NCBI RefSeq assembly: GCF_032102965.1
Contig: NZ_CP134880.1
Location: forward strand, 2,108,001-2,172,000
Source of the DNA: Demequina capsici
Lineage (GTDB): Bacteria > Actinomycetota > Actinomycetes > Actinomycetales > Demequinaceae
DNA: 64,000 bases
Direction: 5' to 3'
Within the stretch, counting starts at the first letter, position 1, and each line of letters begins with the position of its first letter. The notes under the pieces were generated by a model, which saw only the letters and a program-made list of their open reading frames with translations, made no database searches and had not been told where the DNA came from. The position numbers and the translations under genes were made by a program. Positions 1 to 64,000 of the stretch are shown piece after piece.

Positions 1-980
1 GCCGCGAGCTGGTCGGCCGTCGTCGGAGGCGGGCTCACCGCCAGGGCCCCCATCACCCTCTCCTCGCCGAGCGGTGAGTCGAAGCGCGCCTCGATGTTCG
101 TGATCACACCGCCGGGCGCGACCGCGTTCACCCGCAATCCGCTCGGTCCGTACATGAACGCGGAACTCTTCGTGAGACCCACCACCGCATGCTTCGACGC
201 CGTGTAAGCCGCCCCGGCCGCCGAACCGCGCAACCCGGCCTCGGAGGCGATGTTCACGATCGAGCCGCGACCCGCCTCCAGCATGAGCGGGATCACCGCA
301 CGCGACAGCTTCATGAGGCCTGTGACGTTGACCGCGAACACGCGGTTCCAGATCTCGTCCGACACCTCATGGAGGGGCGTCATGTTGTCCATGATGCCTG
401 CGACGTTGGCGAGCGCGTCGACCTTCCCTCCCGTCGCCTCCATCACGCGTGCGAGGTCGTCCTCCTTCGTGACGTCGGCGGTGATCACGGTGACGTCGAG
501 GCCGTCGTGCTCGGCCGCGAAGGCCTTCAGCCTCTCCTCGGAGATGTCGAGACCGATGACGCGGCCACCTTCGCGCGCGACGCGGGATGCGGTGGCGCGG
601 CCGATCCCGGAGCCCGCTCCGGTCACGATCACGGTCTTCCCGGTGAACCGGCCCTCGGTGATCCGTTCCTCCCATTCCGGGAGATCCGCGGCCTGCGGCG
701 CGGCACCTGCATCGTCGGGGGCCTCAGGCACGGTCTCGACGGGTGCACCGCCGGCTGCGGCTGCGGCCTCGGCCTTCGCGAGCAGGCCATCCAGCATCTC
801 CTGGGTGAACTGTCCGCCGCTGACCTTGATGAGCTTGTTCATCGAGAAGCGCCTGACGGGCAGCATCGCCCGCTCGCTCTGTCCGGCATCGGCGAGCATC
901 TGCCGGATCACGGGACCGCCGTAGGGGTCCTTGAACCAGTCGGCGATCTTCGAGTCGCCGGAGAGATGGGTGAGGGACAT
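1..980 (-). CDS. SDR family NAD(P)-dependent oxidoreductase with N-terminal extension (3' end cut by window)
   Basis: Read from an ATG at 980; about 326 residues are visible and the C-terminus lies beyond base 1. Residues 1-105 form an extension ahead of the Rossmann fold, with an Ala/Pro-rich linker near 72-100. The SDR core then starts with the nucleotide-binding TGAGSGIG motif (about 120-127), followed by NVAG (about 192-195) and the catalytic YTASK (Tyr 259, Lys 263). The family carries out NAD(P)-dependent alcohol/ketone oxidoreduction; the substrate is unknown. The extension looks like short helical segments appended to some actinobacterial hydrolases, but I could not confirm that. An 18-bp palindrome lies 19 bases upstream of the start and a TetR gene is divergent, so repression by that TetR is likely. 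Confidence 0.88.
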   Translation of the reverse strand, partial: MSLTHLSGDSKIADWFKDPYGGPVIRQMLADAGQSERAMLPVRRFSMNKLIKVSGGQFTQEMLDGLLAKAEAAAAAGGAPVETVPEAPDDAGAAPQAADLPEWEERITEGRFTGKTVIVTGAGSGIGRATASRVAREGGRVIGLDISEERLKAFAAEHDGLDVTVITADVTKEDDLARVMEATGGKVDALANVAGIMDNMTPLHEVSDEIWNRVFAVNVTGLMKLSRAVIPLMLEAGRGSIVNIASEAGLRGSAAGAAYTASKHAVVGLTKSSAFMYGPSGLRVNAVAPGGVITNIEARFDSPLGEERVMGALAVSPPPTTADQLA

Positions 981-998
981 GGGGGACTGTTCCTTTCG

Positions 999-1016
999 TG
1001 AACGGCGTGCCGTTCA
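999..1016. promoter_or_regulatory. Palindromic operator upstream of the SDR gene
   Basis: TGAACGGCGTGCCGTTCA is a palindrome with 8-bp arms and a 2-bp centre, sitting just upstream of the SDR start. Its length and position fit a binding site for the divergent TetR regulator. The assignment to that regulator is inference. Confidence 0.6.
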
Positions 1017-1188
1017 GCGCGGCAGAGCGCGCGAGCCGGGCCGCGGAGGCGGCGCGCCGGGGGCGGGGTGATGGCGGCGTCGCTCGGCAGTGAACAGCGC
1101 CTCCGGAGCAGGAGCATCGACCTCACCACGCGGCGCGGGCGAGAGGATCGCCAGGCCCCGTTCGTGCATGCGCTGCTCCCTCGTACAT

Positions 1189-1206
1189 CCGGACTTCAGT
1201 GTCCGG
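1189..1206. promoter_or_regulatory. Inverted repeat before the tetR gene
   Basis: CCGGAC and GTCCGG arms flank a 6-base centre, ending 16 bases before the tetR start codon. It could be an autoregulatory site, but it does not match the sequence of the palindrome at 999-1016, so it may belong to another factor. Confidence 0.35.
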
Positions 1207-1222
1207 TTGCTAGCGTAGGCGC

Positions 1223-1777
1223 ATGACCACCTCACGCGCCAATCCTGGGCCCCGCGCAGCCGCCGCCAACCGGCGCGCACTGCTCGACGCCGGGCGAGCC
1301 CTCTTCGACGAACGAGGCATCGACGTGCCGCTGGTCGAGGTGGCGCGGCGCGCGGGAGTGGGCCAAGGCGTGCTGTACCGCCACTTCCCGGACCGCCTCG
1401 CGCTCGCGTTCGCGGTGTTCGACGAGAACATGGAGCAGCTCGAGGCGCTCTGCGCCGGCGGTCCGCTCACGCTGCGCAGGCTGGGCCACGAGGTGTCGCA
1501 TCGCGCCGCCGGCGTGGCACCCCTGCTGGCGCTCGTGACGCAGGTGCCCGAAGATCCTCGGCTGATGGCCCTCGAATCACGCATGCGCGCGCTCTTGACG
1601 GCGGCCCGCGATCACGCACGCCACTCGGACCGGATCCGCTCCGACGTCACGATCGACGACCTGCTCACCGCCATCTCGATGGTCGCCGCGCTCACGGCTT
1701 CCACGCCGCCAGCATTGCGCGAGCACCGTGCCGAGCATGCATGGACGCTGCTCGAACGCGGCCTGGAGAGCCGCTGA
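1223..1777 (+). CDS. TetR/AcrR family transcriptional regulator
   Basis: 184 residues. The N-terminal helix-turn-helix is visible around residues 30-60, with the typical VARRAGVGQGVLYRHFPDR pattern; the rest is an alpha-helical ligand-binding domain without recognisable specificity. Starts at ATG 1223. It is divergent from the SDR dehydrogenase, and two palindromes lie between them. The arrangement suggests a local repressor of the dehydrogenase that responds to the enzyme's substrate or a related compound. It runs convergently toward the amidohydrolase gene downstream. Confidence 0.9.
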   Translation: MTTSRANPGPRAAAANRRALLDAGRALFDERGIDVPLVEVARRAGVGQGVLYRHFPDRLALAFAVFDENMEQLEALCAGGPLTLRRLGHEVSHRAAGVAPLLALVTQVPEDPRLMALESRMRALLTAARDHARHSDRIRSDVTIDDLLTAISMVAALTASTPPALREHRAEHAWTLLERGLESR

Positions 1778-1809
1778 GAGCCGATTCCGCGCGTCCGCGC
1801 GGCGGGTCC

Positions 1810-3282
1810 TCAGAGCGCCTGGTGGGTGACGCGTCCTGCGCACACCGTGAGCGCCACGGGCATCTGGCGCATCGCGGCCATCCCCGCAGCGAGCGGATCG
1901 GCATCCATGACCACCAGGTCCGCGGCGCCTCCCTCCGCGAGTCCGGGAGCCGTCCATGAGGCCGCTAGCGCCGTCTGGACATCAACCGCGTTCGACGGCT
2001 CCCAGGGCTCACGGTCGTCGCGCGTGCGGAACACCGCCGCCGCGATCGCCAGCCACGGGTCCAACGGCGCCACAGGCGCATCGGAACCGAAGGTGAGACG
2101 CGCCCCCGCCTCCGCCAACGCCCGGTATGCGAAGGCCCGACGAGTGCGTCCCGCCCAGAGTCGATCCGTCACGTCCCGGTCGTCCAGCAGATGCTCAGGG
2201 TGCACGGCCGCCCCGATGCCGAGGGCGGCGAACCTCGGCAGATCCGCGTCCGCCACCATCTGCGCGTGCTCGATCGTGCCGCCCGCGCCGGTCGCCTCGA
2301 AGGCGTCGAGCGCCCGAGTCACCGCCAGGTCGCCTATCGCGTGCAACGCGATCGCGAAGCCCTTCGCGTGGGCGTCCGAGAGGATCGCGCGGAGCTCGGA
2401 CTCCGTGTACTCGGCATGACCGTGGCCGCCGTCGCGATCCGCGTCATGGCACAGCGCGGTCCCGGAGTTCAGCGCGCCGTCGGAGATGAGCTTCAGGGAT
2501 CCGACGGTGACCAGGCCGTCCGTGCCGGGCACCGCATCGCCTGTCCGCTGCCCACGCGCCGCCGCGATGCCCAAGTGCTCCAGGTAGACGTTCGCGATCA
2601 CGCGCACGGAGTCGAGCCCGCGGGGCACCCGCGACGCCCACACCAGGGGGTTGTCCGCCATCTGCATGTCGCTCACGCGGGTGACACCCCGCGCGGCGGC
2701 GGCCTGGAGCGCGCCGGCGACCACTGCATCGTCGCTGCCCGCCGCTTCCGCGTCCACCAGCTTCTCCACCGCGAACGCCGCGGCCTCACGCACCAGGCCC
2801 GCCCGAGGCGCGCCGAACCGGGCGGCGGCGGCCGAGCTCAACCACACCGTGTGGAGGTCGTGCGCATACAGCACGATCGGCCGGTCCGTGTGGCCGGTCT
2901 CCTTCGCGACGTCGTCAAGCATGCGCGCGGTCGCCTCTCGCGTCCACAGCGCATCCTGGAATCCCCGGCCCACGAAGGTGAGGGTCTCGCCCGGAGCCTG
3001 CGCTGCGAGCCCCTGCCGCACCCGCTCCACCGCAGCCTCCGGCTCGGGGGTGCCGGACACGTCGGCCCTGGCGAGGTGGTGAGCCCACGTGGTGAAGTGC
3101 GCGTGATTGTCCGCCAGGCCAGGCATGGCCCAACGCCCGTCGAGGTCCAGCACCTCAGCGGACGCCCCAGCGATGTCGGCGCCTGCCGGCACCACTCGCG
3201 CGATGCGGCCATCCTCGAGCACGACGTCCACCGGGGCGTCCTGCCCGCCCACCAGCCGAACCGATCTGAGCACCAGCGTCAC
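1810..3282 (-). CDS. YtcJ-like metal-dependent amidohydrolase
   Basis: 490 residues from a GTG at 3282 with GGAGG nine bases upstream. The composite metal-dependent hydrolase fold is shown by the N-terminal beta-sandwich, the metal-binding NHAHF motif (about residues 60-64), and the C-terminal GSDAPVAPLDPW segment with the late metal-ligand Asp. A beta-sandwich return segment (AADLVVMDADPL) completes the fold. Length and motifs match the Amidohydro_3/YtcJ group, whose members hydrolyse amide or imine bonds in varied small molecules, so the substrate cannot be stated. No signal peptide: cytoplasmic. It stands alone between tetR and the lacI gene. Confidence 0.85.
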   Translation of the reverse strand: MTLVLRSVRLVGGQDAPVDVVLEDGRIARVVPAGADIAGASAEVLDLDGRWAMPGLADNHAHFTTWAHHLARADVSGTPEPEAAVERVRQGLAAQAPGETLTFVGRGFQDALWTREATARMLDDVAKETGHTDRPIVLYAHDLHTVWLSSAAAARFGAPRAGLVREAAAFAVEKLVDAEAAGSDDAVVAGALQAAAARGVTRVSDMQMADNPLVWASRVPRGLDSVRVIANVYLEHLGIAAARGQRTGDAVPGTDGLVTVGSLKLISDGALNSGTALCHDADRDGGHGHAEYTESELRAILSDAHAKGFAIALHAIGDLAVTRALDAFEATGAGGTIEHAQMVADADLPRFAALGIGAAVHPEHLLDDRDVTDRLWAGRTRRAFAYRALAEAGARLTFGSDAPVAPLDPWLAIAAAVFRTRDDREPWEPSNAVDVQTALAASWTAPGLAEGGAADLVVMDADPLAAGMAAMRQMPVALTVCAGRVTHQAL

Positions 3283-3404
3283 CGCAGTCCACCTCCACGC
3301 CTCTCACGGGGACGGAGCGACCCTACCGCCGCGGCGAGGCGGGACGACGCCCGCTCGGGCAGGAGGTGCCGCGTGGAGCGCGCAACGGTGCCGAGCGCGA
3401 CCCG

Positions 3405-4415
3405 TCAGGCGGATTCTCGCTCGATGAGCTCGATCGGCATGATCGTGGACCGCTGACGGTCGTTCCCATCGAGAAGGTCCAGGAGGATGTCCGCCATCTC
3501 ACGCCCCATCGCCTCCGAGGGCTGGAGGACGGTGGTGAGCGGCACGGGGCATGCCAGCGCCGCCGGGCTGTCGTCGTAGCCCACCACCGCCACGTCCTGG
3601 GGGATGCGCCGCCCGCCGTCGAGCAGCACGGGCATCGCCCCGGAGGCCATGAGGTCGGACGCCACGAACACGCCGTCCACCTCCGGGTACTGCTCCAGCA
3701 GCTCGCGCGCGGCGAGCGCCCCGCCGATCATCGAGAAGTCGCCGTCGATCGCGGGGCCGGGAACCAGACCGGCCTCCTCCACGACGCGGCGCCAGCCGTG
3801 CGTGCGCTCCAGGGCCGACTGCATGTCCGTAGGCCCCGTGATCGTCGCGATGTGCGTGCATCCACGCTCGACGAGACGTCGTGCCGCGACGGCGCCGCCC
3901 TCCTCGTTGTCGACGTCGACGACCCACGTGTCGATCCGTTCCAGCCCCGGCCTACCGCCGAACACCAGGGGGATCGCATCGCCGATCCGTTCGAGGAAGT
4001 GGTCGGACGTGTGGTGGGAGACCACCACGGCGCCGTCGACCGCGCCGCCCAGCAGGTACCGCTCGGTCTTGCCGCCAGGGTCCTGGCTCGCGACCATCAG
4101 GTTGAGCACGTAGTCCGACTGCTCGAGGCGGCCATTGATCCCCGCCACGATCGACGCGAAGAACACGTCGCCGAAGAATCGAGTGATGTCCTCGGGGACC
4201 ACGAGCGCGATCGCGTGGCTATGCGCGCTCGCGAGGGACCGCGCGGCCCTGTTGGGCACGTACCCGAGCTCCGCGATGGCGTCGCGCACGGACTCGACGC
4301 TCGCAGGGTTCACCTTGGGAGAGCCGTTGACCACCCTGGACACGGTCGCACGGGACACTCCCGCACGCGCGGCCACCATCTCCAGCGTCGGCGCTGCGTG
4401 GCGCACGAGGCTCAT
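3405..4415 (-). CDS. cebR: LacI-family repressor, CebR/CelR-like
   Basis: 336 residues. I chose ATG 4415 (MSLVRHAAPTLEMVAARAG) because GAGGGAG lies at the right distance before it; a longer frame from 4442 has no better support. The N-terminal helix-turn-helix (VSRATVSRVVNG, hinge ending NRAARSLA) is followed by a periplasmic-binding-like sugar domain to the C-terminus. The wording of the HTH and hinge resembles actinobacterial CebR/CelR repressors, which release DNA on binding cellobiose. It is the last gene after a CebEFG-type transporter operon, whose upstream region carries GAGCGCTC palindromes of the CelR class. The symbol is assigned by similarity and context, so treat it as probable. 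Confidence 0.85.
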   Translation of the reverse strand: MSLVRHAAPTLEMVAARAGVSRATVSRVVNGSPKVNPASVESVRDAIAELGYVPNRAARSLASAHSHAIALVVPEDITRFFGDVFFASIVAGINGRLEQSDYVLNLMVASQDPGGKTERYLLGGAVDGAVVVSHHTSDHFLERIGDAIPLVFGGRPGLERIDTWVVDVDNEEGGAVAARRLVERGCTHIATITGPTDMQSALERTHGWRRVVEEAGLVPGPAIDGDFSMIGGALAARELLEQYPEVDGVFVASDLMASGAMPVLLDGGRRIPQDVAVVGYDDSPAALACPVPLTTVLQPSEAMGREMADILLDLLDGNDRQRSTIMPIELIERESA

Positions 4416-4436
4416 GGCGCCGTCTCCCTCGATGCC

Positions 4437-4474
4437 AGGCATAGGGCCATCATGTCAGAGACGGCCCTATGCCT
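4437..4474 (-). terminator. Inverted repeat between the ABC operon and the lacI gene
   Basis: Perfect 12-bp arms AGGCATAGGGCC (4437-4448) and GGCCCTATGCCT (4463-4474) enclose a 14-base loop. It lies just after the stop of the last permease and just before the repressor start. No U-tract follows, so it is an intrinsic-terminator-like or mRNA-processing hairpin that could lower repressor expression relative to the transporter. Confidence 0.55.
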
Positions 4475-4506
4475 CGCCAGGCACGATCGGATCGTGACCA
4501 CGCCGG

Positions 4507-5358
4507 TCAGCCCTTCACGGCTCCCTGCATGATGCCGGAGACCAGCTGCTTGCCCGCGAAGATGAACAGGAGCAGCAGCGGCACCGTGGCGAGCAGGACG
4601 CCCGCGAGCACCAGCGAGTAGTCGACGAAGTAGTTCGCCTGGAGCAGCGACAGCGCCACAGGCAGCGTCGGGTTGTTCTGGTCGAGCACGATGAACGGCC
4701 AGAAGAAGTTGTTCCAGGTGGTCACGAACGTGAACAGGAACAGCATGGCCGCAGCGGGACGCGCCGCCGTCAGACCCACGTGCCAGAACGTACGGATCAT
4801 CGAGCAGCCGTCCACGCGCGCCGCCTCGATGAGCTCGGTCGGCAGGGACTGGGACAGGTACTGCGTCATCCAGAAGACGCCGAACGCCGTCACCAGCGCC
4901 GGGATGATGACCGCGCCGAGCGAGCCCGTCCAGCCGAACTTCTGCATCAGGATGTACAGAGGCACGACGCCCAGCTGCACCGGGACCGCCATCGTCGCGA
5001 TGACCGCGACGAGAAGGACCCCTGAGCCCCTGAAGCGCAGCTTGGCGAAGGCGAAGCCTGCGAGGGTGGACAGGACGACAGTGGTGATCGCCGTGGTCGT
5101 CGAGACGATGACAGAGTTGCCGAGCGCCTTCCAGAAGTTCACGGCGGGGTTCTTCAGCACCTCGGTCGCATTGTGGATGAAGTTCCCGCCCGGGATCCAG
5201 GAGAAGTTCGTCGCGTAGATCGTCGACTGGTCGCCGGAACCGATCAGGAACGACCAGTAGAAGGGGAAGATGGCCGTGGCGAGCACGATCGCGAGGACCC
5301 CGTAGACGAACCACTTGGGTCGACCCGAGCTGATGGAGGTGGACCGACGGCGGGCCAT
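4507..5358 (-). CDS. Carbohydrate ABC transporter permease (MalG/CebG type)
   Basis: 283 residues starting at ATG 5358, which overlaps the preceding permease stop as TGATG. Six membrane segments can be drawn, beginning at FVYGVLAIVLATAIFPFYW. The EAA loop is present (ELIEAARVDGCSMIRTFWHV), which contacts the ATPase, and the C-terminus SGIMQGAVKG is typical of CUT1 MalG-like subunits. It forms the inner-membrane channel with the gene before it. No ATPase gene is in the operon, so a shared MsiK-like ATPase encoded elsewhere is expected, as in other actinobacterial CUT1 systems. Order and neighbours match cebG. Confidence 0.92.
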   Translation of the reverse strand: MARRRSTSISSGRPKWFVYGVLAIVLATAIFPFYWSFLIGSGDQSTIYATNFSWIPGGNFIHNATEVLKNPAVNFWKALGNSVIVSTTTAITTVVLSTLAGFAFAKLRFRGSGVLLVAVIATMAVPVQLGVVPLYILMQKFGWTGSLGAVIIPALVTAFGVFWMTQYLSQSLPTELIEAARVDGCSMIRTFWHVGLTAARPAAAMLFLFTFVTTWNNFFWPFIVLDQNNPTLPVALSLLQANYFVDYSLVLAGVLLATVPLLLLFIFAGKQLVSGIMQGAVKG

Positions 5359-6383
5359 CACTTGCCTCCCTTCGAGGCCTTGACTCGCTTCGGCTTGACC
5401 TTCTTGGCGACGGTGTCGCTGGCGATGAGCCGTTGCGTGAGGAAGAAGTTGACGAGGCTGATGGACACGATGATGAGGAAGAGGATCCACGCGACCGCTG
5501 CCGCTCGACCGAAGTTGAACTTGCCCCAGCCGGTGTTGTAGAGGTACATCGTGATGGTGAGCCATTGCTTGTTGGCTCCACCCAGGCCGAACGTGTCGTA
5601 CATGCGAGGCTCGTCGAAGATCTGCAGACCGCCGATCGTGGACGTGATGATGACGAACACCATCGTCGGCCGGATCTGCGGGATGGTGACGGACCAGAAG
5701 CGGCGCATGGCGCCCGCGCCGTCGATCGCCGCGGCCTCGAACAGGTCACGCGGGATGGCCTGCATGGCCGCGAGCAGGATCAGGGCGTTGTAGCCGGTCC
5801 AGCGGAAGTTCACCATGGTCGCGATCGCGATGTGCGAGGGGATCACGTCGGTGTGCCACAGGATCGGGTTGATGCCGATGTCGCCCAGCAGCGTGTTGAC
5901 CAGGCCCGACTTGTCTCCGAACATGTTGGAGAAGATCAGCGAGACCGCGACGGGGGCCACCACGTAGGGCAGCAGCACCCCCATGCGCCAGAAGGTCTTG
6001 GCGCGCAGGTTCTGGTCCAGCATGGCCGCGATCACGGTGGCGACGATGATCTGCGGGACGGACGAGAACAGGAAGATCGAGAACGTGTTGCGCAGCGCGA
6101 TCCAGAACTCGCGGTCCTGCAGCACCCACGCGAAGTGCTCGAACCCGACGTAGGAGCCGGTGTTGCGCACCAGGTCCCAGTCCTGGGTGGAGATGAAGGC
6201 GGTGTAGAGGATAGGGAAGAGCCCGGTGACCGCGAAGACCAGGAAGAACGGTGCGATGTAGAGGTACGGCGAGTACTTGACGTCCCAGTGGCCCCGGCGC
6301 TGGCGCCAGGTCAGCTTCGCGTTGCCGCCGGCCCGACGCTGCTCCTCGGTGGGGCGGTCAGGCTTCGTGAGGGTGGATGACAT
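5358..6383 (-). CDS. Carbohydrate ABC transporter permease (MalF/CebF type)
   Basis: 341 residues from ATG 6383, chosen for the AAGGA six bases upstream and the Ser/Thr-rich start MSSTLTKPDRP; a frame open to 6425 lacks this. A cytoplasmic N-terminus of about 45 residues precedes six membrane segments. The EAA loop reads DLFEAAAIDGAGAMRRFW. It pairs with the downstream MalG-type permease to form a CUT1 sugar importer. A 28-bp perfect palindrome lies between the binding-protein gene and this one, probably reducing expression relative to the binding protein. Confidence 0.92.
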   Translation of the reverse strand: MSSTLTKPDRPTEEQRRAGGNAKLTWRQRRGHWDVKYSPYLYIAPFFLVFAVTGLFPILYTAFISTQDWDLVRNTGSYVGFEHFAWVLQDREFWIALRNTFSIFLFSSVPQIIVATVIAAMLDQNLRAKTFWRMGVLLPYVVAPVAVSLIFSNMFGDKSGLVNTLLGDIGINPILWHTDVIPSHIAIATMVNFRWTGYNALILLAAMQAIPRDLFEAAAIDGAGAMRRFWSVTIPQIRPTMVFVIITSTIGGLQIFDEPRMYDTFGLGGANKQWLTITMYLYNTGWGKFNFGRAAAVAWILFLIIVSISLVNFFLTQRLIASDTVAKKVKPKRVKASKGGK

Positions 6384-6411
6384 GGAGGTCCTTCGAGCTG
6401 GACGCGACAGC

Positions 6412-6439
6412 CCGGGCCGCCCCACGTGGGGCGGCCCGG
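6412..6439 (-). promoter_or_regulatory. Intercistronic stem-loop between binding protein and first permease
   Basis: A perfect 28-bp palindrome centred on CCCCACGTGGGG lies in the 67-base gap after the binding-protein stop. Such hairpins commonly protect or terminate the upstream mRNA, giving excess binding protein over membrane subunits. The second sugar operon has a hairpin at the same point (27286-27316). Confidence 0.7.
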
Positions 6440-6450
6440 ACCGCGGCGTG

Positions 6451-7803
6451 TTAACCGATCGCGGAGACTTCGGTCAGGAACTGGTTCCAGGACGTCGTGG
6501 CGTCCTGCGAGCCGTCCTCGACGCGGGTCAGCGCGTTCTGCATGGCATCGTTCACCTGGAAGTACAGGGCACCCTTGAACGGCGACACGGTGATCGCGTT
6601 GGCACGGTTGGAGAAGATCGTGCCGAGAGTGTCGCTGTTGAAGTAGGTCGCCTTGGTGGGCTCGTCGCCGGAGGCGAAGGCCGCGTTCAGCGAAGCCTCG
6701 TCGGACAGTGCGTCCACCTGGCTGGGGAACGTGCCCGCGTTGGCGAGGGCCTTGAGCTGCTGCTCAGGAGCGGTCAGCCAGTCGGCGAGAGCCTTGGCCT
6801 CCTCCACGTGGGCGCCGTTGGCCGGAACGGTCAGGTACGAGCCGCCCCAGTTGCCGCCGCCGCCGGGGAAGACGTCCGCGACGTTCCACGAGGTGGTGTC
6901 GGGGGCCGCGCCCTGGATCACGCCGAGCATCCAGCCCGGGCACAGCATCGTCGCGAACTCGTTGTTGGCGAGAGCGGCGTACCAGTCGTCCGACCACTGC
7001 GAGAGGTGGGCCGACATCGTCGACGCGGCGGTGGTGACCTGGTCGTAGATGTCCTTGACCTCGGCGTTGTCGGCGACGGTCAGGGCGCCGGTGTCGGGGT
7101 CCTCGTACGCCGCCGCGACCTGGTTGATCATGCCCTGGTAGGTGGCGCCGGCGCCGTCGAACCAGGCGTTGCCGCCCGCGTCCATGTACTGCTGGCCCAC
7201 CTGGAAGTAGGTGTCCCAGCCGCCCTTGAGGAGCGAGGCGACCTCGGTCGGGTCGGTCGGGAGACCGGCGGCCGCGAACAGGTCCGCGTTGTAGCAGACG
7301 GCCTCAGGGCCGATGTCGGTGCCGTAGCCGATCAGGCGGCCATCGGCGTCGGTGGCGGCGGCGGTCTTCCAGTCGAGCCAGCGACCGGTGGTGTCGTCCG
7401 AGGTGAGGTCGGCGAGCATGTCCGAGTACTGCATGACCTCGGGCAGCCAGTCCACCTCGATCGCCTCGACGTCGGCGAGGCCGCCGGCGCCCAGCTTGGC
7501 GAAGTAGTTGGTGCGAGCGTCGTTCGACGTCGCTGCGACGGTCGGCACCACGGTGATGTTCGGGTGCAGAGCCGTGTACTCGTCGAGCAGGTCCTGCGTG
7601 TAGCCGAAGTCGTTGAAGGTGGCGACGGTCAGGGTGATCTGCTCGTCGCTGGTGCTGCCGGAGGCCGAGTCGCTTGGGTTGGCGTCGCCGCTGCTGGAGC
7701 AGGCTGCGACACTGAGCGCGAAGACTGCCGCACCCGCAGCGATCCCCGCGGTCTTGTTGCGTCGTGAGAGGCTCACGTTCACTCCCTTGTGAAGTAGGTG
7801 CAT
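6451..7803 (-). CDS. Sugar ABC transporter substrate-binding lipoprotein (CebE-like)
   Basis: 450 residues from ATG 7803 with AGGAG six bases upstream. A GTG at 7776 with AAGGGAG before it is a competing start. The N-terminus has a basic region (SRRNK), a hydrophobic stretch and a lipobox ending SVAAC, then a Ser/Asp-rich linker, so the mature protein is a membrane-anchored lipoprotein. The remainder is a class I/CUT1 extracellular solute-binding domain rich in Trp and Asp. It delivers sugar to the two downstream permeases. Operator content and the CebR-like repressor suggest cellobiose or cello-oligosaccharides as ligand; this is inference. Confidence 0.92.
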   Translation of the reverse strand: MHLLHKGVNVSLSRRNKTAGIAAGAAVFALSVAACSSSGDANPSDSASGSTSDEQITLTVATFNDFGYTQDLLDEYTALHPNITVVPTVAATSNDARTNYFAKLGAGGLADVEAIEVDWLPEVMQYSDMLADLTSDDTTGRWLDWKTAAATDADGRLIGYGTDIGPEAVCYNADLFAAAGLPTDPTEVASLLKGGWDTYFQVGQQYMDAGGNAWFDGAGATYQGMINQVAAAYEDPDTGALTVADNAEVKDIYDQVTTAASTMSAHLSQWSDDWYAALANNEFATMLCPGWMLGVIQGAAPDTTSWNVADVFPGGGGNWGGSYLTVPANGAHVEEAKALADWLTAPEQQLKALANAGTFPSQVDALSDEASLNAAFASGDEPTKATYFNSDTLGTIFSNRANAITVSPFKGALYFQVNDAMQNALTRVEDGSQDATTSWNQFLTEVSAIG

Positions 7804-7814
7804 GACCGACTCCT

Positions 7815-7826
7815 GAGAGCGCTCTC
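7815..7826. promoter_or_regulatory. LacI-type operator 1 (proximal)
   Basis: GAGAGCGCTCTC, a perfect 12-bp palindrome just before the binding-protein ribosome site. It is centred at 7820.5, exactly 21 bp (two helical turns) from operator 2, so both lie on the same DNA face downstream of the promoter. Confidence 0.75.
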
Positions 7827-7833
7827 CCGTGCG

Positions 7834-7849
7834 GTGGGAGCGCTCTCAC
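7834..7849. promoter_or_regulatory. LacI-type operator 2, near match to the CelR/CebR site
   Basis: GTGGGAGCGCTCTCAC contains TGGGAGCGCTCTCA. As I recall the consensus, CelR/CebR repressors bind TGGGAGCGCTCCCA, one base different. It lies just downstream of the predicted transcription start, a position suited to blocking elongation or initiation. Confidence 0.8.
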
Positions 7850-7860
7850 GAATCGCCTTG

Positions 7861-7889
7861 AACGTACGCCCGGGGGGTATGCCCGTCAA
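7861..7889 (-). promoter_or_regulatory. Promoter of the CebEFG-like operon
   Basis: On the minus strand TTGACG (7889-7884) and TACGTT (7866-7861) are separated by exactly 17 bases, a good housekeeping-sigma promoter. The expected start is near 7854. Operators 1 and 2 lie downstream and operator 3 just upstream of the -35. Confidence 0.7.
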
Positions 7890-7893
7890 ACCG

Positions 7894-7907
7894 TGCAAGC
7901 GCTTGCA
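7894..7907. promoter_or_regulatory. LacI-type operator 3 (TGCAAGCGCTTGCA)
   Basis: A perfect 14-bp palindrome immediately upstream of the -35 hexamer. It shares the GCGC core with the other sites but has different flanks, so it may bind a second LacI-family protein or be the upstream half of a repression loop. Confidence 0.65.
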
Positions 7908-7962
7908 AGCGTGGTCCGATATCGAATCGTTACCCCCGGGACGCACACAACCGGTTTTCTCG

Positions 7963-7999
7963 TGAGAGCGCGTTCACGTGCTGGAGAGAGCGCTCTCTC
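7963..7999. promoter_or_regulatory. Distal operator pair 4 and 5
   Basis: An imperfect site TGAGAGCGCGTTCA (7963-7976) and a perfect GAGAGAGCGCTCTCTC (7984-7999) have centres 22 bp apart, repeating the two-turn spacing of operators 1 and 2. They lie about 150 bp upstream of the proximal pair, so looping between the pairs is plausible. Confidence 0.6.
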
Positions 8000-8427
8000 G
8001 TCGAAGCGCATCGACCACCGGGTGTCGCGATGGGTCCAACTCTGAGCTGTCGCACGAGACGGCGGGGGCGGCGAGGCTCCTCCCCTGGTTCCCACGCCGC
8101 CGCCTCGGCAGCGCGTCACCTCGCCGCCCCGTCACCGAGTGCCTTGGCGGCACCCGGTCACAGGTCGACGCCGCGGGACTCGAGACCGTGCCCGTGCTCG
8201 CGCGTCGGCCGGCCTCATGCGACTCCGCGACGTCCACCCTCACCTACGCCGGCGTCACTTACCGCATGAGAGACCAGGACGCAGCGGGCGGAGGATGGTC
8301 CCCCACCGATGACATGACGATCCCGTCGGCCCGCGAGCCCGACTCCTCGGGCGACGTCACGCACGTCCACGATCCTTCGCTCGCACCGATGCCGATGTGG
8401 TGAGCGCCGACCTGCAACACCGAGCTG
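8000..8427. other. Non-coding stretch without recognised content
   Basis: No frame here has a convincing start, ribosome site or protein family. The open frames present look like random high-GC reading. The stretch separates the operator array from the tandem repeats. Confidence 0.5.
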
Positions 8428-8591
8428 CCCGTCAGGCGCAGTGACGTCTCAGAAAGGACACTGGCCCACCCGTCAGGCGCAGTGACGTCTCAGAAACGAC
8501 ACTGGCCCACCCGTCAGGCGCAGTGACGTCTCAGAAACGACACTGGCCCACCCGTCAGGCGCAGTGACGTCTCAGAAACGACACTGGCCCA
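8428..8591. repeat. Four tandem copies of a 41-bp repeat
   Basis: Units begin at 8428, 8469, 8510 and 8551, each opening CCCGTCAGGCGCAGTGACGT and ending near ACACTGGCCCA. The copies are almost identical; the first has one base change (AGGACA for ACGACA). A partial fifth copy starts at 8592. A diverged single relative lies at 44910-44968, so this is an amplified member of a dispersed intergenic family. Confidence 0.92.
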
Positions 8592-8619
8592 CCCGATCGG
8601 CAGCGGCCATGTACGCCAT

Positions 8620-8707
8620 GAATGACAGTCACGCACCCAGCGAGCGACGGCCAGGTACCCCGTGACCGACGGCCAAGCACCCCGTGAGCGACCGCCACGC
8701 ACTCCGT
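8620..8707. repeat. Four degenerate tandem copies of a 22-bp repeat
   Basis: Units at 8620, 8642, 8664 and 8686 follow the pattern GAGCGACGGCCAGGTACCCC with a GT or similar ending; the first copy is most diverged. The array ends just past the 3' end of mnmA and is unrelated in sequence to the 41-bp array beside it. Confidence 0.75.
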
Positions 8708-8715
8708 TCGGGGGC

Positions 8716-9792
8716 TCAACGGTTGAGCGTCGCCTGTCCCAGGACTCGCGATCCTGCGTAGACGACCAGCGACTGGCCAGCCGCGACGCCGCGCATCGGC
8801 TGCTCCAGCTGGACGACGATGCGGTCGCCCTCACGGACCACGGTGGCGGGCACCGGCTCGCCATGTGCACGCACCTGCGCCTCGCACGAGACAGGCTCGT
8901 CGGCGCCGACGTCCGGGGCGAGCCACACGACCTGCTCCCCCACCAGCGTCGACACCGACAGCAGCGTCTCAGGGCCGACCATGACCACGTTGCGGACGGT
9001 GTCGATGCCGGTGACGTAGCGCGGACGCCCGTCCGCCGCGGGGTTGCCCAGGCCGAGGCCCTTGCGCTGCCCCACCGTGTACGAGTACGCGCCCGTGTGC
9101 GCGCCAACCACGGCGCCGTCCTGGTCGACGATCTCACCGGGCCGCTCACCGAGCGCACGCTCGAGGAAACCCTTGGTATCCCCGTCGGCGACAAAGCAGA
9201 TGTCGTAGGAGTCGGGCTTGTTCGAGACGCCCAGCCCGCGCGCGGCGGCCTCCGCGCGCACCTCAGACTTGGAGCCGACGGAGCCGAGCGGGAACATCGC
9301 GCGTTCCAGCTTGTCGGGCCCCATCACGGCCAGCACATAGGACTGATCCTTGGCGGGGTCCGCCGCGCGATGCAGCTCCCTCACCCCGTCGTCGCGGATG
9401 TCGATCCGCGCGTAGTGGCCGGTGACCACGGCGTCGAACCCCAGGGCCGACGCACGCTCCAGGAGCGTGTCGAACTTGATGTGCTCGTTGCAGCGCACGC
9501 ACGGGTTCGGAGTGCGCCCGGCCTCGTACTCCGACAGGAAGTCGGCGACGACGGTGTCGTGAAACTCGTCGGACAGGTCCCACACGTAGTACGGGATGCC
9601 GAGCAGGTCCGCAGCGCGCCGGGCGTCGTTCGCGTCTTCGATGGAGCAGCAGCCTCGCGACCCGTTGCGGTGCAGGTCCCGGTTGCGACTGAGCGCCATG
9701 TGCACACCTGTCACGTCATGCCCCGCATCGACCGCGCGCGCCGCAGCAACGGCGGAGTCGACTCCTCCGGAGAGGGCGGCGAGCACGCGCAT
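8716..9792 (-). CDS. mnmA: tRNA-specific 2-thiouridylase MnmA
   Basis: 358 residues. It thiolates U34 of Lys, Glu and Gln tRNAs in the cytoplasm, using ATP and sulfur from a cysteine desulfurase. The PP-loop SGGVDS is at residues 8-13. The catalytic cysteine sits in TPNPCVRCN (about residues 96-104) and the second in [10 protein letters not shown]. The C-terminal beta-barrel carrying [16 protein letters not shown] is complete, and the length is normal. A cysteine desulfurase lies 27 kb away at 36392-37534 rather than adjacent, where it is often found. Confidence 0.96.
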
Positions 9793-9812
9793 GAGGACCT
9801 CGCAGGACGGCG

Positions 9813-11525
9813 TCAGGGACCCGCCAAGTTTACGCGCCGCTCTGACTGGGCCCCGCCGGCGCGCTTCGCACCGTGCACACCATCGGTCGGTGTCACAACG
9901 TCGTCCCGTCTCGCACCGTCATTCGGGGCCGCACCGTCATTCAGAAGCGCAACGTCGTCCGGTGTCACAACGTCGTCCGGTGTCACAGCGCCGCCCCGAG
10001 TCGCGCTGTCGTCCCGAGTCGCAACATCGTCCCTAGTCACAGCGTGACTCCGAGTCGCGACGCCGCCGCGCGCGTAGGCGTCAATGCGGGCGCGGCCGCC
10101 GAGCGAGGGTGTGCGGGCACGGTCGACCGACCGTGGAGGCACGAACCAGACGCGGTTGTCGACGACATTGATGTCCCATCCGTCGCGATGCACGTCATGG
10201 TGGCATCGCACGCACAACAGCACTCCGTTGGACAGGTCGGTAGGGCCGGAGTCTCGGTCCCACCACTCGATGTGATGCACCTCGCACCAGCTCGGCGGTG
10301 CATGGCACTTCGCGCAGCCGCCGTCACGCTCGACAAGCGCAAGCCGTTGGGCCTGGGTGAACAGCCGTCGACGACGCCCCCAGTCGAGAACCTCGCCTTC
10401 GCTTCCGAGCACTGCGGGGATGACCTCGGCGTCGGCCGCCATCTGTCGCAGTGCGGTCACGCTGATGGGCGTAGTCGCACCGTCGATCTCGGCGATGCCG
10501 ACGCCTTCGTGCAGAGCGTCGACGTCGACACGCACCACTACCGTGGTCCGGACACCGACATGATCGGATTCGCAGCCCTGGGCGTGGCGCGCGAGCCAGA
10601 CCAGGGCATCCGCGCGCAGCTGAAGCGCAGTGGAGTCGGAGGTAGGCCCCTGTCCGATCTGCCGACGTGTGCCCGCCGACGTAGCCTGCGCCGCCTGTGC
10701 GGCCCTGGCGTCGCGTTGCTTCTGGAAGGCGTCACGCACATAAGCGTCGAGCATGGCGCGCACAGGTGCGGCCGAGACAGGGTCAAGCCGTGCGGTGACG
10801 GTGACCATCCCGTCGGGCTCGGACCGGATCGTCGCGGCTCGGTCGGCGTATTGGCGCTGCTCGCGTCCTTCCAGTTCATCAGGGCGCACACGCGCCTCCG
10901 CGAACGCGACCAGCCGTCGGATCTTCGCCAGCGGCAGGCCTATTGCCTTGCCGACGACGTCCCGTTCCCACTGCGCGAGCTGGTCCCCAATGAGGTTCTC
11001 GGCGACGCGCTCAAGCGCATCGGCAAGGAGCGCGCCGGCATCGACGGAGAGCCGGTGGCTCCGCAGCTCCATGGCGAGCATGGGGAAGCGCGGACCCCGA
11101 TGCGTTGTCGCGGCAGGGTCGGCACCCGGCGCGAACGCACCGTCGGCACCCGACCCAGCAGAGTCGGCAGCCGCACGCTCTACATCCCCACGCTCGGCGC
11201 ACCGGGCCTCGTCATCACGTGCCAGCACCCTGCCGACTCGCATCAGCCGCGACGCCTCGGCGAAACTCCCACCGGCGACAGAGGCTACGAGGCCCTGCGC
11301 GCTCTGATGCCCCTCGTGACGGGCCAACCCCACCGCGCCATCGGTCGGCTCGGACCGCCGCGCGACTTCCGCCGAGATCCGTGCAAGCAGCACGTCGGCC
11401 TCGCGCCGGACCGCCACCGCACGCACCTGCACCGCCAGCAGTTCCGCGCGAGGCAGCGACTCGACGTCGTCCACGAGCGCGCGCAGCGCGACGACATCCG
11501 TGAGGGTGCCGTCACTCGTCGTCAT
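9813..11525 (-). CDS. DUF222/HNH endonuclease domain protein (13E12 family) with hexapeptide-repeat tail
   Basis: 570 residues. A helical DUF222 region occupies about residues 1-330. The HNH nuclease module follows ([19 protein letters not shown], then [10 protein letters not shown]), with paired zinc-binding cysteines and the catalytic histidines. These proteins are multicopy in actinobacteria and their role is unsettled. After the HNH domain the tail is about ten tandem six-residue units of the form TPDDVV/TRDDVA (roughly 490-550), ending in a short basic segment. No signal peptide and no operon partner. The tail is encoded by near-repeats of 18 bp, so its length may vary among strains. Confidence 0.88.
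9900..10066 (-). repeat. 18-bp coding repeats encoding a hexapeptide tail
   Basis: Imperfect 18-bp units repeat about nine or ten times in frame within the 3' end of the DUF222/HNH gene, giving acidic Asp-Asp-rich hexapeptides. Boundaries are approximate because the end units are degenerate. Confidence 0.7.
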
Positions 11526-11760
11526 GGATTCATCCCGTCACGGGGGTCTGACAAATGGGACGAAAGGGGTGCCAGAGTGTTCAGGGACGAGCGGCAGCGG
11601 GACGAGCAACCTCAGCCAGCACAGCACAGCACAGCCAGCGCAGTCGGCGACCACCGGAGCACCACGGACGGGACCGCGAGAAGCCGATTGCGACCACTCT
11701 CATGACCGGGTGCGCGGAGCGCGGTCACGCGACCGCGCCTGCGGCCCGCGCGGCGGACCC

Positions 11761-12582
11761 TCACCCCGTGCGGCGTGCCCCGATGCGGCGGGCCAGCTCG
11801 TCGGCATCGCGCGTGACCGCCTCGACGACCCGCTCTCGCCATGTGTCGTCCCCTCGCTCGGACGGGAACGTGACCGCGAGCGCCGCGACCGGCCAGCCCG
11901 CGTGGTCGCGTACAGGCACAGCGACGGATGCGAGCCCCTCCGTCACGGAGCCGTCCTCCCAGGAGTAGCCTCTGGCGCGGGTCACGCGGACCAGCTCCTT
12001 GAGCTCACGGTACGACCGCGGCGCGCCCTGGGGCGCCGACTCGAAGGCCGCCGGTCCAGGGAAGGTGGCCCGCAGCTGCGCGTGTGGCAGCGCCGCGAGG
12101 ATCGCACGGCCTGACGCGGTCACGAGCGCGCTGAGCCGCACGCCGACGTCGGTGATGAGCATGGGCCTGCGTGGCGCGCGCTGCTCGACGACGTAGACCA
12201 CGTCGCGACCCTCGAGGACCGCGAGGTGCGCGGACTCCCCCACCCGGTCCACGAGCCCGGCGATCAGCGGGGCGCCGAGCCGGGACAGCGGCTGCTGTCG
12301 GGAGTAGCCGGAGCCGAGCTCATAGGCGGCGACGCCCAGGCCGTAGCGGGATTCCTCTGGCAGGTGCACCACATACCCGTGATCGACCATGGACGCGAGC
12401 TGGCGGTACAGGGAGGCGCGTGGGATGCGCAGCGCTGTCGCGAGATGACCGGCCGTGACGGGACCGCGCTGGCGTGCGAGGTGGGTGAGGATGGCGAGCG
12501 CCTGATCGACGGCTGGCGTGGCGGGGCGGGCTCGGGCCGGCCTGCGAACGCCACCGGGTGCCGCTTCCTGCGCGTCGTCCAT
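11761..12582 (-). CDS. IclR-family transcriptional regulator of the hut cluster
   Basis: 273 residues from ATG 12582 (MDDAQEAAPGG); an upstream extension to 12666 would run into the divergent hutH region. An N-terminal winged helix (VDQALAILTHLARQRGPVTAGHLATALRIPRASLYRQL) precedes the IclR effector domain with AYELGSGY and SALVTASGRAILAALP. It is divergent from hutH with an inverted repeat between them, so it is the likely regulator of histidine degradation, acting on an intermediate such as urocanate. The regulator's identity is inferred from position only. Confidence 0.88.
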   Translation of the reverse strand: MDDAQEAAPGGVRRPARARPATPAVDQALAILTHLARQRGPVTAGHLATALRIPRASLYRQLASMVDHGYVVHLPEESRYGLGVAAYELGSGYSRQQPLSRLGAPLIAGLVDRVGESAHLAVLEGRDVVYVVEQRAPRRPMLITDVGVRLSALVTASGRAILAALPHAQLRATFPGPAAFESAPQGAPRSYRELKELVRVTRARGYSWEDGSVTEGLASVAVPVRDHAGWPVAALAVTFPSERGDDTWRERVVEAVTRDADELARRIGARRTG

Positions 12583-12589
12583 GCGACTA

Positions 12590-12605
12590 GTCTCACATAT
12601 GAGAC
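12590..12605. promoter_or_regulatory. Inverted repeat in the iclR-hutH intergenic region
   Basis: GTCTCACATATGAGAC has 6-bp arms around a 4-base AT-rich centre, eight bases from the iclR start and 55 from the hutH start. It is a good candidate operator for the IclR protein controlling both directions. Confidence 0.6.
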
Positions 12606-12659
12606 AGCACTGCGGGGATGCGCGGTCCGCCCGCGACAGGAGCGCCGTTTCATGAGTGC

Positions 12660-14222
12660 ATGACACTCCTCGACACGTCCGTCCCCACCGTCACGATCGG
12701 CGCGGGCGCCCCGTCCCCCGAGGACGTCGTCGCCGTGGCCCGCCGCGACGCGCACCTGCTGATCGACCCGGCCGCACTGGAGGGCATGGCCGGCTCGCGT
12801 GGCGTGATCGAGGCGCTCGCGGCGGATCCGCAGCCGCATTACGGCGTCAGCACCGGCTTCGGCGCGCTCGCCACCACGTTCATCGACGGCGACCGTCGCC
12901 GTCAGCTGCAGCTGAGCCTGGTGCGCTCGCACGCCGCCGGCGCTGGCCCGGAGGTCGAGCGCGAGGTGGTGCGCGCGCTGACGATGCTGCGCCTGTCGAC
13001 CCTCCTGACCAGCCGCACGGGCGCACGTCCCGTCGTCGCCGAGACCTACGCGGCGATGCTCAACGCGGGCATCACGCCGATCGTCCACGAGTACGGCTCG
13101 CTTGGCTGCTCCGGCGACCTTGCGCCGCTGGCGCACGTTGCGCTCGCCGCCACCGGCGAAGGCCCCGTGCGAGACGGGCACGGCATTGCGATGGGCGCAG
13201 CGAACGCCCTCGCGTGCGCCGGGATCGAGCCTCTGGTGCTCGAGGAGAAGGAGGGCCTGGCGGTCATCAACGGCACGGACGGGATGCTGGGCCAGCTGCT
13301 GCTGGCGCTCGCCGACCTGGACCTGATGGTGACCACGGCCGACGTGACGGCGGGCATGAGCATCGAGGCGCTGCTCGGCACGGACGCGCCGTTCGCCGCG
13401 GACCTCCAGGCGCTGCGCCCTCACCCCGGGATCGGCGCGTCAGCCCACAACCTCACCCGCATCCTCGACGGGTCGGGCATCGTCGCGAGCCACCGCGGCC
13501 CGGACTGCACGCGGGTGCAGGACGCCTACTCGCTGCGGTGCGCTCCGCAGGTGGGCGGCGCCGTGCGCGACACGATCGCTCACGCGCGTCTGGTGGCGAG
13601 CCGCGAGCTCGCGGCGGCCGTCGACAACCCTGTGGTCACGCCCGACGGTCGTGTCGAGTCCAATGGGAGCTTCCACGGCGCGCCGGTCGCCTACGTGCTG
13701 GACTTCCTTGCCATCGCGGTGGCGGACCTGGCGAGCATGGCGGAGCGCCGCATCGACCGTCTGCTGGACCCCGCCCGCAATCACGGCCTGCCGCCGTTCC
13801 TGGCGCACGAGGTGGGCGTCGACTCGGGCCTGATGATCGCGCAGTACACCGCGGCGGGCATCGTGTCCGAGCTCAAGAGGCTGGCCTCCCCTGCGTCGGT
13901 CGACTCGATCCCGTCGTCGGCCATGCAGGAGGACCACGTGTCGATGGGTTGGCATGCGGCCCGCAAGCTGCGGACCTCGATCGACGGGCTGTCCCGCGTG
14001 CTGGGGATCGAGCTGCTTGCGGCGTCCCGCGCGCAGGCCCTCAGGGCTCCGCTCGAGCCGTCGCCCGCGACGGAGGCCGCAGCGATGCTCGTCTCTCAGT
14101 CCGCCGGTCCCGGCCCGGACCGCTTCGTGGCGCCAGAGCTCGAGGCCGCCGCCTCCGCCGTGCGCGACGGCCACGTGCTCGCGGCGGTCGAGCACCGCAT
14201 CGGCCGGCTCAGCCACACCTGA
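12660..14222 (+). CDS. hutH: Histidine ammonia-lyase
   Basis: 520 residues from ATG 12660; the frame stays open to 12618, and the AGGAG at 12639 does not clearly settle the start. The enzyme eliminates ammonia from L-histidine to give urocanate, the first step of the hut pathway, using an MIO prosthetic group. The MIO-forming tripeptide is within [14 protein letters not shown] as Cys-Ser-Gly rather than the more frequent Ala-Ser-Gly, an alternative allowed by the family signature. The C-terminal [15 protein letters not shown] segment is also diagnostic. First gene of a five-gene operon; its last codons run into a 16-bp tandem repeat that fills the gap to hutU. Confidence 0.95.
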
Positions 14223-14280
14223 CGACCGCCCCACCTGACGACCGCCCCACGTCACCACCACCCCACCTGACGACCGCCGC
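14217..14280. repeat. Four 16-bp tandem repeats between hutH and hutU
   Basis: Units of ACCTGACGACCGCCCC start at 14217, 14233, 14249 and 14265; the third is degenerate. The first unit supplies the hutH stop codon, and copies two and four contain the same TGA in other frames. The array spaces the two genes. Confidence 0.8.
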
Positions 14281-14314
14281 ACCGCCTTCACACCACCCGC
14301 TACCAGGAGGAACG

Positions 14315-15999
<1,685 letters not shown>

Positions 16000-16003
<4 letters not shown>

Positions 16004-17304
16004 TGACCGCATCCCCGACCGCCACGGAGCTCTCGCGGACCCGGCCTGCGCTGCGCGACGGCGTGCTGGACCCGGTCGATGCCCTGGCCGAGCTGGCTCC
16101 GATCGGACGCGACGAGGCGCGGGGCGGCTGGTCCCGTCATCTGCTGGACGATGCGGACCAGAAGATGCGCGAATGGTTCTTCCAGACGGCAATATCGCTC
16201 GGTTTGCGCTTCGAACGCGATGCGAACGCGAATCAGTGGGCCGTCTGGGCGCCCCCAGGGGCCTCCGGAAAGGCGGTCGGCACCGGCAGCCACCTGGACT
16301 CCGTCCCCGGCGGCGGTCCGCTCGACGGCCCGCTCGGCGTGGTCTCCTCGCTCGCGGCCGTCTCCCGCCTGATCGCGGAGGGTCACCGACCCGCGCACCC
16401 GATCCGGGTGGCGAACTTCGCCGAGGAGGAGGGCGCGCGCTTCGGCGTCCCCTGCCTGGGATCTCAGCTGCTGTGCGGCGAGCTCGCACCCGAGCGTGTG
16501 CGCGCATTGACCGACGCCACGGGAACCAGTTGCGCGCACGTGCTCGAGGCGGGCGGGTACGAGCCTTCCGTGATCGGCGCAGACCCGTCGCGCCTGGCAG
16601 ACCTGGCCATGTACGTCGAGCTGCACGTCGAGCAGGGATGCCAGCTCGCGCCGCTCGACGCTCCTGTGGGCCTCGCGACCGGCATCCTGGCGCACGGACG
16701 CTGGCTGCTCACGATCACCGGCCGCGGCGACCACGCGGGCGCGACGGAGCTCGAGTCGCGGCACGACCCGATGCTCGTGGCCGCCACCGCGATCCAGGCA
16801 GCCCGCACGCACGCGCTGCTGGCGGACCCTGCGACCAAGGGGCGCGCGACCGTCGGCAAGCTGCAGGTGGTGCCCGGCGGTTCGAACGCCATCGCGTCCG
16901 AGGTGCGGCTGTGGCTGGACGCTCGCGCGGAACGCGATGAGGACGTGCGCGCGCTCGTGGCGCGCATCGTCGCCGAGATGGAGACGTCCGCGGACTCGGA
17001 GGGCTGCGAGATGGCCCTCACCGAGGAGTCGTTCAGCACTCGGGTGACGTTCGACGCCGCGCTGACCGCGCGCATCGGAGCGGCCCTCCGGCCGACGCTC
17101 GGGGACGTGCCGCGCATCCCGACCGGTGCGGGCCACGATGCGGGCATCCTCGCGGCGTACCTGCCGACCGCCATGCTGTTCGTGCGCAATCCCGACGGTG
17201 TGTCCCACTCGCCGCTCGAGGGCGCGACGGACGACGACATCCGCGCGGGAGTCGCCGCGCTCACCGATACGCTGCGCGCGCTGACCTCGCCGGAGGTCGC
17301 ATGA
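16000..17304 (+). CDS. M20-family amidohydrolase (allantoate amidohydrolase/N-carbamoylase type), likely N-formylglutamate hydrolase
   Basis: 434 residues; ATG 16000 overlaps the hutU stop, and ATG 16003 is equally possible. Two-metal hydrolase motifs are visible: [18 protein letters not shown] (His and bridging Asp), [11 protein letters not shown] (catalytic Glu pair), [16 protein letters not shown] and the late TGAGHDAG histidine. By sequence it belongs with allantoate and N-carbamoyl-amino-acid hydrolases. It lies between hutU and hutF with coupled translation on both sides, and no classical hutG is in the operon. I infer that it cleaves N-formyl-L-glutamate to glutamate and formate, the missing last step. 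An unrelated allantoate role cannot be excluded. Confidence 0.88.
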
Positions 17305-18620
17305 GGATCGCCTGCGACCGCCTGGTCCTGCCCGACGGCGAGCTGACCGACGTCGTCATCGACCTCGACTCGGACGGCATCGTCCAGTCGTGGTCCACGG
17401 GATCGCCTGCCGCGACGCCGGATCTCGCTGTCGCGCTCGCCGTCCCCGCGTTCGCGAACACGCACAGCCACGCATTCCACCGCCTGCTGCGGGGCCGCAC
17501 GAACTCGGGCGGCGGCGACTTCTGGCATTGGCGCGAGGTGATGTACGCGCAGGCCGGCACGCTGGACCCCGATCGGATGCGGTTCATCGCGACGGCCGTG
17601 TACTCGGAGATGGTGGCGGCCGGCTACTCCGCGGTGGGCGAGTTCCACTACCTGCACCACCGTCCCGACGGCACGCCGTATCAGGCGCATGACATGGAGC
17701 TGGCGCTCGCCGAGGCGGCGGACACGGCCGGGATCCGGCTCACGCTCCTCGACACGCTCTACCTCCAGGGAGGCCTGGGCCGCCCGGTCGAGGGCGCTCA
17801 GGCACGCTTCACCGACGGCACCGTCGCGCGCTCGCACGAGCGCTGGCGTTCGCTGCGCGCGGCCCTCGCCGACGCTCACCCGACGGTGGTCCTCGGCGCC
17901 GCGATCCATTCGGTCCGCGCCGTGGGTCCGGGACATCTGGCCGACGCGGTCGCGGGCCTGCCCGAGGATGTCCCGCTCCACGTGCACCTGTCCGAGCAGA
18001 CCGCCGAGAACGACGAGTGCCTTGCCGCGACCGGAGTGACGCCCACGGCGCTGCTGGCGCGCGCGGGGGCGCTGTCCGAGAGGACCACCGTGGTCCATGC
18101 GACGCATCTGACCGATGCCGACGTCACGATGCTGGGCGGTGCGGGCGTGGCGGTGTCCATGTGTCTCAGCACGGAGGCGGATCTGGGCGACGGGCTGGGC
18201 CGGGCCGCCGATCTGCGCGACGCGGGCGCGCGGCTCACGATCGGGTCCGACCAGAACGTGGTCGTGGACCCTTTCGACGAGCTGCGGCGCCTGGAGGGCG
18301 GCGCTCGCCTCGCCGCCCACCGACGCGGAGTCCTCTCCCCCGACGAGCTGTGGCGGGCGGGCGGCATACAGGGCCACATCGCGCTCTGCCCGCTCGGCGC
18401 GCCAGTACGGGCGCTGCGCGTGGGCCATCCGTTCGATCTGGCGATCCTCGATGCGCGCTCTGTGCGCACGGTAGGCGCAGACCCGCACGAGCTGATGCTG
18501 GCCGCATCGGCGGACGACGTCCTGGGCACCGTGGTGCGCGGGACGCACCGGGAGTCGGCGCACCTGCGCGCCGTGGCCGTCGCGAACTACCTGAGGGCGG
18601 AGGCCGGCCATGGGCAGTGA
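17301..18620 (+). CDS. hutF: Formimidoylglutamate deiminase
   Basis: 439 residues; ATG overlaps the previous stop (ATGA). The enzyme deiminates N-formimidoyl-L-glutamate to N-formyl-L-glutamate and ammonia. The amidohydrolase-superfamily fold shows the metal site NTHSHAFHRLLRGRT (about residues 52-66), HVHLSEQ with the next metal-binding His, and GSDQNVVVDPFDELRRLE with the metal-binding Asp. Length and motifs match HutF rather than HutI. Its presence indicates the two-step route from formimidoylglutamate rather than direct formamide release. It overlaps hutI by 11 bases. Confidence 0.93.
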   Translation: MRIACDRLVLPDGELTDVVIDLDSDGIVQSWSTGSPAATPDLAVALAVPAFANTHSHAFHRLLRGRTNSGGGDFWHWREVMYAQAGTLDPDRMRFIATAVYSEMVAAGYSAVGEFHYLHHRPDGTPYQAHDMELALAEAADTAGIRLTLLDTLYLQGGLGRPVEGAQARFTDGTVARSHERWRSLRAALADAHPTVVLGAAIHSVRAVGPGHLADAVAGLPEDVPLHVHLSEQTAENDECLAATGVTPTALLARAGALSERTTVVHATHLTDADVTMLGGAGVAVSMCLSTEADLGDGLGRAADLRDAGARLTIGSDQNVVVDPFDELRRLEGGARLAAHRRGVLSPDELWRAGGIQGHIALCPLGAPVRALRVGHPFDLAILDARSVRTVGADPHELMLAASADDVLGTVVRGTHRESAHLRAVAVANYLRAEAGHGQ

Positions 18621-19806
18621 GGCGATCGTCGGCATCGGCGTCCTGGCCACGATGGACGACCGCGAGGGCACCGGTGCAGGCCTCATGGCCCTCCACCGTG
18701 ATGCGGCCGTGGTCGTGGAGGATGGACGGATCGCATGGATCGGCCCGTCGTCCCAGACTCCTGAGACGGATACCAGGTACGACGCGGCTGGCGCTGCGAT
18801 GATCCCGGGCTTCGTGGACTCGCACACCCACGCGGTCTTCGGCGGGGACCGCGCCGCGGAGTTCGATGCTCGGATGTCCGGAGCGCCCTACTCCGCCGGC
18901 GGGATCCGCTCCACTGTGGCCGCCACGCGCGCCGCAACATCCGACGAGCTCACGGCACGCACCCAGCACCTGCTGGACGAAGCCCTGCGCCAAGGCACCA
19001 CCACCGTGGAGATCAAGTCCGGCTACGGGCTCGACGTGAAGACGGAGCGGCGGCTGCTCGAGGTCGCCGGGCGATTCACCGACGAGGTCACGTTCCTCGG
19101 TGCGCACGTGGTCGCGCCAGAGATGACGTCGCGCCGTGCCGAGTACGTGGACCTCGTGGCGGGGCCGATGCTCGCTGAGGCTGCCCCCCTGGCGCGGTGG
19201 ATCGACGTGTTCTGCGAGGACGGGGCGTTCGACGTCGAGGAGACGCGGCGCATCCTGGCCGCCGGACGTGACGCCGGGCTGGGGCTGCGTGTGCACGCCA
19301 ACCAGCTCACGCAGTCGGGAGCCGCTGGGCTCGGCGTCGAGCTGGGGGCGGCGAGCATCGACCACTGCACGTTCCTGTCGGACAAGGACGTGGACGCGTT
19401 GGCCGCGTCCGACACAGTGGCGACGTTCGTGCCGGGCGCCGAGTTCTCCACGCGTCAGCCCTATCCACGCATCGAGCGCCTACGGGAGGCGAGCGTCACC
19501 TGGGCGATCGCGTCGGACTGCAACCCCGGCTCCTCCTTCACGACGTCGATGCCGTTCTGCATCGCATTGGCGGTCCGGGACATGGGCATGACGCCGTCGG
19601 AGGCGATCCGCGCGGCGACCCTGGGTGGGGCGCAAGCGCTGCGCCGGACCGACGTGGGCCGCATCGCTGTCGGCGCCCGTGCCGACCTGGTGCTGCTCGA
19701 CGCCCCCGACCCGGTGCACCTGGCCTACCGGCCGGGCGTGCCGCTCGTGAGCCGCGTCTGGCGCGACGGCGTGGTGGCGACCCGGTGGGAGCACGTGGCG
19801 GGCTGA
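18610..19806 (+). CDS. hutI: Imidazolonepropionase
   Basis: 398 residues from ATG 18610 inside the end of hutF. It hydrolyses imidazolone propionate to N-formimidoyl-glutamate, the third step of the pathway. Motifs include the metal-binding GFVDSHTHAVFGGDRAAEF (about 73-91), GTTTVEIKSGYGLD, the HANQLTQSGAAGLGVELG segment and SDCNPGSS with the catalytic Asp. Length is normal. It is the last gene of the operon; no clear hairpin terminator follows in the 150-base gap. Confidence 0.96.
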   Translation: MGSEAIVGIGVLATMDDREGTGAGLMALHRDAAVVVEDGRIAWIGPSSQTPETDTRYDAAGAAMIPGFVDSHTHAVFGGDRAAEFDARMSGAPYSAGGIRSTVAATRAATSDELTARTQHLLDEALRQGTTTVEIKSGYGLDVKTERRLLEVAGRFTDEVTFLGAHVVAPEMTSRRAEYVDLVAGPMLAEAAPLARWIDVFCEDGAFDVEETRRILAAGRDAGLGLRVHANQLTQSGAAGLGVELGAASIDHCTFLSDKDVDALAASDTVATFVPGAEFSTRQPYPRIERLREASVTWAIASDCNPGSSFTTSMPFCIALAVRDMGMTPSEAIRAATLGGAQALRRTDVGRIAVGARADLVLLDAPDPVHLAYRPGVPLVSRVWRDGVVATRWEHVAG

Positions 19807-19956
19807 AGAGAAGCGCCTGGCCAGCAGATTCTCGCTCGTCCTCATCCCGCATGCAACGACGTCCACCGCCTCTGCTCGCATGCCCGGGAGGCTCGCCCGA
19901 CTCCGGGTGCGCGGATACCATCGCCCTCCGGCGGATCGGTTGCGGGCTTCCGGGGA

Positions 19957-21072
19957 CTACAACCAGGTCTCGGGTGGCATCTGTGCGATGACGGGGTTGA
20001 TCGGGTCGCTGCCAGTCACGGAGAACAGCGCTTCGTGCTCGCCTGTCGCGATGTTGGTGCGCAGGACTGTGGCGCGTTTGCCCAGCCCTTGAGCGGTCAA
20101 CAGGTGGTCGTTGTCTGCAAGGCCGAGCGGCCGCAGCCTGCGGAACCCCATCGAGTTCGGCTTGGGGAACATCTCGATCTCATGCCTGGTTCCGTCGAGC
20201 CCCTGGATCCATGAGAGCGGCCGTGGCGGATGAGTCGTATGCCCGCCAAGGAGCAGACGATCCGAGTCAGGCCCCCATGATGCGGTGCCCGACAGGTACG
20301 CGCCGGGATACGAGGCGACCGTGTGGCCCGTGGCCACGTCCAGGACTCGCACCCCGTTCACGTCGAACTCACCTTCGGGGCCTCGAACCTCGACCGCCAG
20401 CAGCCGCCCGTCGGGCGACCACTGCACCGGAACGGTCGCTTCGTCGAAAGTGGGTCGGCCGCCAGTAACCGACAGGACTCGTTCATGTCCGTACGTGTAG
20501 ATCTCGCGAGGAACCTGGCCATCGAATGTAGCGATCCAGATCGAGGTACGTACGCTGCGAATGACGTGCCGGTGATGTGCGCTTTCCAACGCATTGGCTT
20601 CCTCCGGCGGCATGCCGGAGGTATCCGGCCATGGTTCGGTCGCCGAGGTCCAGAGTTCGATGATCGCGACATGCTCCCCGTCGGGAGAACCACCGAAGTA
20701 TGCCGAGGCCTGAGCCGCCGCTATGCGGGGCTCAAATCCCACTCTGTCGACCTCACCTGTGGACACGTCGACCCGATAGACGCCCTCCGTAGTGGACCAT
20801 GGCACACCCTTCCGCACCTCAGCTGCAGGGACAGCCACTCGTCGATTCACGAGAATCGCTCGCCCACCAGGAACGATGGCGATCTGCTCACCCGCGTCGA
20901 AGTCCGCCGGCAGAGCCATCTGGCCCGTCTGCTTCGCACCGAGACTCCAGCCCTCGTACTGGAAGCCCAACAAGGTGCGTTGCCCCAAACCGAACAACGC
21001 CACCACCGGCGCATCCGAAGGCCACAAGGAGCCTTCACCCAAGGTCGGACTCCAGCGAGCCATGCCTTTCAT
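19957..21072 (-). CDS. Hypothetical beta-propeller-like protein
   Basis: 371 residues if started at ATG 21072 after GGGGGAAAG; ATG 21063 is almost as good. I do not recognise a named family. WD40/PD40-like blades are suggested by repeated segments of the form SPDG.. followed by a hydrophobic strand (GGSPDGEHVAIIELW, WSPDGRLLAVEVRG, WGPDSDRLLLGG), spaced about 60-130 residues apart. No signal peptide or membrane segment is seen with this start. The region looks slightly less GC-rich than its neighbours and ends next to a transposase remnant, so it may have been acquired laterally. Confidence 0.7.
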   Translation of the reverse strand: MKGMARWSPTLGEGSLWPSDAPVVALFGLGQRTLLGFQYEGWSLGAKQTGQMALPADFDAGEQIAIVPGGRAILVNRRVAVPAAEVRKGVPWSTTEGVYRVDVSTGEVDRVGFEPRIAAAQASAYFGGSPDGEHVAIIELWTSATEPWPDTSGMPPEEANALESAHHRHVIRSVRTSIWIATFDGQVPREIYTYGHERVLSVTGGRPTFDEATVPVQWSPDGRLLAVEVRGPEGEFDVNGVRVLDVATGHTVASYPGAYLSGTASWGPDSDRLLLGGHTTHPPRPLSWIQGLDGTRHEIEMFPKPNSMGFRRLRPLGLADNDHLLTAQGLGKRATVLRTNIATGEHEALFSVTGSDPINPVIAQMPPETWL

Positions 21073-21283
21073 CTTTCCCCCATGCCCGTCAGCGTTGACC
21101 TCGATGTCTTGAAGTATGGCCGGACCACATCTGCCCCGCACCGACAAGGGAGAAGTTGCCGGCTCTGCAATCTCACGGGGCGACGCACTTGCCGCCAAAC
21201 CGACCAGTGGTCAATCCACCGGCTTGGGCGGTCAAGTCCTTAGACGTGGTGTATCTGATTCGTGATCCTTCGATGCTTGTGTG

Positions 21284-21412
21284 TCAGGCGGTGAGAGCGC
21301 GGAGGTCGGGTTCGATCACCTCCTCGGTGTCGGGTTCGCCGACGCGACGTGCTGCGGCGAGGGCGTCGAGTCCGAGGTAGCGGCGTTGCTCAGCCCATTC
21401 GTCGCGCGCTAC
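21284..21412 (-). mobile_element. Transposase C-terminal remnant (IS256-like)
   Basis: The minus strand encodes about 42 residues, ARDEWAEQRRYLGLDAL and onward to a TGA at 21284. This resembles the extreme C-terminus of IS256-type (mutator) transposases, where a D-E-W..RRY block precedes an acidic end. No catalytic region is present and no start exists, so it is a decayed fragment. It abuts the stop codon of the GH31 gene. Confidence 0.5.
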
Positions 21413-23454
21413 TGAGCCGGCCGAGGCATACCAGGCAGGCTGACCGACGCCGAGCCGGCCCGTCCCCGCGAGTAGACCGGGATCACGTCGAGCGGAGCCG
21501 CGGTCTCGATCCACTCACCGCCCGCATGTATGGACCCGTCGTGCATGCCGTGCCACTCGACGCCGGCGGGAAGGTAGACCTTCCGGGCGCGCGCACCGGG
21601 GTCCACCACGGGTGCCACCACCAGCTCGCCGCCCAGCATGAACTGATCCTTCAGGGTCCAGCACCGCGCGTCGTCGGGGAACTCGTGGAACATGGCGCGC
21701 AGCACGGGCTGGCCGTGCTCATGCGCGTCCCGCATCGTCTGCCGAAGGTAGGGCCGCAGTTCCTCGCGCAGGTGCACGTACGAGGCGAGCACGTCGTAAA
21801 CCTGGTCGCCGAAGCTCCACAGCTCGTTCGGTGCACCGCTCTCAAGCCGACGTTCGCCGTCGGCCGTGGTCACGCGCTCCACCGGCTTGCGGTCGCCGTG
21901 CATGCGCATCACCGGACAGAACGTCGCGAACTGGAACCAACGGATCAGGAGCTCGTGGAACTCGGGGTCCTCGATGTGGCCGTCGTGAAAGCCGCCGATG
22001 TCTGTGGTGAACCACGGGATGCCCGCGATGCCCATATGGATCGCGGCGGTGATCTGGCGGCGCAGGTCCGTCCACGTGGAGTGGATGTCGCCGGACCAGG
22101 CGAGCGCTCCGTAGCGCTGGCTTCCCGCCCACGCGCAGCGCACCAGGTTGACGACGTCCGTCTGACCCGAGGCCATCTGTCCTTCATAGAAGGCGCGCGA
22201 GTAGGCCTGCGGATAGATGTTCGCCACCTGCACGGCCGGACCCTGGTGGTAGCGCTGCTGGTCGAAGTCGTACACCGCGTACTCGGGCTCCGCCTCGTCG
22301 AGCCAGAACAGCTTGATGCCCAGGTCGGCGTAGTTGCGCTTGCAGATCTCCCAGACCTTGTCGCGCGCGGCCGGGTTCGTAGCGTCGAGGAACGCGCTCG
22401 GCTCCTCGAAGGACATCTGGATGTTCGCGCCCCGCTCCACGCGGACCAGGGCGTTCATGCGCGCGAGTTCGTCGAAGTTCTCCGAGTGCACGGAGATCTG
22501 CGGCCACACGGACACCATGAGCTCGATGCCGAGCGAACACAGCTCGTCGACCATCGCCTGAGGGTCAGGCCAGAACTCCTCCTCGAACCGGAAGTCGCCC
22601 ATCGTGGGCCAGTGGAAGAAGTCGGCGACGATCACATCCATAGGCAGGCCGCGCCGCTTGTGCTCGCGCGCGACGTCGAGCAGCTGTTCCTGGTTCCAGT
22701 AGCGGAGCTTGCACTGCCAATACCCGAGCCCGTGCTCCGGCATCATCGGCACATGGCCGGTCGCATCGGCGTAAGCCGCGGTGATCGCGGCGGGCGTCGC
22801 TCCGGCGGTGATCCAGTAGTCGAGCTGGAGCGCCGACTCGGCGGTCCATTCGCTCCTGTTGGCTGCGAACGTGGCCCGTCCGATCGCGGGGTTGTGCCAC
22901 AGGAGTCCGTAGCCGCGGCTGGACAGGACGAACGGCACGCTCGCCTGCGAGTTGCGGTGGGCCAGTTCGAGCGTCGCACCCTTGAGGTCCATGAGCGCCT
23001 GCTGGTACTGCCCCATGCCGTACAGCCGCTCACCGTCGTTCGCCTCGAACGACGCGGTGATCCTGTGCGCACCTCCGGGGATGCCACGGAGGTGTCGCGC
23101 CTCGTACTTCAGCGAGCCGCCCGTCTCGAGCTCGCGGAGCAGCACGGTGCCGTCCGTGTCCGTGTAGTCGATGCGGCACTGGTGGACCGGATAGCCGGCC
23201 TGGACGTCCAGGAAAGCGCACGCGGTGAGCGTCGCGACGATCCGGCCGTTCACCACCCGGGCCACGTCCCCCTCGACCGTCACCGTCGGCGCGGTGGACG
23301 AGGGCGGAAGGAGCGCGTAGTCCGTGTCGACGAGCTCCCCTGCGCGGGTAGAACGCGTGCGCAGGCTGTCGGCGCCCCATGCCTGGACGTAGACCGTCTC
23401 GCCGTCGCCTCGCCAGACGACTCCGTCAGGCCTGATCTCGAAGCTGTGCGTCAT
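21409..23454 (-). CDS. GH31 glycoside hydrolase, probable alpha-xylosidase
   Basis: 681 residues from ATG 23454; a GTG at 23472 overlapping the GH127 stop is the alternative. The N-terminal beta-sandwich precedes a (beta/alpha)8 barrel with the nucleophile region KLFWLDEAEPE and the acid/base region WSGDIHSTW. Substrate-pocket segments GMGQYQ and PWFTTDIGGF are typical of GH31. Members remove alpha-xylosyl or alpha-glucosyl units; with GH127 beside it, xyloglucan or arabinoxylan-derived oligosaccharides are plausible. No signal peptide: intracellular. Its last 16 or so residues (after PVYSRGR) look unlike the family and end exactly at a transposase remnant, so the C-terminus may have been altered. 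Confidence 0.9.
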   Translation of the reverse strand: MTHSFEIRPDGVVWRGDGETVYVQAWGADSLRTRSTRAGELVDTDYALLPPSSTAPTVTVEGDVARVVNGRIVATLTACAFLDVQAGYPVHQCRIDYTDTDGTVLLRELETGGSLKYEARHLRGIPGGAHRITASFEANDGERLYGMGQYQQALMDLKGATLELAHRNSQASVPFVLSSRGYGLLWHNPAIGRATFAANRSEWTAESALQLDYWITAGATPAAITAAYADATGHVPMMPEHGLGYWQCKLRYWNQEQLLDVAREHKRRGLPMDVIVADFFHWPTMGDFRFEEEFWPDPQAMVDELCSLGIELMVSVWPQISVHSENFDELARMNALVRVERGANIQMSFEEPSAFLDATNPAARDKVWEICKRNYADLGIKLFWLDEAEPEYAVYDFDQQRYHQGPAVQVANIYPQAYSRAFYEGQMASGQTDVVNLVRCAWAGSQRYGALAWSGDIHSTWTDLRRQITAAIHMGIAGIPWFTTDIGGFHDGHIEDPEFHELLIRWFQFATFCPVMRMHGDRKPVERVTTADGERRLESGAPNELWSFGDQVYDVLASYVHLREELRPYLRQTMRDAHEHGQPVLRAMFHEFPDDARCWTLKDQFMLGGELVVAPVVDPGARARKVYLPAGVEWHGMHDGSIHAGGEWIETAAPLDVIPVYSRGRAGSASVSLPGMPRPAQ

Positions 23455-23468
23455 GGGAAGAAGACCCC

Positions 23469-25427
23469 TCACGAGTTCTGGCCAGCGACAGGCAGCATCA
23501 CCCGCATCTGCGACGGCAGGCGCTCACCCCACCGGTGGTAGGGCACCAGCGGCACCTGGGCGGTGGTCGTCGTGGCGGCGACGGAAGGGGCGCTGCCGTA
23601 GGCAGGAAGGCCGCCGGAGGCGACCGTTCCGTCACCCAGACGCAGCGTCACCGAGGCGCCGTCCGCCTCGGCCAGCACGGGCTCGGACGCGAGGATCGAG
23701 GCGTCCTCGAAGCTCGCCCCCTCCGGTAGATCGGTCGATTCGAGGCACAGCACCAAGGGGCCACGCTCGACTGCCACGGTGCCGCGCATCGCGTCGATGC
23801 GGCGGTCCGGCCATGTGAGACGGGGCGCCACGTCCAGGGACAGCGTCACCACGTCCCCGACGCTCACGGCACCCGCATCCCACCAGCCAGGCTCGGGCGT
23901 CGCCTCGCCGCGCGGGCCGGCGGCAACGGCGCCACGCGACCACGACGGGATACGGAGCCGCAGGCCGGCTCCAGTCGGGGGTGCCTCATCGATGACGACC
24001 CGCACCGTCCCGTCGTCCGGGTACCGCGTCTCGACATGGAAGCCGAGGCGCCCACCATCGACCGCTATGTTCCACTCGCCAGCCTCATAGAGCACGAGGG
24101 ACACGACGTCGCCTTCGGCGTACGCGGAGTAGGTGTGAAGCGACGCGAAGGTCCGGGCGACGTTCGTGGGGCAGCACGACACATCGAACCACGGTGCGCG
24201 CACGCCGCCTTCGGCACGGTGATTCACACCCCCACCCGAGTACTCTCCGCCGGCGACGCGCACGTGGAGCGGGTTCGCATAGAAGAACGCGGTGCCATCC
24301 TCGTCGGGCGCGGCGGCCACCACGTTGTACAGGGTGCGTTCCATCAGGTCCGCGTACCGCGGATCACCAGTGGCGAGCAGCAGCCGCCACGCGAGCATCG
24401 TCGACGCGACGCCCGCGCACGTCTCGCAATAGGCACGATCCGGCGGCAGCTCCCAGTCCTCGCCGAAGCCCTCGTCCTGATGCCGTGAGCCCATCCCGCC
24501 CGTCAGATACGTGCGACGCTCGACGGTGCGAGCCCACTGGGCCTCGAGCGTGCCGAGCAGTTCCGCGTCTTCCGAGTCGACGGCGACGTCCACCGCCCCC
24601 GACGCGAGGTACAGCGCACGGACGGCGTGGCCCCTGAACGCGGTCGCCTCCCGGATGGGGGTGTCGTCCTGGAAGTACTCGGCTGACAGCAACGGACGCA
24701 CAGGAAGGACGCCGTGTCCGCGACGGTCGAGGAAGATCCTTGCCTGCTCCAGATAGCGCTGCTCCCCCGTCGCGCGAGAGAGCTCCGCGAGTCCCACCTC
24801 GATCTCAGGGTGGCCGCAGAGCGACTCGCGTGAGCCGGGCCCGAACTCGCGGCACACATGATCGGCTGCGCGCCGGGCGACAGCGACCAGCAGGTCGTCG
24901 TGCCCGGTGCGCAGCCTCGCCACCGCGGCCTGGAGGAGATGTCCGACGTTGTACAGCTCATGCCCCATGGACATGTCGGAGTATCGCGGTGGCAGCCCGG
25001 GGTGCCCGAAGGCCGTGCTGAGGTATCCGTCATCGTCCTGTGCTGCGGCGACCCGTGCGACGAGTGCCTCGTAGCGGGCGCGGAGCTCGGCATCGTCGGC
25101 CCGTCCAAGCTCCCACGCGATGCCCTCGAGCATCTTGTAGACCTCGGAGTCCGAGAACTGCCAGCCGGCCCGTTCGGTGGTCTCCGCGCCGCGTGCGACA
25201 CGGTCGAAGTTCTCCAGCCACCCGAGCCGCTCCATCCACGACTCGCAGTGCGCGATCGTGGCCTGCGCGTTGACGCGCTGGCGGCGGCCCCAGAACCCTT
25301 GCGGACTCCACGAGACGTCCCGGATCCCGACGCCACGTCTGGCGCCCTTGGCAGGGACGACGGGGCACGCGGAGGACGCAGCGGGCTGGCCGGCGACGAC
25401 GATCGGAGCCGGTGTTGAGAAGGTCAT
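23469..25427 (-). CDS. GH127 (DUF1680) probable beta-L-arabinofuranosidase
   Basis: 652 residues from ATG 25427 with AAGGA upstream. GH127 enzymes release beta-L-arabinofuranose using a cysteine nucleophile held by zinc. The zinc/nucleophile set is present: YCETCAG supplies the Glu and first Cys, and VSCCPTNVART supplies the adjacent Cys pair. A glutamate in DEGFGEDW lies 16 residues before the zinc Glu, the spacing known for the acid/base residue in HypBA1. An (alpha/alpha)6 barrel and C-terminal beta domains fit the length. It has no signal peptide, so it acts on imported arabinosyl oligosaccharides. The permease gene ends three bases before it. Confidence 0.92.
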   Translation of the reverse strand: MTFSTPAPIVVAGQPAASSACPVVPAKGARRGVGIRDVSWSPQGFWGRRQRVNAQATIAHCESWMERLGWLENFDRVARGAETTERAGWQFSDSEVYKMLEGIAWELGRADDAELRARYEALVARVAAAQDDDGYLSTAFGHPGLPPRYSDMSMGHELYNVGHLLQAAVARLRTGHDDLLVAVARRAADHVCREFGPGSRESLCGHPEIEVGLAELSRATGEQRYLEQARIFLDRRGHGVLPVRPLLSAEYFQDDTPIREATAFRGHAVRALYLASGAVDVAVDSEDAELLGTLEAQWARTVERRTYLTGGMGSRHQDEGFGEDWELPPDRAYCETCAGVASTMLAWRLLLATGDPRYADLMERTLYNVVAAAPDEDGTAFFYANPLHVRVAGGEYSGGGVNHRAEGGVRAPWFDVSCCPTNVARTFASLHTYSAYAEGDVVSLVLYEAGEWNIAVDGGRLGFHVETRYPDDGTVRVVIDEAPPTGAGLRLRIPSWSRGAVAAGPRGEATPEPGWWDAGAVSVGDVVTLSLDVAPRLTWPDRRIDAMRGTVAVERGPLVLCLESTDLPEGASFEDASILASEPVLAEADGASVTLRLGDGTVASGGLPAYGSAPSVAATTTTAQVPLVPYHRWGERLPSQMRVMLPVAGQNS

Positions 25428-25430
25428 GTT

Positions 25431-26267
25431 CTAGTCCTTCACTGCACCCGCGGTGACACCCGCGGCAACGTACCTCTGTGCGAAGACCAGGAGCACGGCT
25501 GCGGGCACCGACGCGACGACGGCGGTGGCCATGATCGCGTTCCACTGGGTGGTGTTGTTGCCGATGTAGGCGTAGATGGAGAGGGTGACGGGGACGAATT
25601 CCGCGTTGCGCGCGAGCGTCGACGCGAAGATGAAGTCCGACCACGCCCACAGGAACGCGAAGAGCGCGACCGTGATGGCGGAGTTCCGGCTGATGGGCAT
25701 CACGACCGAGCGGAAGGTGCGCCACGCACCGGCGCCATCGACCCTCGCAGCCTGCAGCAGCTCACGCGGGATGCCGCTCATGAAGGCAGTGAAGAGCAGC
25801 ACGCCGAACGGCACGGCGACCGTGGAGTCTGCGAGGATCAGGCCGGGCAGGGAGTTGAGGAGGCCCAGGCGGACGTAGATCGCGTAGAAGCCCATGGACA
25901 TCACGACGGCGGGGATCATCTGCGCGACGAGGAGGATGAAGTTGAGGGTCTTCCCACCGCGCATCTTCAGCAGCGCGATGGCGTACGCGGCGGGTGCCGC
26001 CAGGGCGATGGTGAGGATGACGCAGCCGAGCCCCACGACAAGGCTCACCCCGAGCGCGGGGAGCTGCTGCTCGGCGACGGCCTGGTAGCCCTCGAGGGTC
26101 GGGTTCGTGGGGAACAGGTGCGGGGGGTTGGCGCGCAGGTCGCTGCGCTGCGTGAACGAGACGTTCACCATCCAGTACACCGGGAACAGCATCACGGCAG
26201 TGAAGAAGACTCCCAATGCGGTCTTCCACCAGGTGGAACGCTTCTTCGAGACGGCGGTGCGGGCCAT
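25431..26267 (-). CDS. Carbohydrate ABC transporter permease (MalG type)
   Basis: 278 residues. Six membrane segments, with the EAA loop RELLQAARVDGAGAWRTFRSV and a C-terminus VAAGVTAGAVKD typical of CUT1 second permeases. It lies one base after the MalF-type gene and three before GH127, so the whole set is cotranscribed. It forms the import channel with the preceding permease; the ATPase is not encoded here. Confidence 0.92.
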   Translation of the reverse strand: MARTAVSKKRSTWWKTALGVFFTAVMLFPVYWMVNVSFTQRSDLRANPPHLFPTNPTLEGYQAVAEQQLPALGVSLVVGLGCVILTIALAAPAAYAIALLKMRGGKTLNFILLVAQMIPAVVMSMGFYAIYVRLGLLNSLPGLILADSTVAVPFGVLLFTAFMSGIPRELLQAARVDGAGAWRTFRSVVMPISRNSAITVALFAFLWAWSDFIFASTLARNAEFVPVTLSIYAYIGNNTTQWNAIMATAVVASVPAAVLLVFAQRYVAAGVTAGAVKD

Positions 26268-26268
26268 G

Positions 26269-27231
26269 TCAGTGCTCCTCTCGGCTCTGCAGGCGGACGT
26301 AGAAGAGGCCGAACACCAGGGCGATCAGGATGAGCAGGTTTCCGATCGCGGAGGCAGGCGAGAATGCCGGCTGACCGGTGCCGAAGGCCTCGCGGTACGA
26401 CCAGACGGAGAGGATCAGCGAGCTGTTCGCCGGTCCGCCCTTGGTCATGATCCAGATGATGTCGACGACCTTGAGCGTGTACACGAGCCCGAGCAGGATC
26501 GTGATGGCGGACACGGGGCGCAGCAGCGGGAACGTGACGCGCCAGAACGTCTTCCACGCACCCGCGCCGTCCAGGGACGCCGCCTCGTAGACGTCACCGG
26601 GGATGTTCTGCAGGCCCGAGTAGAGGATCACCAGGTTGAACGGGATCCCGAGCCAGATGTTCGCGATGATGACCGCGGTGAGCGACCATTCGGGCGACGT
26701 GAGCCAGTTGATGGGGTCCGCTCCGACGGCGACGAGGAATGCGTTGACGACACCCGAGTCGGAGTTCATCATCCACGCCCACGTCGAGGCGGAGACGATG
26801 AGCGGGAGGAGCCACGGCACCAGGAAGAGCGCGCGCAGCACGCCGGAGAGGCGGAAGTTGTGGCGAAAGAAGACGGCGAGGGCGAGCCCGATCGCGTACT
26901 GGAAGATGATCGACAGGCCGACGAACACCAAGGTGTTCCACAGTGCCGGCTTGAACAGGTTGGACGTGATGACGTCGACGTAGTTCTGGAGGCCCACGAA
27001 CTCTGCGTTGCCCTGCACGAACGCCCGCACGTTGTAGTCGTGGACGGAGAGGTCCACGCTCCTCATGAGCGGGTATGCGTAGAACGCGATCAGGTAGATC
27101 ACGAGCGGGGCCGCGAATCCTACGGCCGTCCAGGGGGAGCCGTGGATGGTGCGCTGCCAGGCGCGGCGCCGACGCGGGCTGGGTGCCCGCTCCTCTGTCT
27201 CGGCGACGGCAGCCAGGGCTGTGGTGGTCAT
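26269..27231 (-). CDS. Carbohydrate ABC transporter permease (MalF type)
   Basis: 320 residues. An N-terminal cytoplasmic region rich in Arg (PSPRRRRAWQRTIHG) precedes six membrane segments. The EAA loop is GDVYEAASLDGAGAWKTFWRV. It is the first permease of a CUT1 system and is separated from its binding protein by a gap containing an 11-bp-stem hairpin. Confidence 0.92.
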   Translation of the reverse strand: MTTTALAAVAETEERAPSPRRRRAWQRTIHGSPWTAVGFAAPLVIYLIAFYAYPLMRSVDLSVHDYNVRAFVQGNAEFVGLQNYVDVITSNLFKPALWNTLVFVGLSIIFQYAIGLALAVFFRHNFRLSGVLRALFLVPWLLPLIVSASTWAWMMNSDSGVVNAFLVAVGADPINWLTSPEWSLTAVIIANIWLGIPFNLVILYSGLQNIPGDVYEAASLDGAGAWKTFWRVTFPLLRPVSAITILLGLVYTLKVVDIIWIMTKGGPANSSLILSVWSYREAFGTGQPAFSPASAIGNLLILIALVFGLFYVRLQSREEH

Positions 27232-27285
27232 GCGTGTACCTCGATGCTGCTGATGTGGTGCGTGTGGTGCGGTTCCGGCGGGAAC

Positions 27286-27316
27286 GGGTGCGGGGCTGGA
27301 GAGGTGCCCCGCACCC
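27286..27316 (-). promoter_or_regulatory. Intercistronic stem-loop between binding protein and permease genes
   Basis: GGGTGCGGGGC (27286-27296) and GCCCCGCACCC (27306-27316) form a perfect 11-bp stem with a nine-base loop. On the minus strand it follows the binding-protein stop by 16 bases. No U-tract follows, so partial termination or 3'-end protection of the binding-protein mRNA is the likely effect. Confidence 0.7.
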
Positions 27317-27332
27317 GTCGGTCAGCCGAGCG

Positions 27333-28604
27333 TCACTCGCCGGTGGCTGCGACGGCGGCGTCCTGGGCCGCGTCGAGGGCGTCCTGCGCGGACATCGCGC
27401 CGGACATCGCAGCCTGGACTGCGGTCCAGAGCTGCTCGGAGATCAGCGGGTAGTCGGTGCCGAGGTTGTCGCTGGTGCGACCCTTGGCGGCCTTCACCGC
27501 GTCCACCCAGACCTGCAGCTCGGGGTGCTCGTCGAGGAATGCGGCCTGCGCCTCGGCCGTCGGCGGGATGTAGTACGCGAAGGTGTCGGCCGTCTGGACG
27601 AACCCGTCGGTGGTGGTCATGCACTCGACGATCTGACGGGTCACGTCGTAGCGCGAGGTGTCGGACTGCACGGGCGCGATGATGAACTCGCCGCCGGTGG
27701 GAGCTGGAGCAGCCCCGCCGTCGATGGCGGGCAGCGTGATGAACCCGGTGTTGAAGTCGGCTGCCATGGCGGCGTTGACCTGCCAGGTGCCGTTCTCGAC
27801 GAAGCCGGTCTTGCCGTCCAGGAACTCCTCCCAGGCGGTGTTCTGAGAGTTCTGGATGGCGGACTGGGGGGCGTAGCCCTCGTTCAGCCAGTCGACCCAC
27901 AGCTGGAGGGCCTCGACGGCCGCAGGCGAGTTGAGCTCGGTGAGGTCCGCTCCTGCGCCCCAGAACCACGGCAGGAACTGGAACGAGCCCTCCTCGGTGC
28001 CGACACCGGCGAACGTGATCGCCTTGTTACCGGTGTCCGCGATCTTGGCGAGCGCCGCGTTCAGGGAGTCCCAGTCGGTGATCGATGCGGGGTCGACGCC
28101 TGCCGCGTCGAGGATGTCCTTGTTGTAGTAGAGCGCCAGGGTGTTCGCGCCGATCGGGATGCCGTAGGTGTCGCCGTCGAGCACACCTGCTGCGAGGAGG
28201 TTCGAATCGATCGCGGAGGTGTCGAGGCCCAGCTCATCGGTGGTGGTGAGCGCGCCGGTCGACGCGAGCGTCGACACGGCTGGGTTGTCGAGCAGCGCGA
28301 TGTCGGGCGAGGTACCCTCCTGCGCGGACAGCAGCAGCTGGTTGGTGAGCGCGGTCGTGTCGTACGCGGTGCGCTGGATGGTCACGCCCGCCTCGTCGCC
28401 GCACTGCTGCACGCGGTTGGCCCAATCCGAGCCCTCCGTGTGCTGGGGGTACGGGTCCCACCAGGTGTAGGTGCCGCCCGCGGCGGCGCCCGAGCCGGAA
28501 GCGGAGGCGTCGTCGCCACTGCCGGATGAGCAGCCGGCGAGCGCGCCGACTGCGATGGCGGCGGTCGCGAGCACGACCGTGGATCGCTTGTGGTTGTACT
28601 TCAT
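27333..28604 (-). CDS. Sugar ABC transporter substrate-binding lipoprotein
   Basis: 423 residues from ATG 28604 with AAGGAGG upstream. Signal region KYNHKRS plus a hydrophobic stretch ends in the lipobox ALAGC, then a Gly/Ser/Asp linker. The rest is a CUT1 extracellular solute-binding domain. It feeds the two permeases that follow and, given GH127 and GH31 in the same operon, probably binds arabinosyl- or xylosyl-substituted oligosaccharides. The gene follows lacI by 51 bases without an evident separate promoter. Confidence 0.92.
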   Translation of the reverse strand: MKYNHKRSTVVLATAAIAVGALAGCSSGSGDDASASGSGAAAGGTYTWWDPYPQHTEGSDWANRVQQCGDEAGVTIQRTAYDTTALTNQLLLSAQEGTSPDIALLDNPAVSTLASTGALTTTDELGLDTSAIDSNLLAAGVLDGDTYGIPIGANTLALYYNKDILDAAGVDPASITDWDSLNAALAKIADTGNKAITFAGVGTEEGSFQFLPWFWGAGADLTELNSPAAVEALQLWVDWLNEGYAPQSAIQNSQNTAWEEFLDGKTGFVENGTWQVNAAMAADFNTGFITLPAIDGGAAPAPTGGEFIIAPVQSDTSRYDVTRQIVECMTTTDGFVQTADTFAYYIPPTAEAQAAFLDEHPELQVWVDAVKAAKGRTSDNLGTDYPLISEQLWTAVQAAMSGAMSAQDALDAAQDAAVAATGE

Positions 28605-28655
28605 CGTTCCTCCTTGAACGTTGACCCGCTGGGGATGCGGGAGCTGCGTGCCCCG

Positions 28656-29678
28656 TCAGACGGCTGGCGGTGCCGCCATGGAGCCCCGGTCGTGAATCTC
28701 CGGGGCGATCAGCTCGACAGTGTGAGGCGCTGCCGCGTCGATGCGGCCCTCGATGCGGTCGACCAGCTGCTGGACAGCGTGCCTACCGAGCCGGTCTGCG
28801 GCGCTGTCGATCGCCGAGAACGGAAGTGAGAAGGTGCGGGCGAAGACGTCCGAGTACCGGCCGATGACCGACAGGTCGTGGGGGACGGACAGGCCTCGCT
28901 CCTGCAGGACGGCGGGGAGGGCCGCAGCCGCTCCCTCGTTGTTCAGCAACAACGCCGTCGCATGCGGGTGGGCGTCGAGGAACCGGTGCAGGTCCTCGCC
29001 GATGCCGGGCTGGCTGGATGCGGCGAAGTAGTGGTGCAGGTCGACGCCGAGCTCATCGGCCTTGGCCTTGGCCGTGTCGGCGAGCCTCCACACGTAGGCG
29101 CCGCCGCGGCGGACGACGTCCTCGGGCTGGGAGACGAGGATCATCTCCCGGTGGCCGAGCCCGTGCATGTGCTCCACCATGAGGCGACCGGAGGCCTCGA
29201 AGTCCAGGTCGAACACGTCGACGCCGTGAGTGTCGCCCGGGAGGCCGACGAGCGTGCCGGGGCGGTGGACGGAGCGGAGGGGCTCGAGCCTGTCGTCCTC
29301 CTCGGCCACGTTGAGGAGCACGAAGCCGTCGACCATCTGGGAGCCCGAGAGGCGGCGGATCGCTCCGGGGCCGTCCTCGTCGGACACGAGGAGGGTGTCG
29401 TAGCCGAGCTCCCGCGCGGTATCGGTGACGCCCTTGATGTACTCGAGCATGGCGGGGGCGAACTCGTCCTCGACGAAGCGTGCGAACAGGGCGAGCACCT
29501 GGGTCTGCGAGGTGCGGAGCGCACGGGCTCCGGCGTTGGGCGTGTAGCCGAGCTGCTCGACTGCGGCGAGCACCCGATCGGTGACCTCCGGGGAGATGGG
29601 TCGCTTGCCGCTGAGGGCGTACGACGCGGTGCTGCGGGACACGCCCGCAGCCTTCGCCACATCTCCGATGGTGACCAC
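28656..29678 (-). CDS. LacI-family repressor, first gene of the GH127/GH31 operon
   Basis: 340 residues from GTG 29678 (VVTIGDVAKAAGVSRSTASYALSG), chosen because GAGG lies six bases upstream; a TTG at 29708 would add ten residues. The helix-turn-helix and hinge (ALSGKRPISP, NAGARALR) are followed by the sugar-binding domain. As first gene of a minus-strand unit that continues with the binding protein, permeases, GH127 and GH31, it is positioned to control itself and the whole operon through the two operators at its promoter. The inducer is unknown. Confidence 0.9.
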   Translation of the reverse strand: MVTIGDVAKAAGVSRSTASYALSGKRPISPEVTDRVLAAVEQLGYTPNAGARALRTSQTQVLALFARFVEDEFAPAMLEYIKGVTDTARELGYDTLLVSDEDGPGAIRRLSGSQMVDGFVLLNVAEEDDRLEPLRSVHRPGTLVGLPGDTHGVDVFDLDFEASGRLMVEHMHGLGHREMILVSQPEDVVRRGGAYVWRLADTAKAKADELGVDLHHYFAASSQPGIGEDLHRFLDAHPHATALLLNNEGAAAALPAVLQERGLSVPHDLSVIGRYSDVFARTFSLPFSAIDSAADRLGRHAVQQLVDRIEGRIDAAAPHTVELIAPEIHDRGSMAAPPAV

Positions 29679-29711
29679 TGTTCGCCTCAGCTCCCTTGCT
29701 GTCGACAATCG

Positions 29712-29725
29712 TCGAATCCATTCGA
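29712..29725. promoter_or_regulatory. LacI operator A (TCGAAT-CC-ATTCGA)
   Basis: A 14-bp palindrome with 6-bp arms in the early transcribed region of the lacI operon. It has the same arms as operator B, whose centre is 35 bp away. Confidence 0.7.
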
Positions 29726-29738
29726 TTCAACGTCGACG

Positions 29739-29768
29739 ACTCTATGTCGAATGGATTCGACGCTGCAA
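29739..29768 (-). promoter_or_regulatory. Predicted promoter of the lacI-SBP-permease-GH operon
   Basis: On the minus strand TTGCAG (29768-29763) and TAGAGT (29744-29739) are 18 bases apart. Operator B fills the spacer, so repressor binding would directly exclude RNA polymerase. Hexamers are moderate matches. Confidence 0.5.
29746..29761. promoter_or_regulatory. LacI operator B (GTCGAAT-GG-ATTCGAC)
   Basis: A 16-bp palindrome with perfect 7-bp arms located between the predicted -35 and -10. It matches operator A at all core positions. Confidence 0.75.
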
Positions 29769-29779
29769 CCGCAATCCGG

Positions 29780-30116
29780 CGCCGTTACCGAATCGTGATG
29801 CACCGGCGATGGTTCGCGGACCCCGGAGCACACATCTGGATTCCGCTATCGCCCCTGATATTCATGAGTGTGAACCCCCGGCGACCGCCTGTAGGCGGGG
29901 CGTGCAGGGTTCCGGTGCGTCGGACGACGCGAACGGATCGCCCTGATGGGCTACTGCCCCTGGGAAGGGCAGTGGTGCGACACCGTCCTGGTGGAGCGTC
30001 GCCGCGCGGACTGACCCATCGGCGGCAGCGCCGCATGGAGATCTGATGAAGTTTCGCGGCACCCCCTGCCGCGCGCACCTCGAGCCTGGCACACTCCCCC
30101 ACAGGGAGGGCATCAC
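29780..30116. other. Non-coding interval with two stem-loops
   Basis: Between the lacI promoter and the lipoprotein gene. GAACCC (29871) and GGGTTC (29906) bracket an inner CCGCC-TGTA-GGCGG hairpin, and ACTGCCC/GGGCAGT (29953-29973) forms a second stem. No tRNA-like fold or convincing gene is seen. The structures may end transcription or belong to a leader of the downstream gene. Confidence 0.4.
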
Positions 30117-30698
30117 ATGAGGATCCACGTCATCGCGATCGCGCTGATCGGCACGCTCACGCTCGCCGGATGCGGCGGTGTCGGCAGCCTGAGGGACGAG
30201 GCCGGGGACGCCGCCTCGAGCGCCGCGCATGCCGCAGCGTCGGCCGTCGCGTCGGCAGCGGCGACGCCGGGCCCGCTGGCCTCGGTGGCGGCACAGGCGT
30301 CGGCCACACCCCACCCCAGTGTGTCCGCGAGCGCCGTGGCTGCTCAGGTGCGCACGAACGCACCGAGCGGTGACGGCTCGGTCAGCTTCACGATGACCGT
30401 GCCGCGCGCCGCGACGCTCACAGTTGCGGCGACCGTGGACTGTGCCGTCGACGGCCGCATCTACTCCGCATCGACGGATGCCGGCGGGGACAACGCGGCG
30501 ATCGCGTTCGACCTGACGGCCGCGCGCTACACCGGCGCAGGCGACTACACCTTCGCCGGGTCGCTCACGGTCACCGCCGGTGGGCAGACCACGTCGACCC
30601 CTCTCGTCGCCTACGGAAGCATCGGCTCTGACCTGTCCGGGAGCATCGTCGCCGACAACGACCAGCTGCAGGCCACACTGTCCTGGACCTGCGGTTGA
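30117..30698 (+). CDS. Small secreted lipoprotein, unknown function
   Basis: 193 residues from ATG 30117 with GGGAGG upstream. Signal peptide with lipobox LTLAGC puts the mature N-terminus at Cys 19 or so. An Ala/Ser-rich stretch (about residues 25-75) follows, with heptad-like small residues that may form a flexible stalk. The C-terminal 115 residues look like an all-beta domain with two cysteines (VDCAVDG and SWTCG at the end) that could form a disulfide. No family recognised; no operon partner. Confidence 0.75.
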   Translation: MRIHVIAIALIGTLTLAGCGGVGSLRDEAGDAASSAAHAAASAVASAAATPGPLASVAAQASATPHPSVSASAVAAQVRTNAPSGDGSVSFTMTVPRAATLTVAATVDCAVDGRIYSASTDAGGDNAAIAFDLTAARYTGAGDYTFAGSLTVTAGGQTTSTPLVAYGSIGSDLSGSIVADNDQLQATLSWTCG

Positions 30699-30740
30699 CG
30701 CCGCCTCGGCGCGACGGAGCCAGCCGCCAGGCGGCGGCCG

Positions 30741-32198
30741 TCAGTGCGCCTCCTCGACGGCGCGCGAGTCGGTGAGCGTCAGCGCTCCCACGCCCGCGAT
30801 CAGCCCGACCACCAAGGCGAGCACCAGGTAGATCACGCTGGCACCGTGCAGGAACGATGCGACGAGCGCGTCGCTCCAGGCACCGACGGGCAGCGCGGTG
30901 GTCACGAGCACGGCGATCAGGGTGCCGACCACCGCGGTGCCGACGCTCGAGCCGACCTCCTGCGCCGTGTCGTTGAGCGCAGCGCCGAGCGACGTGCGGT
31001 TCTCCGGCATCGCGTCCACCAGCGCGACGGCTCCGATCGTCATGACCGTGCGCAAGCCGATCGTGAACACGACCATCGACGCGGCGATCGCCGGATATCC
31101 GTGCTCGACGCTCCACGCCAGCGTTCCCAGTCCCGCGGTCAGCAGCCCGGCGCCGACGAGAGTGGCCGCGCGGTGGCCGTACCGGCGCGCGAGCCCTTCG
31201 GACAGCGGTGACGCGAGCAGCATGGTGGCGATCAGGGGCAGGTTCGCGAGGCCGGCCTTGACGGGGCTCCAGCCGTACGCGTATTGGAACAGCAGGATCA
31301 GCCCGAACATCACGCCTGCCATGGCGATCGAGGTGCCCACCTGAGCGAGGCTCGCTCCCCGGACGGTGCGGTCGCGAAACACCGCCAGGTCGAGCATGGG
31401 CTGCGCGACGCGCTTCTCGCGCGCCACGAACCCGACGAGCGCGAGGACGGCCCCGACGGCGACCGTGACGGTGAGCGGAGCCCGCCAGCCATGTTCGACG
31501 CCGCTCGTGAGGCTGTAACAGGCAAGACCGATCGTGGCGATGCTGAGCGCGGACCCCACGAGGTCAAGACGGTCGTGCGTGAGGCCCTCAGGATCGTCGC
31601 CTGCCACCCCGAGCCGCACTCCGATCCACGCGATCAGGGCGATGGGGGCGTTGACCAGCAGCAGCCACCGCCAGTCGACGTGCGCGAGCGCCGTGCCCCC
31701 GAGCAGCGGGCCCAGGATGAAACCGCTCATGCCGACCGCGATCATGAGGGTCATCGCCTCGCGGCGCAGCGACTCGTCATCGAAGAGCCTGAAGACCAGC
31801 GAGTTCGTGATGGGGGCCATGGCGGCTGCGGCGATGCCGAGCGCCGCGCGCAGGGCGATCAGGCCGGCGGCCGATTCGACGAGCAGGACGCCCAGGCTGA
31901 TCAGCCCGAACGCGGCGAGGCCGATCTGCAGGACGCGGCGCCGGCCGAAGCGATCGGCCACGGATCCCGCGGTGAGCAGCAGTCCCCCGAAGGTGAGCGA
32001 GTAGGCGCCAGTCACCCACTGCAAGGCGGTGGTGCTGGCCCCGAGGTCGCGGCCGATCGTGGGTAGTGCGATTGACAGCAGCGTGTTGTCGGTCATCTCG
32101 ACGAAGAAGGCCAGGCAGAGTGCTGCGAGCGGGATCGCTGCCGCACGGAGCGACGTGTAGGTGCGAGGCCTGAGGGCCTCGAGGGTGGTGGAGCTCAT
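30741..32198 (-). CDS. MFS drug efflux transporter, DHA2 (EmrB/QacA) family
   Basis: 485 residues from ATG 32198, preceded by AAGGAGG. Fourteen membrane segments are expected, starting at IPLAALCLAFFVEMTDNTLL. The family loop motif GSVADRFGRRRVLQ lies between TM2 and TM3, and LGPLLGG follows TM5. A proton-driven exporter of hydrophobic compounds or antibiotics is the usual role. It is divergent from a TetR repressor, with overlapping promoters and operators between them. Confidence 0.92.
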   Translation of the reverse strand: MSSTTLEALRPRTYTSLRAAAIPLAALCLAFFVEMTDNTLLSIALPTIGRDLGASTTALQWVTGAYSLTFGGLLLTAGSVADRFGRRRVLQIGLAAFGLISLGVLLVESAAGLIALRAALGIAAAAMAPITNSLVFRLFDDESLRREAMTLMIAVGMSGFILGPLLGGTALAHVDWRWLLLVNAPIALIAWIGVRLGVAGDDPEGLTHDRLDLVGSALSIATIGLACYSLTSGVEHGWRAPLTVTVAVGAVLALVGFVAREKRVAQPMLDLAVFRDRTVRGASLAQVGTSIAMAGVMFGLILLFQYAYGWSPVKAGLANLPLIATMLLASPLSEGLARRYGHRAATLVGAGLLTAGLGTLAWSVEHGYPAIAASMVVFTIGLRTVMTIGAVALVDAMPENRTSLGAALNDTAQEVGSSVGTAVVGTLIAVLVTTALPVGAWSDALVASFLHGASVIYLVLALVVGLIAGVGALTLTDSRAVEEAH

Positions 32199-32214
32199 GG
32201 GCGCCTCCTTGAAT

Positions 32215-32276
32215 CGAACGTTGTTCGGTTGTCGAACACTGTTCGAGAGAATAGAACAGTGTTCGACAACACGCAA
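32215..32276. promoter_or_regulatory. Overlapping divergent promoters and TetR operators (MFS/tetR)
   Basis: Minus strand: TTGCGT (32276-32271), 17-base spacer, TATTCT (32253-32248). Plus strand: TTGTCG (32229-32234), 17-base spacer, TAGAAC (32252-32257). The -10 elements overlap. Palindromes TCGAACACTGTTCGA (32232-32246) and GAACAGTGTTC (32254-32264) are centred 20 bp apart, and CGAACGTTGTTCG (32215-32227) is a third. One repressor could shut both promoters. Confidence 0.75.
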
Positions 32277-32295
32277 GATGTGATGAGATGAAGCC

Positions 32296-32988
32296 ATGGC
32301 CGACGACTCGAAGCGCACCCGCACCCGCGCCACGCATTCGCTCGAGGCCGTCATCTCGGAGGCCGTCGCACTGCTCGACGAATCCGGGGAGCAGGCCCTC
32401 ACCTTCCGCGCCCTCGCTGCTCGGCTCGGAGGCGGACCGGCAAGCGTCTACTGGTACGTGTCCAGCAAGGACGAGCTCCTCGACCGCGCGAGCGACCACG
32501 TCCTCGCCGACGTCCTCGCGGCGACGGAGGACCTCCAAGGCTCCGACCCGATCGACGATGCGCGCACCGTGGCCGTCACCCTGTTCGACACGATCATCGT
32601 CCGCCCTTGGCTCGCCGCCTACTTCATGCGAGACGCCGAGCAGCAGCCGAACGCGCTCCGGCTCTTCGACCGCCTCGGGCGTCAGGTCATGCGGCTCGGC
32701 TTGACCGCGCACGACACCTTCGACGCCGTGTCCGCGATCATCGGCTTCGTCATCGGCACCGCAGCAGACCTCAGCCAGCAGCCGCCGCAGACGGTGCGCG
32801 ACGGAAGCCTCTCTCTCGATCAGCACCTGCAGGAAGCAGTCGCCCGTTGGCGCGCGCTCGACCCGCACGAGTTCCCCTTCATCCACTTCATCCTCGACGA
32901 GTTCGCCACCCACGACGACGCCACCCAGTTCCGGGCGGGTCTCGACCTCCTGCTCGACGGGATCCGCCAACGCGCCGAGGCCGGCTGA
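32296..32988 (+). CDS. TetR-family repressor of the MFS efflux gene
   Basis: 230 residues. The N-terminal DNA-binding domain reads LTFRALAARLGGGPASVYWYVSSKDELLDRA, typical of TetR/TetR_C regulators; the C-terminal helical domain would bind the exported drug. Starts at ATG 32296 downstream of the palindrome cluster. Divergent orientation with the transporter is the classic arrangement for drug-inducible efflux. Confidence 0.92.
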   Translation: MADDSKRTRTRATHSLEAVISEAVALLDESGEQALTFRALAARLGGGPASVYWYVSSKDELLDRASDHVLADVLAATEDLQGSDPIDDARTVAVTLFDTIIVRPWLAAYFMRDAEQQPNALRLFDRLGRQVMRLGLTAHDTFDAVSAIIGFVIGTAADLSQQPPQTVRDGSLSLDQHLQEAVARWRALDPHEFPFIHFILDEFATHDDATQFRAGLDLLLDGIRQRAEAG

Positions 32989-33081
32989 CGGTCCGCCGGC
33001 TGCCATATCCGCAGCACTCCCTCAGGCGACCGTCAGCACTCCCCCAGCCGCAGGTCAGGCCGGCCTGATGGGGTGGGCGAC

Positions 33082-33636
33082 ATGAAGCGTCGCTCCCTGC
33101 TGATCACATCCGCCGTCGCGGCATGCCTCCTCGCGCTCACCGTCACGGCCGACGCCGCGGGCCGGCAGCGCATCGACGCCCGGCTCGCGGACGCACCGTC
33201 CCCGTACCCTCTTCGATTCACCGGCGGCTCCGCGTTGCTCGCACTCGCCACGGGCCGGATGGCCGTCACGGCATCGCTGACGGCCGACGATGTATCCTCC
33301 CTGATATCGAGCCGCCTGCCCGCCGCAGGGGCAGTCGAGCTCACAGACGACGCGATCGGGGTGCACATCACCATCGGGCGTCAGGACGGGGTCGCGTGGG
33401 CGACCCTCACTCCGTCATCGGACGGCATCGTCGTGGCCGTGGACTCCGTGGAGATCGCCGGCTTCGAGATCGACCCTTCGATGCTCATGGGCGACGACAC
33501 GTCGGTCACCGTGGATCCGCCGATCGGCGACTGTCCTGGCACGACGGTCACGGGAGTCGACGTCAGCCCTGCCGGCGTGGACATAGGAATCGCCGTCGAC
33601 CAGTCGGCGCTGAGCTGCCTCGCACAGCCGGCGTGA
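33082..33636 (+). CDS. Secreted LmeA-like (DUF2993) phospholipid-binding domain protein
   Basis: 184 residues from ATG 33082; a GTG nine bases upstream is in frame. KRRSLLITSAVAACLLALTV is a signal peptide or anchor with a possible cleavage after TADAA. The rest fits the DUF2993/LmeA pattern: internal beta strands, a VSSLISSRLP segment and repeated DGIVVAVD..I strands, ending with two cysteines (GDCPGT, LSCLA). Related proteins bind phospholipids in the cell envelope. The assignment is tentative; the gene ends four bases before a convergent tetR. Confidence 0.6.
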   Translation: MKRRSLLITSAVAACLLALTVTADAAGRQRIDARLADAPSPYPLRFTGGSALLALATGRMAVTASLTADDVSSLISSRLPAAGAVELTDDAIGVHITIGRQDGVAWATLTPSSDGIVVAVDSVEIAGFEIDPSMLMGDDTSVTVDPPIGDCPGTTVTGVDVSPAGVDIGIAVDQSALSCLAQPA

Positions 33637-33640
33637 CCCG

Positions 33641-34240
33641 TCACCCGTCCGTCGGGACGGCCGTGACCGACTTGAGCAGCGGCACCAGCACCTGATCGAC
33701 GATCTCGTCGACCGCGTCGCTGCCCACATCGCCTCCCTCGAACACGAAGTAGTGGCGCAGCAGCGCGACGATGCTTCCCGCGACGCGAGGCGGCACGGGC
33801 GCAGCACCGAGCTCGCCGCGCGCACGCGCTGAGGCGAACACCTCGTCGAGCATGCCGTTCGCGAACTCGAGCGTGACCCGCGCCACGTGTGCGACCGTGG
33901 CGTCGTCCACCTCACCGATGACACCACGGAAGGTCTGCACGCGCCCCTTGCCGATCCTCGTCATGACGGAGCGCATGAACAGCACCAGGTCGTCGCGGAG
34001 CGGGCCGACGAAGGGTGGGCGCGGCATCGAGAATCCACGGGCGATCACGGCGTCGATGACCATCTGCGCGCGCGAGTCGTAGCGACGATAGACCACCGGC
34101 TTGCTGGTGCCGGCACGCCGGGCGACCCCCTCGAACGTGACGCCCGCGTACCCACGTTCGTCGAGCTCCTCGCGCACGGCGTCGCGGATGGCATCCTCGA
34201 GCTCTTCCGCACGTCGTCGCCGGGCCGGGCTCTCACTCAT
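33641..34240 (-). CDS. TetR-family regulator
   Basis: 199 residues from ATG 34240 with AGGAGG seven bases upstream; the much longer open frame to 34942 is antisense to the next gene and was not used. The HTH is VTFEGVARRAGTSKPVVYRRYDSRAQM, and the C-terminus is a TetR_C-like domain. Divergent from a membrane protein whose promoter carries a 15-bp palindrome, so that gene is the likely target. Confidence 0.92.
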   Translation of the reverse strand: MSESPARRRRAEELEDAIRDAVREELDERGYAGVTFEGVARRAGTSKPVVYRRYDSRAQMVIDAVIARGFSMPRPPFVGPLRDDLVLFMRSVMTRIGKGRVQTFRGVIGEVDDATVAHVARVTLEFANGMLDEVFASARARGELGAAPVPPRVAGSIVALLRHYFVFEGGDVGSDAVDEIVDQVLVPLLKSVTAVPTDG

Positions 34241-34274
34241 CCGTGCTCCTCCTGCGCTGATCCGTCGGTGCGGG

Positions 34275-34317
34275 TTGACACTACGCCACCTCGTTTGGCT
34301 ACGATACGTTTCGTATC
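34275..34317 (+). promoter_or_regulatory. Promoter with palindromic operator before the YhgE-like gene
   Basis: TTGACA (34275-34280) and TACGAT (34300-34305) are 19 bases apart. The palindrome GATACGTTTCGTATC (34303-34317) overlaps the -10 and the expected start site. It is the natural target of the divergent TetR. Confidence 0.65.
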
Positions 34318-34345
34318 TTATTGAACCGTATCCCCAGGAGCGACC

Positions 34346-35341
34346 ATGTCCGACCACTCCCCCTCCGCAGCGACCAGCTGGCGCCCGGTCATCGGCCTCG
34401 CACTCGGCCTCGCGCTGCTGCTCAGCACCATGCTGATCGCCTTCGGCCTCCCGGCGGTGAAGAGCGGACCCCACGGCATCCCGATCGCGATCGTCGCCCC
34501 CGATGCGGTCGCCACCCAGATCACCGGAGCCCTCGAAGACGCCCAGCCAGGCGGCTTCGACGTCACGGCCGCCGCCTCCCGAGACGCCGCCGACCAGCTG
34601 ATCCGCGACCGCGAGGTGTACGGCGCGTTCATCGTGGGCGCCGACGGCCTCACTGTCGACATCGCATCCGCCGCCAGCCCCACCGTCGCCACCCTGCTGA
34701 CCACGATCGGCACCAATGCCGCAACCCAGTTGGGCGCGACGGCCACGGTCGACGACATCGTCCCGACCACCACCGAGGACCCCCGCGGCATCGGCCTGTC
34801 CGCAGGCGCCCTGCCGATCGCGCTCGGCGGGTTCATCGCCGGTGTCGCCACCACCCTGCTCCTGTCCGGCACCGCCCGCCGCCTCACCGCCATGGCGACG
34901 TTCGCCGTGGTCGCAGGCCTGCTCATGATGACGATCCTGCACTTCTGGTTCGGGTCCCTGTCAGGCAGCTTCTGGCTGACGGCCGCCGCGGCGACGCTCG
35001 GCATCCTCGCCACCGGCATGACGGTGCTCGGCATCGAGAGCCTGCTCGGCAGGCCCGGCATCGCGGTCGCCGCACTTCTCATCGTGTTCCTCGGCAACCC
35101 GCTGTCCGGCCTGACCTCCGCCCCCGAGATGCTCCCCACGCCCTGGGGCGCGATCGGCCAGCTGCTCCCGCCCGGCGCCACCGGCACCCTGCTGCGCAAC
35201 GTCGGATTCTTCGACGGCGCGGCCACGCTCAAGCCGGTGCTCGTGCTGCTCGCCTGGCTCGTGCTCGGGACCGCGCTCCTGGTCCTCTCGCAGGTCCGCT
35301 CCCGCTACAAGCCCGCGATCGAGCTGGTTCCGACCCGCTGA
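34346..35341 (+). CDS. Membrane protein of the YhgE/ABC-2 permease type
   Basis: 331 residues. One N-terminal membrane segment (about 14-34) precedes an external domain with IPIAIVAPD and a QITGALE stretch resembling the soluble part of YhgE/Pip and ABC-2 type exporters. Five further membrane segments follow from about residue 155. A conserved PLSGLTSAPEMLPTPWGAIGQLLPPGA loop lies near the end. It is probably an export-related permease, yet no ATPase is nearby. Expression is likely controlled by the divergent TetR. Substrate unknown. Confidence 0.8.
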   Translation: MSDHSPSAATSWRPVIGLALGLALLLSTMLIAFGLPAVKSGPHGIPIAIVAPDAVATQITGALEDAQPGGFDVTAAASRDAADQLIRDREVYGAFIVGADGLTVDIASAASPTVATLLTTIGTNAATQLGATATVDDIVPTTTEDPRGIGLSAGALPIALGGFIAGVATTLLLSGTARRLTAMATFAVVAGLLMMTILHFWFGSLSGSFWLTAAAATLGILATGMTVLGIESLLGRPGIAVAALLIVFLGNPLSGLTSAPEMLPTPWGAIGQLLPPGATGTLLRNVGFFDGAATLKPVLVLLAWLVLGTALLVLSQVRSRYKPAIELVPTR

Positions 35342-35479
35342 GGTCAGCGCGCGAGGCCGATGCACAGGGGCTTTCCACAGCCACCCGCCAGGCCGACGCT
35401 TGTTGCGGCATGATCGTGCCGAGCGTCCCGCGGGGGCCGCACAGCGCGTTCGGAGTCCCCCGTAGCAGAAGGCACGTAG

Positions 35480-36157
35480 TTGACCATCACGACACGGACG
35501 ATCTCCGCAGCAACCATCACTGCACTCGCTATCGCGTTCTCGGGACCAGCGCAGGCGGCGGACCAGGACACCGCGATCGACACCGTGAACGGCATCGCTC
35601 CCGAGGTGTTCACCGACTCCGCTGACCTCGACTACGTGGATCACGGCGACTCGTTGGTGGACCAGGTGGTCGCCGGAGTCGGGATCGATGTCCCTCGTGA
35701 CGCGGGCGACGGTGCGGTCACCTTCGACAACAACAACGACACCTCGACCGTGCCCGTCGTCAAGGACGACGGCTCGGTACAGGTCCTCACGACCATCGAA
35801 GGCACCGACGCACCCACCCGATTCGACTACGACCTCACGCTCCCCGCAGGCGCCACGCTCTCCCTCGACGAATACGGCGGCGCATACGTCCTCGCTGCGG
35901 ACGGAGTGACCCTCGTCACCGCCGTGGCCGCTGCCTGGGCCGAGGACGCGAACGGCAACCCGATCCCGACGCACTACGAGGTGTCGGGATCGTCGCTCAC
36001 GCAGGTGGTCGAACACCGGGCGAACAGCACCGCCTACCCCGTGGTGGCCGGCATCCTGGTGGTCGGCGCATCCGCGGTGTGGTTCTGCAATGCTGCGGGA
36101 CGCGGGATCAACATCAACGTGTTCTGGTCAGGATGGGTCACATGCACGTCTCGTTGA
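35480..36157 (+). CDS. Secreted protein with C-terminal membrane segment, unknown function
   Basis: 225 residues from a TTG at 35480, with AGAAGG about eight bases upstream; no ATG fits the signal peptide better. The signal peptide ends at GPAQAADQ. The middle is acidic and Asp/Thr-rich with a predicted beta fold (LTLPAGATLSLDEYGGAYV). Near the C-terminus a hydrophobic segment (YPVVAGILVVGASAVWF) is followed by a short tail with Cys. I recognise no family. The downstream small membrane protein overlaps its end, so the two may be a pair. Confidence 0.7.
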   Translation: MTITTRTISAATITALAIAFSGPAQAADQDTAIDTVNGIAPEVFTDSADLDYVDHGDSLVDQVVAGVGIDVPRDAGDGAVTFDNNNDTSTVPVVKDDGSVQVLTTIEGTDAPTRFDYDLTLPAGATLSLDEYGGAYVLAADGVTLVTAVAAAWAEDANGNPIPTHYEVSGSSLTQVVEHRANSTAYPVVAGILVVGASAVWFCNAAGRGININVFWSGWVTCTSR

Positions 36158-36342
36158 GCTGGTTCCGGCACGGATGGGGCCTCGCGCTCGTCGCCGCAGC
36201 GCTGCTCGCGGTGTTCGCGGCTGCGGCAGCCCTCCTTGATGACACCGTGTACCGAGTGGCGATCATGTGCGTCTGGACCGTCGCCGTCACCATTGCCGTG
36301 GTCCGATCCACGATAGCGTCGCGCGCACGCAACCCGGACTGA
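36142..36342 (+). CDS. Small two-helix membrane protein
   Basis: 66 residues from ATG 36142 with GGATGGG upstream; ATG 36133 is an alternative. It overlaps the end of the secreted protein by 16 bases in another frame. Two membrane segments (about 10-30 and 36-55) and a basic C-terminus (SRARNPD) are all that can be seen. Function unknown; coupling suggests it works with the upstream protein. Confidence 0.55.
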   Translation: MHVSLSWFRHGWGLALVAAALLAVFAAAAALLDDTVYRVAIMCVWTVAVTIAVVRSTIASRARNPD

Positions 36343-36391
36343 TGCTGCCTCGGCGCAGGCATGTCGCCAACACGTCAGCCTCCCTCGCGCT

Positions 36392-37534
36392 CTAACGCAT
36401 GCGACCGGCGGCGCGTGCCCGTGCAACCGCGTCCGCCAGAGCCGCGAGCGCCGCGTCCACGTCCCCGTCGGTGGTGGTCCAGCCGAGGCTGAACCTCACG
36501 GCGGAACGAGACTCCTCCGGCGAGTGACCCATGGCCTGCAGGACGTGGCTGCGCTCGACGACGCCTGCGGTGCACGCGGAGCCCGACGACACGGCGACGC
36601 CCGCAGCATCCAAGAGCATCAGCATCGCCTCCGACGACGCCCCCGGGACGACGGCGTGGACCACGTGGGCCGAGCACCCGTCGGCCGCCCCGCGGACGAC
36701 CGCGTCGGGCACCGCATCCCTGATCCCTGTGGCCAGGCGGTCGCCGAGGGCCTCGACGCGGCGCCGCTCGAGGTCACGTTCCGCGACCACCTGCTCAAGC
36801 GCGGCCGCGAAGGCGGCGGCACCTGCGGCGTCGACGGTGCCGGAGCGCAGCTTGCGCTCCTGGCCTCCGCCATGGAGCAAAGGCGCGAGGGGTGCGTCAC
36901 GCCTCGCGAGCAGCGCCCCGACGCCCACGGGACCCCCGATCTTGTGGGCCGACACCGCCATCGTCGTCAGGCCCGAGGCACCGAAGTCGACCTGCTCGTA
37001 GCCGACGGCCTGCACGGCGTCGCAGTGCATCGGCACGCGCGCGACGGCGGCCGCCGCCGCGAGCTCGGCGACCGGCTGGACCGCACCGACCTCGTTGTTC
37101 ACCCACATCGCCGTGGCGAGCGCCGCACCCGGCAGGGCCGCCGTGAACGCATCGACGTCCACAGCGCCCGCCGAGTCCACACCCACCTCGACCAGCTCCG
37201 CACCCTCGCGATCGGCCAGCCACCTCGCCGGGTCCAGGACTGCGTGATGCTCCACCGCCGTCGTCACGATCCGTCCGGCACCGCCGCGACCCCACCACAA
37301 CCCCTTCAGCGCCAGGTTGTCCGCCTCGGTGCCTCCGCTCAGCAGGATCACCTCCGCGGCATCGGCCCCGAGCGCGGCCCCGATCCGCTCCCGCGCGTCC
37401 TCGACCACGGCGCGCACGCGTCGTCCCTCACCGTGGAGCGAGGACGGATTGCCGGTGAGGTCGGCCGCGGCAAGCCAGGCCTCGCGCGCGGCGGGCCGCA
37501 GCGGCGTGGTGGCGGCGTGGTCCAGATAGTGCAC
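36392..37534 (-). CDS. Cysteine desulfurase (IscS/NifS type)
   Basis: 380 residues. A PLP enzyme that removes sulfur from cysteine to give alanine and an enzyme persulfide for tRNA thiolation and Fe-S assembly. Visible features are the N-terminal YLDHAATTPL, the PLP lysine in VSAHKIGGPVGVG and the His of the PLP stack in TTAVEHHAVL. The active-site loop SSGSACTAG contains the catalytic Cys. Length is normal. It is the likely sulfur donor for MnmA (8716-9792), although the genes are not adjacent here. Divergent from the MMPL operon. Confidence 0.95.
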   Translation of the reverse strand: MHYLDHAATTPLRPAAREAWLAAADLTGNPSSLHGEGRRVRAVVEDARERIGAALGADAAEVILLSGGTEADNLALKGLWWGRGGAGRIVTTAVEHHAVLDPARWLADREGAELVEVGVDSAGAVDVDAFTAALPGAALATAMWVNNEVGAVQPVAELAAAAAVARVPMHCDAVQAVGYEQVDFGASGLTTMAVSAHKIGGPVGVGALLARRDAPLAPLLHGGGQERKLRSGTVDAAGAAAFAAALEQVVAERDLERRRVEALGDRLATGIRDAVPDAVVRGAADGCSAHVVHAVVPGASSEAMLMLLDAAGVAVSSGSACTAGVVERSHVLQAMGHSPEESRSAVRFSLGWTTTDGDVDAALAALADAVARARAAGRMR

Positions 37535-37663
37535 ACGGGAACCCTACGTCGTGCCAGGCCGCAAGCGATCGTCAGCGAACCGTCAGGTGCGCGGGGCGGG
37601 CGCGCTCAGGTGCGTCGGGTGCACTGGACGCCTCGCACCCCACCGACGGATCGGACCGCCTCC

Positions 37664-40408
37664 ATGTCTCTCGCTCTGCATCGCCTGGGCCGCTTCGTCG
37701 GCCGCCACCGGGCCGCCGTGCTCGTCGGCTGGCTGCTGCTCCTGCTGGTGGTGGGAGGCGCCTCCCGGGTCATGGGCTCGACCTTCGACGAGAACTACAC
37801 GATCTCCGGCACCGAGTCGCAGGAGGGTCAGGACGTGCTGGCCGCACGCTTCGGCTCCGCCGCGACCGGCGCCACGGCACAGGTCCTCTACCGCGTGGAC
37901 GCAGGCTCGGACATCACCACGGCGGGCGCACAGGCGACCATCGCGGACAGCCTCCGTGCCATCGCAGCGATCGACGGCGTCGCGAACGTCACCGACGCGG
38001 GCTCCCTGCCGGTGGACGATGCCGGCGACGCGACGCTCGCGACCGTCCAGTTCACGGACGAGCACCCCGACCACGCCACCCTCGACGCAGTGGAGGCCGC
38101 GGCGACCGTCGCGGACAACGGCGTGACCTCGACCATCGGCGGCAGCTCGTACGGGAACGGCACGGACGTCGGCGGGCACACGTCCGAGCTGATCGGCATC
38201 ACCATGGCGCTGCTCGTGATGGTCCTCACGTTCGGCTCGCTGCTGGCCGCCGGCATGCCGATCCTCACCGCCCTGGTGGGAGTCGGCACCACGTTGTCCG
38301 CGATCACCCTGCTCACCCACGTCACGTCGGTGTCGAACGCGGCGCCCGCGTTCGCGTCGATGCTGGGGCTCGCGGTCGCGATCGACTACTCGCTGTTCAT
38401 CCTGTCGCGGCATCGCGCCGAGCTCGCCGCGGGCGCGCAGCCGCGCGAGGCCATGGCACGTGCGCTCGCCACCTCAGGTTCCGCGGTGGTGTTCGCCGGG
38501 CTCACCGTCGTCGTCTCCCTGGTGGGCCTGGTGGTGGTGCAGATCCCCATGCTCACCGTCATGGCGCTGGGTGGCGCACTCGCCGTGACGATGGCGGTGC
38601 TTGCCGCGCTCACCCTGCTGCCAGCGGTGGCGCTGCTCGCCGGCGAACGCCTGCGGCCGCGTGCCGGCCGCACGGACAAGGCCGGCACGCGCGTGTCGGA
38701 ACGGTGGATCCGGAGCGTGACGCGACGCCCGCTGGTCACCATCACGGCGGTCGTCGTGGTCGTCGGCGCCATCGCCGCGCCAGCGTTCTCGATCAGGCTC
38801 GCGCTGCCCGACGCCGGCACCCAGCCCGTCGGGACGGCGGCACGCGACCACTTCGACGCGGTGGCGGACACGTTCGGACCTGGGTACAACGCCCCGCTGC
38901 TCATCACGGCGGACATCCTGGGCTCGACCGACCCGGTGCAGACGGTCCAAGACCTGTCCGACGCGGTGGCCGCGCTTCCCGGAGTCGCCGCCGTGTCCAA
39001 GGCGACCCCCAACGCATCCGCCGACACCGCGCTCCTTCGGGTCATCCCCGAGGGCGGGCAGTCCGACCCTGCGACGGTCACGCTCGTGCAGACCATCCGC
39101 GACAACGCTGCCGCCGTGGAGGCCGAGCTCGGAGTGGGCGACGTCCGCGTCACCGGCACCACCGCCATCAACATCGACGTGTCCCAGCGCCTGTCCGACG
39201 CGCTGCTTCCTTTCGGCCTCACCGTCGTCGGCCTTTCGCTGGTGCTGCTCCTCATCGTCTTCCGCTCCGTCGCGGTGCCCATCAAGGCGACCGTCGGCTA
39301 CGTGCTGTCCGTCGGCGCCGCGTTCGGCGCGATCGTCGCGGTGTTCCAGTGGGGCTGGCTGCCGTTCATCCTGGGAGGCAACGAGCCGGGCCCGCTGGTG
39401 AGCTTCCTTCCGATCCTCGTGATGGGCGTGCTGTTCGGCCTCGCGATGGACTACGAGATGTTCCTGGTGAGCCGCATGCGGGAGGAGTATGCGCACAGCG
39501 GTGATGCCACGCGGGCGATCCGCGTCGGGTTCTCGCACTCCGCACCCGTCGTCACGGCCGCCGCCGTCATCATGGTGAGCGTCTTCGTGGCCTTCCTCCC
39601 CGGAGGCTCCACCACCATCAAGCCCATCGCATTCGGCCTCGCGGTGGGGGTGGCGGTGGACGCCTTCCTGGTGCGCATGACGCTCGTACCCGCGGTGCTC
39701 ACACTCCTCGGGGATCATGCCTGGAAGATGCCCGAGTCCTGGAAGCGGAGGCTCCCCACCGTGGACGTCGAGGGCGACGCCCTGGTGCGTCAGACCGCCG
39801 TCGGCTCCTCGCCCGAGGCGTCGTGCGCCCTGTCCGCGCTGGACGTCACCGCCCGCCTCGGAGACCTCCCGGTCACGGTCCAGGCCGCCCCGGGCCAGAT
39901 CGTCATCCTGGACATCCCCGACACTGACGCTCAGGTCGCGCTCGGCGCGGTCCTCACCGGACGTGCGCACGCCTGGTCCGGCGATCTCGTGGTGGACGGC
40001 ATGATTCTGCCCGAACGCGCAGGCGAGGTGCGCGCACGCTCCGCGGTGGCCACACCGGAGGGCGTCGACCAGACCCGCACCGCAGCGCACGAGGTGCGGG
40101 CCACGCTGACGCTCGCAGGAGCGCGACGCCGGAACCTCACGGATCGCACCGCGCACGCGCTCGGGCTGCTCGCCGCGCTCGACATCCCCGCCGACGCGCA
40201 CCTGGCGGCGCTCGACGAAGCCGACCGACGTGCCGTGGTGGCCGTGTCCGCCCTCGCCGCCGGCGCCCGACTCATCGTGCTGCCCGGCGCCCCTGACCAC
40301 GACCTCGCCGCCCTGCTTGCGGGGCACGGCGCCTCGGTCGTCCTGTTCGCCCCCGTCCGCGCCACGCTCACCCGCACCGGCGCCCAGCAGCTCGAGATCG
40401 GAGCCTGA
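37664..40408 (+). CDS. MMPL/RND-family transporter fused to a degenerate ABC-ATPase-like domain
   Basis: 914 residues from ATG 37664; longer frames upstream are antisense to the desulfurase gene. Residues 1 to about 695 are a complete MMPL transporter: a TM near 17-35, an external domain, five TMs, a second external domain and another TM block with GLAMDYEMFLVSRMREEY. The extra C-terminal 200 residues (about 705-914) follow the layout of an ABC nucleotide-binding domain: GDLPVTVQAAPGQIVILDI, SGDLVVDGMILPERAGEVRA, and a degraded signature/Walker B stretch LDEADRRAVVAVSALAAGA. The P-loop is gone, since DIPDTDAQVALG replaces GxxxxGKS, so ATP hydrolysis is unlikely. It is followed two bases later by a YhgE/Pip gene and a two-component system. 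Confidence 0.9.
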   Translation: MSLALHRLGRFVGRHRAAVLVGWLLLLLVVGGASRVMGSTFDENYTISGTESQEGQDVLAARFGSAATGATAQVLYRVDAGSDITTAGAQATIADSLRAIAAIDGVANVTDAGSLPVDDAGDATLATVQFTDEHPDHATLDAVEAAATVADNGVTSTIGGSSYGNGTDVGGHTSELIGITMALLVMVLTFGSLLAAGMPILTALVGVGTTLSAITLLTHVTSVSNAAPAFASMLGLAVAIDYSLFILSRHRAELAAGAQPREAMARALATSGSAVVFAGLTVVVSLVGLVVVQIPMLTVMALGGALAVTMAVLAALTLLPAVALLAGERLRPRAGRTDKAGTRVSERWIRSVTRRPLVTITAVVVVVGAIAAPAFSIRLALPDAGTQPVGTAARDHFDAVADTFGPGYNAPLLITADILGSTDPVQTVQDLSDAVAALPGVAAVSKATPNASADTALLRVIPEGGQSDPATVTLVQTIRDNAAAVEAELGVGDVRVTGTTAINIDVSQRLSDALLPFGLTVVGLSLVLLLIVFRSVAVPIKATVGYVLSVGAAFGAIVAVFQWGWLPFILGGNEPGPLVSFLPILVMGVLFGLAMDYEMFLVSRMREEYAHSGDATRAIRVGFSHSAPVVTAAAVIMVSVFVAFLPGGSTTIKPIAFGLAVGVAVDAFLVRMTLVPAVLTLLGDHAWKMPESWKRRLPTVDVEGDALVRQTAVGSSPEASCALSALDVTARLGDLPVTVQAAPGQIVILDIPDTDAQVALGAVLTGRAHAWSGDLVVDGMILPERAGEVRARSAVATPEGVDQTRTAAHEVRATLTLAGARRRNLTDRTAHALGLLAALDIPADAHLAALDEADRRAVVAVSALAAGARLIVLPGAPDHDLAALLAGHGASVVLFAPVRATLTRTGAQQLEIGA

Positions 40409-40410
40409 CC

Positions 40411-42360
40411 GTGCGATCACCCCTGTCCCGCCCGACCGCCCTCCTGGCGCTCGCAGGCATCGCGGTTCCCGCGCTCGGCGCAGCGCTCCTGTCGTGGAGC
40501 GTGTCCGACCGCGTCGGCTCCTTGTCCGACGTGCCCGTCGCGATCGTCAACGACGACCAGATCATCACCGGCGACACACCCATGGCCGCCGGCCGTGCGC
40601 TGTCGGACGCGCTGATCCACCCGTCCACCACCGACCAGCCGACGCTCGGCTGGGAGCTCACCAACGACGACCTCGCCGCGCAGGGCCTTGCCGACGGCAC
40701 GTACAGTGCCGTCCTGACCATCCCCGAGGACTTCTCCTCCTCCGTGCTGTCGCTCGCAGGCGACTCACCGAAGCAGGCCGAGCTGTCGCTCGAGACCGAC
40801 CCCGCCTCGTCCGCGAGCGCTGCTGCGATCTCCCAGCTCGTCAGCACCGCAGCCGCGGACGCCTTGGGCACGCAGGTGTCCGAACAGGTGCTCACCACCA
40901 CGTACGAGGGCCTCGGTACCCTGTCGTCGTCGCTCGCGGACGCGTCCTCGGGGGCGGCACAGGCGGACGACGCGGCGCAGTCCCTGGCCGACGCCGCGTC
41001 ACAGGTCGACGACGGCGCGAGCAGCCTGGCCGACGGCCTCGGGGCGCTCGGGACGGGCGCGAGCGGGGTCGCGAGCGGAAGCCGGGGCATCGCCGACGGT
41101 GCCGCGCAGGCGGCGTCTGGGGCAGCCTCGTTGTCCTCCGGGGCGGCCGGGCTCGCCTCGGGCGCCTCAGACCTGGCCGACGCCACGGCACAGGTGGCGG
41201 CAGGAGCGGCCAGCTCCGCCTCGGGTGCGCGTGCGCTCGCCCAGTCGCTCACCGCCCTGTCCGCCTCATGTTCCGCCGCAGGAGGGAGCGCCGCGTACTG
41301 TGCCCAGCTCGCGGCGGCGTCCGGCGGCGCGGAGACCCTCGCAGCCGGACTCGACGTCCTCACGACCGGCACGTCGGGCGTCGCCACGGGCACCGCCACG
41401 CTCGCCTCCTCGGCCGACACCCTCGCCTCCGGCACCGCGGCCACCGCCACGGGGCTGGAGACGCTGGCCGCCAGCGCTGCGCAGCTCGCCGACGGCGCCG
41501 CCGCCGTGAGCCAGGGCATCGGCGACGTCTCGGACGGCGCCTCCTCGCTCGCAGACGGCACCGCTCAGCTCGCCTCCGGCGCGGCCGGCCTCACCGAAGG
41601 CACCGGCGCCCTGGCCGATGGCCTGGCACAGGCCTCCGCGCAGGTTCCCTCCTACACCGACGACCAGGCCTCGGCCATGGCCACCGTCGTCGCGCAGCCC
41701 GTCGCGCTCAGCTCCAGCTCCGACTCCAGCGCCGGCGGCTGGGGCGCAGCCGCGATCCTCACGATCGTGCTGTGGCTGGGGCCGCTCACGGTCTGGGCCA
41801 CGGGGCGTCGGGCCGGGACCGCCGCCGTCCTGGCGACCCCCGCGTCCGCGCGACGCATCAGCCGTTCGCTCACCCGGCCCGCACTGCTGCTGGCAGCAGC
41901 ACAAGCGGTCGCCGCCGTCGTCGTCCTTGCCTGGAGCGGGACCACCCTGAGCGCGCCGTTGGCGCTCACCGCGCTCTCCGTGCTGGCAGCCGCCGCGTTC
42001 GCGCTGCTCGCTCTCGGGTTCCGGGCGTCCCTGGGCCGCTACGCGCTCGCCGCATATGCGGGACTCGCGCTCCTCCAGATGGCGACGCTCACAGGCGTGC
42101 TCCCGGTGCAGACGGCACCCGCACCGCTCGGCGCGCTCGCCTCGCTGCTGCCGGCGACAGCGTTCATGGACGCCGCATCGTCCCTGGCAGGGGACCCGAC
42201 AGGCAACTCACTGGCCGTCGCGATCGTGTGCCTCGTCGCGTGGGGAGCGCTCGGGAGCGTTCTGCTGCGTCGACGCGTTGCCAAGGTGGACCTTCCGCGC
42301 CCGCGGTCACGCGCACTTTCCCTCGCGTCCGCGGGCGCGGATGGCAGGATGGCCGCATGA
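40411..42360 (+). CDS. YhgE/Pip family membrane protein
   Basis: 649 residues from GTG 40411, two bases after the MMPL stop. An N-terminal membrane segment precedes an external domain (VPVAIVNDDQIITGDTPMAAG), characteristic of YhgE/Pip. Residues about 165-415 are a long series of Ala/Gly/Ser-rich heptad-like repeats of the form LADGA..L.SGA, likely a coiled coil spanning the envelope. Five C-terminal membrane segments resemble ABC-2 permeases. Its role is probably in export or envelope function with the MMPL protein. The stop overlaps the response-regulator ATG. Confidence 0.9.
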   Translation: MRSPLSRPTALLALAGIAVPALGAALLSWSVSDRVGSLSDVPVAIVNDDQIITGDTPMAAGRALSDALIHPSTTDQPTLGWELTNDDLAAQGLADGTYSAVLTIPEDFSSSVLSLAGDSPKQAELSLETDPASSASAAAISQLVSTAAADALGTQVSEQVLTTTYEGLGTLSSSLADASSGAAQADDAAQSLADAASQVDDGASSLADGLGALGTGASGVASGSRGIADGAAQAASGAASLSSGAAGLASGASDLADATAQVAAGAASSASGARALAQSLTALSASCSAAGGSAAYCAQLAAASGGAETLAAGLDVLTTGTSGVATGTATLASSADTLASGTAATATGLETLAASAAQLADGAAAVSQGIGDVSDGASSLADGTAQLASGAAGLTEGTGALADGLAQASAQVPSYTDDQASAMATVVAQPVALSSSSDSSAGGWGAAAILTIVLWLGPLTVWATGRRAGTAAVLATPASARRISRSLTRPALLLAAAQAVAAVVVLAWSGTTLSAPLALTALSVLAAAAFALLALGFRASLGRYALAAYAGLALLQMATLTGVLPVQTAPAPLGALASLLPATAFMDAASSLAGDPTGNSLAVAIVCLVAWGALGSVLLRRRVAKVDLPRPRSRALSLASAGADGRMAA

Positions 42361-43052
42361 CGTCCCGCGTGCTCGTCGTGGACGACGACGAGGAGATCCG
42401 CACGATGCTCGCGTCCACCCTCGCGTTCGCCGGGTTCCAGGTGGACCTCGCCGAGGGCGCGACGCCCGCGCTCGCCTCCCTGGCTGCTCACCGGCCCGAC
42501 GTCGTCATCCTCGACGTGACGATGCCAGGCACCGACGGCTACGACCTGGTGCAGCTCATCCGCAGCCGCGACGCCGACCTCCCCGTGCTGTTCCTCTCCG
42601 CCCGCGACGCCGTCGAGGACAGGGTGCGCGGCCTGCGCCTGGGCGGCGACGACTATGTCACCAAGCCGTTCAGCGCCGTCGAGGTGGTGGCCCGCATCGA
42701 GGCGCTGATGCGCCGCGGGTCACGCACCGAAGCGGCGGACGATCCACGGATGCTGCGCCTCGCCGACCTCACGATGGACCTCGCCGCGCATCGCGTGGAA
42801 CGTGAGGGCCGTGAGATCTCGCTCTCCCCCACCGAGTTCCGCCTGCTCGAGCTGCTGCTGGTCAACGCCGGCCGCGTGCTGTCCAAGGGGCAGATCCTGG
42901 AGGACATCTGGATGTACGACTTCGGTGGAGACACGAACGTCGTCGAGCGCTTCATCTCCAACCTGCGCCGCAAGGTCGACGACGGGCACACCCCGCTCAT
43001 CCACACGATCCGCGGCTTCGGCTACTCGCTGCGCACCGCCGACGGTGCGTGA
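42357..43052 (+). CDS. OmpR/PhoB-family response regulator
   Basis: 231 residues from ATG 42357, overlapping the YhgE stop as ATGA. The receiver domain (1-120) has the acidic pocket DDD at 9-11, the phospho-acceptor Asp 53 in VVILDVTMPG and Lys 103 in VTKPF. The C-terminal winged helix (about 135-231) carries ISLSPTEFRLLELLLVNAG and NVVERFISNLRRKVD. It receives phosphate from the kinase encoded next and probably regulates this operon or envelope genes. The much longer open frame around it is spurious. Confidence 0.96.
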   Translation: MTSRVLVVDDDEEIRTMLASTLAFAGFQVDLAEGATPALASLAAHRPDVVILDVTMPGTDGYDLVQLIRSRDADLPVLFLSARDAVEDRVRGLRLGGDDYVTKPFSAVEVVARIEALMRRGSRTEAADDPRMLRLADLTMDLAAHRVEREGREISLSPTEFRLLELLLVNAGRVLSKGQILEDIWMYDFGGDTNVVERFISNLRRKVDDGHTPLIHTIRGFGYSLRTADGA

Positions 43053-44428
43053 CGATGCGTTCGATCAGGGCACGCCTCACCGTCACGCTGTCCGCGCTCA
43101 CGGCCGCCGTCGTGCTCGGCGCCGCCATCGTCGGCTCGATCGCCGTGCCACCCCTCCTGCAGCAGCGGTTCGCGGACCAGCTGGAGTCCGCGGCCACGCG
43201 CGCGTCGGCAAGCCTGGCGTCCGCCGGGGGCGCCGAGCTCACCGACCAGACGCTGCCCGGCATCGCGGGAGACAGCATGGGCCTCGTGCTGCTGTCCTCC
43301 GGGGAGCCCGTGGCCGCGAACGGTGTCGCAGCCGAGGACGTCTCCACCCTCGCGGCGCTGAGTGTGACGGCCCCGACCGAGGTCGCCGGCCGCTACCTGG
43401 GCATGAGCGTCGACATGACCGGGCTCAACCTCACCTACCTCGATGCCGACGGCATCCAGATCCCGATCGACCGCGTCGTCCTCGTCATGCGCACCACCGA
43501 CCGCGAGGAGGTGATCGCCACGATCGCCACCTGGCTCCTGCTCGGCGGCGTCGCCACATCGGCCCTCTTGATCGCAGTCGCAGCCATCGTCGTCGCGCGG
43601 GGCATGCGTCCGCTCGAGGCGATGGCGGACCGCGCCGAACGGATCGCGTCCGGGGACAGATCCCTGCGGCTCAGCCCGGGTTCGAGCGGCGACCCCGCGA
43701 TCGACCGGATGGCCTCGACGGTCGACGCCGCGCTCGACTCGCAAGAGCTCGCCGAGCAGCGGCTGCGCACCTTCCTGGCCGACGCCTCGCACGAGCTCCG
43801 CACACCGCTCACCACAGCCTCGGGCTGGGTGGACCTCTACCTGCGCGGCGGCCTGGAGGATCGCGAACGCCTGGACGATGCGATGACGCGCGTGGACACC
43901 CAACTCACCCGGATGCGCCTCATGACCGACGAGATGCTCGCGCTGGCGCGCACCGACGCAGGCCGTCCGCTGGACCGGCAGCCTCTGGATCTCGCGGACA
44001 TCGCGCGGGACGTGGTGAGCGACGCCCGGATCGCAGCGCCGGAGCGATCGATCGTGTGCACCGCGTCGGACGCGGCGCTGATGCGTGGCGACGAGGCGCG
44101 CCTCGCTCAGGTCGTCCGCAACCTCGTCGGCAACGCCGTGCAGCACACGCCTGCAGATGCGACCATCACCGTGCTCGTGGAGCCAGGTGCGGAGCAGCAC
44201 GTGCTGCGGGTGCTCGACACCGGCCCTGGCATCGCGGCTGCCGACGTCCCCCACCTGTTCGAGAGGTTCTGGCGAGGCGGGGCTGCCCGCTCGGCGCGCG
44301 GCGGCGCGGGCCTGGGCCTCGCGATCGTTCAGGCGCTCGTGGAGCAGCACGACGGGACGGTCGCTGTGGCGAGCACGCCTGGCCAGGGCACCGAGTTCAC
44401 GGTCACGCTGCCGATCGCGCGCGGCTGA
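43049..44428 (+). CDS. Sensor histidine kinase
   Basis: 459 residues from GTG 43049, overlapping the regulator stop (GTGA); ATG 43055 is possible. Two membrane segments (about 13-35 and 160-182) bracket an external sensor domain of about 125 residues. A HAMP linker follows, then the dimerization domain with the phospho-accepting His 248 in DASHELRTPLTT. The ATP-binding domain has the N box NLVGNAVQHTPADA, the G1 box DTGPGIA and the G2 box GGAGLGLAIVQALVEQHDGT. All catalytic elements are present. It partners with the adjacent regulator. Confidence 0.96.
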   Translation: MTMRSIRARLTVTLSALTAAVVLGAAIVGSIAVPPLLQQRFADQLESAATRASASLASAGGAELTDQTLPGIAGDSMGLVLLSSGEPVAANGVAAEDVSTLAALSVTAPTEVAGRYLGMSVDMTGLNLTYLDADGIQIPIDRVVLVMRTTDREEVIATIATWLLLGGVATSALLIAVAAIVVARGMRPLEAMADRAERIASGDRSLRLSPGSSGDPAIDRMASTVDAALDSQELAEQRLRTFLADASHELRTPLTTASGWVDLYLRGGLEDRERLDDAMTRVDTQLTRMRLMTDEMLALARTDAGRPLDRQPLDLADIARDVVSDARIAAPERSIVCTASDAALMRGDEARLAQVVRNLVGNAVQHTPADATITVLVEPGAEQHVLRVLDTGPGIAAADVPHLFERFWRGGAARSARGGAGLGLAIVQALVEQHDGTVAVASTPGQGTEFTVTLPIARG

Positions 44429-44446
44429 CGCTGACGTCGCGACGCG

Positions 44447-44842
44447 CTACGCGGCGACCCTGACCACGGACGCTCCCGCGCGGACCGCAAAGGGGATCTC
44501 CGCCACCGCATCGACACGCGCATGCAGGACGTCCAACGTCGCCGCGTCCGCCGAGGCGTCCACAGTCACCCCATACTCGATGCCCGTCGACGTCCACGTG
44601 CGCTCGTCGAAGCCGCCACGCGCCACCACCTTGACACCTCTGACCTCGATGCCGAGCGCCTGAGCCTCGCGATGAGTGTCGTTGAGCACGCACCCCGCCA
44701 CCGCCAGGTGCAGCAGGTGCGCGCCCGTGAACACGGCGTCGGTCACCACGCCCTCATCCGTCCAGCGGTGCGGGAAGCGCGTGCCGCCAGCATCGGGCAA
44801 GCACCACGATCCCGATGCGACCGTGACCTCGTACGTCTCCAT
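44447..44842 (-). CDS. OsmC-like family protein
   Basis: 131 residues from ATG 44842; ATG 44851 gives three more residues. The OsmC fold is suggested by the central helix HLLHLAVAGCVLNDTHREAQALG with one cysteine, followed by strands VRGVKVVARGGFD. Classic OsmC peroxidases use two cysteines; I see only the first in the expected helix and none in the second position, so peroxidase activity is doubtful. Convergent with the sensor kinase gene. Confidence 0.8.
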   Translation of the reverse strand: METYEVTVASGSWCLPDAGGTRFPHRWTDEGVVTDAVFTGAHLLHLAVAGCVLNDTHREAQALGIEVRGVKVVARGGFDERTWTSTGIEYGVTVDASADAATLDVLHARVDAVAEIPFAVRAGASVVRVAA

Positions 44843-44909
44843 GAGTCCCATTCTGACTCGCACCCGATCTGCACCGCATGCTCGATGTCACGGCGCGGGG
44901 TCGCACCCC

Positions 44910-44968
44910 AACGACACTCACCTACCCGTCAGATGCAGCGCGGCTCCAGAAACGGCACTTACACACCC
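44910..44968. repeat. Diverged single copy of the 41-bp repeat family
   Basis: The stretch AACGACACTCACCTACCCGT and onward aligns with the unit junction of the 8428-8591 array over about 59 bases, roughly three quarters identical by hand alignment, including CCGTCAG and CAGAAACG blocks. It occupies the gap between two genes, as the array does. Confidence 0.7.
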
Positions 44969-45004
44969 GAACCGTGATGGGCGCCATCAGATATCCGATT
45001 CGGG

Positions 45005-45697
45005 TCAGGCATCCAGGAGACGTTCGCGCAGTCGCGTCACGACCGCGGCCTCGCCGCCCGCGGCGTAGAACCACTCCTCCACGCCACCGGGGTGCGCCTC
45101 CCACACGTCCAGCACCGACTCGATGGCGTACGCCGGCGCCTGCAGCACCTCCTGAGGGATCTCGGCAAGGTTCGCCGCACCGTCGCCGATCCCGAACTGG
45201 CGGGACATGCGCGCGATCACCCCCGGCATCGACTCCGTGGTGAGCACGTAGTCCTCGACGATGTGCCGACGCTCGACGCCGATCAGCGCGAGCGCAAGCG
45301 CCACGGTGAGGCCCGTGCGGTCCTTGCCCGCTGAGCAGTGCACGAGCGAGGGACCATCGGCACCTGCCACCACCGTGACCGCCTCCACCAGTCGCGCGGC
45401 CGCCTCGCCCTTGATCATCTGCGCATACAGGCCCTTGAGCGTGCCTCCCCCGGCCTGCGCCTGCACTGCGGCGTCGGCGAACACGGGCACAGCCACCACG
45501 ACGGTGCTCTCGGCAAGGGGATGCCCGTGCGACCTCTCGGCCTCGTCTCGCAGGTCCACCACCAGCGACGGCGGCCAAGGCTCGTGGCCCTCGGGCGGCA
45601 GGTCTCCGAAGTGCGGCGCGTCGGACCTCCACAGCACGCCCAGCTTCAGACCGGGGACAAGGTGGGCGACGTCGCGAAGGTTGGCCAGGGTGTTCAT
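45005..45697 (-). CDS. Tyrosine phosphatase-like protein (Y_phosphatase3 type)
   Basis: 230 residues from ATG 45697 (MNTLANLRDVAHL); the longer frame upstream is antisense. The phosphatase P-loop is SLVHCSAGKDRTGL (HCxxGKxR with catalytic Cys and Arg), in a cytoplasmic protein without a signal peptide. The N-terminal NLRDVAHLVPGLKLGVLWRSDAP is conserved in this bacterial group, which acts on phosphotyrosine or phosphoinositide-like substrates. No operon partner; the biological substrate is unknown. Confidence 0.92.
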   Translation of the reverse strand: MNTLANLRDVAHLVPGLKLGVLWRSDAPHFGDLPPEGHEPWPPSLVVDLRDEAERSHGHPLAESTVVVAVPVFADAAVQAQAGGGTLKGLYAQMIKGEAAARLVEAVTVVAGADGPSLVHCSAGKDRTGLTVALALALIGVERRHIVEDYVLTTESMPGVIARMSRQFGIGDGAANLAEIPQEVLQAPAYAIESVLDVWEAHPGGVEEWFYAAGGEAAVVTRLRERLLDA

Positions 45698-45883
45698 GCC
45701 TCGAGTCCACCACAGCCTGGCGTCTTCGCACACGGCACGGAGTCCCGTGTCGCGGCACCCCCGCAGTGGCACAACTGCGAGGCCGAGTGAGCCCTGGCAG
45801 GACATCAGTGTCGAGTCGACGCGCCAGATCCGACGCTCATGCACTGCCAGAACGCAGAGCCCGCCGTGCGCCGCTTGTGCAGC

Positions 45884-45962
45884 CGCCCACGGCCCCGGCG
45901 CACAGTCCCAGCGCACAGTCCCCGCCCACAGTCGCCGCCCACGGTCCCGGCCCACCGTCCCG
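45884..45962. repeat. Degenerate 12-13 bp C-rich tandem repeats
   Basis: Repeated variants of GCGCACAGTCCC and CGCCCACGGTCC run for about 80 bases in the 334-base gap ahead of the SDR gene. No promoter is evident inside it. Confidence 0.6.
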
Positions 45963-46031
45963 GTCTGCCGTCCTCGAGCGCGAGTACCGTGGCCTGCGTC
46001 GCTGCGACCCCGCGCGGCGGGAAGGAGACCC

Positions 46032-46862
46032 ATGTCCGTCTGGTTCATCACCGGCTGCTCCACCGGCATCGGCCGCGCCACCGCTGAGGTGGCCGCCGAG
46101 GCGGGGCACACCGTCATCGCGACGGCTCGCCGCCCCGAGACGCTCGACGACCTCGTGGCCCGGTTCCCCGCCAACGTCCATGCCCTTCCCCTGGACGTCA
46201 CGGACGACGCGTCGATCGCCGCTGCCGTCTCGACAGCGATCCATCGCGCAGGCCGTGTGGACGTGCTGCTCAACAACGCGGGGATCGGACTGTTCTCCAC
46301 GATCGAGGAGTCCGACCCGGCCGACGCCCACGCCGTCATGGACGCCAACTTCTGGGGCGCCGCCAAGGTCACCACCGCGCTGCTGCCCCACCTGCGCACA
46401 CAGCGCTCGGGTCACATCCTCACGATCTCCTCGATCGCGGGCGTGCGCGGCTCCGCCGGCCTGGGCTACTACTGCGCCTCGAAGTTCGCGGTGTCCGGGT
46501 TCATGGAGGCCCTCGCCGCCGAGGTGGGACACCTGGGGATCAAGATCACGTTGGTCGAGCCAGGCCCGGTGCGCTCCCTCTGGATCCCGTCGGGCGCCAA
46601 GAACGAGGACATCATGCCGGACTACGCGCCGGTCATGGAGCCGTTCTGGGACCGCATCCACGCGCTCCCCGGCCACCAGCCCGGTTCCCCCACGGCGCTC
46701 GCCGAGGCGATGCTCACGCTCGTCGCCGCGCAGGAGCCGCCGCGCCACTTCATCGCGGGCGCGCACGCGCTCACCCAGACTCGCGCCAAGCTGACAAGCC
46801 TTGGCGCCGAGGTCGACGCCTGGGAGCAGCTGACTCTCTCCGTCGACCGTCCGCACGAATAG
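46032..46862 (+). CDS. SDR-family oxidoreductase
   Basis: 276 residues from ATG 46032 with GAAGGAG upstream. The classical SDR pattern is complete: ITGCSTGIG (about 6-14), LLNNAGIG, and the catalytic YYCASKF with Tyr and Lys. The LVEPGPVRS stretch after the active site is typical of oxidoreductases acting on ketones, retinol-like or steroid substrates, but the true substrate is unknown. Monocistronic; a strong bidirectional hairpin separates it from the convergent nuclease gene. Confidence 0.93.
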   Translation: MSVWFITGCSTGIGRATAEVAAEAGHTVIATARRPETLDDLVARFPANVHALPLDVTDDASIAAAVSTAIHRAGRVDVLLNNAGIGLFSTIEESDPADAHAVMDANFWGAAKVTTALLPHLRTQRSGHILTISSIAGVRGSAGLGYYCASKFAVSGFMEALAAEVGHLGIKITLVEPGPVRSLWIPSGAKNEDIMPDYAPVMEPFWDRIHALPGHQPGSPTALAEAMLTLVAAQEPPRHFIAGAHALTQTRAKLTSLGAEVDAWEQLTLSVDRPHE

Positions 46863-46918
46863 ACGACGCAGGCCTGGAGCCACAGGCCGAGGCCGTCTCC
46901 TCTCGCAAGGACGCACAG

Positions 46919-46949
46919 GGGTCCCGGGTCGACGGTCGACCCGGGACCC
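46919..46949. terminator. Bidirectional terminator between SDR and nuclease genes
   Basis: GGGTCCCGGGTCGAC (46919-46933) and its exact complement (46935-46949) form a 15-bp perfect inverted repeat in the 104-base gap between two convergent stops. No long U-tract follows, but the symmetry serves both strands. Confidence 0.8.
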
Positions 46950-46966
46950 TCGTCATGCGCGCGCGA

Positions 46967-49780
46967 CTACGCCATGTCGCAGTAGCCGCCGTTGAGCAGG
47001 AACGCTCCGGGGGCGGTCACGCCGTCCACCTGGGTCCCGAGGAACCCGAAGGTCTCCTGCCTCCCCGGCTTGATGAGCGAGTCGTACGACAGGCTCGACG
47101 CGGTGACGTCCGCCCCGTCCTGCGTCACGTCGACCCTCCATGCCTGGGTGATCTGCTCGGCGCCGCTCCAGCTCCACGTGAGGTCCCAGCCGTCGATCGG
47201 CTCGGTCCCGGTGTTGGTGAGGACCACCTGCGCGTTGAACCCGCCGCCCATGCGGGGGTTGAACCAGGCCGAGTGGGTCACGTAACGCACCTGGCAGGAG
47301 TGCACGTCGGGCGTCAGCTGCAGGCCGACGAGCACCGGGTCATGGTCGGACGTGCGGTACATGTCGGGGGCGTAGAGCGCGGCGATCTCGTCGGCGCTCA
47401 AGTACTCCTCGTTGTAGCTGAGCACCGGGTTCTCGTCCGAGTTGATGTGATACTCGCTCGATCCCGTCACCTGTGCGGCCATCGACGGTGAGGCGAAGCC
47501 GTAGTCGAGCGAGCCCCACTGGCCCGAGTAGACGTACGAGTAGTCGCCGTCTCCCAGCTGGACGTAGCCGGCGTCCACGAGCACCTGGATCGGGTCCTCC
47601 TTGGCGTAGGAGTTGAAGTCGCCCACCATGATGACGTCGGGGTCGCCGTTGCCGGCAGCTCCCGAGTCGATCCAATCCACGAGCGCCTCCGCAGCCGCGG
47701 TACGGGTCGCGTTCCAGCAGCCCGCGCCGTCGCCGGAGTCATCGTCCGCCGTGCCGGCCTCCGGCGAGTCGGCCGCCGGGCACGAGCCCTTGGACTTGAG
47801 ATGGTTCGCGACCACCGTGAAGTCGCCGCCCGTGCTCAGATCGGTGAAGGACTGTGCGAGCGACGGACGGTTCCTGTCATCCACGAACCGCGCGTCCACC
47901 GACGAGTCCATGAGCGTGAAGTCGCCCGCGAGCGCCACCTTGTCGGTGCGGTAGATCATGCCGACGCGGATCGCGTCGGTTCCGATCACCCCGGTCTCGA
48001 CGGGCGCCCACACGTCCGTGCCGAGCAGGTCGTTCAGGCCCGACGCGAGGTCACCCGCAGTGTCCACACCGGGGGTGTTCTCCAGCTCGGCGAGCCCGAT
48101 CACGTCGGCGTCCAGGGCGGACAGCGCCTGCAGCAGCTTGGCCCGCTGCTTGGACTGCTCCTGCGCGGAGTCGGCGCCGCGGCACTCCATGGTCTGAGCC
48201 GCGCCGCAGACGTCGTGCTTGCCGTCGTCCACGGTGAGGAAGTAGTTGAGCACGTTGAAGCCGGCCACCTGGATCGAGCCGCCGACGTCCTCCGGCTCGG
48301 CGGGACGCGGGTTCGTGGACTCGAAGAGGGGGATGACCCCGCCCGGCACGAGGCCGGAGTCGGAGAGGTCGCCGACGGCACGCACGCGGTACCCGCCGCC
48401 CGACTGGTAGTAGTCCAGGACTCCCACCAGGCCCGTCACCGTGTCACCGCCGCGCAGCGAGGTGGACGACGTGACGTTCTGCCCGTCGACTCCGTACACG
48501 AGGGGCCACGGGTTCTGAGCGTTGGTGGCGTCATCGAGCGTGATCTGGTTGAGGTCGTTCGCGGCCTGGAGTGCGATCGCGTCGGGGCCCGGAGCGACGA
48601 CTGCGGTCGGCTGGTCCAGGCGTCCGCCCGAGCTGAGCAGGACCTCGCCGTAGCGCGCCTGGTTGTACAGCTCCGTCACCGACAGCGCTTGAGGGAACGT
48701 GACGAGCATGCTCTCGTATCGCTCCAGCTCGTCGGCCGAGGTCAGCGGCAGAGTGACCGTCGCGGGCGTGACCGTGTTGCCGCTCGACATCACGGTGACG
48801 TCGGTGACCGAGCCGATCTCCGTCACGCCCTTGTACTCGGTGACCTTGCCCCTCACGGACACGAGGTCGCCGAGCGCGACCGGGTCGCTGTAGTCGTAGA
48901 CGAAGACGCCCTCGGACGTGGCGGGATCGCCATCGGCGTCGGCGTCGAGCGACTGCACGTGGAAGCCCGAGAGCTGGTAGTCGCCGCCGTCGCCCTGGTA
49001 GTCGCCTACGACGACGCCCTCGATGGTGACGATCTGACCCGTGAGCGGCGAGGTCTCACCGGAGCCCTGGATCGCGGAGATCTTGGTGACGGACGGCTCG
49101 TCGGTGCCGCCGCCGGTGTCGCCGCCATCGCCCGAGCCGGCGGGCGTGTATGCGCCGGCCGCGCAGGTCGTGGTGTGCGATCCGAGGTAGCCGAACGTGT
49201 CGGTCGCATAGCCGGTCCAGCCTGCGAGGTCGTAGACGTCGGTCGGGTCGGCGTCACCGGAGCAGACCGCGGCATCGCGCACGAGCGTGCGGTCCCTGGT
49301 GCTGCCCGTGGCGTCGCCAGCGGTGCCGCCGGTCCACACGACCTGGAGCCCCACCTGGCCGATCGAGTCCACCACGGTGCCCGTCGCCAGGTCGCCGTAG
49401 TAGAGGACCACGGCGTCGTCGCCGTTGAAGTTCACCGAGCTCAGGCTGACGCTGCCTGCGACGTCCTTGATGGCCTGGGTGGCGGACGAGTTGTAGTACA
49501 CCTGCGTCTGCCCTGCGGCGATCGTGCCGGAGAGCGTGTTGTGGTACGTGGCGGACGTCGCGCCGTTCGAGTACAGGGCGAGCGTGTAGCCGCCCAGGTC
49601 GATCGCGTCGGTGGTCCCGTTGTAGATCTCGATCGCCTTGTTGCTCGACGAACCCTCGATGTACTCGGAGATGATCAGGTCGTGCAGTGCATCACCGTCG
49701 GCTGCGGCGGCCGGCAGGGCGACAAGAGTCGTCGCCCCCATCGCCACCAGTGCCGCGGACGCAAGAGCGCGTGCGCGCAT
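46967..49780 (-). CDS. ExeM/NucH-family extracellular endonuclease with C-terminal CBM2-like domain
   Basis: 937 residues. The signal peptide ends at PAAAADGD. A lamin-tail domain follows (LIISEYIEGSSSNKAIEIYNG, about 33-150), then an OB-fold region (ETSPLTGQIVTIEGVVVGDY). The endonuclease/exonuclease/phosphatase catalytic domain starts at IQVAGFNVLNYF, with VIGLAELEN, TVVANHLKSKG, MVGDFNSY and the catalytic TSDHDPVLVG. The last 105 residues look like a family 2 carbohydrate-binding module: CQVRYVTHSAWFNPRMGGGF, a W-S-W block and a terminal GGYC closing the disulfide. It probably degrades extracellular DNA while tethered to cellulose or chitin. Confidence 0.92.
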   Translation of the reverse strand: MRARALASAALVAMGATTLVALPAAAADGDALHDLIISEYIEGSSSNKAIEIYNGTTDAIDLGGYTLALYSNGATSATYHNTLSGTIAAGQTQVYYNSSATQAIKDVAGSVSLSSVNFNGDDAVVLYYGDLATGTVVDSIGQVGLQVVWTGGTAGDATGSTRDRTLVRDAAVCSGDADPTDVYDLAGWTGYATDTFGYLGSHTTTCAAGAYTPAGSGDGGDTGGGTDEPSVTKISAIQGSGETSPLTGQIVTIEGVVVGDYQGDGGDYQLSGFHVQSLDADADGDPATSEGVFVYDYSDPVALGDLVSVRGKVTEYKGVTEIGSVTDVTVMSSGNTVTPATVTLPLTSADELERYESMLVTFPQALSVTELYNQARYGEVLLSSGGRLDQPTAVVAPGPDAIALQAANDLNQITLDDATNAQNPWPLVYGVDGQNVTSSTSLRGGDTVTGLVGVLDYYQSGGGYRVRAVGDLSDSGLVPGGVIPLFESTNPRPAEPEDVGGSIQVAGFNVLNYFLTVDDGKHDVCGAAQTMECRGADSAQEQSKQRAKLLQALSALDADVIGLAELENTPGVDTAGDLASGLNDLLGTDVWAPVETGVIGTDAIRVGMIYRTDKVALAGDFTLMDSSVDARFVDDRNRPSLAQSFTDLSTGGDFTVVANHLKSKGSCPAADSPEAGTADDDSGDGAGCWNATRTAAAEALVDWIDSGAAGNGDPDVIMVGDFNSYAKEDPIQVLVDAGYVQLGDGDYSYVYSGQWGSLDYGFASPSMAAQVTGSSEYHINSDENPVLSYNEEYLSADEIAALYAPDMYRTSDHDPVLVGLQLTPDVHSCQVRYVTHSAWFNPRMGGGFNAQVVLTNTGTEPIDGWDLTWSWSGAEQITQAWRVDVTQDGADVTASSLSYDSLIKPGRQETFGFLGTQVDGVTAPGAFLLNGGYCDMA

Positions 49781-49796
49781 AGGTTTCCCTCCCTAG

Positions 49797-49816
49797 ATCC
49801 CCCACCCCTGGGGGAT
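49797..49816 (-). promoter_or_regulatory. Hairpin in the nuclease 5' leader
   Basis: ATCCCCC (49797-49803) and GGGGGAT (49810-49816) form a 7-bp stem just upstream of the nuclease ribosome site (GAGGGAAA). It may influence mRNA stability or translation; no known riboswitch consensus was recognised. Confidence 0.4.
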
Positions 49817-49925
49817 AGATCCATTTCGGGCGAAACAGACCTTTTCCAACCTAGGCGCAGAAGTTGGCGACCGGGAGGGCAGCCACGTAAACAGCGTGTG
49901 AATTCTTCCTGGCAGACGCGCCAAC

Positions 49926-49960
49926 GGCGGCGGCGACGCTCAAGGTTCGTCGCCGCCGCC
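49926..49960 (-). terminator. Hairpin terminator downstream of the unknown protein gene
   Basis: GGCGGCGGCGACG (49926-49938) and CGTCGCCGCCGCC (49948-49960) form a perfect 13-bp stem with a nine-base loop, 29 bases past the stop codon at 49990. Confidence 0.75.
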
Positions 49961-49989
49961 TGTCCAGGCCGCTGCCGGGGGCGGACGTC

Positions 49990-50961
49990 TCAGCCGGACG
50001 TCGCTCCTCCGGTGAGCAGCGCGACCATGGGCGCGTGGGCCGGCACCGCGAACGGCATCCTCGCGTCTCCGGCCCTCAGGGTGAGCACCACGGCATCGGG
50101 GTATTCGTGGTGAGGCTCGACGTCGACGCGGTCGATCGACGCCATCGGGACGGTCAGCCTGGACGACGACAGGGTGGGCACCGACCCGCGGGTCAGCCAC
50201 TCGTGCCGGCCCAGCAGCTCGATCACCCGACGGTCGCCCGCGAGCACGCCGCCCTGCAGCGTCACCGGCGACAGCACCTGACGCGCGCGCTCCCACATCC
50301 CCGACAGCCCGTCGCCCGCAGGCCTGACCCGGCGGTGGCCGTGGCACGCCCATGCGGTGACGTCGCGATGCTCGGCGCGCAGGTCGCGCAGGGCGGCGGC
50401 GATGCCGATGTCGCCTCGCTTGCTCAGCACGCCGAGGTCAGGTGCGGCGCCTACGGTCGCGTCGAGCAGCGTCTGGCCCCACGGGCCGGGCTCGCGCAGC
50501 TCCAGCTCCTCGCGGAGCGCGTCGATCAGCCGACCGACGCCGCCACGCGGCGAGCCCGAGTGTCGCATGGAGATCGCACGGCCGTCCCGAGCCCGCAACG
50601 TGACGAGCCCGTGCAGCAGGTTGACCGAGTCGTGCACCGCCACCAGGTCGTCGAAGTCGACCCGATCCGTGCGGTAGCCGCGCGGAGGGGCCGGCATGCG
50701 GCGCCGCTCCTCACCTGCCCCGTTGCGGGTGAGGACGGTGACTCCGAGCTCGTCGATCACCACCAGGTGGTCGTAGAGGTCCATGTCCGGCGTCGCGTCG
50801 CGATGCTCGATGTCTCGTGGCACCTTGAGCACCAGTCTCGCGTGCATGAGGTCCAGGGGATGGTCGCGATACAGGGGCGGCACCTCGTCCATGGTCTTCA
50901 CCGGGTCGATCCACGGACCGAACCTGGCCCATTCGTCCGTGTGGACCTGTTGCGCTCTCAT
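49990..50961 (-). CDS. Conserved-looking cytoplasmic protein of unknown function
   Basis: 323 residues from ATG 50961 (MRAQQVHTDEW); an upstream in-frame start at 50994 adds 11 residues. Mixed alpha/beta composition, no signal peptide or membrane segment. Strand-rich pieces such as LYDHLVVIDELGVTVLTRNG and the C-terminal SSRLTVPMASIDRVDVEPHH followed by VVLTLRAGD resemble bacterial PH-like domains, but I cannot assign the family. Ends before a strong hairpin; no operon partner. Confidence 0.6.
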   Translation of the reverse strand: MRAQQVHTDEWARFGPWIDPVKTMDEVPPLYRDHPLDLMHARLVLKVPRDIEHRDATPDMDLYDHLVVIDELGVTVLTRNGAGEERRRMPAPPRGYRTDRVDFDDLVAVHDSVNLLHGLVTLRARDGRAISMRHSGSPRGGVGRLIDALREELELREPGPWGQTLLDATVGAAPDLGVLSKRGDIGIAAALRDLRAEHRDVTAWACHGHRRVRPAGDGLSGMWERARQVLSPVTLQGGVLAGDRRVIELLGRHEWLTRGSVPTLSSSRLTVPMASIDRVDVEPHHEYPDAVVLTLRAGDARMPFAVPAHAPMVALLTGGATSG

Positions 50962-51121
50962 GACCGCCTCGCCTCCCCCGGACGGCACGCTCACCGCCGG
51001 ATCATCAAGCGCGGCCCCACAGGCGCGACGCCGCGCGCGGTTCCTCCTCTTCAGGCTACGCCTGGAGGCGACGATGCACCGGGCGGGCCCGGGGCCTCAT
51101 GAATGTGAGGCGCGGTGAGGG

Positions 51122-52081
51122 TCAGGCGCCCTTGCGCTCCTTGAGCGTCGCGATCGCCTGAGGCAGCACGTCGCCGAGGTCGCCCACGATGCCCAGGTCG
51201 GCGATCTCGAAGATCGGCGCGTCGGGGTCGATGTTCACGGCGACGATGGTGCCCGACGCCTGCATGCCCCCGCGGTGGTGCACGGCGCCGGAGATGCCGC
51301 ACGCGACGTACAGCGCGGGGGTCACCGTGGTGCCCGTCTGGCCCACCATGTGCTCGTGGGAGATCCAGCCCTCGTCGGTCGCGTCGCGCGTGGCGCCGAC
51401 CGCGCCGTCGAGCAGCTCGGCCAGCTCGCGCACCAGGGCGTAGTCGCCGTTCGTGCCACGACCGCCGGAGACGACGACGCGTGCCTCCGCGAGCGGCACG
51501 CCCTCCTCGCGCTCGACGACCGCCACTCCCACCAGGCTCTCCTTGGTCTCGGGAGCCGCGAACTCGATCGCCTCGACCACCGCCGCCGCGGGTGCGTCGA
51601 GCGGGACGGCCTGCGTCGTGTTGGGACGCAGCGCCACGATCGCCTTCTCAGCGGCGACGCGGGTGCGGACGTTCCATGTGGCGGCGAACACGGTCTGCTC
51701 GGTCTCCACGCGCCCGTCGACGAGCTCCGCGCCCGAGGCGTCGACCACCACGCCCGCGCCGGTGCGCAACGCGACCAGGGTGGCCACCTCCTTGTTGAGG
51801 AACGTGGACGTCATGAGGGTCACCGCGGCGTCGGAGGCGGCCGCGGTGACCGCCGCGGCGCGCACCTTGGGCAGACGCGCCGCCGCGCCGACCTCCACGT
51901 GACGGACCTCCTGGGCGCCATGCGACGCGAGGGCGGCGACCGCGTCGGCCGTCGGCGCCTCGCCGATCCACACCGCCACCGGGCGTCCGAGCCCGCGCGC
52001 CAGCGTCAGGGACTCGAGCGAGGGGCCCGCGACCGTGCCGTCCCGGTGCTCCACGAGCACCGCCACCGTGATGCCTCTCAT
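51122..52081 (-). CDS. etfA: Electron transfer flavoprotein alpha subunit
   Basis: 319 residues from ATG 52081, which overlaps the beta-subunit stop (ATGA). The alpha subunit carries FAD and passes electrons from acyl-CoA or other dehydrogenases to ETF-quinone oxidoreductase. The C-terminal FAD domain is clear: RVVVSGGRGTNGDYALVREL-type segment (AEARVVVSGGRGTNG), VGQTGTTVTPALYVACGISG, and VAVNIDPDAPIFEIADLGIVGD. The N-terminal domain pairs with the beta subunit. Length is normal. No dehydrogenase gene is adjacent. Confidence 0.96.
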   Translation of the reverse strand: MRGITVAVLVEHRDGTVAGPSLESLTLARGLGRPVAVWIGEAPTADAVAALASHGAQEVRHVEVGAAARLPKVRAAAVTAAASDAAVTLMTSTFLNKEVATLVALRTGAGVVVDASGAELVDGRVETEQTVFAATWNVRTRVAAEKAIVALRPNTTQAVPLDAPAAAVVEAIEFAAPETKESLVGVAVVEREEGVPLAEARVVVSGGRGTNGDYALVRELAELLDGAVGATRDATDEGWISHEHMVGQTGTTVTPALYVACGISGAVHHRGGMQASGTIVAVNIDPDAPIFEIADLGIVGDLGDVLPQAIATLKERKGA

Positions 52082-52866
52082 GCCAGGCCCTTCTCGATGA
52101 GGAAGTTCGCGAGGACGACGCCGCCGTCGCCGGTGTCCGTCAGGACCTGCCGGTCCTCCTTGGGAGGTCGGGGCACCGCCTCGACCACCTCCACGCGGGA
52201 GGCGATCGCGCCGACCGTCACGCCGTCCACGCCGATGTCGGCGAGAGTCCACTGCGTCACCGGCGCCTTCCGCGCCGCCATGATGAGCTTGAAGTTGGGG
52301 TAGCGCGGGCTGTTCGCCTCGTCCGTCACGGACACGACCGCCGGAAGCGGCGCGGACACGGTCTCGTGAGCGTCGGGCATGTGGCGCACGATCGTGGCGA
52401 CGCCGTCGGCGACCTTGAGGTCCGAGGCGAGCGTGAGCTGCGCCCAGTCCAGGTCAGCCGCGAGCGCGGTGGGGAGCATGGAGGTGAGGCCGTCGAGCGC
52501 CGCCATGCCGGTGATCACCAGGTCCAGCGGCTGCTCGTCGTGCACCTTGCGGATCGCGGCGGCGAGCACCTTGGCCGTGCCGAACACGTCTGCCCCCGCG
52601 ATCTCGTCGTCCGAGACATGGATGGCGTGGTTGGCGCCCAGCTGGAGGGCCTTGCGGACCGCTGCCACCGCGTCGGGCCCGCCGACGGTGAGAGCGTAGA
52701 CCTCGCCCTCCCCCGCCGCCTCGACCAGCCTGAGCGCCGCCTCGACGGCGTTCTCATCGAGCTCGTTCATCGAGCCGTCGTCCGCGGTCCTCATAACCGA
52801 GCCATCCGTGAAGGATCGCTGCGACTGAAGGTCCGGCGTGAACTTGACCGTCACCAGAATGCGCAT
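52078..52866 (-). CDS. etfB: Electron transfer flavoprotein beta subunit
   Basis: 262 residues from ATG 52866. It forms the soluble heterodimer with EtfA and binds AMP. Visible signatures are MRILVTVKFTPDLQSQRSF, NELDENAVEAALRLVEA and the family segment DLDWAQLTLASDLKV, then VVSVTDEANSPRYPNFKLIMAARK. Length is normal. First gene of a two-gene operon; a non-coding region of 285 bases separates it from the divergent MFS transporter. Confidence 0.96.
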   Translation of the reverse strand: MRILVTVKFTPDLQSQRSFTDGSVMRTADDGSMNELDENAVEAALRLVEAAGEGEVYALTVGGPDAVAAVRKALQLGANHAIHVSDDEIAGADVFGTAKVLAAAIRKVHDEQPLDLVITGMAALDGLTSMLPTALAADLDWAQLTLASDLKVADGVATIVRHMPDAHETVSAPLPAVVSVTDEANSPRYPNFKLIMAARKAPVTQWTLADIGVDGVTVGAIASRVEVVEAVPRPPKEDRQVLTDTGDGGVVLANFLIEKGLA

Positions 52867-53050
52867 GGGTTCCAGCCTACTGGCGGCGCACCGTCGCCGC
52901 CGCATGCCCCGGAGGGCACCTCCGCCGTTGCCCCCGCGGGGGCACGGCTGCGATCGCCTCCGTTGTCAATTTCTGTTCGCTATTCGAGATTCACCGACGC
53001 ACCGGGTGCAGGGTGGAACCTCTCAACACACGAACTTACACTCCAATTTC

Positions 53051-53079
53051 TTGTTGTCTACAGATTTTCGAGTTACAGT
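53051..53079 (+). promoter_or_regulatory. Promoter of the MFS sugar transporter
   Basis: TTGTTG (53051-53056) and TACAGT (53074-53079) are 17 bases apart within an unusually AT-rich stretch (about 52965-53090). The transporter starts 73 bases downstream. Only moderate matches to consensus. Confidence 0.5.
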
Positions 53080-53151
53080 CTCCTCACCCCGGAAACGAGC
53101 GTCACACATCAGGTACGGTCGCCCGTGCGACCATTCAGGCAAGGAAGCCTC

Positions 53152-54435
53152 ATGACTATCTCCGACGAAGCAGCGGTCATCCCGGAACCGCTCGACGATT
53201 CCACGCGCATCACCTCCGAGTTCGGCTCGCCCCGCAAGACGATCGGCCTCGTGCTCGTCGCCGCGCTCGGCATGTACGTGATGGCGATGAGCATGTCCAC
53301 CGCGCTGTCGCTGCGCATCGCCAGCGTCGCGCCGGACACCAAGGACGTCATCTACAGCCGCACCGTCGCCATCGGCGCCCTGCTGATGCTGGTGGTCATC
53401 CCGCTCGCGGGCGCCCTGTCCGATCGCACCACCAGCCGCTTCGGCCGCCGCCGCCCGTGGATCGCCGGCGGACTCGTCGTCGCCCTCGTCACGGCGCTGA
53501 TCGCGGGCATCTCGCCGAACCCCATCGTCATCGGCGCCTCGTACGTGGTGCTCGTGACCGCGATGCAGTCCTCGTTCAACGCCTACGCCGTCATCCCCGT
53601 GGAGGCCGTGCCCGACGCCATGCGCGCGCGCGTGATGGGCATCATGGGCCTCTTCGGCGCCCTGGCGTTCTCCGGCGGCTCCTACCTCACCGGCGCGCTC
53701 GTCGGGCAGCCCGTGCTGCTCATGACCGCCCCGGTCCTGCTCGCCGTCCTGACCGTTGCCCCGCTGCTCGCTCTCTACCGCGACCCGATCAAGGCGAAGG
53801 CCGAGGTGCCCGCGCTCGACGTCAAGAACCTCTTCGGCGGCCTGATCGTCAACCCTCGCAAGCACCCGAACTTCGGCTGGACCTGGCTCGCCCGCCTGCT
53901 CGCAGGCATCGCCATGGCGTCGCTGTTCACGTACTTCATCTACTACATGATCGACGTGCTCCAGGTGCCGCTGCCCGAGGTCGGCGCGAAGGCCGGCCTT
54001 CTCACGCTGATCTCGGCGCCCATCTCGGTGATCTTCTTCACGGGCTCCGGCTGGCTGTCGGACAAGGTGGGCCGCCGCAAGCCCTTCGTCGCGGTCGCCG
54101 CCGTGCTCATGGCCGCTGCGCTGGTGCTCGGTGCCAGCGCCACCAGCTTCGTCACCTTCGCCATCGCGTGGAGCATCTTCGCCATGGGCCAGGCCATCTA
54201 CCTCACCGTGGACCTCGCGCTGTGCGCGTCGGTGCTCCCGAACGCGAAGGACGCGGGCAAGGACATGGCCGTGTTCGGGCTTGCGCTCAACATCCCGAAC
54301 ATCATCGTGCCGGCGGTCGGCCCGACGGTGCTGGCCCTGGGCGGCGGGCAGAACTACTCGCTGCTGTGGATCGCCGCCGCGGTCCTGTGCCTGGTCGGCG
54401 CCGGCCTCATGCCGCTGATCCGCGGGGTGCGCTGA
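53152..54435 (+). CDS. MFS transporter, probable sugar/glycoside importer
   Basis: 427 residues from ATG 53152 with AAGGAAG upstream. Twelve membrane segments; the MFS loop motif appears as GALSDRTTSRFGRRRPW after TM2 and again as GWLSDKVGRRKPF in the second half. The pattern is close to sugar/sucrose-type MFS proteins. It is followed by a terminator and an esterase. The neighbouring glycosidase operon suggests uptake of a disaccharide or glycoside, but the substrate is inferred only. Confidence 0.88.
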   Translation: MTISDEAAVIPEPLDDSTRITSEFGSPRKTIGLVLVAALGMYVMAMSMSTALSLRIASVAPDTKDVIYSRTVAIGALLMLVVIPLAGALSDRTTSRFGRRRPWIAGGLVVALVTALIAGISPNPIVIGASYVVLVTAMQSSFNAYAVIPVEAVPDAMRARVMGIMGLFGALAFSGGSYLTGALVGQPVLLMTAPVLLAVLTVAPLLALYRDPIKAKAEVPALDVKNLFGGLIVNPRKHPNFGWTWLARLLAGIAMASLFTYFIYYMIDVLQVPLPEVGAKAGLLTLISAPISVIFFTGSGWLSDKVGRRKPFVAVAAVLMAAALVLGASATSFVTFAIAWSIFAMGQAIYLTVDLALCASVLPNAKDAGKDMAVFGLALNIPNIIVPAVGPTVLALGGGQNYSLLWIAAAVLCLVGAGLMPLIRGVR

Positions 54436-54467
54436 CACGTCGCGCCAGCGGCTCGGCGCGCCGACGA

Positions 54468-54510
54468 TGCCAGGGGCCTGTCGATCCATCCGGTCGGTGG
54501 GCCCCTGGCA
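54468..54510 (+). terminator. Terminator downstream of the MFS gene
   Basis: TGCCAGGGGCC (54468-54478) and GGCCCCTGGCA (54500-54510) form a perfect 11-bp stem with a 21-base loop, 33 bases past the MFS stop. It is followed by TTCTGGTCT. Confidence 0.75.
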
Positions 54511-54558
54511 TTCTGGTCTGCACCAGGGCGAGAGCCCTCACACGAACGAGGAGATGCG

Positions 54559-55437
54559 ATGCGCGCGGCGGCAGCTGAGGTGACGATAGGCGGCGTCGCC
54601 CATCCCATGCTCGTGAGCATGCCCGACAGGCTGGGGCGAGGCGCCCCGCTCCTGATCGCCCTGCACGGCAGCGGCGGGAATCCCCGCGAGCTGCTCGACA
54701 GGAGCGGACTCGACACCCTCGCCCCCGACGCGGGGTTCGTCATGGTCGCGCCGCGCGCCGCCACCTCCCTGCCGGGGCGGGCTCCTCACCGTGACGGCGG
54801 ATGGGCTTGGAACGTGCCCGATGTGCCGTTCATCGACGAATCCGCGGTCGCGGATCGCGACGACATCGACTTCCTGCTCCGTCTCCCCCAGGCCGCCGGC
54901 GCCACCTTGGGGTTCGCACCGTCCGCAGTGCTGATGGTCGGCTTCTCCGGCGGCGCGCGGATGGCATGTGCCTTCGCCTCGCGCCATCCCGGCTCCCTCG
55001 ACGGCCTCGGCGTGGTCGCCGGCCTGCGGGCCGGTCCCGCGCCGGGGCCTGCTTTCGACGCTGCCCCGGTCGGGGCGCTCGCCGCAGGTGCGCCGCTTCC
55101 CGTGATCGCCTTCCACGGGACCGCCGACCCGGTGAATCCGTACGCGGGCGACGGCACGCCCCGCTGGGGCTACGGAGTGGAGCAGGCCGCGCAGCGGTGG
55201 GCCGAGCGCAACGGGGCAACCGTCACGCCGGGCGTCAGCGCGACGAGCGACAGGACCACCCTCCTGTCGTTCGGACAGGGCGGTCCCGGCGAGGTGCGCC
55301 TCTACGTCACGGACGGCGGCGGGCACGTCTGGCCGGGCGACCCCCGGCCCCCCTTCGACGACGCTCCGGTCACCGATGTCTCCGCCACGAGCCTGCTGCT
55401 GGAGTTCTTCCGCACCGTGAACCGGCCCCTGCGCTAG
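54559..55437 (+). CDS. CE1/LpqC-type alpha/beta hydrolase (esterase or PHB depolymerase family)
   Basis: 292 residues from ATG 54559. The alpha/beta-hydrolase fold shows the oxyanion loop LIALHGSGGNP, nucleophile elbow MVGFSGGARMA (Ser in GFSGG), acid region FHGTADPVNPY and terminal catalytic GGGHVWPG. This pattern is that of the polyhydroxybutyrate-depolymerase/feruloyl-esterase (CE1) group. No signal peptide is seen, so it may deacylate imported, esterified sugars. Convergent with the GH43 gene: a palindromic CTAG supplies the stop codon of both. Confidence 0.85.
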   Translation: MRAAAAEVTIGGVAHPMLVSMPDRLGRGAPLLIALHGSGGNPRELLDRSGLDTLAPDAGFVMVAPRAATSLPGRAPHRDGGWAWNVPDVPFIDESAVADRDDIDFLLRLPQAAGATLGFAPSAVLMVGFSGGARMACAFASRHPGSLDGLGVVAGLRAGPAPGPAFDAAPVGALAAGAPLPVIAFHGTADPVNPYAGDGTPRWGYGVEQAAQRWAERNGATVTPGVSATSDRTTLLSFGQGGPGEVRLYVTDGGGHVWPGDPRPPFDDAPVTDVSATSLLLEFFRTVNRPLR

Positions 55438-56888
55438 ACCTCCTGGTAGGAGACCCACTCGATGCTCGCGGCGCCGCTGAGCGCCTCGAGCCCGATCATG
55501 CGTCCGGTGAAACCGCCTGCGAGCTCGGTGGCGAGGTAGCGGCCGTCGAGCGTCGCCAGCTCCAGAAGGCCGTCGCCTCGCCTCACCCCCAGGGAGACCT
55601 TGTCGGGGCCCGCGCTCTCGCCGAGCGCGGGAACGACCGCACGCGCACGGATCGCGAGCGCGTCGCCCGGTGCAAGCGCGACCTCGCCAAGCACCTGATC
55701 GAAGGGCGCGCTCACGGCCCTGGCGCGCGCGATGCCTCCGACAAGCTCGACGCCGTACCAGTGCGACGCATCGATCCGGACGCTCAGGCAGGCGTCGCCG
55801 TGGGCGACGCGAGCGTGCGCATCCCAGTCCCATGCCGTGACACGCGCGCACAGCACGGAGCCCTGCTCTGCAACGCCGGGCTCGCGGCCGTCCTCGAGGA
55901 GGAGGACGCCGTCGGCGCTCGCGAACATGTCGGGAGCGGTGGACGGCGCCACCCAGCGCGGGTCGAGCGCGCCTGCCTCGAAGTCGTCGCGGAAGGACCC
56001 GTCGCGCATCGGGACGTCGAAGCGGTCCTCGACGATGACGGGCCAGTCGTCCACCCACTCCACCCCGGCCAGGAACGTCTCGCGCCCCAGCACGTGAAAG
56101 CCCGGGTGCGACCCCGTCTGCCTGATGCCCAGATGCACCATCGCCCACGAGCCGTCGGCCAGCTCGACCAGGTCGGCATGGCCGACGGCCTGGACGGGAT
56201 GCGGCGTCGAGCGGTGGCTGAAGAAGGGGTTCGACGGGTGCGCCTCGAAGGGTCCACGGGGCGACCGCGAGCGCGCCACCGAGACGCCGTGACCCAGATG
56301 GGTGCCGCCCTCGGCGACGATCAGGTACCACCAGTCGCCGCGCCGGATGAGGTGCGGACCTTCGGTGTCGGCCAGGCCGGTCCCCTGCCACACGACGCCT
56401 TCCTCGCCGAGCCGCTCGCCCGTGCGGGGGTCGATCGGCACCTGGTGGATCCCGGGCGGCGCGAAGCCTCGCCAGGTCAACAGGCAGGTGCCGTCGTCGT
56501 CCCAGGCCAGGTCGGGGTCGATGCCGACGGTGCCGGGCACCCGGATCGGCGCAGACCACGGCCCCTCGGGCCGTTCGGCGTGCGTGATCAGCTGGCCCGC
56601 GCCCACGTCACGGATGCTCGTGGTCGTCATCCACAGCAGACCGTCGTGGTGGCGCAGCGTGGGCGCGAAGATGCCCTGGCTGGCGCCCTCGGCGCCGGGG
56701 GCGGCGTTGATGACCACCGCATCGGGCAGCGCATGCCCCACGAGCTCCCACGTCACCAGGTCCGTGGACCGGTGGATGGGCACGCCCGGCGCATACTCGA
56801 ACGTCGACGTGGCGATCAGGTACTCCTCGCCGGCGCGGCAGATCGACGGGTCCGGATGGAAGCCGGGCAGGATCGGTCGGTCAGTCAC
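55434..56888 (-). CDS. GH43-family glycoside hydrolase with C-terminal beta-sandwich
   Basis: 484 residues, intracellular. The five-bladed propeller of GH43 shows the catalytic base in PGFHPDPSICR, the pKa-modulating Asp in GIDPDLAWDDDG and the acid in GLADTEGPHLIRR. Residues from about 300 form a concanavalin-like domain (DDFEAGALDPRW), as in GH43 beta-xylosidases/alpha-L-arabinofuranosidases. It releases xylose or arabinose from short oligosaccharides. Last gene of the Opp-GH1-bPGM/GH3-DUF1593-GH43 operon, 12 bases after DUF1593. Confidence 0.93.
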   Translation of the reverse strand: MTDRPILPGFHPDPSICRAGEEYLIATSTFEYAPGVPIHRSTDLVTWELVGHALPDAVVINAAPGAEGASQGIFAPTLRHHDGLLWMTTTSIRDVGAGQLITHAERPEGPWSAPIRVPGTVGIDPDLAWDDDGTCLLTWRGFAPPGIHQVPIDPRTGERLGEEGVVWQGTGLADTEGPHLIRRGDWWYLIVAEGGTHLGHGVSVARSRSPRGPFEAHPSNPFFSHRSTPHPVQAVGHADLVELADGSWAMVHLGIRQTGSHPGFHVLGRETFLAGVEWVDDWPVIVEDRFDVPMRDGSFRDDFEAGALDPRWVAPSTAPDMFASADGVLLLEDGREPGVAEQGSVLCARVTAWDWDAHARVAHGDACLSVRIDASHWYGVELVGGIARARAVSAPFDQVLGEVALAPGDALAIRARAVVPALGESAGPDKVSLGVRRGDGLLELATLDGRYLATELAGGFTGRMIGLEALSGAASIEWVSYQEV

Positions 56889-56900
56889 GGGCGCTCCTGT

Positions 56901-58349
56901 TCACCTTCCGGGCTCGACGACGGTGATGATCACGCGCGCGTACGCCGTCAACGCGGGGCTGCCGTCGTCCGTGGCCTCGAGGATCACGTGCACGGTGGCC
57001 CCGTCAGCGGCGTCGGCAGGAATGGTCACGTCGACGGCGGATGCTTCCACAGACGTGAGGACTGCCACGTCCGCGGTGCCTGCCTCGACGTACTGCCAGG
57101 GTCGAACCAGGACGGCGTCGCCATCGGGGTCGCTCACGATCCAGGCGATCCGCACCGTGTCGCCTGGCGCCGCAGACCTGGCCAACCCGTCGGGCACGTC
57201 GATCCGGGGGTGGTGGTTCGCCTGCGCGTACGAGGACGTCACGGACCATCGCAGCCGCCCGGCGAAGTCGTTCTGGAAGGCAGGGATCCACCGGCCGACG
57301 TCGCCCCAATCGGGCGCGGGCATCGAGAAGACCATCGGGTGCGAACCGACGGAGTTCCACCGGTGCGGATCCTCGGGATCCGCCTCCTGACGGCCTCCCC
57401 ACCCCCCGAACGTGGGGTTCTCCCAGTTGCGCAGGCCGTTGTCGATGTGCAGCGCGACATTCGAGGTGTCGCCCTCCGAGATCCACGCACCCGGCTCCTC
57501 AACGGGGAAGAACACCTGGTAGCCGCGCTCACGCAGGTCGTCGTCCGTGAGGCCCGCGTGGCCGAAGTAGTCGTCGGCGTCGAAGCCGTCGGCCATGAAG
57601 AGGCCGTCTCCCCACACTCGATAGCCGGCCCCGATCGGCCCCACCGCCGTGACGTTCGCACGCGTCCACGGGGCGCCGAGGTACTCGAGGGCCTCCGGCG
57701 AGGCGACATGCCGGGCCGCGTAGCCCCACGCCGCGGTCGCCACCTGCCTCAGCTCGATCTCCGGCCAGGCGGGCCGGATGTACTCGGCGAAGGTCGAGTC
57801 CTGCTCACCCCAGCTCGTGAGCACCGTGCGGGCCATGAGGCGCGCCCTCGCCGCGTCACGGTCGGGGCGGTCCACCAGCCGCTCGTCGACCGTCATGAGG
57901 GCGCGCGCGATCGTGTTGAGGCCGCCCCACGCCTGCAGCACCAGGGTGCCGGGCTCGTGGTCCAGGAGCAGGTCTGCGATCAGGTCGGACCCTGGCGTCG
58001 GCTCGCGGGTGTCTCCCACATCCGCGATGTTGCCCTGGCGCACCAGCGAGCGCAGGTGCTCCGGAGCCGGGTACCGAGGGTCGTGCACCACCAGGTTCGC
58101 ATGCACCTGCGCATACGCGTCGAGCGCCTGGTCGATATGTCCGCGCGCTCCGGCAGGAGGCCACCGATGCGCCTCCACGCCCCGAGCGGGGTCGCCCGCG
58201 AAGTGGAACATGCTGGACGAGTAGACGAGTCCCGCGAGCTCGATCTCGTTGCTGTACAGCACCAGCCTCAGCATCGAGTTGAGGTCGTCGAGCTCGGGGT
58301 CCGTGGTGACGACGACGCGCACCCGGCCTTGCCCCCTTCCGTCGCGCAT
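56901..58349 (-). CDS. DUF1593/Sde182-like nucleoside-hydrolase-fold protein
   Basis: 482 residues from ATG 58349, two bases after the GH3 stop; GTG 58358 is the alternative. The N-terminal segment RVRVVVTTDPELDDLNSMLR has the Asp cluster of the nucleoside-hydrolase fold used by DUF1593 proteins. SYAQANHHPRIDVPD and a C-terminal Ig-like domain (VRIAWIVSDPDGDAVLVRPWQY) complete the Sde182 layout. The founding member binds cellulose; the enzymatic role is unknown. No signal peptide. Its place in a glycosidase operon suggests a role in sugar processing. Confidence 0.85.
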   Translation of the reverse strand: MRDGRGQGRVRVVVTTDPELDDLNSMLRLVLYSNEIELAGLVYSSSMFHFAGDPARGVEAHRWPPAGARGHIDQALDAYAQVHANLVVHDPRYPAPEHLRSLVRQGNIADVGDTREPTPGSDLIADLLLDHEPGTLVLQAWGGLNTIARALMTVDERLVDRPDRDAARARLMARTVLTSWGEQDSTFAEYIRPAWPEIELRQVATAAWGYAARHVASPEALEYLGAPWTRANVTAVGPIGAGYRVWGDGLFMADGFDADDYFGHAGLTDDDLRERGYQVFFPVEEPGAWISEGDTSNVALHIDNGLRNWENPTFGGWGGRQEADPEDPHRWNSVGSHPMVFSMPAPDWGDVGRWIPAFQNDFAGRLRWSVTSSYAQANHHPRIDVPDGLARSAAPGDTVRIAWIVSDPDGDAVLVRPWQYVEAGTADVAVLTSVEASAVDVTIPADAADGATVHVILEATDDGSPALTAYARVIITVVEPGR

Positions 58350-58351
58350 GG

Positions 58352-60784
58352 TCACCACCGAGCGTCCTCGTATCCCATGAACGGGTCCACGGGGCTCACG
58401 CCACGGAACTCGGATTCGCCGACCAGCTTGGCGACCACCGCGTCGACCGTCTCGTCGTTCGCCGCGTAGGCGTTCACGTAGGTGCGGACGAACGGCACGT
58501 CCTGCAGGTGGTACGGGCTGCCGAGAGAGACGAACAGGGTCGGCAGCTCGGTGAGGTGACGCGGCAGGTTGCCCGCCGTGAAAGGCGCCCAGTGGACGCG
58601 AGCCACGGTCTCGTTGGAGCGCGGCTGCACGTCCGCGACGTAGATCACCGCGTCGTAGCCCTCCAGCAGCTCGGCGCCGTTGACGCCTCCGTCGACGCCC
58701 ACGCGCGTGAACATCGTCGACCCCGGAGGGCCGTCCTCGAACAGCGTCGCGGAGAATCCGCGCTCGTTCAGCTGCGCGGTGAAGCGCTCGGCCGGACCGG
58801 TGAAGGACAGCATGCCGCGCAGCGAGTACACGAGCACCCGCCTGTGTCGCACCGTGTCCAGCGGCAGCAGCCCCGCCTCCTTGTCCTTGACCAGGGTGAT
58901 GCCCGCGTCGGCCTGGGCCCGCGACCAGGCACGATGCGTGTCGGTGTCGATGCCGTCCAGTCCTGGCACCCGCTCCTCCGGGGTCTCGGGGGCGTGCAGC
59001 CCCAGCGCCGCCTTCAGCGCGAGCACCCGGGTGACCGCCTGATCCAACCGCTCCTGGGAGATGACGCCGCTGCGCACGCCTTCGAGCATATGCGCGTGGT
59101 CCGTCGCGTAGTCGGGCGTGAACAGGAACATGTCACAGCCCGCGGCCACCGACGCGGGCACCAGCGCGGCGCGCGGCATCCTCATCAGCATGCCGCCCAT
59201 GAGGGACGCGTCGGTGATGACGACGCCGTTGAAGCCCAGGTGCTCGCGCAGCAGCTCCGTGGTCAGCTCGGGCGCGAGCGACGCGGGCATGATGTCCTCG
59301 TCCGCGATGCCGGGCCGCAGCGCCCGCGAGTAGGCGGGGAGCGCGATGTGCGCGGCCATCACGGACAACGCGCCCGCCTCGATCGAGGCCCGGTAGGCAG
59401 CGCCGAACGTGGCCTCCCACTCGTCCACGCTCAGCGAGTTCACCGAGGTCAGCAGGTGCTGGTCGCGGTCGTCGACCCCGTCGCCCGGCCAGTGCTTGAC
59501 CGACGCGGCCACGCCGTTGTCCTGCAGGCCCCTGACGAACTCGACGCCCATGCGCCGCACCCGGTCCGGGTCCGAGCCGAATGCACGATTGAGGACGATC
59601 GGGTTGCGCGGATTGAGCTGGATGTCGATGATCGGCGCGAAGTCCCACGTCACGCCCAGAGCACGGCCCTCGACCGCCGCGACCTCCCCCATCCGGTAGG
59701 CGCACGAGTCGTCTCCCGTCGCCGCGGCCTGCAGAGGCGTGCCCACCTGCGTAGCCATGAAGCTCGCGCCGTCGGCACCGTTCTCCAGGTTGCCCGCGAT
59801 CAGGGGAGGCACCGAGCTCGCGGCGTGGATGTGCCGGTTCAGGCTCACCGCCTCCTCGACAGGCGCGCCACGACGCATGAAGCCGCCAGGCTGCGAGATC
59901 GCGATGTCCGCATCCACGCCCGCCGGGTCGTTCGCCATGAGGAAGAACAGCTGCCCCACTTTCTGCTCGAGCGTCATCGCGTCTCGCGTCGACGCGACCC
60001 AGGCTTGCGCGTCTGCGTCGAGGTGGAACGGCGCCTCCCCCAGGCGCACAGGGGCGATGTCGGACATGGTCTCCTCCTTGAGGCTCGTCGCAGGCGAGCC
60101 CTCGAACGTGATGCCGTGGTCGGCGAGCGAGCCGGCCGCATGCAGACCGGGGATGACGACGTCGGCCTCGCCGAGCACCGTCGCGTCGCCCACGCCCACC
60201 GCCGTCATGCCAGCGCGATGGGCAGCCTCGACGCCCGCGATCGCGTCCTCGAACACGACGCAGTCCTCGGCGGCGACGCCGAGCGCCTCGGCGCCTGCAC
60301 GGAAGACGGCGGGGTCCGGTTTTGCCTGAGAGACCACCGAGCCGTCGATGATGACGTCGAGCAGGTCACGGATGCCGAGCCTGTCGAGGATCAGAGGGGC
60401 GTTCCGGCTCGCGGAGCCGAGCGCCGTGGGGACCCCTCGGCTCCTCAGGTCGCGAAGGAGCTCGAGCGCGCCCAGCAGCATGTCATCCGGAGTGAGCATG
60501 GAGATCGCCTTCACATACTGCGCGTTCTTCTCCGCGGCCAGGCGCAGCGCCTCCTCGTCGGACACCTCGACGCCACCGAGTCCGAGCACGATCCGCAGCG
60601 CGTCCATCCGGCCGACGCCCTTGAGCAGCTCCTCGTCCTCGTCGGCGAGGGTGAACCCCAGGCCCTGGGCCATGGCCCGCCACGCCGCGAAGTGGTGCAC
60701 CGCGGTGTCCACGAGCACCCCGTCCAGGTCGAAGATCGCCGCCCTGGCGATCCTCATGCCGGTCGAGGTGCCAGCACCGGTCAT
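58352..60784 (-). CDS. Fusion of beta-phosphoglucomutase-like HAD and GH3 glycosidase
   Basis: 810 residues from ATG 60784, which overlaps the GH1 stop (ATGA). Residues 10-235 form a HAD hydrolase of the beta-phosphoglucomutase class: AIFDLDGVLVDT with both catalytic Asp, the GSASRN motif and QAKPDP with VVFEDAIAGVEAA. From about 240 a complete GH3 domain follows: KHWPGDGVDDRDQH and the nucleophile TDASLMGGM, as in NagZ/beta-glucosidase-type GH3. Met 240 (60067) is preceded in frame by AAGGAGG five bases away, so a separate 571-residue GH3 could also be made. bPGM interconverts beta-glucose-1-phosphate and glucose-6-phosphate; no phosphorylase is visible nearby. Confidence 0.9.
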   Translation of the reverse strand: MTGAGTSTGMRIARAAIFDLDGVLVDTAVHHFAAWRAMAQGLGFTLADEDEELLKGVGRMDALRIVLGLGGVEVSDEEALRLAAEKNAQYVKAISMLTPDDMLLGALELLRDLRSRGVPTALGSASRNAPLILDRLGIRDLLDVIIDGSVVSQAKPDPAVFRAGAEALGVAAEDCVVFEDAIAGVEAAHRAGMTAVGVGDATVLGEADVVIPGLHAAGSLADHGITFEGSPATSLKEETMSDIAPVRLGEAPFHLDADAQAWVASTRDAMTLEQKVGQLFFLMANDPAGVDADIAISQPGGFMRRGAPVEEAVSLNRHIHAASSVPPLIAGNLENGADGASFMATQVGTPLQAAATGDDSCAYRMGEVAAVEGRALGVTWDFAPIIDIQLNPRNPIVLNRAFGSDPDRVRRMGVEFVRGLQDNGVAASVKHWPGDGVDDRDQHLLTSVNSLSVDEWEATFGAAYRASIEAGALSVMAAHIALPAYSRALRPGIADEDIMPASLAPELTTELLREHLGFNGVVITDASLMGGMLMRMPRAALVPASVAAGCDMFLFTPDYATDHAHMLEGVRSGVISQERLDQAVTRVLALKAALGLHAPETPEERVPGLDGIDTDTHRAWSRAQADAGITLVKDKEAGLLPLDTVRHRRVLVYSLRGMLSFTGPAERFTAQLNERGFSATLFEDGPPGSTMFTRVGVDGGVNGAELLEGYDAVIYVADVQPRSNETVARVHWAPFTAGNLPRHLTELPTLFVSLGSPYHLQDVPFVRTYVNAYAANDETVDAVVAKLVGESEFRGVSPVDPFMGYEDARW
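60067..60079 (-). promoter_or_regulatory. Internal ribosome binding site and start for the GH3 part
   Basis: AAGGAGG (60079-60073) followed by AGACC and ATG (60067). It lies inside the fused reading frame at the junction of the two domains and is as strong as any ribosome site in the window, suggesting the fusion arose by loss of a stop codon between two genes. Confidence 0.75.
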
Positions 60785-62016
60785 CGTCGCGCCACCTGCG
60801 AGGATCGGCGTGCGACCTCAGCCGCGAAGACCGCAGCGGAGCGCTTCGCAGAGCGATCCAGCGTGACGCGATCCACCGCATGCAGCCCGAACTTGGGTCC
60901 GAACGCGAAGATCCACTCGTAGTTGTCCAGGAGCGACCAGTGGCAGTAGCCCAGCACGGGCACGCCGTCGGCGATCGCCCGATCCAGGCCCGCGAGCGCC
61001 GCGGTGAGGAATGCGCAGCGCGCCTCGTCGTCCTCCGTGTTCATGCCGTGCTCGCTGACCAGCACGGGCACGCCGGACACCTCATGGCAGTAGCTCACCG
61101 CTCCGGCGAGCGAGAGCGGCTCGACCTCCTGCTGCCCGGGATGCGTGGCGACGCGACCCTCCGGCCCGTACAGGATGCGCTCGTAGTTCTGCACTCCGAC
61201 GAAGTCGTCGTCCTCCGCCAGCCGGAGCCACCGGCCGTAGCACTCCTCGCGGACCTTGTCGCGGGCCGCCTCGCCGCCCGGCAGGGCGAACTCGTCGGCG
61301 ACGGCCAGGGAGAGCCCAACGGGAAGGTCGGGCCGGCGGGCCTTGATGGCCTCGCGCGCGGCGACGTGCGCCCGCTCGAACGCGTCCTCGAAGAGCTCGA
61401 GCTCGTCGAGGCGCTGCACGTTGCCGGCGCGGTATCGCTCCACGCCAGCGGCCTTCGACGCCGCGTCGAGCGTCACGGCATGTCCCTCCCATGCCTGCGG
61501 CGGGAGGAAGCCCCCCGCGAGCTGCCGCTGAAGGTTCGGCTCGTTCAAGGTCACTGCGATCGCGATCCGGTCCCCGAGGCGCTCCATCACGAGGTCGCAG
61601 AAGCGTGCGAAGTCAGCGGCGGCCTCGGGCGCAAGCCACGAGCCACGGCATGCGAACCAGTGAGGCGCGGTGAAGTGGCTGAAGGTCACGACGGGTGCCA
61701 GCCCCCGGTCCAGGCAGCCGTCGATGATCGCCTCGTAGTGGTCGAGCGCGGACTCGTCGATCACGCCACGGTCGGGCTCGATCCGGCACCACTCGACGGA
61801 GAAGCGGTAGGCGTTGAGACCGAGCCCCGCGGCGAGGTCAAGGTCCTCGGGCCAGCGCTCCCAGCTTCCGCATGCCGCGCCGGAGGGCTCGACGAACACC
61901 GTCGGCTCGACGTTCTCGAGGAACGACGTGTCCGACGTGGTGTCGCCTCCATCGATCTGGTGTCCTGCGACGGCGACTCCCCAGAGGAAGTCGGTGGGCA
62001 TGCTCACGCTTGCCAT
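60781..62016 (-). CDS. GH1 beta-glucosidase/beta-glycosidase
   Basis: 411 residues from ATG 62016 with AAGGAG upstream; an open frame to 62178 runs into the ABC gene. The retaining GH1 barrel begins MPTDFLWGVAVAGHQIDGG. The acid/base Glu is in TLNEPN, and the nucleophile Glu is in VLVSEHGMN, where most relatives have TENG. YCHWSLLDNYEW is the family C-terminal signature. It is somewhat shorter than the usual 440-470 residues. No signal peptide: it cleaves imported disaccharides or glycosides. It follows the Opp-type transporter by 55 bases. Confidence 0.93.
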   Translation of the reverse strand: MASVSMPTDFLWGVAVAGHQIDGGDTTSDTSFLENVEPTVFVEPSGAACGSWERWPEDLDLAAGLGLNAYRFSVEWCRIEPDRGVIDESALDHYEAIIDGCLDRGLAPVVTFSHFTAPHWFACRGSWLAPEAAADFARFCDLVMERLGDRIAIAVTLNEPNLQRQLAGGFLPPQAWEGHAVTLDAASKAAGVERYRAGNVQRLDELELFEDAFERAHVAAREAIKARRPDLPVGLSLAVADEFALPGGEAARDKVREECYGRWLRLAEDDDFVGVQNYERILYGPEGRVATHPGQQEVEPLSLAGAVSYCHEVSGVPVLVSEHGMNTEDDEARCAFLTAALAGLDRAIADGVPVLGYCHWSLLDNYEWIFAFGPKFGLHAVDRVTLDRSAKRSAAVFAAEVARRSSQVARR

Positions 62017-62071
62017 GGGTGGTGCTCCTTCCGTGGCGCCGACCTGCTCGACGCCCACATCGATGCGAGGC

Positions 62072-62932
62072 TCAGGCGGCCCCGGCCTGCTCCTGCTGCT
62101 GGGCCTGGATCTCCTTGAGGCGCAGCCGGTCTGCGCGCCGCTGCTGCTGCGCGAGCGGGTCGGGGACGGGGGACGCAAGGAGCAGACGCTGGGTGTACGG
62201 GCGCTGCGGGGTGGCAGTGACGGTGTCTCCGTCGCCCCACTCCACGAGCTCCCCGCGGTACAGCACCGCGACCCTGTGGGACATCTCTCGCACGACTGCG
62301 AGGTCGTGGGAGATGAACAGATAGGCGACGCCGGTGCGCTCCTGGATCTCCAGGAACAGCTCGAGGACGCGGGCCTGGGTCGACAGGTCGAGCGCCGAGA
62401 CGGGCTCGTCGCACACGATCAGCTTGGGGTCGAGCGCGAGCGCACGGGCGATCGCGATGCGCTGCCGCTGACCGCCGGAGAACTCTCGTGGCATGCGGTG
62501 AGCGGCGTCCGCCGGCAGCCCGACGGTGTCGAGCAGCTCCTTGACGCGCGCGTTGGCCTCCGCCTTCGACGTCCTGCGCATGATCATCGGCTCGGTGAGC
62601 GAGTCGCCGATCGTCAGCGACGGGTTGAGCGACGAGTAAGGGTCCTGGTACACCACCTGGATGTCCCTGGTGAGCTCGCGACGGCGCCGCTTCGTGGGGT
62701 GGCTGATGTCCTCCCCCGCGAACGTGACCGCCCCTCCCGCCACGGGGACCAGGCCCAGGAGCGCGCGACCGATCGTGGTCTTGCCGGAGCCTGACTCTCC
62801 TACGAGCCCGACCGTCTCGCCGGGCTTGATGTCGAAGCTGACTCCGTGGACGATCCGGATCGGCTTGGCGCGCATGCCGCGGCCCGGGTACTCGACGACC
62901 AGGTCGTCGACCTTGAGCAGAGGCTCCGTCAT
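62072..62932 (-). CDS. Oligopeptide/oligosaccharide ABC transporter ATP-binding protein (OppF type)
   Basis: 286 residues. Walker A GESGSGKTT (about 40-48), Q-loop QDPYSSLNPSL, signature FSGGQRQRIAIARA, Walker B LIVCDEP and switch His in SHDLAV are all intact. The QDPY and C-terminal RPYTQRLLLASPVPDP are typical of the OppF/DppF branch. It overlaps the preceding permease-ATPase by ATGA. The downstream glycosidases suggest that the system imports oligosaccharides rather than peptides. Confidence 0.94.
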   Translation of the reverse strand: MTEPLLKVDDLVVEYPGRGMRAKPIRIVHGVSFDIKPGETVGLVGESGSGKTTIGRALLGLVPVAGGAVTFAGEDISHPTKRRRRELTRDIQVVYQDPYSSLNPSLTIGDSLTEPMIMRRTSKAEANARVKELLDTVGLPADAAHRMPREFSGGQRQRIAIARALALDPKLIVCDEPVSALDLSTQARVLELFLEIQERTGVAYLFISHDLAVVREMSHRVAVLYRGELVEWGDGDTVTATPQRPYTQRLLLASPVPDPLAQQQRRADRLRLKEIQAQQQEQAGAA

Positions 62933-64000
62933 GACAGCGTCTCCCTTCCGAGGGTGCCGGTGCTGGCGGCCCCTGGCAGCGGGGCCCGCGGCGCTCCCGT
63001 CGGGATCGCCTCGAACAGCGACTGCGTGTACTGGTGGCGCGGGTCGTCGAACACGGACTGGGTGGGACCGGTCTCGACGATCACGCCTTGCCGCATGACC
63101 GACACCCGGTCGCAGATGTCGGCGACCACGCCGAAGTTGTGGGTGACGATGAGCACGGCCATCCCGAGCTCCGCCTGCAGGTCGCGGAGCAGATCGAGCA
63201 CCTCGGCCTGCACGGTGACGTCCAGGGCGGTGGTGGGCTCGTCTGCGATGAGCAGCGTGGGGTGCGACGCGACCGCGCCCGCGATCAGGACGCGCTGCGC
63301 CATGCCGCCCGACAGCTGGTGCGGGTAGGAGCGGAACACCCGCTTCGGGTCGGGGATCCCGACCTTGTCGAGCAGCGACATCGCCCGCTCGTGCGCCTGC
63401 TCCTTGGACATCCCCAGCACCTTGCGCAACGGTTCGGTGAGCTGGACGCCTACCGTGAAGGCGGGGTCCAGGTTGGACATCGGCTCCTGCGGGACGTACG
63501 CGATGCGGCTCCCGCGGAAGGTGTTCATGGAAGCGTCCGACACGCCCGTGAGGTCCTCGCCATCGAACACGATCGACCCGGCCATGACCTTGCCGCCCTT
63601 GGGAAGCAGGCCGAGCACGGCGAAGGCCGTCTGGGTCTTGCCGGAGCCGGACTCGCCGATCAGGCCGTGCGTCTCGCCACGACGGACCTCGAGGCTGGCG
63701 CCCTTCACGACCGTGGCCCAGCCGTCACCTGCGGGGTAGGCGACGGCGAGGTCGGTGACCGTGAGGACGGCGTCCGCCTCGGCCGCGTCCTCGTGACGCA
63801 CGATCTCCGGCGCGGAGGCCTCGAGGGCCCAGGCGATCTGACCCTTAGCGCGCCGCACGTCGGACGTGCCTTCGAGCTCGTCGCGCAGCGCGGTGCCGAG
63901 CAGGGTCAGGAAGATCATGGTGAGGCCCAGAGCGAGCGCCGGCCACAGGACCAGCTGCCCCGCACGGTTGATGTTGTAGAAGCCCTCGTTGAGCATCTGA
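62929..64000 (-). CDS. Opp-type ABC permease-ATPase fusion (DppC-DppD), 5' part beyond window
   Basis: At least 355 residues, open at the right edge. The first 40 or so visible residues are the end of an OppC/DppC permease: MLNEGFYNINRAGQ, then a membrane segment WPALALGLTMIFLTLLGTALRDEL. After a linker a complete OppD ATPase begins at VLTVTDLAVAYP: Walker A GESGSGKTQ, PQEPMSNLDP, signature LSGGMAQRV, Walker B LLIADEP and switch THNFGV. Permease-ATPase fusions of this kind occur in actinobacteria. It forms the importer with OppF; the binding protein and other permease should lie to the right. Confidence 0.9.
   Translation of the reverse strand, partial: QMLNEGFYNINRAGQLVLWPALALGLTMIFLTLLGTALRDELEGTSDVRRAKGQIAWALEASAPEIVRHEDAAEADAVLTVTDLAVAYPAGDGWATVVKGASLEVRRGETHGLIGESGSGKTQTAFAVLGLLPKGGKVMAGSIVFDGEDLTGVSDASMNTFRGSRIAYVPQEPMSNLDPAFTVGVQLTEPLRKVLGMSKEQAHERAMSLLDKVGIPDPKRVFRSYPHQLSGGMAQRVLIAGAVASHPTLLIADEPTTALDVTVQAEVLDLLRDLQAELGMAVLIVTHNFGVVADICDRVSVMRQGVIVETGPTQSVFDDPRHQYTQSLFEAIPTGAPRAPLPGAASTGTLGRETLS

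What the first reader, a model, noticed from the sequence alone, without database searches (positions are those of the whole stretch)
37664..44428. MMPL transporter fused to a P-loop-less ABC ATPase, with YhgE and a two-component system
The MMPL protein carries an extra C-terminal 200 residues that follow the layout of an ABC nucleotide-binding domain (strand order, a degraded signature and Walker-B-like stretch), but the P-loop is replaced by DIPDTDAQVALG. A YhgE/Pip gene follows after two bases, then a response regulator and kinase with overlapping starts. In related clusters, as I recall, a free-standing ATPase sits between MMPL and YhgE. Here it appears captured and inactivated, perhaps as a scaffold joining an RND pump to an ABC-2-like permease. 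This may be an undescribed proton-driven hybrid export or envelope system with its own sensor.
Basis: partly seen in the sequence, partly recalled or inferred. Interest (0 to 1): 0.82.

Follow-up and report, generated by a model that had tools for sequence, protein, structure and literature searches.

The report
Proton pump wearing dead ABC motor
In this actinobacterium a membrane pump of the proton-driven RND/MMPL family carries at its end a domain predicted to fold like the ATP-burning motor of ABC transporters but lacking its ATP-binding motif, and the next gene encodes a membrane protein predicted to be the matching ABC-type channel, so two pump families are likely joined into one machine that would run on protons instead of ATP.

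The parts
37664..40408 (+). MMPL (RND) transporter with fused C-terminal ABC-derived domain, 914 aa
   Evidence: PF03176 E 4.5e-77
37664..39751 (+). MMPL core, residues 1-696; Asp-Tyr pairs D241-Y242 (38384-38389) and D596-Y597 (39449-39454) present
   Evidence: the pairs are invariant in 108 of 108 tailed rows and 35 of 35 others
39752..40405 (+). pseudo nucleotide-binding domain (predicted ABC fold), residues 697-914
39911..39946 (+). place of the lost Walker A/P-loop: DIPDTDAQVALG, residues 750-761
40211..40231 (+). degenerate signature place LDEADRR, residues 850-856; hhalign sets LDEAD against LTESQ of a free-standing homologue
40271..40288 (+). degenerate Walker B LIVLPG, residues 870-875; hhalign sets LIVL against LLLV of the free homologue, whose next residues are DD
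   Evidence: sequence
40411..42360 (+). YhgE/Pip family protein, 649 aa, GTG start two bases after the MMPL stop
   Evidence: TIGR03061 100.8 bits, cut-off 96.15
41722..42297 (+). YhgE membrane domain, residues 438-629, predicted type V ABC permease fold
42357..43052 (+). OmpR-type response regulator, 231 aa
   Evidence: PF00072, PF00486
43049..44428 (+). sensor histidine kinase, 459 aa
   Evidence: PF00512, PF02518

Best explanation
The MMPL tail is a predicted ABC nucleotide-binding fold without its ATP-binding residues, homologous to free-standing neighbours of other YhgE genes, and it likely docks the YhgE permease onto the MMPL pump so that MMPL's proton flow would drive or gate YhgE. Shown by calls: the tail family is homologous to ABC-like proteins encoded just upstream of other YhgE genes; 50 of 50 tailed MMPL genes with room downstream in loci fetched by MMPL are followed by YhgE; the ABC catalytic residues are gone in the window while the MMPL Asp-Tyr pairs are kept; the tail evolves under constraint in the one pair compared. 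Predicted: the tail's fold and YhgE's type V permease fold. Inferred and untested: that the tail sits where a normal ABC motor holds its permease, that MMPL and YhgE form one complex, that proton flow replaces ATP, and that the long-helix part of YhgE carries or guides an envelope substrate outward.
Against: The AlphaFold2 model used relatives that keep a P-loop, so it is not independent of them. 31 of 112 tails keep a P-loop, so nucleotide binding may matter in those lineages. In 29 of these 31 the Walker A to Walker B distance is 64-65 residues against 119-150 in five free homologues, so a subdomain that normally helps to hold the permease is missing there. dN/dS of the helical part is 0.99 over 40 codons (one pair of genomes). 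The linkage count is not corrected for ancestry: the 32 tail-less rows of the tree are one clade. Forty of 126 YhgE starts have no such partner nearby, so the domain is not needed by every YhgE-like protein. No substrate is known.
Confidence: 0.55

Rival explanations
1. The tail is a regulatory domain of MMPL: ancestral forms sensed nucleotide with the P-loop and the window form now only relays YhgE or envelope state to the pump, without any shared transport cycle.
For: 31 of 112 tails keep GxxxxGK[ST] with a Walker B Asp, but none of those 31 has Glu or His at the aligned catalytic columns (two of them have His one place on), which fits binding without turnover.
Against: The YhgE neighbour and the homology to free YhgE neighbours tie the domain to the permease rather than to MMPL alone.
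Confidence: 0.2
2. The pseudo-domain pairs in trans with a competent ABC ATPase encoded elsewhere, as in heterodimeric ABC transporters with one dead site, and ATP still drives YhgE.
For: ABC motors work as dimers and pairs with one weak site exist (TAP, CFTR; recalled). The same genome has a free YhgE-neighbour protein with a P-loop-like GDRGSGRT at L159:6493-7206.
Against: That protein sits beside its own YhgE and has Arg for the P-loop Lys; none of 57 free partners has Glu or His at the aligned catalytic columns, 5 and 6 of them being gaps there. No canonical ATPase lies in the four-gene set.
Confidence: 0.15
3. The tail is a decaying relic without function.
For: Loss of the catalytic motifs; neutral-looking rate in the helical part.
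Against: The two RecA-like parts look constrained (dN/dS 0.29, 0.34, one pair); the P-loop-less form is shared by a clade (support 100) of seven proteins, the window and six named as Demequina, Microbacterium or Nocardioides; the fold is predicted with high confidence.
Confidence: 0.07
4. The tail is an ordinary MMPL C-terminal extension of the MmpL3 kind.
For: Long cytoplasmic tails occur on MmpL proteins (recalled).
Against: ABC fold; the best stretch of the MmpL3 model ends at residue 697; 32 tail-less relatives have 8 to 105, median under 30, residues after residue 700.
Confidence: 0.02

Closest known systems
MMPL/MmpL RND transporters (PF03176; MmpL3, MmpL5, MmpL7)
   Same: Core of residues 1-696 and Asp-Tyr pairs (role of Tyr-Asp pairs in MmpL3: passages of PMC10171966)
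   Different: Carries an ABC-fold tail and is followed by YhgE; below the MmpL3 model cut-off (183 of 1400 bits)
MmpL7 with DrrABC in PDIM export
   Same: An RND pump and a type V ABC exporter serve one envelope export route (abstract of PMC11539658)
   Different: There DrrABC is described as indeed an ABC transporter, in separate proteins; here the ABC domain is fused to the RND pump and has lost its catalytic motifs
YhgE/Pip family (TIGR03061) and EsaA of type VII secretion
   Same: N-terminal YhgE model above cut-off, xxxLxxG heptads above cut-off; EsaA N-terminal model matched below its cut-off (43.7 of 122 bits)
   Different: C-terminal model TIGR03062 below cut-off (48.7 of 102.2); partner domain supplied by MMPL
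Type V ABC exporters (ABCG, ABCA, ABCH)
   Different: Motor domain without Walker A, Walker B, signature or H-loop residues and carried by another transporter
ABC pseudo-sites (TAP1, CFTR; recalled)
   Same: ABC fold with degenerate catalytic motifs
   Different: There a second, working site remains in the same complex (recalled); none was found in this gene set

Membership tests
MMPL/RND transporter | PF03176 above gathering score | tested here: met
   259.7 bits, cut-off 20.5
MMPL/RND transporter | two Asp-Tyr proton-relay pairs (their helix numbers, 4 and 10, are recalled) | tested here: met
   D241-Y242, D596-Y597; invariant in 143 of 143 rows
MMPL/RND transporter | proton-driven transport | not testable with these tools
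   needs biochemistry
MmpL3 (NF052608) | score above model cut-off | tested here: not met
   183 bits of 1400
ABC nucleotide-binding domain, fold | ABC fold by structure comparison | tested here: met
ABC nucleotide-binding domain, sequence | PF00005 match of the window tail | tested here: not met
   no Pfam hit for the window tail; 8 of 59 family members match PF00005 at E up to 0.1
ABC ATPase (catalytic) | Walker A GxxxxGK[ST] | tested here: not met
   DIPDTDAQVALG in its place
ABC ATPase (catalytic) | LSGGQ signature | tested here: not met
   LDEAD at the aligned place
ABC ATPase (catalytic) | Walker B Asp and catalytic Glu | tested here: not met
   LIVL is followed by PG, not by acidic residues
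ABC ATPase (catalytic) | H-loop His | tested here: not met
   VVLFAP at the aligned strand end
YhgE/Pip | TIGR03061 N-terminal model above cut-off | tested here: met
   100.8 bits, cut-off 96.15
YhgE/Pip | TIGR03062 C-terminal model above cut-off | tested here: not met
   48.7 bits, cut-off 102.2
Type V ABC permease | membrane-domain fold | tested here: met
Type V ABC permease | works as a dimer with two motor domains | not testable with these tools
   no complex prediction offered

The most novel reading that the evidence does not exclude
A hybrid RND-ABC export machine: a proton-driven MMPL pump has taken over the motor domain of a type V ABC exporter, discarded ATP hydrolysis, and uses the dead domain as a mechanical coupling that makes proton flow work the YhgE permease and its long-helix stalk. 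YhgE at large would be an ABC-type permease whose partner is a pseudo-ATPase.
Probability: 0.35. Interest if true: 0.92.

Novelty: new variant of a known kind. Interest (0 to 1): 0.74.

Why it matters
RND pumps and ABC exporters are treated as separate superfamilies with different energy sources. Here their parts sit in one polypeptide plus its neighbour gene, in many genera, with the ATP site eroded while the Asp-Tyr pairs are invariant. If proton flow works an ABC-type permease through a dead motor domain, it would be a new way to energise a transporter. It also gives YhgE/Pip, known mainly as a phage-infection protein of unclear activity (recalled), a predicted fold, a predicted partner and a testable role.

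Tried and rejected
Ordinary MMPL extension: rejected on the predicted fold and on tail-less relatives. Tail identified by sequence alone: not possible for the window. A word search with the window tail reached only two further proteins, one of them at E 0.025, so I recentred on a P-loop-bearing relative, L042 (69 hits, 64 with PF03176, 27 of these also with precomputed PF00005; only the 7992 candidates sharing most words were scored).

My own codon-score gene caller missed some YhgE and partner genes: the first linkage count gave 65 of 84 tailed MMPLs with YhgE and the first partner census was lower; I replaced both by HMM searches of all open frames and inspected the exceptions L037, L090, L233 and L044. 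In L043-L128, L085 had no MMPL called and the genes near a contig end in L074, L081, L086 and L118 were set aside; L081 nevertheless shows YhgE. Before the motif count 11 of 159 proteins without my anchor motif were dropped; of the other 148, 112 have long tails, 32 short ones and 4 other lengths. The tree used 143 rows; of 36 labelled tail-less, 32 form one clade, and L074, L086, L090 and P0058 are cut off, frame-broken or recorded as partial. It is a FastTree tree, unrooted; five changes of P-loop state is a parsimony count and the direction (loss) is inferred. My split of tails by total length as a proxy for the helical subdomain was too crude and is not used. The 116 loci behind one search are matches listed (partly the same genomes) that I chose, not a random sample. 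The 40 YhgE starts without partner are 18 in nine tandem YhgE pairs, 12 short YhgE-like proteins (L285-L296), one at a contig edge (L193) and nine full-length ones (L205, L208, L212, L213, L216, L217, L224, L226, L230). Some 'free' hits are weak (32 to 80 bits); all 57 were looked at in alignment. VIA-align and Foldseek lists are capped at 50 rows.

Paper searches: YhgE with MMPL (two papers), YhgE and ABC (20 of 33 listed), fusion terms, pseudo-ATPase terms (12 of 72), YhgE and ATP-binding protein (15 of 498), MmpL5 (8 of 15), YhgE and EsaA (12 of 142). I saw titles and abstract beginnings only; in those nothing described the fusion. Subscription journals are not held.

Full report
What is there. 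The window lies in a genome whose same-genus relative G011 encodes P0002, recorded as Demequina sp. NBRC 110052. An MMPL gene (37664-40408, 914 aa), a YhgE/Pip gene (40411-42360), a response regulator (42357-43052) and a sensor kinase (43049-44428) follow each other, with two bases and then overlaps between them.

The site is dead. DIPDTDAQVALG stands where L042 has EGARPCGKSALL. In a profile alignment with free-standing homologues LDEAD stands against LTESQ at the signature, and LIVL is followed by PG where the homologue has LLLV and DD. Across 112 tails 31 keep GxxxxGK[ST]; those 31 have Asp plus Asp (30) or Asn (1) at Walker B, never Glu, and none has His at the H-loop column (26 Gln; two have His one place on). 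In 29 of the 31 the distance from Walker A to Walker B is 64-65 residues, in P0056 and P0065 131 and 135, against 119 to 150 in five free homologues where both motifs could be read. So 29 P-loop-bearing tails have lost the stretch of the helical subdomain, while the window tail keeps about that length but has lost the P-loop. Erosion took different routes in different lineages.

It is a family. MMPL proteins with such tails bear record names of Pseudonocardia, Mycobacteroides, Amycolatopsis, Promicromonospora, Micromonospora and others, and lie in named genomes of Microbacterium, Nocardioides, Agromyces, Kutzneria, Cutibacterium, Dermabacter and more; the tree labels show at least eight families. 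On that tree of 143 MMPL cores the 32 intact tail-less rows are one side of a branch (support 99), and the window joins its Demequina relative, Microbacterium enclense and four Nocardioides proteins in a group of support 100, all without a P-loop; the P-loop state needs five changes.

It belongs with YhgE. Among loci fetched by MMPL (L043-L128) with room downstream, 49 of 50 tailed MMPLs have YhgE next and 1 of 32 tail-less ones by HMM (Fisher p 2.7e-20, not corrected for ancestry). The missing case, L090, does have YhgE, in another frame of a frame-broken record; the odd tail-less case, L044, is a permease beside canonical ABC genes. So 50 of 50 against 0 of 32.

Where the tail came from. A survey of YhgE by TIGR03061 in 99 genomes of the order and 148 of the class (partly the same genomes) led to 116 fetched loci. 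Of 126 YhgE starts in them, 57 have a free-standing homologue of the tail just upstream, 29 the MMPL fusion, 40 neither; none of the 57 has an MMPL on the same strand within 5 kb in the fetched stretch. In a control of 590 other genes 16 had a hit upstream, 8 of them at 30 bits or more. The window's own genome has a second YhgE locus of the free kind (L159). hhalign of the window clade against seven free homologues gives E 5.5e-9 over 188 columns. The free homologues are themselves odd: 8 of 57 have GxxxxGK[ST], 28 have Arg at the Lys column, none has Glu or His at the catalytic columns (5 and 6 gaps), and LSGG occurs in one (L177), away from the signature place. The profile of seven of them is closest to ABCA3 and ABCA7 in PDB.

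The proton side. The Tyr-Asp pairs needed for proton relay in MmpL3 (passages of PMC10171966) have counterparts in D241-Y242 and D596-Y597, invariant in 108 of 108 tailed and 35 of 35 other cores.

Selection. Between the window and L031, dN/dS (Nei-Gojobori) is 0.21 for the core, 0.41 for the tail, 0.33 for YhgE, 0.25 for the kinase; within the tail 0.29 and 0.34 for the two RecA-like parts and 0.99 for 40 codons of the helical part (one pair, short blocks). This fits a domain kept as a fold rather than as an enzyme.

Mechanism. The same domain is found free beside YhgE or fused to an MMPL beside YhgE. A fusion often reveals a partner: the domain would touch YhgE, and when fused it would tie YhgE to MMPL. 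I take it that the dead domain holds the YhgE permease at the cytoplasmic face of MMPL and that conformational change in MMPL, fuelled by protons, is passed to YhgE. Docking, complex and energy coupling are inferred. The precedent for an RND pump and a type V ABC exporter in one export route is MmpL7 with DrrABC (abstract of PMC11539658), as separate proteins.

Novelty. Precomputed domains show PF03176 with PF00005 in 27 of 69 hits, but in the paper listings I saw (titles and abstract beginnings, several lists capped) nothing described the fusion, its link to YhgE or the free partner family. The architecture is a new variant built of known families; a proton-driven ABC-type permease would be more than that.

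Noticed in passing
L159:6493-9406 (G000:C1 about 1439492-1442405): The window's own genome has a second YhgE gene with a free-standing ABC-like partner (GDRGSGRT, LTESQ, LLLVDDLD).
   Followed up: yes
loci L176, L178, L197, L198, L199, L201, L203, L204, L221: Nine loci carry two YhgE-like genes in tandem with no ABC-like partner found; perhaps heterodimeric permeases.
   Followed up: no
L163-L200 and L261-L281 (free partners): Free-standing YhgE partners form a large non-canonical ABC family; many have Arg for the P-loop Lys, and a group from the window's own order has lost the P-loop without fusion to MMPL.
   Followed up: partly
window 34346-35341, with a TetR-looking frame on the minus strand around 33641-34300: A 331-aa ABC2_membrane_3 permease (E 4.1e-11) next to a divergent gene that looks TetR-like by eye (not tested); no ATPase seen beside it.
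   Followed up: no
P0056, P0065: Two fusions of unnamed source keep both a P-loop (GAPGAGKT) and a long Walker A to Walker B distance (131, 135 residues); possible early forms of the fusion.
   Followed up: partly
P0016 (recorded as Austwickia): A tail with Walker B Asp-Glu and an H-loop-like His but no P-loop: the opposite pattern of loss.
   Followed up: no
L090: The Clavibacter michiganensis record changes frame between the MMPL tail and YhgE; a sequencing error or a broken gene.
   Followed up: no
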